From assembly GCA_937916515.1 (NCBI GenBank), contig CALFSX010000081.1, positions 1 to 45,018 on the forward strand: 45,018 nt of DNA, given 5' to 3'. The notes beneath the pieces are model-generated. The model was not told the origin of the DNA. It saw only the letters and a list, made by a program, of their open reading frames with translations, and made no database searches. The stretch is from an uncultured Planctomycetaceae bacterium. GTDB taxonomy: Bacteria > Planctomycetota > Planctomycetia > Planctomycetales > Planctomycetaceae. The stretch's first letter is position 1. Each line of letters opens with the position of its first letter. This document shows, in pieces, positions 1 to 45,018 of the stretch. Both the position numbers and the translations under genes were made by a program.

Positions 1-30
1 GACCATGACCATGACCATGACGAGCATTAA
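1..30 (+). CDS. C-terminal tail of an upstream gene, Asp/His-rich (partial)
   Basis: The first 27 bases read in frame as alternating Asp and His codons ending Glu-His, followed by TAA at 28-30. Alternating D/H tails are typical of proteins that bind zinc or other divalent metals, such as ABC solute-binding proteins, cation-diffusion transporters and metallochaperones. The next gene is a metal permease and the one after it a His-rich exported protein, so a metal role fits. The rest of the gene lies outside the window and the family cannot be named. Confidence 0.6.
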   Translation, partial: DHDHDHDEH

Positions 31-138
31 ATGCACAGGCATGGAGAAGCCATTTATCTCGCCACTCACGCAAGACTTCGTCCGTTGGACGTGCGGTTAA
101 ACGATACTCCCCGGCGCGCCCTAAAAAGAAACTCAACC

Positions 139-1671
139 ATGCTTTCGACATTCCTTTTCGGCTTTGCCGTTCGCTTTGCTCAATCACTCGCTCAGGCGGC
201 TCCGTTCATTCTGACGGGCTTCTTCATCGCCGCCGTTTTTCGACGCTTCCTGGGCTACGAGAAAACTCGGCAACTGTTTGGCGGGTCAGAAATGGCGGCG
301 TTGTTCAAGGCGTGGCTGATCGGCATGTTGCTGCCGGTGTGCTCACTGGGTGTAATTCCGGTCATCGTTGAACTGCGGCGTGCCGGCATTAAGGGCGGAA
401 CCATTCTAGCGTTCGCAATGTCCGCTCCGCTGTTCAACCCGCTATCACTGTTGTACGGCCTGACGCTCAGCGAACCGATCGCCATTCTATCGTTTGCAGG
501 ATGTTCGCTGGTGATCGTGGCGGTGGTGGGCATGGTTTGGGATCGCGTGTTTCCTGACAGTCAGATGACCGGCGTTGCGGACGAATCCGTGCATCACGGA
601 ATTCGTCGTATGGTGGCGCTGGGAACGTCGGCGGGGAAATCGGCGACCGGTCATTCGCTGATGCTGGTAGCCTGTGGTTTGATCGGCGTCGGATTGTTGG
701 GAGCCATCATTCCTCACGCGTCGCTGCAACATCACTTCAATCATGATCAACCGCTGGCTCAGCTAAAGATGGCGGCTTTAGGAATTCCGGTGTATGCGAC
801 TCCTATGTTGGCGATGTCGCAGATGGGGATGATGTTTCAGCACGCCAATTCCATCGGAGCCGCCTTTGTGCTGCTGACGTTGGGAGCCGGCATGAACATG
901 GGACTCGTCGTGTGGATGATCGGCCAATACGGCGTCAAACGCAGTGGTGTCTGGATGAGTCTGCTGCTGGTGGTGGTGATCGGTTTGGGCTACGCCGTCG
1001 ATAAGCCACTGTTTCCGAAGGATATTGATCCCGCGAATCATACTCACGCCTTCGACATTTACGGCCAGCCGTTTTCCGGTTCCGGAAGTTTCGCCACACT
1101 GGCCAATCAATCGGCGGAGAAACTCAACCGCGACATTCTGCCTTATGAATGGTACAGCCTGGAGCTGCTGGCACTGTTGATGGTCGCCGGGATTGTTGTT
1201 CGACTGGCCGATCGCAACGGACGTCTGGAAACGTGGGTCGCTCAGGTGCCCGAACCGACCGAATCTGGCAGCATGGATATCGTGGTGCCTCCGACCGTGC
1301 TGGGCGGACTGGCTTTGGTCGGTCTGGTGATCTTTAGCGCCGTCGGTTGTTACTCCTATTACCCGCCAGCCAGCGAAGTGTTCGAGGAGATTCATATCGC
1401 CAAAGGAGAAGCCCTGAGCGCTGGTATGTCGGGCGACGTGACTCACGCGGAATACTGGATCGACGTGTATCAGGAATGGACGCGAAAACTGGAAGTCGGC
1501 ACGTTTCTTCGCACGGGCGAGGTCACGGATTACCAGCGCTGGAAAGCTCGTCTGGTACGTGAACATCTGGAAATGCTGAAACACAGCGTGCAAGACGGCG
1601 AACACGAGGAAGCTCGCGCGTGGGTGGCAAAGGTCCAACGCAGCCACAACCGGATGAAGGACGCGTTTTGA
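139..1671 (+). CDS. DUF318/ArsP-like metal permease (SO_0444 Cu/Zn efflux type)
   Basis: A 510-aa polytopic inner-membrane protein. The ATG at 139 is chosen over an in-frame ATG at 31 because the extra 36 residues are polar and unlike a membrane N-terminus. Hydrophobic segments fill residues 1-320. The conserved half-motif CSLGVIPV sits near residues 68-75, followed by a serine/asparagine-rich SAPLFNPLSLLYG segment, both typical of the DUF318 permease family. A further membrane segment lies near residue 430 and a charged, helical 90-residue tail ends the protein. Family members export arsenicals or Cu/Zn. Here the Asp/His tail encoded just upstream and the His-rich exported protein downstream favour zinc or copper. 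Substrate and direction are inference. A palindromic repeat begins three bases after the stop. Confidence 0.8.
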   Translation: MLSTFLFGFAVRFAQSLAQAAPFILTGFFIAAVFRRFLGYEKTRQLFGGSEMAALFKAWLIGMLLPVCSLGVIPVIVELRRAGIKGGTILAFAMSAPLFNPLSLLYGLTLSEPIAILSFAGCSLVIVAVVGMVWDRVFPDSQMTGVADESVHHGIRRMVALGTSAGKSATGHSLMLVACGLIGVGLLGAIIPHASLQHHFNHDQPLAQLKMAALGIPVYATPMLAMSQMGMMFQHANSIGAAFVLLTLGAGMNMGLVVWMIGQYGVKRSGVWMSLLLVVVIGLGYAVDKPLFPKDIDPANHTHAFDIYGQPFSGSGSFATLANQSAEKLNRDILPYEWYSLELLALLMVAGIVVRLADRNGRLETWVAQVPEPTESGSMDIVVPPTVLGGLALVGLVIFSAVGCYSYYPPASEVFEEIHIAKGEALSAGMSGDVTHAEYWIDVYQEWTRKLEVGTFLRTGEVTDYQRWKARLVREHLEMLKHSVQDGEHEEARAWVAKVQRSHNRMKDAF

Positions 1672-1673
1672 AA

Positions 1674-1704
1674 TTTGGAGTGCTTCGACTTGTCGAAGCT
1701 TTCC
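1674..1704. repeat. Dispersed palindromic repeat, copy A
   Basis: This 30-31 bp segment matches 15449-15479 at 28 of its first 30 positions. It contains a perfect 8-bp inverted repeat, GCTTCGAC-TT-GTCGAAGC (1682-1699). It begins three bases after the permease stop codon, a usual place for REP-like elements or for hairpins that terminate or stabilise a transcript. There is no long T run after it. Confidence 0.6.
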
Positions 1705-1974
1705 CTTTGTGGAGGCAGTGACGATCGATTTGGTGTGACCACATCGAGACAGAGTGGCCACCAGTTCTATTAGGGCACATCGACTGCCGGAGGAAGCTGA
1801 CGGATGTGTATTCATTTTTAGAAACAGCCGGTTCAAACCTTCGGACGGCTTTGGCAGTCCGTTTGATGTTCAAACATAGCCATCGCGGCAGAAATCGTCT
1901 GCGTGCGGCCCGCTGGGCACGCGGTAAAACGTACACCTTTCAAATTTCATCTTATTCAGACAGGATTAAACTCG
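1705..1974. other. Intergenic leader of the AztD-like gene
   Basis: This is non-coding spacer between the permease and the exported propeller gene (the full gap is 1672-1974). Besides repeat copy A, I see only a plausible ribosome-binding AGGA about ten bases before the ATG at 1975. I could not recognise a Zur-box-like dyad. Short ORFs here have no protein-like composition. Confidence 0.4.
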
Positions 1975-3369
1975 ATGACTTTCTACTTACGACCACTTAA
2001 GGCCTGCCTCATGTTGGCTACGGTTTTTTGGTTTTCGGCGCTGGTAGCATCATCGGCGGACGCTCAAACAGTTCGCTCCAAAACGATGATGCGCGTGTTC
2101 TGGCAGGACCGAGACCCCGATCAATTGTCGTGGGCCAACATCACGTTAACCGACAAGTGGGACATTAAACGCGGCTGGATTCAGGGATTTCCGAAACTGG
2201 ATGCCGAGAAACAGGATCTGGTGCAAATGAAAGCCAACAACGGCATCCTGGTAGTCGGCGTGCGCGATCACGACGATGGCAAGTTTCAAAGCGGGTGGGT
2301 ATCCGTCGATGCCGGCGTGTTCGAAGAGCCTCACGGCAATCACAGTCATTGGAAGTACAGCAGTGATCCCAAAGTTACCGGAATGACGCTGGATACGGAT
2401 CAGGGCAACCCCGCTCACTTGTATGTTTACGACAATAACTTTTATCTCGCGAACGACCAGAAGAATGGGTTTACTCGATTGCAGCCGATGCTGTTGAAGC
2501 AACCGGCGTCGGCGGCGAGGAGTGCGAAGTTCTTCCCGGGTGGAGGAAGTCACATCACGCTGGCGGCTGTCAACAATACTGTCGCCTACGGCAGTTGGAT
2601 TGACGGTGGCGGTCCGAATGCGGGACGTGTGGACGTGGTTTCGTTGTTGCAAACCGGGGAAGCGAAAATTGCCTATTCTTTCTCGTTGCCCAGCGGAGTC
2701 ATTCACGGGGCGACGCAGAATTCCGGCAAGGTTTTCTTTGCGCCGGCGGATGGCATTTGCTGGGTGAATGCGGACCAGACGTTTCAGAAGTCTGCGGAAA
2801 CTGTTCAGGTAAACCACCTCTCGCTGGGGCAGGACGAAGAGAGCGACAAGCCGCTGCGCACAGGAGCGTTCGCCAGTGAACAGAATTGGGTGCTATGTAC
2901 AACGGGCAAAGGCGACCAGTCGTCGCTGTGTCTGATTAACGCGCAGGCGGCTCAACCGACAGTCGTGAAGGTGCAGATTCCGGTGGCCGATGGCCTGCGT
3001 CTGACAACTCCCGAAACCGTTCTTTCGTTGGGCAATCGCTATGCGTTTCTGTTTCAGGATCGCACGGACGGCGATAGTGAGGTTCAGGAATACTTAACGG
3101 TTCTGGAGCTGGACCCGAACCGTGATCGCGATTTCAGCGATGCGAAGTTGAAGACAACAATTCCGGTGGGAGCCAGTAAGGTGGATGGCCACCACGGTCA
3201 CCACGCCATAGCCTTTGACGCTTATGGCCGGCATGCGGTGTTTACTGAACCGGGGACTGGCGTCATCAACGTTCTGTCGTTAAAGGGCATGAACGTGGTC
3301 GCTCGCTTCAAGGTCGGCGGTTCTCCGGACAGTGTTGTCGTCGTCGGCGCGCCGGAGCATTTTCATTGA
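1975..3369 (+). CDS. Exported His-rich beta-propeller, possible AztD-like zinc metallochaperone
   Basis: A 464-aa protein starting at ATG 1975; the in-frame ATG at 1903 would place 24 polar residues before an obvious Sec signal peptide that ends ADAQ near residue 31. The mature part has repeated short beta-strand blades, and the C-terminal third contains a YVTN-like segment (GVINVLSLKGMNVVARFKVG) just after a cluster of histidines, GHHGHHA. A second cluster, HGNHSHW, lies near residue 120. The periplasmic zinc chaperone AztD is a beta-propeller with histidine-rich metal sites, and the neighbouring metal permease and Asp/His tail agree with such a role. I infer periplasmic metal binding or delivery. 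The AztD assignment is not proven; another YVTN-type propeller is the alternative. Confidence 0.6.
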   Translation: MTFYLRPLKACLMLATVFWFSALVASSADAQTVRSKTMMRVFWQDRDPDQLSWANITLTDKWDIKRGWIQGFPKLDAEKQDLVQMKANNGILVVGVRDHDDGKFQSGWVSVDAGVFEEPHGNHSHWKYSSDPKVTGMTLDTDQGNPAHLYVYDNNFYLANDQKNGFTRLQPMLLKQPASAARSAKFFPGGGSHITLAAVNNTVAYGSWIDGGGPNAGRVDVVSLLQTGEAKIAYSFSLPSGVIHGATQNSGKVFFAPADGICWVNADQTFQKSAETVQVNHLSLGQDEESDKPLRTGAFASEQNWVLCTTGKGDQSSLCLINAQAAQPTVVKVQIPVADGLRLTTPETVLSLGNRYAFLFQDRTDGDSEVQEYLTVLELDPNRDRDFSDAKLKTTIPVGASKVDGHHGHHAIAFDAYGRHAVFTEPGTGVINVLSLKGMNVVARFKVGGSPDSVVVVGAPEHFH

Positions 3370-4029
3370 TTCAGATCGACGTGTTCGTAGGCCCAAATGG
3401 TGCCGCCGTCCTGTTGCATTTTGGCTTTGCCTATTGGATCCGTTCAGTGTTTTCCACGTTTGAGGAGTGGAGGTAACTTCGTAAATGGAAGTGGGAGTTT
3501 CCTGTTAGCGTCTCACGTCGATTGGCAAAACGTTCTTTGGCCGAACGATGCGGGCATGTGTCGCTCAACTGTTTCTTTGCATTGTTACGTGCGAATCGTC
3601 CATTCTCTTACACACGTTTTCTATCGATGATTTGAATAGATCTGGTTTTATCGATCGTTCTTATGGTGCAGTTTCACTTCCTGTGCCATCTGTTTATTCG
3701 CAATTAACTTGACCAGAACTCTCAGTCGAGATTAGTTTGACACGAACTGCTTTCTGTAAGGTAAGTTCTGATGGATCGTCATACCGTCATTCGAATTTCT
3801 ATTTTGGCATTTTGGCAAGCGTTCCGGTGCATTGCTCGGGGAAACTCTGGCTGCGGCGTTGATTACAGGGAGCTTTGCGTCCTTTGCAGGGTGCCACCCT
3901 TGAATGAGTATTCCGCAGGAAGGCTGATTCAGTTTTCTTAACTTTCTTTTGTGTCCCAACCTTGCCGACTGACTACTTCAAGCTTGAATCGTTTCCAATC
4001 TTTTAGATAGGAATGAGGGTGCCGTTTTT
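3370..4029. other. 660-bp intergenic region without a convincing gene
   Basis: The region is AT-richer than its neighbours. It holds two short ORFs (3397-3630 plus, 3732-3959 minus) whose translations lack domain-like or signal sequences, so I do not call them. A possible Shine-Dalgarno sequence, GAGGG, lies about ten bases before the ATG at 4030. No RNA gene or strong hairpin was recognised. The promoter of the DUF1559 gene presumably lies here. Confidence 0.4.
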
Positions 4030-5115
4030 ATGAATAAGCAAACACAAAAGTTTTTGAAGCAACGATCGAAGCGAGCCGCGTTTACTTTAATTGAGTTGCT
4101 TGTTGTTATCGCCATCATTGGCGTGCTCGTAAGTCTGCTATTGCCAGCCGTTCAGCAGGCCCGTGAATCGGCTCGTCAGACTCAATGTAAGAATAATTTG
4201 AAACAGATTGCACTGGCACTTCATTCTTTTCATGATTCTCGCGGTGCGTTTCCTCCTGCTCGACTAATCATGAATGGCGTGATTCCTCTTAATGACTTTG
4301 GAACGGTGCTTGGTGCGGATGAACCATCATGGCTTGTTCATATTATGCCATTTCTGGAACGCGCCAACGAAGCAGCGGAGTGGGACGTCTATACGCCGTT
4401 TGGAGCACATTCCGAGGCGGCGCGTTCGCGGTTTCTGACGACGTATCTGTGTCCTACAAGGCATTCAGCCAGCAACGCCGTGAGTCCTGACTCTGTCACT
4501 CAGATTAGGTTTGCATGCGGCTGTGAGACACCGCGACAGGTCATTCCTGGCGGAGCGATTAGTGACTATGCGGCTTGCATGGGTGATCCATCGCCGGGGT
4601 CTCGAGGTTTTCCGGATGATTTTTACTGGGGAGGCAAAGGAACGGGCGTATTGATTGCCGGAGTTCCCAAAAGCAGCCGCTTAGTGACTCTGGAGGGGAC
4701 GGCGCGTTTCGTTGACCCATTCAATGAATCGTCGGGGCTTGTTCCTGCTGATGTTTGGAATGATTGGGACGGAAAAATACGGATCAATGATGTTACCGAT
4801 GGAACATCAAACACACTGCTTGCGGGGGAAATGCATGTGCCGCGTGGCAAGCTGAGTGTCGCTCCTTTTAACGGTCCTGCTTACTACGGACGATCGTTCG
4901 TTCACTTTTCTCGAATTGCAGGTCCTGGCGTGCCGTTAGCGCACGGGCCAGATGACGATCGAGCCAGCAACTATTCTTTCGGATCGAATCATCCGGGGGG
5001 AGTTCAGTTTGCACTCGCCGATGGCAGCGTGAGGCAGATTTCAACATCGATCGGCTCAAGGCTGATTGGTCGACTGGCAAATCGGTCGGACGGTGTTGAG
5101 GTGTCCAAATTTTAA
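4030..5115 (+). CDS. DUF1559 pseudopilin-like protein (copy 1)
   Basis: A 361-aa protein with a type IV pilin/T2SS-pseudopilin N-terminus: a basic leader, then A17-F18-T-L-I-E22, with the usual Glu at mature position 5, and a hydrophobic helix to about residue 42. It continues with the family signature [18 protein letters not shown] and ends with LADGSVR near residue 335. DUF1559 proteins are hugely expanded in planctomycetes. They are thought to be processed by prepilin peptidase and exposed at the cell surface, but their function is not established. The residue before the cleavage site is Ala rather than the canonical Gly found in copy 2. A lipoprotein gene follows after 232 bp, forming a pair also seen at 17295-18865. 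Confidence 0.93.
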   Translation: MNKQTQKFLKQRSKRAAFTLIELLVVIAIIGVLVSLLLPAVQQARESARQTQCKNNLKQIALALHSFHDSRGAFPPARLIMNGVIPLNDFGTVLGADEPSWLVHIMPFLERANEAAEWDVYTPFGAHSEAARSRFLTTYLCPTRHSASNAVSPDSVTQIRFACGCETPRQVIPGGAISDYAACMGDPSPGSRGFPDDFYWGGKGTGVLIAGVPKSSRLVTLEGTARFVDPFNESSGLVPADVWNDWDGKIRINDVTDGTSNTLLAGEMHVPRGKLSVAPFNGPAYYGRSFVHFSRIAGPGVPLAHGPDDDRASNYSFGSNHPGGVQFALADGSVRQISTSIGSRLIGRLANRSDGVEVSKF

Positions 5116-5347
5116 TACGGCTGGAAGCTGATAGTCCCGCATCTTGCAGCCGCTCGTTGGTTGAGGCTTTTGTATTGCAAGGATGATTTGCTTCCCGGCA
5201 TCTGGCTGTTGCGAGCAGTCTTGTGGCCAGCAGCGTCGAACCTGTGTTGCCCGTTCCGGAATTTTTTGGCGCAATTTCTAAACAGTTATTCGTCAGTGGC
5301 AATCTCGGTAACGAGTCGTTTTGTAGACAATTTGTCAGGGTTGAAGT

Positions 5348-5767
5348 ATGAGGCGCCTTCCATTTATTCTGCTGGTTACATTGGTGCTGATGGGATGCGG
5401 TGATTCTCGGTTAAAGACTGTGCCAGTAAGCGGGAAAGTGGTGTTCCCTGATGGAAGTCCTGCACGTACTGGAACAATCGAATTCGAATCCAGGGACTTC
5501 CCAATTACTGCAACGGGGCAAATTAGCCCTGATGGAAGTTTTGTGCTTGGCACATATGAATCAAATGATGGAGCTGTTGCTGGATTCCATCAGGTGATTA
5601 TTCTGCAGATGGTGATCAACGACGGCACGATCAACCACTCAATGGATCATGGCAAGATGGTGGATCCGAAGTTCGCCACATATGGGCTTTCCGGTCTGAA
5701 CGTCATGGTTGATCGTGAAAAAGAAAATTATCTGGTGATCGAAGTCACTTCCGTCACAAAGAAGTAA
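5348..5767 (+). CDS. Small lipoprotein with carboxypeptidase-regulatory-like fold
   Basis: A 139-aa protein with a lipoprotein signal peptide (lipobox LMGC, acylated Cys17). The body starts VSGKVVFPDGSPA and continues with short strands, a pattern of transthyretin/carboxypeptidase regulatory-like domains common in planctomycete lipoproteins. An AGGG Shine-Dalgarno sequence lies about seven bases before the ATG. It probably sits in the outer or inner membrane facing the periplasm. It lies downstream of a DUF1559 gene; the second DUF1559 gene has a similar lipoprotein on its other side, suggesting the two protein types work together. The specific function is unknown. Confidence 0.8.
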   Translation: MRRLPFILLVTLVLMGCGDSRLKTVPVSGKVVFPDGSPARTGTIEFESRDFPITATGQISPDGSFVLGTYESNDGAVAGFHQVIILQMVINDGTINHSMDHGKMVDPKFATYGLSGLNVMVDREKENYLVIEVTSVTKK

Positions 5768-5946
5768 GCAAAACCTCAACAGTTAAAGACGCGCGTAAGC
5801 GCACCAAAAGCTGTGTCGTTGAGTGCCGGTCCTGGTTCTAGTCCGGGGCGTTGCCGGGGGCTTGGGGTACAGCTAAGTCTGCGTAGTGCCATCGATGGAG
5901 CGATGCCTGTCTTGTGCGCGGGAAGGCTGGTCGCTGGCTGATTTGT

Positions 5947-6963
5947 TTAGTGCAGTGTCAACTGAAACACCGTGCCTTCTTCGGTTTTAGCGAATAGGGA
6001 AGTCTGCGCAATGGCGGTGCTGACTTTTAGTTGGGCGAGTGCTGGGTATGAGCCGCTGCCAACGCTAGAAATCGATGTTATTGCGGGAAGCTCGCCGTCT
6101 GTTTCGGGGGAAATTGTTGGTGATGCAAGACAGCGATATAGCTTGCGATTAACGTGTCCCATCGCGTCCAGTCGGGCGATGGGTTCCTGTCCCAGATAGC
6201 AACCTTTGGTGTAGCAGATGGTCTGAGCAACTCGATCGACTTCCGGGGCGAGGTTTGCGTCTGTGACGTCGATTCCAACTTGCGGAAAGCCTTCCATGAT
6301 TCGTTGGTGATGGAACACTGCAGAGCCTGCGGGCGTGGCGACAGCGGTTAGCGAATTCCACACGGTGACGCTGGCAGCGGAATTCACAGAAATAAACGCG
6401 ACCGGCTGGCTGTTCCATTCGGTGGTGAACAGCGTTGCGGTATCGTTGAAACTGCAGCCGTGTTGTTTGTTTGCCGGCACTGGTAGGTCAGTTTTTGACA
6501 ATGTCTCAAAGGTGGCTGGCCCCATGATGGCAAAAGTGGCGGTGGGCGTTTCTTCGGCGACGATCGAAACGTCTTCTGTGATGATGTAGCGGTTCAGGTG
6601 TTTCAGGATTGCGTCCTGGTTGCCGGGTAGCATCATGATTTCAATGGCGTTGTCTGTGGCCAATAGGTAACCGTGAGCCAGAATTTTTGCCTTTACGTCT
6701 GTGAAAAATGCTTCACAGACATCGCCCGGCTGCATTGCCTTAATGTTGTTGGTGCAGAAGTTGTGCAAAAATTTGGCTCGATCAGTCCCGGTCGCCACGA
6801 TGCGAATCATGTCGCCAACCGGGCAAACCACTGCGGAGTCTGAAAGTGCGATTGCTTCGTCTGCCAGACTGTTGAAGTGGTCAACGTGTGTGGCCCCAGA
6901 ATCGTCTGTGGTCAGGTATGCGTTAAGTGTTTTGAACGCGTTCAGTAGGTCGGAAGGAAACAT
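5947..6963 (-). CDS. ygfZ: YgfZ/GcvT-like folate-binding protein
   Basis: A 338-aa cytoplasmic protein of the YgfZ/GcvT family. The diagnostic motif KGCYLGQE lies at residues 253-260, with its conserved cysteine at 255, followed by a typical ARLDAMGHVNRKL segment. YgfZ proteins bind folate and support assembly or repair of certain Fe-S enzymes, including tRNA-thiolating MiaB; that role is family knowledge. The ATG at 6963 is preferred to a TTG two codons earlier. The gene follows the DUF6807 gene after 56 bp on the same strand, so the two are probably cotranscribed, although no functional link is obvious. No clear terminator is seen between its stop and the lipoprotein gene that faces it. Confidence 0.85.
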   Translation of the reverse strand: MFPSDLLNAFKTLNAYLTTDDSGATHVDHFNSLADEAIALSDSAVVCPVGDMIRIVATGTDRAKFLHNFCTNNIKAMQPGDVCEAFFTDVKAKILAHGYLLATDNAIEIMMLPGNQDAILKHLNRYIITEDVSIVAEETPTATFAIMGPATFETLSKTDLPVPANKQHGCSFNDTATLFTTEWNSQPVAFISVNSAASVTVWNSLTAVATPAGSAVFHHQRIMEGFPQVGIDVTDANLAPEVDRVAQTICYTKGCYLGQEPIARLDAMGHVNRKLYRCLASPTISPETDGELPAITSISSVGSGSYPALAQLKVSTAIAQTSLFAKTEEGTVFQLTLH

Positions 6964-7019
6964 GAGCAATCGTTAAGAATAGAAGAATCGTGGGGCGGTG
7001 AACTTTGTTGTCGGTCAGG

Positions 7020-8012
7020 TCAGTGTTTGGCGGTAACTTGAGACACGAAGTCTTTGTAGAGTTCGTCCAGCGGAACGGAGGTCGCGGATCCCTGGTGGAT
7101 GACAAGCCGATAGTTAAGAATTGTTGGAATGGTGTTGCTGACGGGCACCGGGGTTCGTCCCGGATAGACGGCGTTTTGCATGCTGCGTTTGCGACGGAGG
7201 ATCCAGAGGTTTGATTCGCCGGGGTTGGTTGGGTGAGTCATCATGGTCACGCCTGAGGTTTCGTTGGAGATATCCAGCCATGGGCCGGCAGAGATGGCCT
7301 CAGTTGTGGGTTCGGTCTCCATATTCAGGGAAACAAAGTGCTGAGCCGGAGATAGCTTAATTCTCGGCGAAAAGCCGCCATAGCCTTTGTCGTCTTCCGA
7401 CCCGCCGATTTTTACGTCCGGCAGCAGCGCCAGCAGTTCGATTCTGAAGTCGATTGTGCGATAGTTGGGGGCAGCGGAAGAAATGGTGACTTCAGTGCGT
7501 TCGGCAACGATTGGCATTTGCTTCTGGTTGGCGTCCAGCAGTTGAGGTGACGTCCAGTGGACGGTGCAGCCAAGGATCACGCTTCCGTCGGGCAACAGAG
7601 TCGAGCTGCTGTCCTGGGTTTTCCAGGCAAAGTCTTTGCATAACCATGGATCGCCGATTTTTCGATCACCCACCCAGACCTGATGCCAAGCCCAAAAGAT
7701 TCCTCGATGGTGAAGATGGTCGTCCGGAAAGTCTTCTGTGATGACGTTTCCGTTCAGGTCGTACAAAGGATGGATGTAGTTTGAGCGAGGATGTTTTCCG
7801 TTCAGCGACCGGGTTTGCAGCTGGTATTGAAGGACAGGCTGATCGCCCTGCAGCACCAGAATTCCGTCGGCATTCTGTTCTGCAGAAAGGCCAGACGGAA
7901 TTTTCTGGGCGAGCGCGGACGAATTGATGGCCACGGATATCAGGGCAATCGCCAGAATTTGTAGCGTGAGAAAAGCATTGATCCAGAGTTTTGGGGCGTT
8001 TTGAAGGTTCAA
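7020..8012 (-). CDS. Exported DUF6807 (PmoA-like) protein
   Basis: A 330-aa protein with a signal peptide (hydrophobic core 12-30, cleavage after ALA near 35). The family's histidine-rich motif DDHLHHRG lies at residues 97-104, followed by IFWAWH, and a later TMMTHPTNPG segment is also typical. The start is TTG at 8012, supported by a GAGGTG Shine-Dalgarno sequence about five bases upstream and the absence of any Met in the signal peptide. DUF6807 proteins are abundant in planctomycetes and often annotated 'PmoA family', but they are not methane monooxygenase subunits. A role in carbohydrate catabolism is often suspected from genome context elsewhere and is not shown here. It leads a probable two-gene unit with the YgfZ-like gene. 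Confidence 0.85.
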   Translation of the reverse strand: MNLQNAPKLWINAFLTLQILAIALISVAINSSALAQKIPSGLSAEQNADGILVLQGDQPVLQYQLQTRSLNGKHPRSNYIHPLYDLNGNVITEDFPDDHLHHRGIFWAWHQVWVGDRKIGDPWLCKDFAWKTQDSSSTLLPDGSVILGCTVHWTSPQLLDANQKQMPIVAERTEVTISSAAPNYRTIDFRIELLALLPDVKIGGSEDDKGYGGFSPRIKLSPAQHFVSLNMETEPTTEAISAGPWLDISNETSGVTMMTHPTNPGESNLWILRRKRSMQNAVYPGRTPVPVSNTIPTILNYRLVIHQGSATSVPLDELYKDFVSQVTAKH

Positions 8013-8228
8013 GCCGTCACCTCGTTGGGGGTGTGTTCAATGCGTGGTAAGTTTCGCAACAGGCGATTTTGGGCGTGGTTGGTAAAGTCGTTCGTATGCG
8101 GCTTGTGGCTGGGCTTCCAGCTGCAAGTGTCAGGCGAGTAGCCTGTTTGAGGACTTTCTGCTTCGCTGTTGATCAGGGATCGCGTCTTAGCTTTCGTTTT
8201 TATTGACCTGAATACATCGTACTAACTC

Positions 8229-9347
8229 GTGACAAAGTTTTCCTTTCATCTGGATGCGACCGACAAAACGACATCCGCTCGAGCGGGCCGTTGGGAGACT
8301 CCGCACGGTGTCGTGGATACTCCCGCGTTTATGCCCGTCGGTACATTGGCGACCGTGAAGGGGTTGTTGCCGGAACAGATTCGTTCAACGGGCGCCCAAA
8401 TGGTGCTTTCGAACACGTATCATTTGGCGTTGCGGCCAGGTTCGGATGTGGTTCGTGATCTGGGTGGACTGCACCGTTTTATGGACTGGGACGGCCCCAT
8501 TTTGACCGACAGTGGCGGTTTTCAGGTGTTTAGCTTGTCCAAAATGCGAAAAATTACTGACGAAAAAGCCGTTTTTCGTTCTCACATAGACGGCAGCCTG
8601 CTGGAACTTTCGCCGGAAAAGGCAGTGCAGATTCAGGAGGATCTGGGGGCCGACTGCATTATGTGTCTGGACGAGTGTCCTCCAGCGGATGACGTTCGAG
8701 AAAAGATTCAGGCCGCCGTGGATCGCACCACGTTGTGGGCAAAACGCTGTCGAGACGCTCAGAAACGCGACGATCAGGCTTTGTTTGGCATTGTTCAGGG
8801 TGGCGTGACGGAGGAAATGCGGACACGATCGGCTCAGGCGCTGCTGCCGATTGATTTTCCGGGATATGCGGTGGGTGGGCTAAGTGTGGGCGAAGCGCCG
8901 TCCGACATGTATCGCACTCTGGATTTCACCGTGCCGCAGCTTCCGGTTGAAAAACCGCGATATTTAATGGGAGTGGGGCGTCCGGAAGACATTCTGGAGG
9001 CTGTTTGTCGCGGAGTAGACCTGTTTGACTGCGTGATGCCCACTCGAAATGGGCGAAATGCGATGGCATTTACCAGTACGGGGCCGGTTCGGTTAAGAAA
9101 TGCAGTTCATCAAAAGGACGAGCGTCCTTTGGATGCGGAATGCGATTGCACGGCCTGTACACGGTTTTCCAGAGCTTATTTGCGGCATCTGTTTGTGGCG
9201 AAGGAGATGTTGGGAGGCATTTTGGTGTCGCTGCACAACGTCGCATTTTACCAGAAGCTGGTCAGAAACCTCCGAATTGCAGTAAACAACGGCACAGTGG
9301 CGGAGTTCCGGGCTAATCAGCTTGCTCGCTGGCAGGGACAGCTTTAG
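8229..9347 (+). CDS. tgt: Queuine tRNA-ribosyltransferase (tRNA-guanine transglycosylase)
   Basis: A 372-aa TIM-barrel enzyme, normal family length. It exchanges guanine 34 of GUN-anticodon tRNAs for preQ1 during queuosine synthesis in the cytoplasm. Key residues are visible: the [12 protein letters not shown] substrate loop with Asp94, the MCLDECPP loop with Asp148, the nucleophile region [14 protein letters not shown] with Asp267, and the zinc ligands Cys305, Cys307, Cys310 and His336 at the family spacing. The start is GTG at 8229. yajC and secDF follow, the classic tgt-yajC-secD-secF order found across bacteria. No preQ1 riboswitch was recognised in the 216-bp leader. Confidence 0.97.
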
Positions 9348-9459
9348 TATACCGCGTTTTTCCGGAAGTCGGTGTTTGGACAGAAGATCCGTCCAGGCAC
9401 AGGCCAACCGTCTTTGTTTTGATCGCCGATATCGGCCAACTTCAGCGTGGTGCAACTTA

Positions 9460-9861
9460 GTGAATATCTTAGGGCTGAAATTAAGTGCGGCAAAACTTCT
9501 GACGTTAGCTCAGAATGGGATCGCAGTTCCTGACGTTGGAGCTGAAGGTGCCGCTGCTGCGCCAGTGAATCCATTGGTTCAGTTTGCTCCCATGCTGATC
9601 ACCTTTGTGGTGATGTTTTACTTTATTGTAATGCGACCTCAAAATCGTGAGCAGCGAAAGCGTGCGGAGCTGTTAAGTGCTCTAAAGAAGAATGACAAAG
9701 TTGTGACGATTGGCGGCATCATTGGGACCATCGTGGATATTTCCGGCGATGGTTCGCGAATGACGCTAAAAGTAGATGACGGTACCCGAATCAAGTTTAT
9801 TCGAAGCAGCATTCAGGGACCATACGACGAAAAATCAGAGGCCGAATCAACCGGCAGTTAA
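9460..9861 (+). CDS. yajC: Preprotein translocase subunit YajC
   Basis: About 133 aa. One membrane helix (residues near 45-60) is followed at once by the family signature RPQNREQRKR and a cytoplasmic domain containing KKNDKVVTIGGIIGTIVDI. YajC associates with SecDF and the SecYEG translocon. The open frame runs back into tgt; the GTG at 9460 is my best start, since it gives a normal YajC length and removes an Arg-rich, non-YajC segment. A clear Shine-Dalgarno sequence is lacking, so the start is uncertain. A 20-residue Ala/Pro-rich stretch precedes the helix. Its place between tgt and secDF confirms the identity. Confidence 0.93.
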   Translation: MNILGLKLSAAKLLTLAQNGIAVPDVGAEGAAAAPVNPLVQFAPMLITFVVMFYFIVMRPQNREQRKRAELLSALKKNDKVVTIGGIIGTIVDISGDGSRMTLKVDDGTRIKFIRSSIQGPYDEKSEAESTGS

Positions 9862-9977
9862 TTGAGACAAATCTTTCACCAGTTGCGGCGACCTTGCAGA
9901 AGCGGGTCGTACCAACGCGTTTCCGTTTTTCAGTCGTCACGAAGACGCCTGCTTGAACTGATCAGGAATTATCACTG

Positions 9978-12900
9978 ATGTTGAATATGCTCACAGGAGT
10001 ATTGACGCTCGCGATTCAGGATGGCGGCGTCGCGGCTGGTGCTGCGGAAACTGCAGCTGAAGCGTCTGCCCAGGCTGCGGAGCTAGTGCCCGCGGTTGCT
10101 GAATCAGCAAACATTGGCGGTGGCACAGCTTTTGCCATTTTCGTGTTTGGCTTGATTGGATCGTTTGTTCTGGGTGCGTTTCTTGCCAAGGCAATGAAGC
10201 TGACCGACTGGGGTTTCCGATTCGGCGTTTGCCTTGCAGCATTGGCGATCGGCCTGTTGCCGTTTCTTGTTCGCATGATGAACGGCGAAACACTGGGCGA
10301 AGGTATTCGTCTGGGTATCGACCTTGCCGGCGGAACGAACATGGTGTTCCAGGTGGAGGAAGAAGAAGGCAAAGAGCTTAACGACGAAATTATGGACAAG
10401 ATGGTGACAGCCGTCGCCAAGCGTATTAACCCCACAGGAACGTCGGAAATTACCGTTCGTCAGGTGGGACGCGATCGTCTGGAAGTTATTGTTCCAGGTG
10501 AAGATCCTCAAACAGTTAACGAAATCAAACGCAGCATTACCAAGCTGGGTAGCCTGGAATTCTTCATCACCGTCAATCAGCAGGTTGATGATCCGGTTAT
10601 GGTGCGAGACGCCCTGCAGATGTCCAGCGATTCCAAGCAGTTGGTGAGAACGCTGCCGGATGGATCGACGGAAGTTTATGCAATGTGGCTTCCCGCCTAT
10701 GAAAAAGGCGAAGATCAGACACCGCAGTTTCTGAATCGTAGCGATGTTGTTCGACGTGAAGTTGAGAAGTTCCGAGAAGTGAACGGCGTCAAAGAACGCT
10801 ATAAGACGGAAGAATACCTTGTGCTGGTTGACCCTGTCGAACAGCAGGTAAGTGGCAAGTACTTGAAGAATGCTTCGTGGGGGGTTGATTCACAGTCTGG
10901 TGGCCAGGTTGTGAACTTCCGCTTTGATACTCGAGGGGCGTTTCTGTTCAGCCGCTTGACAAGTCGCTTCCAGCCTCAGTCTGGCAAGCCGAAACGTGGC
11001 TTGGGGATTGTGCTGGACCGCAAGTTGTACAGTGCTCCCGACATCAACGATGTCATCAGCGACAATGGCCAGATCAGCGGTAACTTCACGAATGATGAAG
11101 TGCGAGAACTAGCTGGCGTGTTGAACGCCGGTGCCCTGGAAGTGCCGATCAACCGTAAGCCACTTAGTGAAGCAACCGTTGACCCGACATTGGGTGAGGA
11201 CGTCCGCAAAAAGGGTGTTCAGGCTATCATGTTCGCCGCCGGATGCGTGGTGCTGTTTATGTTGGTCTACTATCGGTTTGCCGGTGTTGTTGCCGTGTTG
11301 TGCCTGTTACTGAACATTGTGTTGGTTCTAACCATCATGATGGGTATCAATGCGACCTTCACGTTGCCTGGTCTGGCCGGTTTGGTGTTAACCATCGGTA
11401 TGGCGGTCGACGCCAACGTTTTGATCTTCGAACGTATGCGAGAAGAAGTGAATCGTGGTTCGAGCTTGCGTGTCGCCATTCAAAACGGATTTGGCAAAGC
11501 GTTTTCAACAATTATCGATGCCAACGTAACGACTTTGATCACAGCCATCATTCTGTACATGATTGGTACTGACCAGGTGAAAGGCTTCGCCGTTTCTCTG
11601 TTTATCGGTATCGTGATGAGCATGTTTACCGCCCTGTATGTTGGTCGTTTGATTTTCGACGTGGCGGAGAAAAAACGCTGGATCAGCAACCTGAGCATGA
11701 TGAGCATTGTTGGAAATACCAACATTGACTTCCTCGCTAAGCGAGCAATCTGCGGCATGTTGTCACTGGCACTGATTGTTGGTGGATTACTGGCCTTTGC
11801 TTCTCGCGGAGAAAATAACTACGACATCGACTTCACTGGTGGCACGATGGTGACATTCCAGTTGGAGCAGGCTGCGGAAACTGAAGCTGTTCAGGCAGCT
11901 TTGCAAACTCAGTTTAAGGACAACTTTACCGTTGAGCGACTGACGCTTGCAGGTGAAGACACAACCGGCGGCAGCAAGCACTTCCGACTGCGAACCACAG
12001 AAACGGACAACGCCGAAAACGCGGGTGAAGCGACTTCTGCGGAAGACCGCGTTCGACTGGCCGTGTTCGAATCATTCAAAGGTCAGTCAGATATGAAACT
12101 ACTGATGGTCTCTATGGACTATTCAGAAGTGGAACCCTTCCTGATTGAAGTTGGCGATGAATCGGCTGAAGCGTTGCAGTATCAACGATTTAGTGGCGGA
12201 CATAAGTCAACGATCAAGCTGTCGACAGAAGTTGCGGCAGGCACGATTTCGGACATGGTTGCCGATGCGATCCGTGGAATTTCTGTGGCCGATGGGTCGA
12301 AGTACCCAGAACCAGAAGCCTTCTTTGAGGTTCAGGGGTTGAGCGGTTCTGGTAAGGAAGCTGTTGGTCAGGAAGTACAAAAGTTTGACGAAGTCCTTGT
12401 GCGATCAACTCCGGAATTGCCAAAAGAAGATCTGGAAGCGGCTTTGACAAGCATCAAGAGCCAGTTGGATTCCAGCCCGCTGTTTGACGAAGTGAACACT
12501 TTCGCAAGTGCCGTTGCCAGCGAAATGAAGACATCTGCCGTGTTGGCGATTGTGATCAGCCTGTTGGCGATCGTTGCCTATATTTGGTTCCGATTCCAGA
12601 AAATCACCTTCGGCCTGGCAGCTGTGGTGGCTCTGGTTCACGACGTACTTATTGTTCTGGGACTTATGGCACTTGCGTCGTACTTGAACGGAAACCCACT
12701 TGGGAACGCTTTGTTGCTGGGCGACTTCCGCATCAACCTGCCGATGGTTGCCGCGTTTCTGACAATTGTTGGTTACTCACTGAACGACACAATCGTCGTG
12801 TTTGACCGCATCAGAGAAGTCCGGGGCAAGAATCCCAACCTGACGGATGAGATCGTCAATACTTCGTTGAACCAGACTCTGTCACGAACGTTGTTGACTT

Positions 12901-13076
12901 CGTTAACGACATTTCTGGTGGTCATCATTCTGTATGTGTTTGGTGGCGAAGGTATTCACGGTTTTGCATTCTGTCTGACACTGGGCGTAATTGTCGGTAC
13001 CTACAGCTCGATTTATGTGGCCAGCCCGGTTCTGGTTTGGTTGATGAATCGTGATGCTAAGGCTGGCAAAAGCTAG
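9978..13076 (+). CDS. secDF: Fused protein translocase SecD-SecF
   Basis: A 1032-aa proton-driven membrane protein that pulls exported proteins across after SecA. SecD part: LGIDLAGGT near residues 112-120 and the transmembrane motif VDANVLIFERMREE near 476-490. SecF part: YDIDFTGGT near 614-622 and LNDTIVVFDRIREV near 933-946. Fused SecDF occurs in planctomycetes and Firmicutes. Two oddities: an extra Ala/Glu-rich N-terminus with additional hydrophobic segments (residues 1-100) before the SecD signature, and a SecF periplasmic region of roughly 215-235 residues (about 640-855), where about 100-120 is usual. It follows yajC by 116 bp and is closed by a hairpin at 13164. Confidence 0.96.
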   Translation: MLNMLTGVLTLAIQDGGVAAGAAETAAEASAQAAELVPAVAESANIGGGTAFAIFVFGLIGSFVLGAFLAKAMKLTDWGFRFGVCLAALAIGLLPFLVRMMNGETLGEGIRLGIDLAGGTNMVFQVEEEEGKELNDEIMDKMVTAVAKRINPTGTSEITVRQVGRDRLEVIVPGEDPQTVNEIKRSITKLGSLEFFITVNQQVDDPVMVRDALQMSSDSKQLVRTLPDGSTEVYAMWLPAYEKGEDQTPQFLNRSDVVRREVEKFREVNGVKERYKTEEYLVLVDPVEQQVSGKYLKNASWGVDSQSGGQVVNFRFDTRGAFLFSRLTSRFQPQSGKPKRGLGIVLDRKLYSAPDINDVISDNGQISGNFTNDEVRELAGVLNAGALEVPINRKPLSEATVDPTLGEDVRKKGVQAIMFAAGCVVLFMLVYYRFAGVVAVLCLLLNIVLVLTIMMGINATFTLPGLAGLVLTIGMAVDANVLIFERMREEVNRGSSLRVAIQNGFGKAFSTIIDANVTTLITAIILYMIGTDQVKGFAVSLFIGIVMSMFTALYVGRLIFDVAEKKRWISNLSMMSIVGNTNIDFLAKRAICGMLSLALIVGGLLAFASRGENNYDIDFTGGTMVTFQLEQAAETEAVQAALQTQFKDNFTVERLTLAGEDTTGGSKHFRLRTTETDNAENAGEATSAEDRVRLAVFESFKGQSDMKLLMVSMDYSEVEPFLIEVGDESAEALQYQRFSGGHKSTIKLSTEVAAGTISDMVADAIRGISVADGSKYPEPEAFFEVQGLSGSGKEAVGQEVQKFDEVLVRSTPELPKEDLEAALTSIKSQLDSSPLFDEVNTFASAVASEMKTSAVLAIVISLLAIVAYIWFRFQKITFGLAAVVALVHDVLIVLGLMALASYLNGNPLGNALLLGDFRINLPMVAAFLTIVGYSLNDTIVVFDRIREVRGKNPNLTDEIVNTSLNQTLSRTLLTSLTTFLVVIILYVFGGEGIHGFAFCLTLGVIVGTYSSIYVASPVLVWLMNRDAKAGKS

Positions 13077-13378
13077 TCAGTCCTGAACGTTTCTCTTTTC
13101 AAATCGTGCAGAAGCCGGGATGGTCATAGTCAGCATACCTGGACGATTGCTGAAACAGTTCTATTGCCCTTGAAGTTGGTCTAAGACTGACTTCAGGGGC
13201 AAACTTGTAGAACTGCGACAAAGATCTACACCCATGCTGTCCGCCAGTCGCTGACAGCAGGGTGGTTTAAGTTGCGAAGTGTTACGTTGCTGAACAGCAC
13301 GTTTCATCTAAATTCATGCGTCAGCAGCGAACAGCTGAAGCAACGTTTGTCTTTTCTTGTCGTCGGAAGTGTTGAGTA
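13077..13378. other. Intergenic region between secDF and speA
   Basis: The first half holds the secDF terminator hairpin (13164-13202). The second half, just before speA, is AT-rich and presumably carries its promoter, but no confident -35/-10 pair, riboswitch or strong Shine-Dalgarno sequence was recognised. Confidence 0.4.
13164..13202 (+). terminator. Hairpin terminator after secDF
   Basis: The arms 13164-13181 and 13185-13202 pair over 18 positions around a 3-nt loop (TAA), with three G-U wobbles in RNA. It lies about 90 bases after the secDF stop. There is no long U tract after it, so it may act as a processing or stability hairpin rather than a classic intrinsic terminator. Confidence 0.6.
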
Positions 13379-15304
13379 ATGATTGATTCAGGCCCTAGTA
13401 AGTGGAGCTCAACTGACGCGACTGAGCTGTATGAAGTTTCTCGCTGGGGGAATGGATACTTTTCTGTCAGCGCCGGTGGCAATGTTCTGGTTCATCCGGA
13501 TCGAAACCCGGATCGATCGATCGATCTGAAAGAGCTGGTGGATCGTCTGCAGCTGCGCGGGTTGGACGTGCCGGTTCTGCTGCGATTTAACGGCATTATC
13601 AAAGACCGCTTGAAGGTGCTTCACGACGCGTTTAGTACGGCGATTAAGGATCATGATTACAAAGGCAAATACGCCTGCGTGTATCCGATCAAAGTGAATC
13701 AACAGCGTCAGGTTGTTGAAAAGGTGGTTGAGTTCGGTCGTGAATTTGGCTTTGGCCTGGAAGCTGGCAGCAAGCCGGAATTGCTGGCTGTTGTGGCCAT
13801 GACAGAGCCGTCAACTCCCATCATTTGCAACGGGTTTAAGGACGCTGAGTTCATTGAAATGGCGTTGCTTGCTCAGAAGGTTGGCCGCCATGTAATTCCG
13901 GTTGTTGAAAAATACACGGAACTGAAACTGGTTCTGGACTATGCCGAAAAGATCGGTGTTCGACCGGCGATTGGTATGCGAGTAAAATTGGCAGCACGTG
14001 GTGCCGGCCGATGGCAATCTTCCGGTGGCTACCGATCCAAGTTCGGCTTGCGTGTGAATGAAATTCTAACGGCGTTGGAAGAACTGAAGTCGCGTGGCAT
14101 GGAAGACTGCTTCCAGCTGCTGCATTTCCATCTGGGTAGTCAGATTACCAATATTCGTCAGGTGAAGTCCGCTTTAAACGAATCGTCACGGATCTATGCG
14201 GACCTGGTGAAGCGTGGAGCGGGTTTGAAATACCTTGACGTTGGCGGCGGATTGGGAGTCGACTATGACGGCTCGCAGACGAACTTTGAATCCAGCATGA
14301 ACTACACGATTGAAGAGTACGCTCGCGACGTGGTTTATCATGTGCAGACTGTCTGCGATGATGCTGGTGTTGCGCACCCAAACATCATTTCGGAAAGTGG
14401 TCGAGCGGTTTCGGCATTTCATAGCGTGTTGCTGTTTGGTGTCCTGGGTGTTTCTCAACAGGGTAGCGAACTTACGCCTGACGAACTTCAGCCACCCGAA
14501 GATGCAGTGCAGTCGATTCTGGATCTGTTCCAGACTTACAACGTGTTGAATACACGTAACGCATTGGAAAGCTATCACGACGCACAGTTGGCAATTGACG
14601 ATGCCATGACCTTGTTCGCCACAGGGCACCTGTCTTTGGATCAGCGTTGTCTTGCGGAAAACCTATACTTTGCGATCTGTCATCGCATTTGGATTCTGAC
14701 CGAAACAATGGACTTCATTCCGGAAGAGCTGGAAAAGCTCGACCGCATGTTGTCTGATAATTACTTCTGCAACTTTTCGTTGTTCCAGTCGATTCCGGAC
14801 TCGTGGGCAATTAAGCAGCTGTTTCCCGTCATGCCGATTCATCGGTTGAATGAAGAGCCCAAACGCCATGCCGTACTAAGCGATATTACCTGCGATTCCG
14901 ACGGAAAGATTGATCAGTTTATCGATCGTCGCGATGTGAAACGCACATTGCTGCTGCACGAATACGACGGTTCACCATATTGTCTGGGGACGTTTCTTGT
15001 GGGAGCATACCAGGAAATTCTGGGTGACCTTCACAACCTGTTCGGCGACACAAACACGGTCCACGTGGATTTGTCTGACACCGGTGAAGTCGTATTGGAC
15101 GCGATCCTGAAGGGCGAAACCGTTGGAGAAGTGCTGGACTACGTTCAATACGACGGCAAAGATCTTATCCACCGTCTGCAGGTAACAGTGGAAGATGCGG
15201 TTCGTGAAAACCGTATCACGCACGCAGAAGCTGGCCAGTTTGTTCGCTTCTATGAAGAAGCACTTAACGGGTACACGTACCTGGAAGAACCTTCTTCCAG
15301 GTGA
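13379..15304 (+). CDS. speA: Biosynthetic arginine decarboxylase
   Basis: A 641-aa PLP enzyme of fold type III (alanine-racemase-like), normal length for biosynthetic SpeA. It converts arginine to agmatine for polyamine synthesis. The PLP lysine is Lys105 in ACVYPIKVNQQRQVV. Further family segments are LEAGSKPELL, HFHLGSQI, YLDVGGGLGVDYDG and SESGRA. The ATG at 13379 gives the usual N-terminal SRWGNGYFSV segment. It stands alone between secDF and the convergent phytase-like gene; agmatine-processing genes are not in the window. A perfect 11-bp hairpin overlaps its last codons and stop. Confidence 0.97.
   Translation: MIDSGPSKWSSTDATELYEVSRWGNGYFSVSAGGNVLVHPDRNPDRSIDLKELVDRLQLRGLDVPVLLRFNGIIKDRLKVLHDAFSTAIKDHDYKGKYACVYPIKVNQQRQVVEKVVEFGREFGFGLEAGSKPELLAVVAMTEPSTPIICNGFKDAEFIEMALLAQKVGRHVIPVVEKYTELKLVLDYAEKIGVRPAIGMRVKLAARGAGRWQSSGGYRSKFGLRVNEILTALEELKSRGMEDCFQLLHFHLGSQITNIRQVKSALNESSRIYADLVKRGAGLKYLDVGGGLGVDYDGSQTNFESSMNYTIEEYARDVVYHVQTVCDDAGVAHPNIISESGRAVSAFHSVLLFGVLGVSQQGSELTPDELQPPEDAVQSILDLFQTYNVLNTRNALESYHDAQLAIDDAMTLFATGHLSLDQRCLAENLYFAICHRIWILTETMDFIPEELEKLDRMLSDNYFCNFSLFQSIPDSWAIKQLFPVMPIHRLNEEPKRHAVLSDITCDSDGKIDQFIDRRDVKRTLLLHEYDGSPYCLGTFLVGAYQEILGDLHNLFGDTNTVHVDLSDTGEVVLDAILKGETVGEVLDYVQYDGKDLIHRLQVTVEDAVRENRITHAEAGQFVRFYEEALNGYTYLEEPSSR
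15279..15302 (+). terminator. Hairpin overlapping the speA stop codon
   Basis: A perfect inverted repeat, ACCTGGAAGAA-CC-TTCTTCCAGGT, spans the last seven codons of speA and the first base of its TGA (15302-15304). A short T4 run follows a few bases on. It could be an intrinsic terminator embedded in the coding end, or a stop-proximal hairpin affecting termination or mRNA decay. Confidence 0.5.
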
Positions 15305-15448
15305 TTTTGCTGTCTCTTGTCTACCCGACAGATTCAGGTGGCTTGCGGTGGGCGATACGAACACTCCAGCCAGTGACGTCTAAGTGCAATTTGCGTTTTG
15401 TTGTGGGCGAACTTGATCGCCTCTTGCACTAAGGATGTGCCTCTATGG

Positions 15449-15479
15449 TTTGGAGTGTTTCGACTGGTCGAAGCTTTCT
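15449..15479. repeat. Dispersed palindromic repeat, copy B
   Basis: This segment matches 1674-1704 at 28 of 30 positions, and similarity continues weakly for another eight bases. The central palindrome is TTCGAC-TG-GTCGAA. Like copy A it lies downstream of a plus-strand gene, 145 bases after the speA stop. Confidence 0.6.
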
Positions 15480-15620
15480 ATTTCTGGACGTTCATGAAAT
15501 GGAAAACCACGCATTTTGAAATGCTGCATTTGAATAAAGTGCGATGACAAGTGACCGTACTTCATAGATGCACGTCGCAAGGTGACCTTGTCTTCAGGTA
15601 AACGGCTCTGGCATAAATGA

Positions 15621-15651
15621 TTTAACCCGTGGCTGTTGGCCACGGGTTAAA
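15621..15651. terminator. 13-bp perfect hairpin between convergent genes
   Basis: TTTAACCCGTGGC (15621-15633) and its exact reverse complement (15639-15651) flank a 5-nt loop, TGTTG. It lies between the ends of speA and the minus-strand phytase-like gene, 98 bases from the latter's stop, so it can form in both transcripts. No U tract follows on either strand, but position and strength suggest a bidirectional terminator. Confidence 0.6.
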
Positions 15652-15748
15652 CGTTTCGATTGGAATTGTCGGGCCGGAAGTTGTGGAAACTTCCGGGCCC
15701 AGCGGCTTGATGTTGCCCCGGCAAACACTGACGATTTGGGCAGAAGAG

Positions 15749-17026
15749 TTATCGAGCGGCGAAGTTTTTCTGGCCAGGAAGTGCGAATACGTAGATCAAA
15801 GACGGGGCTTCGGCTTCAAAGTCATTGTCGGAGGCCACCAATAGCGTTTGGCGTCCATCGCTTAACGTGTGTCCCAGTGTCAGCCCTTCCAGTTTTTCCG
15901 GAAGTTGCGCGACCGATAGCTTGAATTCTGGTGCAAGGAAGTCGATCAAGACCTGTTTGGCAACCGGTTTGATGGAAGGTGGCAGGGATCCGGCAGGAAG
16001 TTTTTCGATGTCCTGAACTTCGGTGGCGCCTTCCAGGTTGATCTTCATGATCTTCTTGAACTTCGCTTCAGCACCAGAGTAGTGATCGCGTTCAATGACC
16101 AGAAACTCATTGGGGCTGACCGCCAGGATTTCGTTCAGGCCGTTTTCTGATGCGTCCAGTTGATAGACGAATTCTTTAACGTCGCCGGTTGCGATATCTA
16201 CCTGAACGATCCGACAGTTCACTCCCACTGGAACGCCACCATCTTCGTTTCGTTCACCATCCTGCAACAGAACGTGCTGCATCACGCCGATCAGCGTTGA
16301 TTTGTCTGGTGAAATGGCCAGCCCTTCCATGCCCTTGTTCGAAGATCGCCCGGTGCTGTTGGTTTTGTTCTCTTCAGCTTTGGATTCACTTGGGTTTGCT
16401 ACACACAAGTGTTCTGGCAATTGAAAGCGTTTGACTTCTTTTCCGACTGATGTGAACTCAATCAACTGTGGACCGTATTCGTCGGAAACGAAGAAGTTTC
16501 CATTGTCAGAAAAACGAAATCCTTCAGGGTCCAGACGAACAGCACATGATTTTGTCGGTTCAATGGCTGATGAACTGCCCGTGAAAGGCCGTCCCTGTTC
16601 ATCGACAAGCATTACGGAATCAACCAGTTTAAGGTTGATTGGATGATCCGTGCCTGGGGTTACGTCAATGTCTAAAACCTGGTACCGGCATTGATAACCT
16701 GTGGCTCCGTCATCCGGGCCTCGGTCCGGCAACGCCACATAGCGATGTTCTTTGCCTGAGTATTCCAGGGCAGAAAATCCACCAAGTCGGTTGTGTGGTT
16801 CACCGTTTTCAAGTTTGTCAGACTGTCCGGAAACATCTGAGGCTGTCCCGGACAGCTCGCCGACACCGATAAGTTCAATGCGGTCGTTGGCCTTTGAGTC
16901 TTCGACTGGCAGTGCAAGCATTGCGGAGCAAACCAGTGCTCCCGTGAGCGTTCCTTTGCGTGAATTGCGACACGTTGAAAGCAGACGTCTTATCGAAGTG
17001 ATTAGGTTTTGAGAATTGAATGACAT
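15749..17026 (-). CDS. Exported esterase-like-phytase propeller protein
   Basis: A 425-aa protein starting at ATG 17026; the longer in-frame start at 17131 would cross the terminator of the preceding gene. An N-terminal signal sequence ends near residue 45 (VEDSKA-N). The mature part matches the 'esterase-like activity of phytase' family pattern: GFSALEY, VALPDRGPD, the DPEGFRFSDNGNFFVSDEYGP block, NKGMEGLAISPD, and a late EGLTLG-SDNDF segment. Acidic DPE/DE and EG motifs are probably calcium or metal ligands, as in phytase propellers. Such proteins are periplasmic or secreted; phosphoesterase activity on phytate is only a family-name inference. Its own promoter probably lies in the 108 bp after the terminator. 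Confidence 0.83.
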   Translation of the reverse strand: MSFNSQNLITSIRRLLSTCRNSRKGTLTGALVCSAMLALPVEDSKANDRIELIGVGELSGTASDVSGQSDKLENGEPHNRLGGFSALEYSGKEHRYVALPDRGPDDGATGYQCRYQVLDIDVTPGTDHPINLKLVDSVMLVDEQGRPFTGSSSAIEPTKSCAVRLDPEGFRFSDNGNFFVSDEYGPQLIEFTSVGKEVKRFQLPEHLCVANPSESKAEENKTNSTGRSSNKGMEGLAISPDKSTLIGVMQHVLLQDGERNEDGGVPVGVNCRIVQVDIATGDVKEFVYQLDASENGLNEILAVSPNEFLVIERDHYSGAEAKFKKIMKINLEGATEVQDIEKLPAGSLPPSIKPVAKQVLIDFLAPEFKLSVAQLPEKLEGLTLGHTLSDGRQTLLVASDNDFEAEAPSLIYVFALPGQKNFAAR

Positions 17027-17134
17027 AGTGTTTAGCCGTTCTGGGAATAAAGTAAGGATTGGGGATCTGACTATGGCGATGCCTGTGTGTTCTGCTGAAC
17101 CAACGTCAGCCAGATTCAGGGCAGTTGCCACGTG

Positions 17135-17183
17135 TAAAAAAACAGCGTGATACGTTTGATGCCATCAAACGAATATCACGCTG
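17135..17183 (-). terminator. Rho-independent terminator of the DUF1559 gene (copy 2)
   Basis: Arms of 19 bp at 17143-17161 and 17163-17183 form a long stem with a 2-nt bulge. On the minus strand it is followed by a run of T (the A-tract 17136-17142 on the plus strand). It lies 111 bases past the DUF1559 stop and just upstream of the next minus-strand gene, separating the two transcription units. Confidence 0.88.
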
Positions 17184-17294
17184 CTGTTCTGCAATTGCCT
17201 TTTCGTGGAAGGGAACCTGTGAGGTTCGCTTGTCTGCGTGCCTTGATGGCAGGCGTCGGTTATTTGCGAGTTCTTATGTCGCAGTTGGGAGGGA

Positions 17295-18272
17295 CTAGAA
17301 TTCACCGATGACTTCGCCGCCGGATCGTGTGCAGGCGTTGACGAAGACTCGAGCATCAACGTTTTCTGAAATGAAACGTACTGAGCCGTCGGCAAGTCCC
17401 ACCTGAGCACCGCCGGTGTGAAAGCTGAAGACTTCGCTGACGTTGATCTTATTGATCATGTACGGTCCATATGGCGTCAGGCCGTCAGCGGTTGCCCCGT
17501 TGATGCTGAATCCGCAATCCGGATCGGCCCAGCCTGTTCCGTCGGCGGCATGGTAGATGCCACCGGCCTGGACCACCTTGTCGTCCGTGTAGGCGGCGAA
17601 CATGGCCGCATTCATTCGCCCTTTTGCGGTGAATACCTGAGGCTGGCCAGCAGCTTCTGCAAGCATGATGGAGTTGGATGTTCCATCGGTGATGTCGCGA
17701 ATTTGATTCTTGACGCCCTTGGCAAGCACACCAGCTCGAGACGCATCGCCGGGATCGGAAATTCCGAAAACGTTTGTATAGACCTTTTTCTTGACTTCGT
17801 TAATCGATCCATAGTCACCAGCGGCCGCACCAACAACCCAATACTGGTCTTTGCGTTCCGCGCCTGGAGTTGACGGGCAAGTCATCATTGTCAGTGTAGT
17901 TGACACCGCTGGTCGGTTTTCAAGGGCACTCCACGCTCGATCAAAGTTGATAATGTTTTGCAGGTTGCCCTGGTCAACAAACGGCAGAATCATGGTTGTC
18001 CATGATTGGTAGCCGCTGTAGTTTCCAGCGTTGTCTTCAATTTCGACGTCAGGTTTCAGTCGGCTTGGTGGAAATGTGGAAAATGCACTTTCGTAGTTGT
18101 GCAAAGCCAGTCCGAACTGCTTCAGGTTGTTCTTGCACTGAGTTCGGCGAGCCGCTTCGCGAGCCTGTTGAACGGCTGGCAGCAGAAGCGAGATCAGAAT
18201 TGCGATGATTGCAATGACCACAAGCAGTTCAATTAACGTAAAACCGCGCGTTCGCTTGATGTTAGTTTTCAC
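17295..18272 (-). CDS. DUF1559 pseudopilin-like protein (copy 2)
   Basis: A 325-aa protein with the canonical planctomycete N-terminus: a basic leader, cleavage site Gly10-Phe11, Glu15 at mature position 5, the hydrophobic helix, then the [17 protein letters not shown] block and a C-terminal [10 protein letters not shown]. It starts with GTG at 18272, preceded by AAAGGA about nine bases upstream. It is presumably processed by prepilin peptidase and displayed at the cell envelope. It is similar to the copy at 4030-5115 in architecture but clearly divergent in the middle. The lipoprotein gene lies 125 bp upstream on the same strand, so the order is the reverse of the first pair. A strong terminator follows. 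Confidence 0.95.
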
Positions 18273-18287
18273 GTGTGTTTTCCTTTC

Positions 18288-18302
18288 GCCGCAGCGTGCG
18301 GC
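18288..18302 (-). promoter_or_regulatory. Leader hairpin just upstream of DUF1559 copy 2
   Basis: GCCGCA-GCG-TGCGGC forms a 6-bp stem with a 3-nt loop, immediately before the AAAGGA ribosome-binding site of the GTG start at 18272. In a lipoprotein-DUF1559 transcript it could separate expression of the two genes or protect the downstream message. No function is shown by sequence alone. Confidence 0.35.
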
Positions 18303-18397
18303 CTATCCTTTGAGAATGAAAATGAGAATGTAAACAGCCTGGACACCGCCAACGCCGGGGTGTGCATTCAGAATTGCCGTTGTGGCAGTTTCGGTGG

Positions 18398-18865
18398 TTA
18401 GTTCAGTAAGATTTCGGGGATGATGTTCTGGCCTTCAGAGATGACTACTGTGATTCCGGATGACGCTGGAGACGTGTACTTCTTTGGAAGTAGCTCTTTC
18501 AGCTTGTCCTCGTCGTCTTCAGAAACGCCTTCCATTGGGCCTTGCCAGCTTAAGGAGACTCGATACTCGCCAACCGGCGCTCCGTCAGCATACGAGTAGG
18601 TCGTTACAAAATAGTTGCCGGCTTCGTCGACGATCGCACGTGGAAGAAAGACCGGCTTTCCGTCGTCCGGTTCGGTCACAGGATGGAAGCGGATTGAGGC
18701 GTCGGGAATTGGTTCACCTTTAAACAGCACTCTGCCCAATGCAGGAGCCACCGGGCGTTGTGTTGGGTCTACTGCATCACCGCAGCCCGCTGCACAGAAC
18801 AGGCTTGCTCCCAAAATCAACGTGGTAACTTGCAACCGGAACATACTTTGCTTTCGAATTTGCAC
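18398..18865 (-). CDS. Small lipoprotein paired with DUF1559 copy 2
   Basis: A 155-aa protein with a basic N-terminus, a hydrophobic core and a lipobox ending AAGC (Cys28). The mature part follows the pattern GRVLFKGEPIPDASIRFHPV, typical of the carboxypeptidase-regulatory-like/transthyretin-type lipoproteins found next to DUF1559 genes in planctomycetes, and ends in short strands. The GTG start at 18865 is used; the ATG at 18844 is an equally possible start and would still leave a usable signal peptide. It resembles the 139-aa lipoprotein at 5348 in size and fold pattern, not closely in sequence. Role unknown. Confidence 0.82.
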   Translation of the reverse strand: MQIRKQSMFRLQVTTLILGASLFCAAGCGDAVDPTQRPVAPALGRVLFKGEPIPDASIRFHPVTEPDDGKPVFLPRAIVDEAGNYFVTTYSYADGAPVGEYRVSLSWQGPMEGVSEDDEDKLKELLPKKYTSPASSGITVVISEGQNIIPEILLN

Positions 18866-18982
18866 TGCTATCAGTCACCACGATTCGCTTCGTGTGGCGC
18901 AAAATTACCCGACTAATGTGTGCGAATTATTAAAACGAAGTTAAGTTTTGGTTAACGCGGCTTCTGGGGGCTTACGGTTCCC

Positions 18983-19162
18983 TTAAAATGCCGGTTGCTG
19001 AGTGTGTTTGGGTTTACGGGAAGCGGCTGACTTCGCACGGTATTTGTTTTGTATGGGCGCATAGCGGCGTGAAACGCTTGGCTTGCGTGCTGTCGTTGAG
19101 GGACGGCGTAAAGCGGTCAGGCTTATTGACTTGCCGTTTAAGACAAGCAACAGCGATCTCAT
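18983..19162 (-). CDS. Possible 59-aa basic protein, overlapping the ORF upstream
   Basis: An Arg/Lys/Ser-rich 59-residue ORF whose ATG (19162) overlaps the TGA of the preceding small ORF in the arrangement ATGA, the usual mark of translational coupling. It has a short hydrophobic start (RSLLLVLNG) followed by a strongly basic tail. No family is recognised. The same frame stays open back to 19549, but that longer reading lacks protein-like composition. It may be chance. Confidence 0.25.
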   Translation of the reverse strand: MRSLLLVLNGKSISLTALRRPSTTARKPSVSRRYAPIQNKYRAKSAASRKPKHTQQPAF

Positions 19163-19395
19163 GACGGGGCCGGAAGCGTTGCTACTTGAAGCTGAGCCTG
19201 TTTTTCGCTTTCCGCAATGGCGGCGATTTGCAGTTTTGTTTCCGATTGATCTGCCCGGGCGACTGCAGCGATCAGTTTGGCCTGCGGCCGCAACGCTTCC
19301 GGTTCTTCCTGTAACCTCAGGGAGGTTTGGCTTCCACAGTCGATGAAACAAGCCATCGTTCCTGCAAAAACCAAGGAAAACGTTGGCTTTGTCAT
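19159..19395 (-). CDS. Small exported Ala/Gln/Glu-rich protein
   Basis: A 78-aa ORF starting at ATG 19395, with GGAAG about nine bases upstream. Residues 1-20 look like a signal peptide containing two cysteines (MAC, IDC), but neither forms a standard lipobox. The mature part is helical and alternates Ala with Glu/Gln/Lys (LIAAVARADQSETKLQIAAI), suggesting a short coiled coil. No family is recognised. It is transcribed divergently from pspA across about 440 bp. Codon use and the signal-like start make it more credible than the overlapping ORFs in other frames. Confidence 0.45.
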   Translation of the reverse strand: MTKPTFSLVFAGTMACFIDCGSQTSLRLQEEPEALRPQAKLIAAVARADQSETKLQIAAIAESEKQAQLQVATLPAPS

Positions 19396-19736
19396 TACTT
19401 GCAACTTCCCTTGTGGCGTGCCTGCCTGTTTCTTTAAGAGGTATGCATTGTATGGGCGGTTTTAGTGGAAGGTAGTTCTGATCGCTGGAAAGTGTGCCGT
19501 CAGCCGGGAGAATCGGACTTGGTGAGATATCGCAAATCCGTGGAGGCAATTGCAGGTTTAGGCGTTTTTACGAGGTCTGAACCGTTGGCAGATTTCGTTT
19601 GGCGTCTATACGATGGAGTTGGCTGAATTTTTTCATCCGTCGCACTCGAGCTTGCGTTGTCCAGTGCGGAAAAAGGACTCCGGCCTGAACCTCAGGTTGA
19701 AGGCTTATATCGGAAACGCTGCGTTTTTGCCTGCGA

Positions 19737-19784
19737 AAAGATGTGTCCACAATGGACGCATCTTTGCGAGTTAAACTCTATACT
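19737..19784 (+). promoter_or_regulatory. Dyad and putative promoter upstream of pspA
   Basis: The arms 19737-19749 and 19753-19765 pair over 13 positions (one G-U) around CAA. A -10-like TATACT follows at 19779-19784, which would place transcription start about 45 bases before the pspA ATG; the -35 region would overlap the right arm of the dyad. No sigma-54 (GG-N10-GC) promoter was recognised. The dyad may be an operator. The rest of 19396-19835 shows no gene. Confidence 0.35.
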
Positions 19785-19835
19785 GCTGTTTTCGTTTCAT
19801 ACGGGCAGCGACAATAACTTCGGGAAATCAGAATC

Positions 19836-20579
19836 ATGATCATTGGAAAGCTATGGCGTTCACTGAAGGCTCAGATGAACAAGCTGGCAAACTATTTCTG
19901 GACCGCCGACCCCATTGCTCAAATGCAATACGAATACGATCAGGCGGTTGAGCAGCTGAAGGGCGGTCGTGAAGGGCTGGCTCAATACCGAGCACTTGTT
20001 GAACGAGTTTCACGCCAGGTTGAAGGCGACAAGCGGCACGTCGCTCAGTTGGAAGGCAAAGTTAAGTCGTACCTGCAGGCAGGTGATCGTGCGACAGCGT
20101 CGAAGTTTGCCTTGGAGCTTCAAAAGGCCAAAACGGAAATGGCTGAAAATATGAGCCAGTTGACGATGCACGAAACGGCCTACGAAAACAACATCAAGAA
20201 GATCAAACGCGCCACGTCTAAGGTGGGCGAGATTAAAGAGAAGATCAAGAAGTACGACGCCGAAATCAAGATGAGCCGTGCTGAAGCGGAACTGGCAGAA
20301 ATCGCGGGATCGTTTGACTTTGATGTGACGACCGACCTGGGGCAGATCGAATCTATTTTGCAGGATGAGATCGACACTAACCGAGCGAAAGCCCGAGTAA
20401 CGGCTGATTTGTCGGAACAGGGCCTCGAAGAAATTGAACGGGAAGAAGCAGCTGAAGCTGCGATGGCAAACGACGCTTTGAGGCAGTTTGAAATGGAGCT
20501 GGGCATGATCACTCCTCAAACAGCCAACGTTTCCGAACAAACGAAAGACCTTGGTCAACGTCAAACGGAAACCAATTGA
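19836..20579 (+). CDS. pspA: PspA/IM30 (Vipp1) family envelope-stress protein
   Basis: A 247-aa, almost entirely helical protein. A short amphipathic N-terminal segment (residues 1-20) is followed by the ADPIAQMQYEYDQAVEQLK region and a long coiled coil to about residue 165, in the order expected of PspA/Vipp1; the rest is an acidic helical tail. PspA proteins belong to the ESCRT-III superfamily, polymerise into rods or rings on the cytoplasmic membrane face and maintain membrane integrity. GGGAAAT precedes the ATG by about seven bases. An AAA ATPase gene follows 93 bp downstream, with a hairpin in the gap, and a small helical protein comes third; the three probably form one operon. No PspF or PspBC is present. 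Confidence 0.9.
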   Translation: MIIGKLWRSLKAQMNKLANYFWTADPIAQMQYEYDQAVEQLKGGREGLAQYRALVERVSRQVEGDKRHVAQLEGKVKSYLQAGDRATASKFALELQKAKTEMAENMSQLTMHETAYENNIKKIKRATSKVGEIKEKIKKYDAEIKMSRAEAELAEIAGSFDFDVTTDLGQIESILQDEIDTNRAKARVTADLSEQGLEEIEREEAAEAAMANDALRQFEMELGMITPQTANVSEQTKDLGQRQTETN

Positions 20580-20595
20580 TCGTTGAATGTACAGA

Positions 20596-20627
20596 ACAGA
20601 AGGCTGGTAACGATGTCAGCCTTCTGT
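20596..20627 (+). terminator. Intra-operon hairpin between pspA and the AAA gene
   Basis: ACAGAAGGCTG (20596-20606) pairs perfectly with 20617-20627 around a 10-nt loop. It lies 17 bases after the pspA stop and ends 45 bases before the next ATG. There is no T tract, so I read it as a partial terminator or 3'-end protector that would make pspA mRNA more abundant than that of the ATPase. Confidence 0.5.
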
Positions 20628-20672
20628 CTGTGATCTGGCTTCGCAGTTCTCTGGCATGACCGTAAATCGTCA

Positions 20673-22475
20673 ATGAATGATTCAGTCGCTCAATCGTCCA
20701 ACCTTGATCTTCCGGATTGGTATCCCGAATGGGCCCGGCAGATTGCCGAGTTGTATTTTTCAGGCAGTTCATGCTTTTTCATTCTGCACGGCAATGTTAA
20801 CGATCTGGTGCCGTGTGAAGGCAAAAACGGGCCGGAGTTTTTAAGTCTCACATCGTTTCTGGGCGAGTATCTGTTTGGCCGTTGGGAGATTGTGCTGCAA
20901 CACAATCTTAGCAAGGGGCTGCAGGCTTTAGCTGGTCAGGATCCGGAACGCCACCAGGAAATGATGCGTGAACTGACCGGGATGTTTGGTCAATTCAGCA
21001 ACTGGTCGCGGAAGCCCGACGACATTTTGCTGACTCTGGATCAAATGATCGAACGGTATTTGATCGAAAGTGATCCGGCGAAACGCAAACGGCTGGCTGT
21101 TGTCTTCGACTATGGACAATATTTGGTGCCACCCGGTGACCCGATGCAGATTTCCGGAACAATCGCAGCACGCGTTGTGCGATTTCTGGACTGGGCGCGG
21201 AACCCGTACATTCGACGGGTGAACATGGCTTTCTGTCTGGTTTGCGAGAGTCTTTCAGAAGTCAACGATCGACTGGTGCAAAGTCCGTATGTGGCCACGA
21301 TTGAAGTGCCGATGCCAAACACGGCGGCTCGACAGCGATTTGTCGATGCGAAATCGGCCAGCCTGGAAGATTCAATTGGTGCAGCGTCAGGTCGTGAAGC
21401 TGCAACCGGCGAAGAGAAACTCACATCGCGGCAGTTGGTCAGCAATTCAAACGGGTTAAGTTTGTTAAGTCTTGAGCAATTGCTGGCTCAGGCGGCTCGC
21501 AGTAAGGGTGTTTCCAGCAAGCAGTTTCGCACGCTGAAGAAAACGGCCATTGAACGTCAGTGCGGTGGTTTTCTGGAATTTGTAGAACCGAAGCATACGC
21601 TTGATCTGGTTGTTGGTCACGAAGCAGGCTGCCGACGCTTGAGGCAGGATGCTCAGCTGATCAATCAAGGCAACGCAGACGCGGCTCCGATGGGATATTT
21701 GATTTGCGGTCCGGTTGGTACTGGTAAGACCTTTCTGGCCGAATGTTATGCTGGTTCAATTGGTATACCGTGCGTGAAGCTGAAGAACTTTCGCAGCAAG
21801 TATGTCGGTGAATCGGAAGGTAACTTACAGCGAGTACTCACCGTTCTTCGCAGCCTTGGACCGGTGATTGTCATCATCGACGAAGCCGATGCTGCGTTAG
21901 GCGATAGAAACCAAAACGGCGATTCCGGCACTGGTGGACGCATCTTTTCGATGATCGCTCAGCAGATGGGTGACACTCGTTATCGAGGTCGCATTATGTG
22001 GATGCTGTTGACGTGCCGTCCTGATTTGTTGCCGATCGACCTGAAACGTCAAGGGCGAGCCGAAGTGCACATTCCGTTGTTCTATCCCGACAACGAAGCA
22101 GAGATCCGCGAAATGTTTAAGGTGATGGGACGAAAGAACGGCGTCAGCGTCGATCTGGAAGGAATCACTTTGGACGAACGACACAAGGAACTAAGTGGGG
22201 CCGACATTGAAAGTGTCGTCCTGACGTCTCGCCGCATTGCTTTGGTTGATGGGCGAACAACGGTGACAAAAGACGATATCGAAAAGTCACTTGGAGAATT
22301 CATTCCGTCGGCTCAAGGGCTGGAAAAAGACATGCAGGAACTGGCTGCTGTGTTGGAATGTACTCAGATGGATTTCTTGAACGACGAATGGCGCGAGGCT
22401 CTGAATGCCAAAGGCGGCAGAGCTCAGTTGCAACAGCAGTTGACTCGTATGAGAAACCTTGTTGAAGAATTGTGA
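20673..22475 (+). CDS. Tandem AAA ATPase (degenerate N-module plus active classical AAA module)
   Basis: A 600-aa cytoplasmic protein. Residues about 25-235 look like a degenerate AAA-type fold: FILHGNVNDL, a Walker-B-like LAVVFDYGQYLV, then ATIEVPMPNTAAR, but no P-loop. This resembles the arrangement in cyanobacterial Ycf46. The second module is complete: Walker A GPVGTGKT at 346-353 (Lys352), aromatic pore loop SKYVGESE with Tyr377, Walker B IIDEAD with Asp403/Glu404, and arginine fingers R459-x-G-R462 in the second region of homology. These place it in the classical AAA clade (Vps4, FtsH, Cdc48). The sensor-1 Asn of TNRPD is replaced by Cys448. Family members unfold or disassemble protein polymers; PspA next door is the obvious candidate substrate. 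The ribosome-binding site is weak. Confidence 0.85.
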   Translation: MNDSVAQSSNLDLPDWYPEWARQIAELYFSGSSCFFILHGNVNDLVPCEGKNGPEFLSLTSFLGEYLFGRWEIVLQHNLSKGLQALAGQDPERHQEMMRELTGMFGQFSNWSRKPDDILLTLDQMIERYLIESDPAKRKRLAVVFDYGQYLVPPGDPMQISGTIAARVVRFLDWARNPYIRRVNMAFCLVCESLSEVNDRLVQSPYVATIEVPMPNTAARQRFVDAKSASLEDSIGAASGREAATGEEKLTSRQLVSNSNGLSLLSLEQLLAQAARSKGVSSKQFRTLKKTAIERQCGGFLEFVEPKHTLDLVVGHEAGCRRLRQDAQLINQGNADAAPMGYLICGPVGTGKTFLAECYAGSIGIPCVKLKNFRSKYVGESEGNLQRVLTVLRSLGPVIVIIDEADAALGDRNQNGDSGTGGRIFSMIAQQMGDTRYRGRIMWMLLTCRPDLLPIDLKRQGRAEVHIPLFYPDNEAEIREMFKVMGRKNGVSVDLEGITLDERHKELSGADIESVVLTSRRIALVDGRTTVTKDDIEKSLGEFIPSAQGLEKDMQELAAVLECTQMDFLNDEWREALNAKGGRAQLQQQLTRMRNLVEEL

Positions 22476-22532
22476 CGGTCGATCGACTGTTGTGCCGACG
22501 AGCTTTACGTTTGGTCTCGACGGTTGATCGAC
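22475..22532 (+). repeat. GACGGTYGATCGAC direct/inverted repeat in the AAA-small ORF gap
   Basis: The 14-mer at 22475-22488 recurs at 22519-22532 with one mismatch. Because GTCGATCGAC is itself palindromic, the copies can also pair as a 10-bp stem (one G-U) with a 30-nt loop. This fills most of the gap before the 95-aa gene and could be a leader structure or a protein-binding pair. Confidence 0.4.
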
Positions 22533-22586
22533 GGTGAAGAAATTACCTTAATTATCCCCAACGATTTTTACATAGAAAGCACTGAC

Positions 22587-22874
22587 ATGGCTCGCAAAAG
22601 CTGGATTGATCCGGACACGAACGAACCACTTATCGATGAATATGCCAAGCAGTTGGAAGGCTTTGTTAAAGCGTTTCAGGACGGTGTGATTTCCGACAAG
22701 GAAATCAGTGACCAGGAAGCTCGACTGGTTGATATCATGAAAGACGTTGAATCGCAGCTGGACGATGCAACTCACGCAAAGGTGACTCGTCTGCTGTGTG
22801 AACTTTCTGCCTACGATATCATGCAGTTCACCTATGAAATGCAACAGGCACGAGCAGCAATGTTTCGCGGTTAG
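22587..22874 (+). CDS. 95-aa helical protein, third gene of the PspA-AAA cluster
   Basis: A 95-residue soluble protein beginning MARKSWIDPDTNEPLIDEYA. Predicted helices cover the rest, with strongly acidic stretches (KEISDQEARLVDIMKDVESQLDD) and no signal peptide, membrane segment or cysteine pair. The start at ATG 22587 is chosen because the preceding in-frame residues read as leader sequence. I recognise no family. It follows the ATPase by 111 bp and is followed by a strong terminator, so it is the last gene of the unit; an adaptor or regulator of the ATPase or of PspA is a reasonable inference. Confidence 0.75.
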   Translation: MARKSWIDPDTNEPLIDEYAKQLEGFVKAFQDGVISDKEISDQEARLVDIMKDVESQLDDATHAKVTRLLCELSAYDIMQFTYEMQQARAAMFRG

Positions 22875-23003
22875 TGTGGGGGCGCTGGCTTAAGTATTGT
22901 CGCTGTTTTTAGCTTGTTGAGACGGATTCCTGCTGAGTTGGTTTTACCCGGCTGCAGCGAATTCCTGAAACCACATGCGGCAGCGTGCACTGACGGATGA
23001 AAC

Positions 23004-23043
23004 AGGCGGGGTTTCTGAACATAATCAGAGCCCCGCCTTTTTT
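23004..23043 (+). terminator. Rho-independent terminator of the pspA operon
   Basis: AGGCGGGG (23004-23011) pairs with CCCCGCCT (23031-23038); inside it a second short stem, TCTGA/TCAGA, closes a 6-nt loop. A T run follows (23038-23043). It lies 130 bases after the 95-aa gene and 26 bases before the next ATG, ending the pspA-AAA transcript. Confidence 0.93.
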
Positions 23044-23068
23044 ATTCCGCCAGCCTGGAAATTTCCAC

Positions 23069-26000
23069 ATGCCCTCCCATTCCGCAACCGCTTTGTCACT
23101 TGTCGTTGCTCTGGTTGCGTGCAGCCACTCGCATTCGTTCGCACAAACGCAGCCTTCAGGTGGCTGGCACTTAGTTGAAATTCCAGACGCATGGCGAAAT
23201 GTTCCGGGCGGTGAGCTGAAGCCAATCGACGGTAATTCGTGGTATCGAGCTTTGGTGAAAGTTCCTGCTGATTGGGCTGGTTCCAAAACCATCTTGTTTG
23301 TGGAAGCATTGGACGACGCTCGTGCGGCCTACATTAATGGGACGAAGGTTGGGGCAACCGGCACGTTTCCTCCCCGGTTTCGCAGCGGTCTTGGTGAAAC
23401 GGGTCGGTATGCGGTTGATGCCAGGTTGCTGAAACCGGGTGAACTGAACGTCGTGGCGATTCGCGTTCATCAATATGATCCGCGACCCAATTTTAGTGTT
23501 GCCCCTCCGGTGCTGCTGAACGAAAGCAGCATGCAGGCTATTCGGCTTGACGGCGCATGGCAGTACCATCCCGGAGATGACGAAGCTTATGCCACCGCGA
23601 CAGTTGCCGAGATTCTGCCAACTGAATTAAACAACGCCGACGCAGCCATGCTGAGAACTCGCGCCGTGTATTCAACCGTTGATAACGTTGACGATGTTGA
23701 ACGATACGTTACTGCCAGGAAAGGTGATCACGATCCGCTCACTCCGCGTGAGGCTGAGTTGCAGTTTGAAGTTCCTGATGACCTGCAAATTCAGTTAGTG
23801 TTGAGCGAGCCGGATATTGCTCAACCGCTATTCATGACATGGGATGCCAGGGGGCGATTGTGGGTGGTGGAATATCGGCAGTATCCTGAAGTGGCGGGTG
23901 TGCAGATGCTAAGCCGAGACGTATTTCTTCGCAGCGTCTATGACAAAATTCCCGAGCCGCCGCCGCACGGTGCTCGAGGGCGAGACCGCATAACAATTCA
24001 TGAAGATGTTGATGGCGACGGAGTCTACGATCAACACAAAACATTCGTTGACGGGCTGAATATTGCATCCTCCGTCGCAATTGGTCGCGGTGGTGCCTTC
24101 GTGACAAACCCGCCGTATCTATTGTTCTATCCTGACAGCGATGGTGACGATATTCCGGATGGTGATCCGGAAGTTCTGTTGGAAGGCTTTGGGCTGGAAG
24201 ATTCTCACTCGGTGATCAACAGCCTTCGCTTCGGACCCGATGGCTGGCTGTATGGAGCTCAGGGAAGCACGGTTAGTGCAAAGGTAAAAGTGCCCGGTTC
24301 AATGGATCCACCGATTCAAACGATGGGGCAGCAGATCTGGAGATATCATCCGGAGCAAAAGCGATTCGAAGTGTTTGCGGAAGGTGGTGGCAATACGTTT
24401 GGATGTGAATTCGACAACAAGGGGAATGTCTATTCGGGGCACAACGGTGGTGATACTCGAGGTTTCCACTATGTGCAGGGAGGCTACTATCGGAAAGGCT
24501 TCGGAAAGCACGGACCGTTGTCAAACCCGTTCGCGTTTGGTTATTTCGAAAACATCAAGCACGCACAAGTGGCCCGGTTTACTCACAACTTCATTATCTA
24601 TGAAGAACGGCGACTTCCGAATGAATATCACGGGCGATTGTTTGGCATTGAACCACTGCAGGGGCAGGTGGTGATGAGCGACATTCGTTCGTATCAATCG
24701 TCGTTTGAAACGGAAGATATTTCGCGAGTTGTCAAAACAGAAGATCAGTGGTTTCGACCGGTTGATATTAAGGCTGGCCCGGATGGCAGCATTTTTATTG
24801 CTGATATGTACGAGCAAAGAATCGATCACAGCAGTCACTACGCAGGACGAATTGATCGATCAAGCGGGCGGGTCTATCGCCTTCATTCGAAATTGCCATC
24901 GCCTGGTACTAAGCAGGACAAGAAGAAGGAAGATCTGGAACAGCTGTCGTCGCAGAAGTTGGTTGATCTGCTGCAAAGTCCCGCCAAGTGGACTCGACAA
25001 ACGGCCTTGCGGATTCTTGGTGATCGAGCTGATTCTGGTCTGGTTCCGACGTTGCAGGAAAGACTGGCTGGCAGCAATGGGCAGGATGCTCTTGAATACC
25101 TTTGGGCCCTGAATCTGTGTGGTGGGCTTAAAGGCGGCGTGGCGATGCAGTGTTTAAACCACGAAGACCAGTATGTTCGAGCGTGGACCGTGCGACTAAT
25201 CTGCGATGCAAACGCTGTCGTTCCGGAGATTGCAAAGGCGTTGGCATCACTGGCTGCGAATGAACCTTATATTCAGGTACGAAAACAACTGGCTTCATCC
25301 GCCAGGCGTTTGCCAGCGGCAGACGCATTGCCCATTATTCGTAGCCTGTTGAACTACGATGAAGATTCTGCCGACATTCATCAACCACTGTTGTTGTGGT
25401 GGGCCATTGAATCAAAAGCATCCGCCGATCGCGAAGCAATCCTGGAAATTTTGTTGGCTGATCGATTGATATGGCAACGCCCAATTATGCGAGAACATAT
25501 TTCTGAACGGCTGATGAAACGTTTTGCACTTGAGGGTACTCGCGACAGTTTGGTGTTTGCGGCGAACCTGCTGAATCTTGCAACCGAAAAAACGGACACA
25601 GATCTGCTGCTAAAGGGTTTTGAGGAAGCTTATAAAGGACGTTCGCTTGCCGGACTTCCTGATGAACTGGCGGAAGCGATTGCGGCAACCGGCGGTGGAT
25701 CAACTGCGTTGCGTTTACGTCAGGGCGACAAACGGGCGACTCAACTGGCCATTGCTGCGATTGCTGACAGCAAAACCAAAATTGAAGAAAAGCGACAGTT
25801 CATAGAAATTCTGGGCGAACTGAAGCAGCAGGAATTTATTCCTGTCTTGTTGAGTACTGTTACAGCCAGCGATGAATCAGCAGTTGTTTCTGCAGCACTC
25901 AGCGCACTGCAGTCGTTTGACGATGTTGGGATTGCGAAAACCGTTGTTGAGCACTTTCGCAGACTTCCGGTGGAATCGCGGGATGCTGCGGAAACAATGC

Positions 26001-26641
26001 TGGCCAGCCGACTGGCGTGGGCGACAGTTTTAGTAACTGCGGTCGATAAGAAAATACTACAGACCGACGAGGTGTCGAACACTGCGTTAAAGAAGATTCA
26101 GCTGCATGGCAACGCTGCGATAAATGACTTGATTGCAAAAAACTGGGGTCCGGTGAGTGGAGCCACGACCGCACAAATGCAGTCGGAAATGGATCGCCTT
26201 GCACAGGTTCTTGGCAGTGGATCGGGCAATCCGAAAAAGGGCAAGTCTCTCTACATGCAGAACTGCGGTCGCTGCCACTTGTTGTTTGAGGAAGGCGGCC
26301 GGATTGGCCCCGACCTGACACCATTCAAGCGAGACAACCAGGAACGCATTCTGACAAATATTGTGAACCCGGGGCTGGAAATTCGAGAAGGCTTCGAAAA
26401 CCATGTTGTCGTCACAATCGACGGTCGTGTGCTGAATGGCTTCCTGGCAGATAAAGATAACCAGGTTCTTGTGCTGCGTGGTGTTGATGGTCAAAACGTC
26501 GTGTTACGGCACGACGAAATCGAAGAAATGCAGGTCAGTAAAGTTTCAATTATGCCTGAAGGCACAATGAAAGGGCTGTCTGACCAGCAGGTGAGAGACC
26601 TGTTTGCCTATCTTCGATCGTCTCAGCCCGTGAATTACTGA
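23069..26641 (+). CDS. Giant exported PVC-type 'membrane-bound dehydrogenase' with HEAT repeats and haem c
   Basis: A 1190-aa exported protein starting at ATG 23069; the longer frame from 22997 runs through the terminator. A signal peptide ends SHSFAQ near residue 26. Domains in order: a jelly-roll sugar-binding-like region (residues about 30-190), a beta-propeller 'membrane-bound dehydrogenase' domain (about 230-600) with a calcium-loop-like HEDVDGDGVYDQ near 310, helical HEAT-like repeats (about 600-1000), and a C-terminal cytochrome-c module with Cys1066-x2-Cys1069-His1070 followed by GPDLT and EGFENHVV segments typical of PVC haem proteins. The substrate is unknown; such proteins are thought to oxidise sugars or link to complex polysaccharide use. 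It is a single-gene unit in this window. Confidence 0.93.
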   Translation: MPSHSATALSLVVALVACSHSHSFAQTQPSGGWHLVEIPDAWRNVPGGELKPIDGNSWYRALVKVPADWAGSKTILFVEALDDARAAYINGTKVGATGTFPPRFRSGLGETGRYAVDARLLKPGELNVVAIRVHQYDPRPNFSVAPPVLLNESSMQAIRLDGAWQYHPGDDEAYATATVAEILPTELNNADAAMLRTRAVYSTVDNVDDVERYVTARKGDHDPLTPREAELQFEVPDDLQIQLVLSEPDIAQPLFMTWDARGRLWVVEYRQYPEVAGVQMLSRDVFLRSVYDKIPEPPPHGARGRDRITIHEDVDGDGVYDQHKTFVDGLNIASSVAIGRGGAFVTNPPYLLFYPDSDGDDIPDGDPEVLLEGFGLEDSHSVINSLRFGPDGWLYGAQGSTVSAKVKVPGSMDPPIQTMGQQIWRYHPEQKRFEVFAEGGGNTFGCEFDNKGNVYSGHNGGDTRGFHYVQGGYYRKGFGKHGPLSNPFAFGYFENIKHAQVARFTHNFIIYEERRLPNEYHGRLFGIEPLQGQVVMSDIRSYQSSFETEDISRVVKTEDQWFRPVDIKAGPDGSIFIADMYEQRIDHSSHYAGRIDRSSGRVYRLHSKLPSPGTKQDKKKEDLEQLSSQKLVDLLQSPAKWTRQTALRILGDRADSGLVPTLQERLAGSNGQDALEYLWALNLCGGLKGGVAMQCLNHEDQYVRAWTVRLICDANAVVPEIAKALASLAANEPYIQVRKQLASSARRLPAADALPIIRSLLNYDEDSADIHQPLLLWWAIESKASADREAILEILLADRLIWQRPIMREHISERLMKRFALEGTRDSLVFAANLLNLATEKTDTDLLLKGFEEAYKGRSLAGLPDELAEAIAATGGGSTALRLRQGDKRATQLAIAAIADSKTKIEEKRQFIEILGELKQQEFIPVLLSTVTASDESAVVSAALSALQSFDDVGIAKTVVEHFRRLPVESRDAAETMLASRLAWATVLVTAVDKKILQTDEVSNTALKKIQLHGNAAINDLIAKNWGPVSGATTAQMQSEMDRLAQVLGSGSGNPKKGKSLYMQNCGRCHLLFEEGGRIGPDLTPFKRDNQERILTNIVNPGLEIREGFENHVVVTIDGRVLNGFLADKDNQVLVLRGVDGQNVVLRHDEIEEMQVSKVSIMPEGTMKGLSDQQVRDLFAYLRSSQPVNY

Positions 26642-26656
26642 TTTGATCCGCCGGTG

Positions 26657-27046
26657 CTACCAGGCAAAAGAGTTCAGCTGAACACCGGCTGGGCTTCCTG
26701 GGAAATACCATGGCGGTGCTCCAACGTTGGCAAGTGGAGTGACAGACGGGCTGCCGAAACCAGAACGTTGACGAATTCCGAAAGCGTAGTGAGCGTTGTA
26801 CGGGCTTAGCAGTGAGTAGCGTTGAACGCTGTATCCATATCCTGGAATCTGATATCCGTAACCCGGCACAAACCATTTTGGTGAACCTGGATTATGAGAT
26901 GCATGGCCCCATGCTGGAGTAAATCGATAAGGGTGCTGCGTCATGGAATCAAGACTGTATGCCGGCGAGTCCTGAGCGGACGCTTCCAATGTGCAGGCAA
27001 GCATAAGTGACAATGCAGAAACTGCAGTGATGATCAAGGTTTTCAT
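26657..27046 (-). CDS. Small exported Gly/Tyr/Pro-rich protein
   Basis: A 129-aa protein with a clear Sec signal peptide (cleavage after ASA near residue 24). The mature part is rich in Gly, Tyr, Pro and Phe, with short reiterated units (VPGYGYQIPGYGYSV) and no cysteine, suggesting an extended, surface-exposed or matrix-like peptide. No family is recognised. It is convergent with the large haem protein; only 16 bp separate the stops, and GCCGGTG/CACCGGC arms (26650-26656, 26683-26689) around a TTCAGCTGAA palindrome may serve as a shared terminator inside its 3' end. The gene upstream on the same strand is an exported coiled-coil protein 76 bp away. Confidence 0.7.
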   Translation of the reverse strand: MKTLIITAVSALSLMLACTLEASAQDSPAYSLDSMTQHPYRFTPAWGHASHNPGSPKWFVPGYGYQIPGYGYSVQRYSLLSPYNAHYAFGIRQRSGFGSPSVTPLANVGAPPWYFPGSPAGVQLNSFAW

Positions 27047-27122
27047 AAGTTTGCACTCTTGTGACGGCGATTGGTATTGAAGGCAGCGAAGGGAAAACAG
27101 TAGAGAATCAGGATCTGTGAAT

Positions 27123-28700
27123 TTACATCGATAGATCTGCTACACTGTCTTCTGTATTGAGGTTGACTACGTTCTGCAGAACTTCGGCAACAGCACTCAG
27201 TGTTTCCCGTTCCTTAACGATTTTGTCTATGCTGGCTTCAGCCTGGCTAACCTGAATGGCCGCACCTTCAACTTCCATCCATGTGGCGAATCCCTGCTTG
27301 CCCAGGGTTGAAAGTGCTGCATGTCGCTGGTCGCGAAACGCAAGAGTCTGCTTCATCAGGTCTTCATGTGCGGTGGATGTTGCAGCACTGGAAAACAATG
27401 CGACAAGAGGGGACATCCAGTCTGACTTTAATGGTTCGCTGTTCGCTGTCGCAGACTTTTGAAGAGCCATTGTGTAGTTGTAAATCAGCTGTTTCTGGTC
27501 TCGGTCAAATGACAGTTTGCGATCGGTTGCCACGGCAATCCTGTTCATCATCTGGGCATTCTTGAGCTCGCCCTGAAACCACTGATCCAGCTTGCACAGC
27601 TTTTCCAGTTGAATGACTCGAGTCTGCCAGAAACGGCATTGATCTGCATTTTGAGCAATGTGTTGATCGGTGAGCTTAAGGTCGTTCAATGCGGCTTCAC
27701 ACGCGTCCTGCAGCTCAGAGCCTGTAACTTCGCTCATGAACTGGGTGGATGGCGACGGATTCAGCTTCACCAACAGTGAAGTTGCTGGTTGTTCCAAAGC
27801 GTCTTTGGCGGCAATAAGTTGCTGCAGTTGTGCTTGAAGTTGTGCAACCTGGAAGCTAACAGCCTGCACTTCCAGTGGTGGAGTTGCGTCGGCCTTTGAG
27901 GCTGTTTCGACACGGGCAAGCAGTTCCTTCTGCCATGCAAGCCGAGCTTCTGTCGCCTTTTGCATGGCAACCAGTTGCATTCGGTTTTCGAAACGATTCA
28001 GAAGTGCAACCAGTTGTTGTTCGCTGGAAATCCGTATTCCGTCAACTTCGAACGAATCGCTGGCGATGTCCGATGACACCAATGTCACCACAGTCTGATC
28101 ATCCTGAGTGAGCGATTGTTCAATGTCCCGTTTCAGCAATGCTCGCTCAATTTCGTTCCGAACGGCAATTCCACCGTCAGTCAGTTTGGATAGTCGCTTA
28201 ACGAGTTCCTGTCGAGCACTTACGCTGTGTGCTGGGGAATATTGTGTTGAGTTATGCAGAACGGAAGTCAGGCGGTTTCCAATTTCTTCATTGTCAGGGA
28301 TGACCAAAGTTGCAAGTGGTTTGAAGGCCTGGTTTTGTTGCATACCAGGAACGGAAATCAACCAAACCTGTTTCGCTGAAGAATCTGATGACGTGCCAGC
28401 CACCTGTTGTACGTTTCTTACAAAGTCCAGGTACTTCTGGGCAGACACTCGACGTGCTTCAGCCGCCTGAAAGTCGATATCAGCGGCAGCCTGTTCTGTG
28501 GCGGTGGAACAGCCCGCATTGAACAGTTCATCAATCGCATTTTTGTCGCGAAGTTTTAAGGCGCACTCATTTTGAGACAGTTCAAGCTTTGTTTCGGCAC
28601 GGGAATGAAAGTGCGAGATTAATGTTGGAGTGCCGCCATTGGCAGCGGATCCAATGCTCAACAGGCAGGCCAGGGTTGTCAGCAAGAAGTTGCGAAGCAT
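27123..28700 (-). CDS. Exported coiled-coil protein of unknown function
   Basis: A 525-aa protein with a signal peptide (residues 1-22, ending ANG) and otherwise long helical, Gln/Ala/Leu-rich segments (for example AQLQAQLQQLIAAKDALEQ near 295) and five widely spaced cysteines after the signal. The ATG at 28700 has GGGTGA about six bases upstream. The heptad-like C-terminal region (QAEASIDKIVKERETLSAVAEV) recalls TolC-like or periplasmic adaptor helices, but I cannot assign a family. It is transcribed divergently from another exported helical protein (29402), with 700 bp between. Confidence 0.72.
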   Translation of the reverse strand: MLRNFLLTTLACLLSIGSAANGGTPTLISHFHSRAETKLELSQNECALKLRDKNAIDELFNAGCSTATEQAAADIDFQAAEARRVSAQKYLDFVRNVQQVAGTSSDSSAKQVWLISVPGMQQNQAFKPLATLVIPDNEEIGNRLTSVLHNSTQYSPAHSVSARQELVKRLSKLTDGGIAVRNEIERALLKRDIEQSLTQDDQTVVTLVSSDIASDSFEVDGIRISSEQQLVALLNRFENRMQLVAMQKATEARLAWQKELLARVETASKADATPPLEVQAVSFQVAQLQAQLQQLIAAKDALEQPATSLLVKLNPSPSTQFMSEVTGSELQDACEAALNDLKLTDQHIAQNADQCRFWQTRVIQLEKLCKLDQWFQGELKNAQMMNRIAVATDRKLSFDRDQKQLIYNYTMALQKSATANSEPLKSDWMSPLVALFSSAATSTAHEDLMKQTLAFRDQRHAALSTLGKQGFATWMEVEGAAIQVSQAEASIDKIVKERETLSAVAEVLQNVVNLNTEDSVADLSM

Positions 28701-29401
28701 CAGTCGTCACCCAAACGTTAAGAGTTTCTGGCAAGGCCTCGGTGGAAGCCTTGATCCTGCCTGATGAAAGGCATTCGGCGTGCCAATTGATGGCCAGGTT
28801 CGCAGGATTGGGGTGAGCGGACGAGGCAGTTGCTTCTTTTGAGACAGAAAAGTTCGCTTGCTTTTCAGTTGCCAATGAAGCGTTTTACAAGGAACAGCGG
28901 GTATTCTGCGGGTTGGAAACGTGCACTCGTAAGTGTAAAGAGATCCGCACTGTTGCTCATGATTTTTTACTGCAGCTGCGAACAATGTGAGTCCAGCAGA
29001 AGCCATTTGGCAACGCTTGTTGACATTTTGCAGCGTGTCTCGTCTGGGAAACACATTCGGAATCGGCAAAAAACGCTTGATTTTTACGTGTTAAGGCGTC
29101 GCAGAAATCGCTATTCCCCAAAAACGCCAGATTCCACTAAAGTTTAACCCAAGGGCGAAATGCAATTATATTTCATGCCAGCACGGGGAAACCGTGCTGG
29201 AGGAAAAACAGCAGCGACGATTGCTCCGTGGTTGTTACGTTGACTTAGTAACAGGCGCATTGCTTCCGTTGTTCGCTCTTCGAAAACCCTTGTCTTTTGC
29301 GGCTGCAGGATTCTGCTTTTGCCTGATGGAATCAGGCGAATTCTTCAATTCACAGCTTCTCCGTGGAAGATGGCAACAAATCGATTGGAAAGGATACCGC
29401 G
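28701..29401. other. Divergent intergenic region with a strong hairpin
   Basis: 701 bp between the start codons of two divergent exported helical proteins. ORFs in it (28830-29147 plus, 28707-29069 minus) have no protein-like composition. A perfect 9-bp stem, CCAGCACGG-GGAAA-CCGTGCTGG, lies at 29178-29200, about 200 bases before the plus-strand start, followed by AGGAAAAA. AAAGGA about eight bases before the ATG at 29402 is the probable ribosome-binding site. Confidence 0.5.
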
Positions 29402-31000
29402 ATGTTGGATCAATGGACGGATTGGTGCCGGTCTGCAATGGCCGCACTGTTAACAATTACATTGGCGGCGACAGCGTTTGCCCAGCCTCAATTCCGAATC
29501 GGGGATAACAGCACCGAATTCGATAACTTCAACCGAGCTATACGCGACGATGTTTCTCGCGGCAGCAGCTTCGGAACAGGCCCCCTGAATGCTTTGCCGC
29601 AGGTGGATCTGAGTGGAGTCGATACGCGAGTGGTTCAAAACCTGTTGAATGAATCGGTTGCTGAATCTGAGCGTTTGTATCGCGCACTTCAGACAGACTA
29701 CCAACGCTATCCTGAAATTCGACCGTTCCTGACAGATCTGCTGTCCATGCGAGCTCGTGCTTCTCGCGCGGCTCAGGATATGCAGGCCAGTGTTTCTCTT
29801 GAACGGATGCTGCCTCAGTTTCAGCAGATGGGAAGTGATTGGCGATTGTTATCGCATCAGATGTCGCAATCACGTCAGCTTAGCCGTACGTCACTTGACA
29901 GCATTGATCGCATTGATCGTCTTGAACGAGAGCTGGAAAAAGTCTTCAAAATGGAGCCTCAGCTTAATCGCCGCGAGTTGTTGACTGAGTTTGCTCGTAT
30001 GGACAGTGCTCTTCGCAACATGGTGTCTGAACTGGAAAATGATCAAACAATCAGTGATCGCGTGTTCCAGCTGACCATGGATTCACGAAAACTGAATCAG
30101 CAGGCCTATCGAATTCAGCAGATGGTGCTGGACCAGGCAAATTACACGTCCATTGTTGCTGAGTACAATCGATTCGAACAAATGCTGGCCGTGGTTGTTC
30201 CTGAAGTTCGTCTTTTGAACAATCGCTATCTGGAACGCAGTCTTCGCGAAGTTTCTTTGGCTGATAGCAGGCTTCACGATCTGCTTTGGCTGGAACAGCA
30301 AACAAGCCGCGATGAGTTGCGACAGATTTCCAAAGACTTGATGAGAGATGTGGATGAGTTTTATAACCGTGTTCCACTAAAGCTGCTTCTAAACTTTAAA
30401 AACGTCACAAGCGTCCTGCAGACTGCGGATGACTTTTACGGAACTGTGCAGAACTTCCGCGACTGTGTTGATCGCAACGAAAACCAACAAGCCATTTTGC
30501 AGTGCTATCGTTATGTGGAAGAACAGGGTTTGGTCTTTACGCGAACGTTTCAAAACCTGAAAAGCTCTGCCGGAAAGATCGTCCTGCGAGAAATCGAAGA
30601 TGGCATGATGGCTCTTCGCAATGAGCTGAATCTTTCCGGAACTGTTACTCAGGTTGATACGCGAGCGATGATTTCAACGGCCGCGTCGCTGGAGAATCTG
30701 GCAGAACATCTGGAATTGGATGTAAAGCAATGGATCAATCGTGAGCGTCCGGTTTATGGCAATGCTGCATTGCAGGCTGCTGCGAAGTTCCGACAGCGTT
30801 CTGCAGATCTTCATCGCCTGCTGCAGTCACGTCCATCAGCGTCTGTTCTAAAGACACAGGTTTCAGATCTTTATGTCGATTTCAAGACGATCTACGACTA
30901 TCTATCCCAGTGCCGAACGGCAGACCGAGAACACATGAAGTCTTTGGCTCTTGATATTGGCCAGGCCATCAACGGTTTGCGAGCTCCATTGCAGCTGTAG
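29402..31000 (+). CDS. Exported all-helical protein of unknown function
   Basis: A 532-aa protein. The ATG at 29402 (AAAGGA eight bases upstream) places a signal peptide at residues 1-28 (ATAFAQ); the longer in-frame start at 29363 adds 13 polar residues. The rest is almost wholly helical with many Arg/Gln/Leu heptads (SLDSIDRIDRLERELEKVF near 180), like a long periplasmic bundle. It has few cysteines and no metal motif. No family is recognised. A strong terminator follows immediately. It may function with the divergent coiled-coil protein at 27123, which has a similar size and composition; that is inference. Confidence 0.75.
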   Translation: MLDQWTDWCRSAMAALLTITLAATAFAQPQFRIGDNSTEFDNFNRAIRDDVSRGSSFGTGPLNALPQVDLSGVDTRVVQNLLNESVAESERLYRALQTDYQRYPEIRPFLTDLLSMRARASRAAQDMQASVSLERMLPQFQQMGSDWRLLSHQMSQSRQLSRTSLDSIDRIDRLERELEKVFKMEPQLNRRELLTEFARMDSALRNMVSELENDQTISDRVFQLTMDSRKLNQQAYRIQQMVLDQANYTSIVAEYNRFEQMLAVVVPEVRLLNNRYLERSLREVSLADSRLHDLLWLEQQTSRDELRQISKDLMRDVDEFYNRVPLKLLLNFKNVTSVLQTADDFYGTVQNFRDCVDRNENQQAILQCYRYVEEQGLVFTRTFQNLKSSAGKIVLREIEDGMMALRNELNLSGTVTQVDTRAMISTAASLENLAEHLELDVKQWINRERPVYGNAALQAAAKFRQRSADLHRLLQSRPSASVLKTQVSDLYVDFKTIYDYLSQCRTADREHMKSLALDIGQAINGLRAPLQL

Positions 31001-31030
31001 ACAGTGTGAATCGCAGTTGCTGAAATTCAG

Positions 31031-31064
31031 GGACCACGGCCAAAAGCCGTGGTCCTTTTCTTTT
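31031..31064 (+). terminator. Rho-independent terminator after the helical exported protein
   Basis: GGACCACGGC (31031-31040), loop CAAAA, exact complement 31046-31055, then TTTTCTTTT. It is a canonical intrinsic terminator 30 bases after the stop at 31000, and may also stop smc transcripts from the other side. Confidence 0.93.
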
Positions 31065-31107
31065 AGCGTTTTAGCTGGACATCGCCACGTTTGTATCAGC
31101 CACTGGG

Positions 31108-31159
31108 CGTTAGCACCTGTTTTTCCTGATCCGCACAAACCGCAGCTAACGCTGTGCGG
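31108..31159. repeat. GCGTTAGC/GCTAACGC inverted-repeat cluster
   Basis: CGTTAGC (31108-31114) and GCTAACG (31145-31151) are exact inverted copies 30 bases apart. The second lies inside CCGCA...TGCGG arms (31140-31159) that form a small hairpin. From memory, GCGTTAGC-type intergenic repeats are common in planctomycete genomes; that was not checked. Confidence 0.4.
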
Positions 31160-31301
31160 CTGACAGGGGCGCGGGAATGCTGATGTATCATTAGTCGTGG
31201 CGCTGTCCAGTTGGGTGCCAGCGACTTGCCGATGATCGGCATCCTGAAAATCGCCTGATCTGAGGCAATACACTGCGCCGGATGAATTCTTCCGGCTGCT
31301 G

Positions 31302-34300
31302 TCAGGCTGCTCGGTTTTGCCGATCTTCGCGTGGTACAAAGTTGCCTTTTTCGTCAATCTCTTCAAACCGCACAACAAGGCGTTTGGAGATTCCGGACTC
31401 TTCCATTGTGACACCATAAAGTACGTCGGTCACCGCCATGGTTGGTTTGCGGTGAGTGATCATGATGAACTGTGTCTCCTGCTGGAAGTCTTTCAGCACT
31501 CCAACAAAGCGTCCGATATTGGCATCGTCCAAAGCAGCATCCACTTCGTCCAGAATACAGAATGGACTTGGTCGGCTTTTGAAAATTGACAGCAGCAAGG
31601 CGACCGCTGTCATTGTTTTTTCCCCACCGCTAAGAAGCGAGATACTGCGAAGTTCTTTGCCAGGCGGACGAGCCACTACATCGATCGCACATTCCAGGAC
31701 GTCTTCCGGATCTTCCAGAATCACGTCTGCTTCTCCGCCACCAAACAAGCGACGGAAGAGTTCTCGGAAGTGACCTCGAATGCATTCAAACGATTCCTGG
31801 AACATGCGTCGGCTTTCAATGTTGATTTGCCGCACCATGTCTCGCAACGTGTCGCGAGCTGCTTCCAGGTCTGTTAGTTGTGAATGCAGACGTTCAAAAC
31901 GTGTTTCCAGTTCCGTCAGGTTGTCCAGGCTTTCTGTGCCAACGTTGCCAATCTTTTTCAGCTGGCGACGCAGCTTTCCAACTCGTTCTTCAATGGTGTT
32001 TCGCAATTCGTCGTAGCGAGCGTCATCGCGAAGAATCTGCTGCGTTTGCGGATCATCAACCGTGATTTCGATCGGGTCTTCAAACGACACATGGCCTTCT
32101 TTTTCAATTTCGATGCCGCTGTTTTCTGCATTCAGAGCGTCCACCAGCCAGTCTGATTCTTCATCAGAATCATTGTCTGCGGATGAGCTGTTTCCAGAAT
32201 AGCCGCCGCTTTCGGCCTGAGCCTGTTCGGTCAAAAAAGCGGCGATGGCAGAACGTCCGGCTTCTGCCGCATCTTCTACAGAAATTTGAAACTCGTCCTG
32301 AATACGTTCTGCTGACGTTTCCAGTTGGTGATCGATACTGTTGATTTTCAGTTCGATTTCATGGTACTGAGTTTCGTGCTTGCGACAGATTTCGCGAGCC
32401 TGTTGTTCCGCGGTCGTCGCTTCCTGTCGGCGAGCACGCAGTAGTTTGCGAGCCGCACTGCGTCGATTGATTTCGGTTGTCAGTTGGTCGTCGTAAACCT
32501 GCAGTTCCCAGATTTCCGCCGCAACGTTAAGCCGGCCCAGATTAAGTTCCGCCAGTCGTTCCGTTCCCAATTGGTAGCGGCGCGTGGCTTCCTGTTGCTG
32601 CAGCCGACGTTGTTGCAGGTCGTCTGTTAAGCGTTGAATCGCGTCCTGAATTCCCAGCAGGCGTTCTTCTGTTCTGGTGAGTTCCAGGTTGGATTCTGTG
32701 CGTTGAGACTCCAGAATGTCAATCTGCTGGCGGTCTGCCATCAATGAGTGTTCGGCATCAGAAATCAGCGATTGCAGTTCTGTTTTTTCTTCTTCAGCAG
32801 CTTCCAGCGCAGCGTTACCTTCTGCGACTTCGGAGCGTAGCTGTTCGATGTTTTCACTAAGAGTCGTCAATTGTTCAACAAGTTTTTGCTCGTTGCGTTC
32901 GCTGGTGGTGAAGGACCTTTGAATTTCCAGATACTGCTGCTGTTCCGCTCGAAGTTCAGCGGCACATTGTTCAACGGTATCTCGCCCGGACTCAAGTTCA
33001 CTATCCGCCGCTTCGATTGACTGAATGAGCATTTTAAGGTTGATCTCGCGTTCTGAGATCAGGTGTTCAGCTCGGTGTAATTCGTTTTTAAGGCGACGCA
33101 GTTCGCTTTTGCGAGATACAACGGCAGATTCACTGCGGACTGTACCGGCAAACAGCGTTCCGTCTTTTTCGACCAGTTCGCCCTGAAGTGTCACAAACCG
33201 AAAGTTGTCGCCATGTTCCTTTTGCAGTCGTATGCCATCGTTAAGTGACTGAACAACCCACGTATCAGCCAGCAATTGTGCGGCAAGCGATGGAAGATGT
33301 CGAGGCGATCGGGCCAGGCTGTCAGCACGTCCGACGACGCCGCGTTCTCCATGCAGGCTGCGGATGGCCGTGTGAGACGACGAAAATACAGCTCGCGCAG
33401 GCGGAATTTCGCCGGTTTCATCAACCCATGTGACCTTCAAGTCAGGCAGGAATTCGTCGCTGACTGACGAGGAAAATTCTCCCCCCAACCAGTCATCGCC
33501 GAACATGCCAAGACCCAGGTCGCCAGACCAACCCTTGCGTTTGGGGGCCAGATCCTGACTTGTGGGGCGTGAATCTTCTTCGTGCTGTTCGGTTGCAGTC
33601 CTGGGACGTCGAGCGATAAACGGTTCGGCGCCTTCAAGTGAGACGAAACCGACTCGGCCAGTAATCTGGCATCGCCCTGTGTTCATATAATCAACCAGCG
33701 GCTGCAGCCGATCGATCACCAGCATTTGAGCTCGCCCGGACAGCGCGACTTCCAGCAGCGCGGCGTTGTCCATGTCTACGTCCAACAGATCGGCAACGCT
33801 TCCCCGAATCAGATTCCACGGTTCGGAGACGCCTTCTTCTGCGCGACGCAGAATTTCGCGTGCTCCAATGCCGAAGCCTTCCTGACGATCTTCCAGATCT
33901 TCCAGTACGGTTTTTCGCGCAACTGCGGCACTGCGTTGTTCTCGCAGGTCAGCCAGTGTTTCGCGAGACTCTGTTTGTTCGTTGAGTAGTCCTTCTCGTT
34001 CTCCGATCAGTCTGTCTGCGGCTTCTTCGGCGCTGCCAACTTTTTGCGTCGCTTGTTCAACGACCGCTTGCTGCGCGATCAGCTTTTCCTGAAGTACGGC
34101 GATTTCTTCAACCAGTGTGTTGCGAGCATCCAGTAATTCAGCATGACGTTGTTGCAGAGTTTGAAACTTGTGTCTCAAACCGCCAAGGTGTGTTGCGAGT
34201 TCCGAATTGGCCTGGCTGCGTTCAATCAGATTCTGGCGATTTACCTGAATGGCGGACTGCGCTGTATCAAGCGACGCATGCAGCTCTTTCAGCTGTAAGA

Positions 34301-35387
34301 CGACGTTTTTCTGTTCCGCCTGTCGTTCGTCAAATCGCTTTTGTTCCAGATTAAGAACATTGGACAGATGCTTGTCTTCACGCTCAGCTTCTGTCACTCG
34401 GCCATCCATGACGGACTGCTGACGCTGAAGTCGTTGACCTTCTGAACGCAGTTCTGATTCGCGAGCCGAATGGTGGCGCAGCGTGGTTGCCTGGCTGGCG
34501 ATCTGGCTGCGAAGTTCGGCGCGACTGTGTTCGACTTCTCGCAACTCGTCATCGACAGCAGACAAGGCCTGGTCAGCTTCGGCCAGTTGTTGTTCGGCCT
34601 GCTGGCGGTGATTCTGCATCTGCAGCAAAGTTTCGGAGGCTTCGTTTTTCTGTTTATTCAGGCGTTCTCGCACCATGGACTGTCGACGAAAATCGTCAGC
34701 CACCATTCCCACCCAGAACGTTTCCAGTTCCGTGGAGACTTTGCGAAATTTGGTGGCTCGTTTTGCCTGTCCGCGAATGCTGCTGACCTGTGATTCGACT
34801 TCCTTAACGATGTCTGTCAGTCGCAGCAGGTTTTGTTCGACACGTTCCAGCCGTCGTTCTGCTTCGACGCGCCGCTGCTTGAATCGACTGATGCCCGCTG
34901 CTTCTTCAAAGATCAGTCGGCGGTTGGCTGCGTTGGACTGCAGAATCTGGTCAACTCGCCCCTGTTCGATAATACAATAGGAAGCAGCACCAGCCCCGGT
35001 TCCCATCAGTAGTTCGCGAACATCCTTCAGTCGCGCGGTATTGCGATTGATAAGATATTCTGAGTCGCCGGATTTCCATAAGCGGCGTCCCACGGAGACT
35101 TCGTCGTGGTCCAGTGGAAGGAAGCGTGAAGTGTTGTCGAACGTCAGGCTGGCTTCTGCAAACTGAGCTCCGCCGCGGCTGGTTGAGCCGTTGAAGATGA
35201 CGTCTGTCATCTCTTTGCCACGCAGGCTTTTCGCGCTTTGGTCGCCCAAAAGCCACTTGATTGAGTCCACGACGTTGCTCTTGCCGCTACCGTTCGGTCC
35301 CACGACACCAGTGATGCCTTCGTGGAATTCAAAAACGGTTCTGTCGGCAAAACTCTTGAAGCCGAAGAGTTCGAGCGCCTTGAGCAT
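31302..35387 (-). CDS. smc: Chromosome segregation ATPase SMC
   Basis: A 1361-aa SMC protein, longer than the usual 1150-1200. Walker [10 protein letters not shown] is at 30-38, the ABC signature LSGGEK at 1252-1257, and Walker [13 protein letters not shown] with Asp1280/Glu1281. Two long coiled coils flank a hinge at about 520-748. The extra length comes from a low-complexity insert inside the hinge (about 590-650, rich in Ser/Arg/Asp) and from an acidic linker in the second coiled coil (about 1060-1115, rich in Asp/Glu/Ser). SMC dimers hold and segregate chromosomes with ScpA/ScpB, which are not in the window. A FlgI-like lipoprotein gene lies 81 bp upstream on the same strand. Confidence 0.96.
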
Positions 35388-35428
35388 TGTTGAAAGTGGG
35401 TTTCTGGGTTAGCGACGAAAGAGTAAGC

Positions 35429-35452
35429 GGGCGAGCAGTTAGTTGTTCGCCC
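35429..35452 (-). promoter_or_regulatory. Hairpin between the FlgI-like gene and smc
   Basis: GGGCGAGCA (35429-35437) and TGTTCGCCC (35444-35452) form a 9-bp stem with one mismatch on the minus strand (a G-U on the plus), in the 81-bp gap of a probable two-gene unit. Only a weak T-rich stretch follows. It may tune smc expression or be a weak terminator. Confidence 0.35.
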
Positions 35453-35468
35453 CGATCAATGGAACTGT

Positions 35469-37622
35469 CTATTCCTGTTTTTGAAATGGCGAAAACACGG
35501 CTCGACGAATCCGACTGCCCAGTGGTTCCTGGAACTCAGATTTTTCGAGCTTGAACTCGGCCTCTTCCACACCGGCGTCATCTGCTGCGGCCGCTTCTTC
35601 AGAAAGGTCCATTTCATCGATCTCCAGCAGAGCTGTTTTCGCAGCCGATGCTCTGTCTGGATCAATCATGTCATCAGCGTCCTCCAGTGACGCACCTTCA
35701 TCCAAATCAGCGGCTGATTGTGTATCGCTGGAATCAGCATCCTCGCCTGCAGCGAACATACGGGACAGGGCTGATGAATCCTGTCGTGGATCGACTTTGT
35801 CTTCTTCTTCGATACGATCGAACAAACCAGGCGTCAGCGATGGAGTTCCCAGTTTAGCCTTTTGTTCTCTATCACTCTCGTCGAATGCTCGCGTGAAGAC
35901 TCGCCCAGCCTGAGGCAACCGGTCAATTCCCAATTCGCCTTTCAGGTTATGTTGCGAATCTGCTTCCAGAAGCATTTGTACAACGTCTGGATAGGTGGCA
36001 CCCATTTGAGCAACCGCTTGAATGATCTCAATCAGGTTTGTTGAAACCACGTGTCTTTTAGGTTCTTGGTCAAGTTCGTACTTTGTAACAGTAACCGTGT
36101 TTTCACCAGCGTCGCCTTTCACTGCAATTCGATTGCCGACGTACAGTGTGGCTGGAAGTCGAAGTTCCTGCTGAATACCAAAGACAACAACTTCGGGAGC
36201 TCGATAGCGAACCACATGCACTGCCGGTGGGCCTGTGGAATCGATCGCATGCAGGACAAACTGATTCGCAAAGGTCTGCGTTCCCAGATAGGGATCGTTG
36301 GCGTTGTTTTCTTTCAGTGCACGCACGGCACCGTATCGAGTTTCCAACGCATCGTCTGACAGCAATTCTCGCAGCGCGACGACGGCGTCGGCTTCAGTGA
36401 CAACTGATAGTGCGGCCAGTGCATAAACTCGGAACGCTGCCTCGGTTTCGGCGGCTTCCTTCAACACTTCCACGCCGCTGCCGTCTTCCAGGTAAGCCAG
36501 AGCCTGAGCCGCATGGAATCGCACTTCAAGACTTGGCGACTGCAAAGCAGCTTTCAAAAACGGTATGGCGTCTCGGCCAATTGCTTCCAGCTGCAAAGAT
36601 GAGTTGGCTGCTTTTTCCGGGTCCTGAATGTCGGTCGCCAGCTTTTCCATTCGCATGCGGCGAGCGACATCTGTTTCTCTTAACGCGATGCTGCGAATCA
36701 TCTGTTGATATCGCGGGAAGTTGTTTCGATAAAGCGGATGCACCATGAGTTCCAGCATCAGGTCGGTCTTGGCTTCGGCCATCGGAACTCGCTGGCCGAA
36801 ACGATTGTAATGGTGCAGGCGATTGGAAATGGCGTTTTCAATTCGCTTGGATGTTTTCAAGCCTCGATACTCGTTGCGCAGAACAACTTCCAGGTTTCGC
36901 TCTGTATTGGAGATCGCCCCACCAGGAATCGACCCGCGTCGCAACATGGCGGCATTGTCTTTTGTATAGCTGCCGTCTCCCAAAGCGGTCAGGATCGCTC
37001 CGTAGGCTACAGCGTATTCGTGCCCTTTGACGTTTCCTCGCCCGGCAATTGTCTGTTCTTCGGAAAGCCGTGTTTCCAGCAGCCATCCGCCTTTCAGGCT
37101 GGTTGCTTCACTGTTGGGCGGCAACATAACGCGAACGTCGAACTTCTGTTTGTCACGAACCATTGCCGGAAGATAGGCGGTGATCATTACCAGGGCCGTG
37201 TTTCGTGACGCCAGAATCGCTCCAGGGTTGGGAATCTTGCGGCGAGTCATTTCGTCAAGCAGCTCTTTTCGCAGATGCGACGGTGGTGGATCGCCGCCAG
37301 TGCCATCCAAACCGGTTACCAGGCCTACTCCACGAAGAGCAATGACGTTGTTGCCTGTCACGCTGATGTAGTCACGCAGCAACGGAGTTTCCAGACGCGT
37401 GTCGAATTCGTTGTCTTCTTCTTTCACGATGTCGATCGATTTGTCTCGACTCATCATGCTGGTCAGCTTTGAGCCGAAGCTGTTTTCTCCCGTCAGGTTC
37501 AGCAAGCTGCTGGCGCAGCCTGAAGGTGTCATCAGAATTCCAGCCAGCAGCAGTCGAATTGTTTTCGACCACCGGAAAGAGACTGTCTGCAGAGCGGATT
37601 GATTTTCCATCGCATTCGCCAT
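35469..37622 (-). CDS. FlgI-like lipoprotein with inserted HEAT repeats
   Basis: A 717-aa protein. ATG 37622 is chosen so that a lipoprotein-type signal leads (Cys36 after PSG; residue -3 is Pro, atypical); a start four codons later is also possible. Near 98-111 is GVGLVTGLDGTGGD, like the FlgI signature G-x-GLVxGLxGTGD, and near 155-190 FDVRVMLPPNSEATSLKGGWLLETRL, also FlgI-like. The C-terminal half has STNLIEIIQAVAQMGATYPD near 527-546, matching the end of FlgI (DLVxALxxLGxxPxD). Between these halves lie about 110 residues of HEAT repeats (about 327-440). An acidic Asp/Glu/Ala-rich tail follows. FlgI forms the flagellar P-ring; no other flagellar gene is nearby, so the role is probably another periplasmic ring or scaffold. 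Confidence 0.78.
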   Translation of the reverse strand: MANAMENQSALQTVSFRWSKTIRLLLAGILMTPSGCASSLLNLTGENSFGSKLTSMMSRDKSIDIVKEEDNEFDTRLETPLLRDYISVTGNNVIALRGVGLVTGLDGTGGDPPPSHLRKELLDEMTRRKIPNPGAILASRNTALVMITAYLPAMVRDKQKFDVRVMLPPNSEATSLKGGWLLETRLSEEQTIAGRGNVKGHEYAVAYGAILTALGDGSYTKDNAAMLRRGSIPGGAISNTERNLEVVLRNEYRGLKTSKRIENAISNRLHHYNRFGQRVPMAEAKTDLMLELMVHPLYRNNFPRYQQMIRSIALRETDVARRMRMEKLATDIQDPEKAANSSLQLEAIGRDAIPFLKAALQSPSLEVRFHAAQALAYLEDGSGVEVLKEAAETEAAFRVYALAALSVVTEADAVVALRELLSDDALETRYGAVRALKENNANDPYLGTQTFANQFVLHAIDSTGPPAVHVVRYRAPEVVVFGIQQELRLPATLYVGNRIAVKGDAGENTVTVTKYELDQEPKRHVVSTNLIEIIQAVAQMGATYPDVVQMLLEADSQHNLKGELGIDRLPQAGRVFTRAFDESDREQKAKLGTPSLTPGLFDRIEEEDKVDPRQDSSALSRMFAAGEDADSSDTQSAADLDEGASLEDADDMIDPDRASAAKTALLEIDEMDLSEEAAAADDAGVEEAEFKLEKSEFQEPLGSRIRRAVFSPFQKQE

Positions 37623-38145
37623 CCGACTCACCAAAACCAGGTTTCGTTTCGCAGGTTCAGAGCTAAAAGGGCTGATGAACACACACTGTTTTGAAACCGG
37701 AGCAGTGAAAACAGAACTGAGAGAAAAGAAGGGCATCGATCGCCGGAAAAGGCGTTCGATGATGTATTGAGAGCAGATTTGGGGAGGTGCTGTACTTGTT
37801 TTCAGACGTCTGCCAGCAGGTTCGTTTCCACTTGAAAGTTGATTCCTGTCGTGATGAGTGCACGTCAGAATCGTTGTGAGTTCATTTCAAATGGGTTGTG
37901 AGATGCCGCAGTAAGAGGATTCGTCAGAGAACCTTCTATAAACGATACGTTTGAGTCCAAAACACAACAATACGGTTCCGTGCCAGTTCTGGACTCCTGG
38001 CGTATTGTCCTGATGCAGACCTGTTTGGATCGGCAAATCATGCAATAGCGAGCAATGAATCGGCAACGTTGCGAGTTGCGGATGTGCGATTGAAAACCGG
38101 TCGTCTGTGCCGGAAGCAGCTGGGTTCAGCAGGAATTGCCGATAG
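37623..38145. other. Intergenic region upstream of the FlgI-like gene
   Basis: About 520 bp between two minus-strand genes. It holds the terminator-like hairpin at 37729-37761 and presumably the promoter of the FlgI-like gene. Short ORFs here lack support. Confidence 0.4.
37729..37761 (-). terminator. Terminator-like hairpin downstream of the propeller pair
   Basis: CATCGATCGCC (37734-37744) and GGCGTTCGATG (37751-37761) form an 11-bp stem with one mismatch and a 6-nt loop. On the minus strand it is followed by CCCTTCTTTTCTCTC. It lies about 385 bases after the propeller gene's stop. Confidence 0.5.
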
Positions 38146-39120
38146 CTATTTTTTTGCTGGCTGGCTGACGTAAAGCAGTAGCTTTCCGTCTCGGCTGACA
38201 TCGGCTTCTCCGTTACGTCTGCCCTGAAATTGCCCTTCTATTTCCACAGGTGGAATCTGCGATTCGCCGTCACCGTCGGTTGAGTCTTGAGCGGCTGCTA
38301 TGCGAAACAGTTGTGGGCATTTTTGTGACTTTGACCAGATGCTGGTGACAATGCCTTCATTGTTAAGCCACGTGAAGTCAGCAGGAAATGATTCTTTTTG
38401 AAAATGCTCAACGATCGCTGGTTTGGCTCCAACTTTGACGGAACAGACATGAGACCCCTGCCCTTTGCCGGTGCCCTTGAAGCAGATTCGCTGACTGTCC
38501 GGTGACCAGGCGAAGTTCCAATAAAACGAACTGTAACCACTGCTGATATCATTGAAGACGTATCGGAACTCATCTTCCACCAGGTTGAAAATGACAAAGT
38601 CCGGACCGGCATTGCTGCTTCGACTGTAGGCAATCATCCGGCCATTGGGAGACCAGGTTGCAGACCATCCCTGTTGGTCGATGAGTCGTTGGTTCTGCCC
38701 GTCGGCATTCATTAGCCAAACGCCTTGTTCTGGCGAATATTTGCTGAAAGCGAGCCGAGATCCTCTGGGCGACCACGATGGCATGGCTCCGGGGCCAAGG
38801 TCTTTCAAGTCGCTGCCGTCCATGTTACAGGTAAAGATGTGAGCCGACGACGATGCTGATCCGGGCGACACTCCATCAAACGCAATCGTTTTTCCATCGG
38901 GCGACAGCGAAGGAGATCCGGCGGTGGAAAAATCTTCGAGCACGAACAGTCTTCGTGAGATGCTGGTTTCCAAATCCAGCATGCACATCCATAACTTCTC
39001 TGCATGGTCGGTCGGTACGGCTGAACGATCGACTTCCTGAGCGGCGCAGGGAAAACCCATGATCACCAGGATCATTATGGAGACGGACTGCTTCACCGAA
39101 GGAACGTATCGAAATTTCAT
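38146..39120 (-). CDS. Exported PD40/TolB-like beta-propeller protein
   Basis: A 324-aa protein with a signal peptide (residues 1-27, ending CAAQ). It consists of six-bladed PD40/WD40-like repeats, seen as SPDGKTIAFDG, PSWSPRGSRLAFS, ATWSPNGRMIAYS, FAWSPDSQRICF and a final SRDGKLLLYVS. Its ATG overlaps the TGA of the upstream gene (ATGA), so translation is coupled. It is a shorter paralogue of the C-terminal propeller of that gene: blades line up throughout, including MPSWSP, YSPE-GVW and QGRRN/QERRN. PD40 propellers in the periplasm bind peptides or proteins; the partner is unknown. No catalytic motif is seen. Confidence 0.85.
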   Translation of the reverse strand: MKFRYVPSVKQSVSIMILVIMGFPCAAQEVDRSAVPTDHAEKLWMCMLDLETSISRRLFVLEDFSTAGSPSLSPDGKTIAFDGVSPGSASSSAHIFTCNMDGSDLKDLGPGAMPSWSPRGSRLAFSKYSPEQGVWLMNADGQNQRLIDQQGWSATWSPNGRMIAYSRSSNAGPDFVIFNLVEDEFRYVFNDISSGYSSFYWNFAWSPDSQRICFKGTGKGQGSHVCSVKVGAKPAIVEHFQKESFPADFTWLNNEGIVTSIWSKSQKCPQLFRIAAAQDSTDGDGESQIPPVEIEGQFQGRRNGEADVSRDGKLLLYVSQPAKK

Positions 39121-41135
39121 TTTGGCGGCTTGCTGACGTAAATCAATGTGTTGCCATCACTCGCCCAGCTGGCGTCGCTGTTTCGGCGTTCTTGCATCTG
39201 CCCTTCTATTAACGTGGCAGTTGAACTGTTGGTCGTATCGAGTTGATAGAGTTGTTCGGGAGACGCCTGGCTGTTTTTCCTGGCGAAAGTGATTGTGTTG
39301 GAATTGGGCTTCCATGAAATTTCGGACGTGATTGAATTGGGTTCGCTAAGCACCTGCTTCGCAGCCTGCTTTCCGAAAACGGAGATCACGCTGACTGTAT
39401 GTTCAGAACTGAAGGCCAGTTGCTGGCTGTCTTTGTTCCATGCAAACCTGATCGGTGCAGATCCGCCGTTTGGCGCCAGGAAAAAAAAACGATCCTCAAC
39501 CAGGGCGTAAACTGCGATGTTACGATTGTCGGAAGTCGCTTTCGAATACGCGATGTAAAGTCCATCGGGTGACCACTGTGCTGCCCAGCCGTCGCTGTCC
39601 ACAATTTGAGCTTCTGTCCCGTCGACTCGAAGAATCCATACACCTTTCTCTGGTGAATACCTGCTGCAAACCATACGTTTACCTTCAGGAGACCACGAAG
39701 GCATGGTTCCGCGTCCCAGGGTTCGCACGTTCAGTTTATCCAGCGACACGACATAGATTTTTTTGTCCGACGTCATCGCTTCACCAGGAAACGTGGCATC
39801 AAAGGCGAGCATTTTTCCGTCGGCAGATAGCTGCGGCGAGCCCACGTTTTGGCAGTCTTTCAGTGCGAACAGGATTTTCGACGTGTTTGTGCGAGTATCA
39901 AGACTGCAAATCCAGATCTTGTCCCGAATCTTTGATGGGGCGTCAATTGTTTGTGGATCGACGATTTCCGGCAGTCGAAGAGTGGTGCCTGCGGAAACCT
40001 GCGGGGCTATTGTGGTTGAGGGGCCATCCATTGTGGATATTGCCCGGTATCGTCGTTCGTAGGCATCAGCCTTTTCGTCGCCCAGAATTTTTCGAGCTGC
40101 ATCGTTAAGTTGGCGGCTGTAGAGTTCTCTGGCAACAGTGTCCGACTTATTGCTGTGCATAGCATCAACGGATTGCGAACTGCCTCCAGCGGAGGATTGC
40201 AAGTAAAGCTTCAGCAACGCGATCGCCTGCTCAGTGTCTCCCACGGCAAATTGACTTCGAGCTGCTGCCAGCAATACGGCTCGCGTTGGAGCGTCCGCCA
40301 GCTTCTCACGTATCACGCCTGTATCCGACTTTGCCAACGCCAGCCCGGAGACTCGCAATAAGGCGGCGGCCAACTGAGGATTACGTCGATCCTGATGTAC
40401 GGCCATGCCCACGTTCGCCATCAACTCAGCCACGGGACGCTTTAGGCCAGCAGTAGCCGATGCAAGGATCGTGGCGATTGGCTGTTCAAGGCTGGATGAG
40501 TCCTGTCCTTCTGCCCCCTGTCGTTCCAGAGCGCACAGGACCAACAGCAGGCTTGCTTCCGGCGAATCCGTCGGGAAGCGTTCTGCCAGCAGTGCTTCAA
40601 GCTCCTGCAATTGGTTGGCCCTTGCCGCCCATTTCACAAGTTCCTTAGCCACGCTGTGCACCTCAGGAATGCGATCCGGCTGCAGTGCATTCACCTTTGC
40701 GGGCGAATTGTAAAACACAATTTCATAGGGTTGTTGCGACGGCAGCACAATGTCTCGCAACGCGGAATAGGCAGCAGTCGCCGAAGCACGTTCTTCCCAA
40801 TATTTTGAAAGCCGAAAAATCAGATTCGGAATTCGTAGGCGAAGTTTGTCAGCCGCCAGCATTGGTATCGGCGACATCGTGTTAACTCGAGCACCTGAAT
40901 GAATCACCTGCCCTTCATTCTTGTCGGTCGATACCGTCGGCGTACCATGCATGAGGGCTCGAGTAACCGCTTGCAGCGACAGTTCCGGCATGTCATGATG
41001 AACTGCGAGCTCAGCGATATCGAGAGCTCGGTTCGCCTGTTCCACGGTTGGTGGAGCCGCCCATCCGCAACTTGCGAAGCACATCAATGCAGCAAGGAAC
41101 AGGGTTGGGGTTGTTACGACAGTGAACTTGTTCAT
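39117..41135 (-). CDS. Exported helical-repeat plus PD40 propeller protein
   Basis: A 672-aa protein with a signal peptide (residues 1-26, ending GWAA). Residues about 30-370 are helical with TPR-like alternation (ANRALDIAELAVHHDMPELSLQ...), then a PD40/TolB-like propeller covers about 400-672 (SADGKMLAFDA, PSWSPEGKRMVCS, AQWSPDGLYIAYS). The start codon ATG 41135 lacks a clear Shine-Dalgarno sequence. Its stop overlaps the start of the 324-aa gene that repeats only the propeller, a tandem duplication. A helical scaffold plus a peptide-binding propeller suggests a periplasmic assembly or sensing protein; that is inference. Confidence 0.85.
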   Translation of the reverse strand: MNKFTVVTTPTLFLAALMCFASCGWAAPPTVEQANRALDIAELAVHHDMPELSLQAVTRALMHGTPTVSTDKNEGQVIHSGARVNTMSPIPMLAADKLRLRIPNLIFRLSKYWEERASATAAYSALRDIVLPSQQPYEIVFYNSPAKVNALQPDRIPEVHSVAKELVKWAARANQLQELEALLAERFPTDSPEASLLLVLCALERQGAEGQDSSSLEQPIATILASATAGLKRPVAELMANVGMAVHQDRRNPQLAAALLRVSGLALAKSDTGVIREKLADAPTRAVLLAAARSQFAVGDTEQAIALLKLYLQSSAGGSSQSVDAMHSNKSDTVARELYSRQLNDAARKILGDEKADAYERRYRAISTMDGPSTTIAPQVSAGTTLRLPEIVDPQTIDAPSKIRDKIWICSLDTRTNTSKILFALKDCQNVGSPQLSADGKMLAFDATFPGEAMTSDKKIYVVSLDKLNVRTLGRGTMPSWSPEGKRMVCSRYSPEKGVWILRVDGTEAQIVDSDGWAAQWSPDGLYIAYSKATSDNRNIAVYALVEDRFFFLAPNGGSAPIRFAWNKDSQQLAFSSEHTVSVISVFGKQAAKQVLSEPNSITSEISWKPNSNTITFARKNSQASPEQLYQLDTTNSSTATLIEGQMQERRNSDASWASDGNTLIYVSKPPK

Positions 41136-41382
41136 GGTGAGCCAGGTTGTTTGAGCGACAGCAGGACGTTCCAGGCAGTCACTGAACTCTTGCGCGTGGG
41201 CAAGCCTTTGAAAGCCGGCGGGATTACCGTGAGGGAAAACAGGTTAAGGTGAAATTAAGGCGTGAACTGCTGCAGGTTCGAGCGTGTTGTTTGGACTCGC
41301 AACGCTATCGTTCGAGGCAACGTGCTGCGAGGTTTCCTGAAAATGACGGAAGGCTGGCAAGTGCCAAGGCGTTGCATCTTAG

Positions 41383-42321
41383 TTACATCAGGCCTCGCAA
41401 CTGATCCAGGTACTTCGGAATTTCCTCAAACGGATTTTGTTCCTCAAATTCCAATGTGACGAATCCGCGATAGCCCGCGTCTTTTAGAATACTGATCATG
41501 CGAGGAATATCTGCCGGTTGCTTGCCTTGATTGTTGGGATTAACGGCGACCTTAATCTGAGCATTGACGGCGTAAGGTGCAATTCGTTCAAGGTCGCGAT
41601 AAGGATCATCTGTGCGGAAGTTACCGCTGTCGAAGTTGACTCCAAACCACGGTGAGTTATCGATGCCCGCAATAATCTTTAACATCTGGTCTGGCGTTGC
41701 CGTAATGCCTCCGTGATTTTCCAACGCCAGAAAGACGCCTTTCGTTGCGGCGTATTCAAGGCTTTGATTGATACCGGCGACACAACGTTCAATGGCCGCT
41801 TCTTCGGTATCGCCCTTGGGTACTTTGCCAGCAAAGATGCGAATGACAGGAGCCCCCATGATGGCGGCATAGTCGATCCAGTTGCGGCATTCTTCCAATT
41901 GTTTGTCGCGGGCTTCTCCTTCCGACAAACAGAAGTCGTTGCCGATTGCAGTTCCCGAAATGCTCAGACCCAGGCGATGCGTTTGCTGTCGAATGTTCAA
42001 CAGGTATTCGGGAGTGATATCTTTGGGAAAGTAATAGCCCGTCAGTTCGGTGGCGGCTAACTCCTGCTGAGCACAATATTCGATGAACGATTCCAGCGTC
42101 ATCTTAGCGGCCGCCATCTGTTCGGCTGTGCCTCGACGAGCAAACAACGAATTAAAGCTGTACGCCGCCAGGCTCAGCTTTAACAGTGGCTTTCCGTTGC
42201 GTTGCGGAGGATCCGCTGCGACTGCCGGAGCCAGCGACTGAGTGGCTGCAAGTCCGGCAATGCCTCCCAAACCTGCCAGAAAATGTCGTCGACCGTGAGA
42301 CAGCTTTGCGGAATCGCTCAT
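41383..42321 (-). CDS. Tat-exported xylose-isomerase-like TIM-barrel protein
   Basis: A 312-aa protein. The N-terminus carries a Tat signal, GRRHFLAGLGG (residues 10-20), followed by a hydrophobic stretch and AVAA near 35. The body matches the sugar phosphate isomerase/epimerase (xylose isomerase-like TIM barrel) family: LALENHGG with its conserved Glu, FGVNFDSGNF with the Asp/Asn, AQIKV, and the terminal GFVTLEFEE, together the likely metal ligands. Folding before export fits a metal-bound enzyme. Substrate unknown; many such proteins in planctomycetes act in sugar catabolism. It is transcribed divergently from the flavoprotein at 42744. Confidence 0.88.
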   Translation of the reverse strand: MSDSAKLSHGRRHFLAGLGGIAGLAATQSLAPAVAADPPQRNGKPLLKLSLAAYSFNSLFARRGTAEQMAAAKMTLESFIEYCAQQELAATELTGYYFPKDITPEYLLNIRQQTHRLGLSISGTAIGNDFCLSEGEARDKQLEECRNWIDYAAIMGAPVIRIFAGKVPKGDTEEAAIERCVAGINQSLEYAATKGVFLALENHGGITATPDQMLKIIAGIDNSPWFGVNFDSGNFRTDDPYRDLERIAPYAVNAQIKVAVNPNNQGKQPADIPRMISILKDAGYRGFVTLEFEEQNPFEEIPKYLDQLRGLM

Positions 42322-42743
42322 AAACCTGAAATCCTGTATTTGAATTCTTCACCACGTGATAAACAAAGCCGGTTGTTCCAGCAATATTGTTGCTTCGGAA
42401 AACCTGCCACAGTTGAATGCCAGTGGTCGTTTTTGTCCAGGCATCAAACGCAAAACCCTTCAGAAAACAGGCAAACGTCTGAATGAAACAGCTTTTGAAC
42501 TACATCGAAGTCGGCTAAAGTGTTTAAATCAGCATCACGACTTAAGAGGCGTTTGGACGGTGTGATTTTCGTGTCGGCAGTATGAAAATTTTTCGGCAGG
42601 CGATAACGACGATCTGGTCACCGCTTACCGCAGAGCAGCAATCGCTTGCAAATTCTGTTCAGTGTGATCGCTGCCTGGTTGTGAACCCAATTTGTCGTGC
42701 AAAGTCATTTGGCGAGCATGGATTAGAAGGCGTTGTGAATCAG
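42322..42743. other. Divergent intergenic region
   Basis: This 422-bp region separates the start codons of the Tat-exported isomerase-like gene and the flavoprotein. The flavoprotein frame is open upstream to 42582, but that extension looks non-coding. No strong hairpin or operator was recognised; promoters for both genes are expected here. Confidence 0.4.
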
Positions 42744-44096
42744 ATGAAACAGCACGATGTTGTGATTCTTGGAGGTGGTCCGGCTGGAAGTACGGCGGCT
42801 ACGCTGCTGGCCTTGCTGGGCCTGGATGTTGTTGTGGTTGAAAAGGAGTACTTCCCCAGATTTCACATTGGAGAATCTCTGCTGCCAGCAACCGTCAACA
42901 TCTTTGAACGACTTGGTGTTCACGACCCGATTCGAGAAGCTTTCATCAGAAAACCAGGTGGCAAGTGGTTGTATGGTGAAAAAGCGGTTCCCGGCGATTT
43001 CGAAAAGTATGACAGCCAGGCGTCATTCAAAGCGAACCCATATTCGTACCTTGTGGAACGTTCAACCTTCGACAAAATTTTAATCGACCGGTCAATCGAT
43101 GCCGGCGCGGACGTAAGACTCGGAACGGAAGTGTCCGACATCATCACTGAAAACGGTCGCGTCGTTGGAGTTCATTGTCAAAGCGATAAAGGTCAGAAAT
43201 ACGAACTGCGCGCCAGGCTTGTGATCGATGCCACCGGGCTAAGATCCGTTATACCGTCGAAACTGCGGCTGCGCAAGCTGACAGAACCGCACCGGATGGG
43301 CATCTATGCCCAATATGCAGCACGACCCACGCGAGACGACGTTAAGGCTGGCTGGTTTATTGGCCAAATGTTCTACGATGGCTGGACTTGGTTGTTGCTG
43401 CTACCTGAAGATCGGTTTTCAGTAGGAACCGTTTTGACTGTTGATCGCTTCAAGAAGTCGCGGATGACTCCCACGCAACTGCTTGAAAAAATGGTCGATG
43501 AAAATCCGCTACTAAACGAGGGCATGACAGCCGATCGCAAACGAATTTCTGATGTGATGGTCACCGGCAACATGGGAAATTCTTCAGAATCGCTGGCCGG
43601 CAACGGCTGGGTGGCCGTCGGAGACGCGGCCTACTTCATTGATCCGTGCTATTCATCGGGCGTTCACCTGGCGATGAAGTCAGCCGAAATGGTGGCCGAC
43701 TTAATTGCAGCACAGTCAAAAGAATGCTTGATCAACAAGGCAGTGTTTGATGGATATCAGAAACACATGCGGCAACATGAAAAGACAGTCCAGAATATGG
43801 TGGACGCTTTTTATATTGCCAGTCGAAGCACTTCCGCGCAAAAGTTAGTGACTTCGTGTCAGGGGGGGTACTTCAGCCGCAAGTTTGTGACCTTTGTGGG
43901 CGGAGATTTCCATAAGAACTCCGCCTTTGTGGCCCGGTTCCGTTTCTACTCCCGATTCGCCAATTTCCTGTTTGGAAACGACGCGAATCGAGCCCCGGAA
44001 AACAGTCCCAGCTACCTTCACGATGCGGGCAACCTGTCGGCCAGTGATGTTGCCGCTGCGGAAATTGAATTCATGCCTGAGAAAATATCGGCGTGA
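42744..44096 (+). CDS. FAD-dependent oxidoreductase, flavin-halogenase-like
   Basis: A 450-aa protein. The ATG at 42744 is chosen because the dinucleotide-binding GGGPAG (10-15) then begins at once; a GTG at 42735 is possible. After VVVVEKEYFPRFHIGESLLP, a signature of PltA/CmlS-type flavin-dependent halogenases and related geranylgeranyl-reductase-like enzymes, comes KPGGKWLYGEK, and further on GWTWLLLL in place of the halogenase WxWxIP. The second FAD motif is WVAVGDAAYFIDPCYSSGVHLA, typical of this fold. The altered WxWxIP motif makes true halogenase activity uncertain; a reductase or oxygenase on a lipid or aromatic substrate is as likely. It stands alone on the plus strand, divergent from the isomerase-like gene. 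Confidence 0.8.
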   Translation: MKQHDVVILGGGPAGSTAATLLALLGLDVVVVEKEYFPRFHIGESLLPATVNIFERLGVHDPIREAFIRKPGGKWLYGEKAVPGDFEKYDSQASFKANPYSYLVERSTFDKILIDRSIDAGADVRLGTEVSDIITENGRVVGVHCQSDKGQKYELRARLVIDATGLRSVIPSKLRLRKLTEPHRMGIYAQYAARPTRDDVKAGWFIGQMFYDGWTWLLLLPEDRFSVGTVLTVDRFKKSRMTPTQLLEKMVDENPLLNEGMTADRKRISDVMVTGNMGNSSESLAGNGWVAVGDAAYFIDPCYSSGVHLAMKSAEMVADLIAAQSKECLINKAVFDGYQKHMRQHEKTVQNMVDAFYIASRSTSAQKLVTSCQGGYFSRKFVTFVGGDFHKNSAFVARFRFYSRFANFLFGNDANRAPENSPSYLHDAGNLSASDVAAAEIEFMPEKISA

Positions 44097-44255
44097 ATCA
44101 CGAACCGCCGCCAAAGCCGCAGCGAATGTGTATATCGTTCGTACGCTCAATCGATATGCCGCTATTCACAGCGGGTTAGTGTTGCTAAATTGCCAAGCAA
44201 CTATTTGACTGAGTTCATACAGACAAACGTTGATACTGAAACAAGGGAATTGGCT

Positions 44256-44474
44256 GTGAAGAGTAAGTTAGCGTCCATCGGACTGATTTTGTTGACTGTA
44301 TGCGACACCGCGAACGCTCACCCAGGACATGGTACGGTCAGCAGCGATGGCGTCTGGCACTACATGACGTCACCAGCCCACGCCATTCCCGCTCTGCTGA
44401 TCGGCCTGATTGCCGCAGCCGCTGTTTCGAAGATTGCAAGAGCAGTCGTTCGTCGTAGCAACGACGAACGATAA
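44256..44474 (+). CDS. Small exported membrane protein with His-rich N-terminus
   Basis: A 72-aa protein starting at GTG 44256, supported by AGGGA about eight bases upstream. A signal peptide ends ANA near residue 20 and the mature part begins HPGHG, followed by one predicted membrane helix (AIPALLIGLIAAAAVSKIA) and a basic tail. HPGHG resembles the mature N-terminus of HupE/UreJ nickel permeases, but this protein has a single helix and cannot be such a transporter. A periplasmic metal-binding role is inferred from the His pair only. It follows the flavoprotein by 159 bp and may be cotranscribed. Confidence 0.6.
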   Translation: MKSKLASIGLILLTVCDTANAHPGHGTVSSDGVWHYMTSPAHAIPALLIGLIAAAAVSKIARAVVRRSNDER

Positions 44475-45018
44475 GCTCAGAGTCGGAAGTGAATCGGCAT
44501 GGTCGCACTGACGAATGAAAGACGGTCAGGGGCGAAAGCCAATTTCAGGCGACCGGTTTCCCGCATAGGCAGAACATCCGTTCGGAAAAGACTCCCGTCC
44601 TTGTGACGTTCCTGACAATGTAGCCATCACGCTCTGAGTGATGTAAAGCGACAGTCGGAGTGTTCAATCTAGTGACCGACGTTGCCTGCTATCAGCGACT
44701 CGCCAACCGCTGCCCTTTTGTGAAGCTAAGTCATTGGGGCGAACGATTTCGATGTTTATCGCCTGGCTCTGGTGCATTTCATTACGCGGAGCGTCACGAC
44801 TGCTTTTGCGGCGAGAACCAGATTAACAACGACAATCCTGCGCTGGAGTGCTGGAAAATCAATGCCCGCTTGAACGCAGAGAAGTCTTTATCGCGTCCGC
44901 GTTGTGGCCAGATGAACAAGTGTCATCAGCGATTGAGCATCCGACGACAGGGCAAATCTGGTGTCCGAATCATCGGGCCCCGTCTAATCTCAGGCGGAAT
45001 GTTTTTGGCCCGCAAAGC
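44475..45018. other. End of window: intergenic, possible gene start
   Basis: About 540 bp with no gene that I can support. A minus-strand frame is open from the right edge to a stop at 44926, and a plus-strand frame from a possible GTG at 44848 stays open to the edge for 57 codons. Either could be the end or start of a gene lying outside the window. A 6-bp stem, CATCAC/GTGATG, lies near 44628-44646. Confidence 0.35.

Follow-up and report, generated by a model that had tools for sequence, protein, structure and literature searches.

A FlgI-like predicted lipoprotein with an internal HEAT-repeat block, encoded beside smc in Planctomycetia

What is a protein that resembles FlgI, the subunit of the flagellar P ring, doing beside smc and away from any flagellar gene cluster? 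The question arose at one gene in the window, by which we mean the whole 45,018-nucleotide stretch of contig CALFSX010000081.1 from an uncultured Planctomycetaceae bacterium. We approached it through the architecture and predicted fold of the gene product, its distribution with respect to flagellar genes, and its linkage to smc.

The gene product and its predicted fold

The gene (35469..37736, minus strand, as for every window feature below) was called as an ORF of 755 aa from its first ATG; an alternative start at an internal ATG (37622, residue 39), which is the end coordinate of an earlier note made on this DNA from its letters, would give 717 aa. That note had predicted a lipoprotein, and the product does carry a lipobox, TPSGC, in which Cys74 (37515..37517; MTPSG/CAS, the Cys following the slash) comes after a hydrophobic signal. 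Among the named homologues, the best 80 of 175 found, 69 pass a relaxed lipobox rule and 52 a strict pattern to which the window protein does not conform. All 22 sequences of alignment A3 have Cys at the aligned position, and some family members seemingly have an ordinary signal peptide in place of the lipobox.

Downstream of the signal, aa 120–352 (36681..37379) correspond by Pfam, AlphaFold2 and Foldseek to the outer-ring (OR) and upper inner-ring (IRU) domains of FlgI, as these and the lower inner-ring domain (IRL) are defined in the part of Yamaguchi et al. available to us (PMC8298488). Pfam FlgI (PF02119) matches aa 120–355 over profile positions 2–228 of 343 (E=2.5e-24, 86.3 bits, cut-off 25.3), and the motifs from which a P-ring signature had been read, GVGLVTGLDGTGGD, SLKGGWLLET and NLIEIIQAVAQMGATYPD, are all present. 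The score against the flagellar FlgI model PRK05303 of NCBIfam, 82.9 bits, is below the curated cut-off of 300, as is expected of a FlgI paralogue. The FlgI region is then interrupted at aa 353–480 (36297..36680) by a HEAT-repeat insert, which matches HEAT_2 (E=4.1e-9, best stretch aa 371–442) and is modeled as eight helices, or about four repeats, between aa 356 and 477. A search of each half of the protein with PF02119 had been proposed as a check, and by sequence only the N-terminal part gives a significant match. The C-terminal part, aa 481–606 (35919..36296), is weakly matched to profile positions 283–342 in a profile search of its own genome (E=0.137), has a second hhalign match over aa 565–604 to the end of canonical FlgI in a one-to-one comparison (E=0.022), and has no significant match in a PDB sequence search; it is collinear with the FlgI C-terminus and, in the model, is built of strands, two helices and a final strand that Foldseek places with IRL. 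The model supports a FlgI fold that is complete down to its C-terminal domain, with weak agreement at the sequence level for that domain. The last portion, aa 607–755 (35472..35918), comprises a post-FlgI segment and a low-confidence tail that is acidic as the note had said (34 D/E against 12 K/R in aa 641–755). Across 71 sequences the mean frequency of the commonest residue is 0.62 in the HEAT repeats, 0.56–0.60 in the FlgI parts and 0.15 in the acidic tail, indicating that the insert is as well conserved as the FlgI parts and the tail poorly so.

The AlphaFold2 model, computed from alignment A2 (the window protein and 70 of the 80 named homologues), reaches a pLDDT of at least 90 in 488 of its 755 residues, covering most of aa 120–640, and in the N-terminal part nearly all ten-residue blocks exceed 90, with one block at 64. 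A comparison with P-ring structures, which had been proposed as a check, gave flagellar FlgI chains as the top four Foldseek matches in the PDB (E=1.5e-13 to 3.3e-12, 496–505 columns each), the best being Salmonella FlgI (7bgl, 306 residues; E=1.5e-13 over 501 columns of the model); HEAT and alphaRep proteins matching the insert rank next, and a viral fold library gave no match at E<=0.001. Taken with the domains of PMC8298488 and hhalign, the model would place the HEAT block near the OR/IRL boundary. Superposition of the whole chain on Salmonella FlgI is poor (rmsd 18.8, with 18–19 across the matches; TM 0.39 by target), so the relative placement of the domains either differs from that in the assembled P ring or is modeled with uncertainty.

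Distribution, flagellar genes and FlgI relatives

A profile made from A3, which comprises 22 family members, was searched against 199 genomes of the phylum, 12 from the window's class and 187 from others. It found the family in 25 of the 199 at E<=2.4e-145, and the next-best match stands at E=1.7e-32, where canonical FlgI and fragments start. Full-length members are present in all 12 sampled class genomes and in 13 of the 187 others. The remaining 174 include three (G031, G075 and G093) that hold contig-broken fragments beside smc, and some of the other 171 carry a HEAT-less relative. Within the class, 376 of 397 genomes have the family at E<=1e-60, representing 183 of 185 genera; among genomes of at least 90% completeness and at most 5% contamination the count is 329 of 339, and among the matches listed there is one per class genome save in G510 and G548. 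The named relatives include records of Fuerstiella, Gimesia, Schlesneria, Thalassoglobus, Planctomicrobium, Thermogutta and Pirellulales, the two top-ranked being Fuerstiella (Planctomycetia) at 65% identity. By these searches the family is near-universal in the class, mostly as a single copy, and patchy beyond it.

The same genome as the window has a canonical flgI on another contig (C267, E=1.5e-111) with FlgH and ChapFlgA domains adjoining. Because an ordinary flgA-flgH-flgI locus is thus present, the window protein is a FlgI paralogue; the locus also answers in the affirmative whether the genome has a normal flgI, and places the window gene outside the flagellar cluster, as had been claimed. 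In a tree of FlgI domains built on 349 columns from 30 canonical sequences and 44 others, the incomplete or masked L063, L067, L068 and L069 having been left out, canonical FlgI forms one clade. Rooted there, 41 smc-type proteins form one group, of which 34 HEAT members are a subgroup and seven lack HEAT. The support values shown for the smc-type and HEAT splits are 0.86–0.99, and re-rooting can shift values between branches; with midpoint rooting the HEAT-less smc-type proteins, whose branches are long, fall outside everything. A single origin of the HEAT family and its HEAT-less smc neighbours is likely on this comparison, though dependent on the root. Beside canonical FlgI branch fusion paralogues of ChapFlgA and FlgI from genus g3 (L035, L037, L070), a third FlgI-type gene in that genus that lies away from smc; in L037 and L070 FlgI is preceded by a segment that resembles ChapFlgA (E of 0.0003 and 0.0017, short of the Pfam cut-off), so that chaperone and ring protein are apparently fused.

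Many family carriers do have flagellar genes, and 113 of the 199 phylum genomes have an FlhA match at E<=1e-20. An smc-type FlgI-like protein also occurs in eight genomes (G001, G022, G033, G047, G055, G086, G127 and G136) that have no match to FlhA at that threshold, to FlgH or to the rod/hook domain Flg_bbr_C; G029 was left out of this count for its rod/hook matches. Two of the eight have the full HEAT family: G127, which is a single contig and 99% complete, and G055, which is 84% complete. The proteins of the other six are more divergent, scoring close to the FlgI cut-off or moderately above it, and five of them lie beside smc (that of G086 does not). Pfam detects no HEAT repeat in those of G001, G022 and G033 or in L060, and the proteins of G047, G086 and G136 group with L060 and the G022 protein in the tree. 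In a domain search ChapFlgA was absent from G127, G055, G001, G047 and G136, and gave weak partial matches in G022, G033 and G086. The retention of the family in genomes lacking the three flagellar markers agrees with the repurposing that the note had suggested, and in some genomes the family is, as far as gene content indicates, independent of the flagellum. Elsewhere in the sample, an FlhA match in the one-contig genome G088 (G088:C1:618129-620070) is broken by many stop codons, while its canonical flgI match is stop-free.

Cell division in these bacteria provides a further context. At E<=1e-20, none of the phylum sample's 114 better genomes has an FtsZ match, and the rest of the sample gives three weak matches below the cut-off, so members of the phylum would divide by other means. 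A correlation between FtsZ loss and the family proved uninformative, FtsZ being missing throughout the phylum, and since most sampled genomes outside the class are without both, the protein is not needed for FtsZ-less life as such.

Linkage to smc

The placement of the gene just upstream of smc holds: smc (31302..35387, 1361 aa) follows after a gap of 81 nt (35388..35468), and we found no terminator-like or promoter-like site on the minus strand between 35200 and 38250. The arrangement recurs widely. In the 25 genomes with a full-length member the gene adjoins smc in 23, the exceptions being G111 and G167, in the latter of which the two genes lie far apart on one contig and both persist. In the named loci (best 80 of 175), smc is at most 3 kb downstream on the same strand in 71, with a median gap of 103 nt, and the nine without it are five contig ends and four loci with room for it (L102, L126, L127, L141). 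The smc N-terminus also follows on the expected strand in 37 of 40 further class regions, hand-picked for family spread and completeness from among the 376 and overlapping the named loci in part; one of the misses is a contig end of 381 bases. Around non-canonical FlgI-like matches we fetched 38 loci (L034–L071), and smc lies downstream on the same strand in 29, with a gap of 2.8 kb in L060; the other nine are the three ChapFlgA-FlgI fusions, three at or near contig ends (L067–L069) and three unlinked (L045, L051, L066). Over 28 pairs the gap between gene and smc has a median of 96 nt, one being 2.8 kb.

An all-against-all ORF comparison of the window and 103 loci (L034–L058 without L035 and L037; L073–L152) matched the gene-smc pair in about 90 other loci, and each of the remaining ORFs in the 13 neighbourhoods listed in at most 17. 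Upstream of the gene, two adjoining PD40/TolB-like beta-propeller ORFs (38146–41135) are each matched in one other locus only. Over 24 pairs, the protein distances of the gene product correlate strongly with those of SMC (Mantel r=0.93; 999 permutations reached 0.35 at most), which reflects shared descent and is no proof of contact. Throughout the class, and in certain lineages outside it, adjacency to smc is thus a conserved feature. A search for a distant form of the gene in 60 smc upstream regions, taken from genomes that had given no linked match, yielded one true case (L200), together with two weak matches (L171 and L203), neither directly upstream of smc. Ten long genes found upstream of smc were also scanned: five encode an ATP-cone, one an AAA domain and one a dehydrogenase, and the remaining three reach the cut-off of no family. 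The ATP-cone genes (L168, L182, L184, L193 and L207; families f23, f32, f6 and f57), some with an NRDD match, are a different recurring neighbour of smc in other families of the phylum.

SMC itself seems conventionally equipped. Of 24 genomes searched, all have ScpA and 23 have ScpB, and SMC therefore has its usual partners. ScpB gave two matches in each of the seven class genomes among them (G000, G024, G048, G087, G152, G121 and G167) and one in each of the 16 ScpB-positive genomes from elsewhere in the phylum. In Rhodopirellula baltica, SMC is RB6065 according to the part of PMC2754498 available to us.

Possible roles and comparison with known systems

The existence of a FlgI-HEAT-FlgI paralogue, its distribution and its linkage to smc are firm; its function has to be read from sequence and model. 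The explanation that we tentatively prefer is that an exported FlgI paralogue works outside the flagellum as part of an envelope ring or arc serving FtsZ-less division and segregation and tied to smc. The protein would be lipid-anchored, most likely in the outer membrane. Its OR part may touch peptidoglycan, as has been proposed for flagellar FlgI from similarity to OmpA-like domains (PMC8298488, in part), and by analogy of fold it could assemble into a ring or arc, as FlgI does in the 26-fold ring around the rod, with the HEAT solenoids perhaps offering a docking surface for a partner. Co-transcription with smc would then be kept because the structure serves the same cell-cycle step, that of segregation and division without FtsZ. 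Since SMC is cytoplasmic and the protein periplasmic, coupling would probably run through some further, membrane-spanning partner. Against this explanation stand the rarity of the family outside the class, the poor whole-chain superposition, the location of SMC in another compartment, the cases of lost adjacency and the members that seem to have an ordinary signal peptide. A stronger version, in which a P-ring protein became a core non-flagellar envelope ring coupled to SMC, for example by giving shape to the bud neck or division site or by acting as a gate there, seems to us unlikely. Rod contacts are no guide here. Lys63 and Lys95 are required for P-ring assembly in Salmonella (PMC8298488, in part), and each position is Lys in 8 of the 80 named homologues (best 80 of 175). 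The canonical FlgI of the window's genome lacks them too, as do about half of the 30 canonical sequences compared, so we dropped their loss as proof of non-flagellar use.

A possible, if somewhat doubtful, alternative is that the protein is an envelope housekeeping lipoprotein, peptidoglycan-binding for instance, which lies beside smc merely as the relic of a shared operon and its promoter. The common strand, the short median gap and, in the window, an intergenic stretch in which no terminator-like site was found are what this would predict, as are the separate compartments of the two products and the survival of both genes after the pair was split in G167. Yet the gap has stayed short across distant families while other neighbours were reshuffled, and a promoter alone would not hold a coding gene near-universal and mostly single-copy in a class. 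It is rather improbable that the protein instead forms the ring of the crateriform pits, which the available part of PMC5394234 describes as press-stud-like links of the outer and cytoplasmic membranes, calls enigmatic, and does not resolve into components. A lipid-anchored, P-ring-like annulus would suit such pits, and so would a gene near-universal in the class, but we found no proteomic or genetic link in the open-licence PMC literature, and the linkage to smc would be incidental and left unexplained. An accessory P-ring protein is very improbable: FlgI homology and the flagellar genes of many carriers speak for it, whereas the window's genome has canonical flgI as well, the full family occurs in G127 and G055 without FlhA, FlgH, the rod/hook domain or ChapFlgA, and the complete one-contig genome G127 contradicts a flagellar role. 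Condensin and cohesin include HEAT proteins, and HEAT repeats do adjoin smc here, but a cytoplasmic SMC-complex subunit, as a bacterial counterpart of those proteins (HAWK), is ruled out for practical purposes by the conserved export and lipobox signal, by FlgI domains that work in the periplasm and by the presence of ScpA and ScpB.

The protein bears on two open questions: by what means planctomycetes divide in the absence of FtsZ, and which components form the pits of their outer membrane. A lipoprotein of predicted FlgI fold, near-universal in the class and genetically coupled to smc, is a testable candidate for envelope machinery, and the family shows that a flagellar ring protein can live on outside the flagellum. 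The label 'flagellar P-ring protein' in automatic annotation would probably hide it. The signal of a Kuenenia protein so named exports PhoA in E. coli (PMC12758564, in part, where it is left unstated whether the protein is canonical). In the open-licence PMC literature no paper was found that brings 'FlgI' and 'HEAT repeat' together, and among the papers listed there was no report of a protein of FlgI-HEAT-FlgI type; the available parts of PMC10632474, PMC8567305, PMC5287468, PMC12758564, PMC2754498, PMC1586193, PMC12316311 and PMC12283558 do not describe one.

The closest known system is FlgI itself (PF02119; 7bgl, 7cbl, 7nvg, 8z5n), which the window protein resembles in fold, domain order and predicted export, both having the GxGLVxGLxGTG and SLxGG motifs and a C-terminal helical segment. 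It differs in adding a lipobox, a HEAT insert of about 130 aa near the OR/IRL boundary and a tail, in being encoded beside smc and outside the flagellar cluster, in mostly lacking the rod-contact lysines, and in the retention of the full family by two genomes without FlhA, FlgH and ChapFlgA. The g3 fusions are likewise additional planctomycete FlgI paralogues, but they have a chaperone-like N-terminal part, show no HEAT match (L037, L070) and lie away from smc, near canonical FlgI. With the secretin N3, MotY and OmpA-like domains that contact peptidoglycan, to which FlgI-OR is reported to be similar (PMC8298488, in part), the likeness is one of resemblance only. Compared with bacterial HEAT and PBS-lyase repeats (PF13646, PF03130), the insert is predicted to be an ordinary HEAT solenoid, but one embedded in a FlgI protein.
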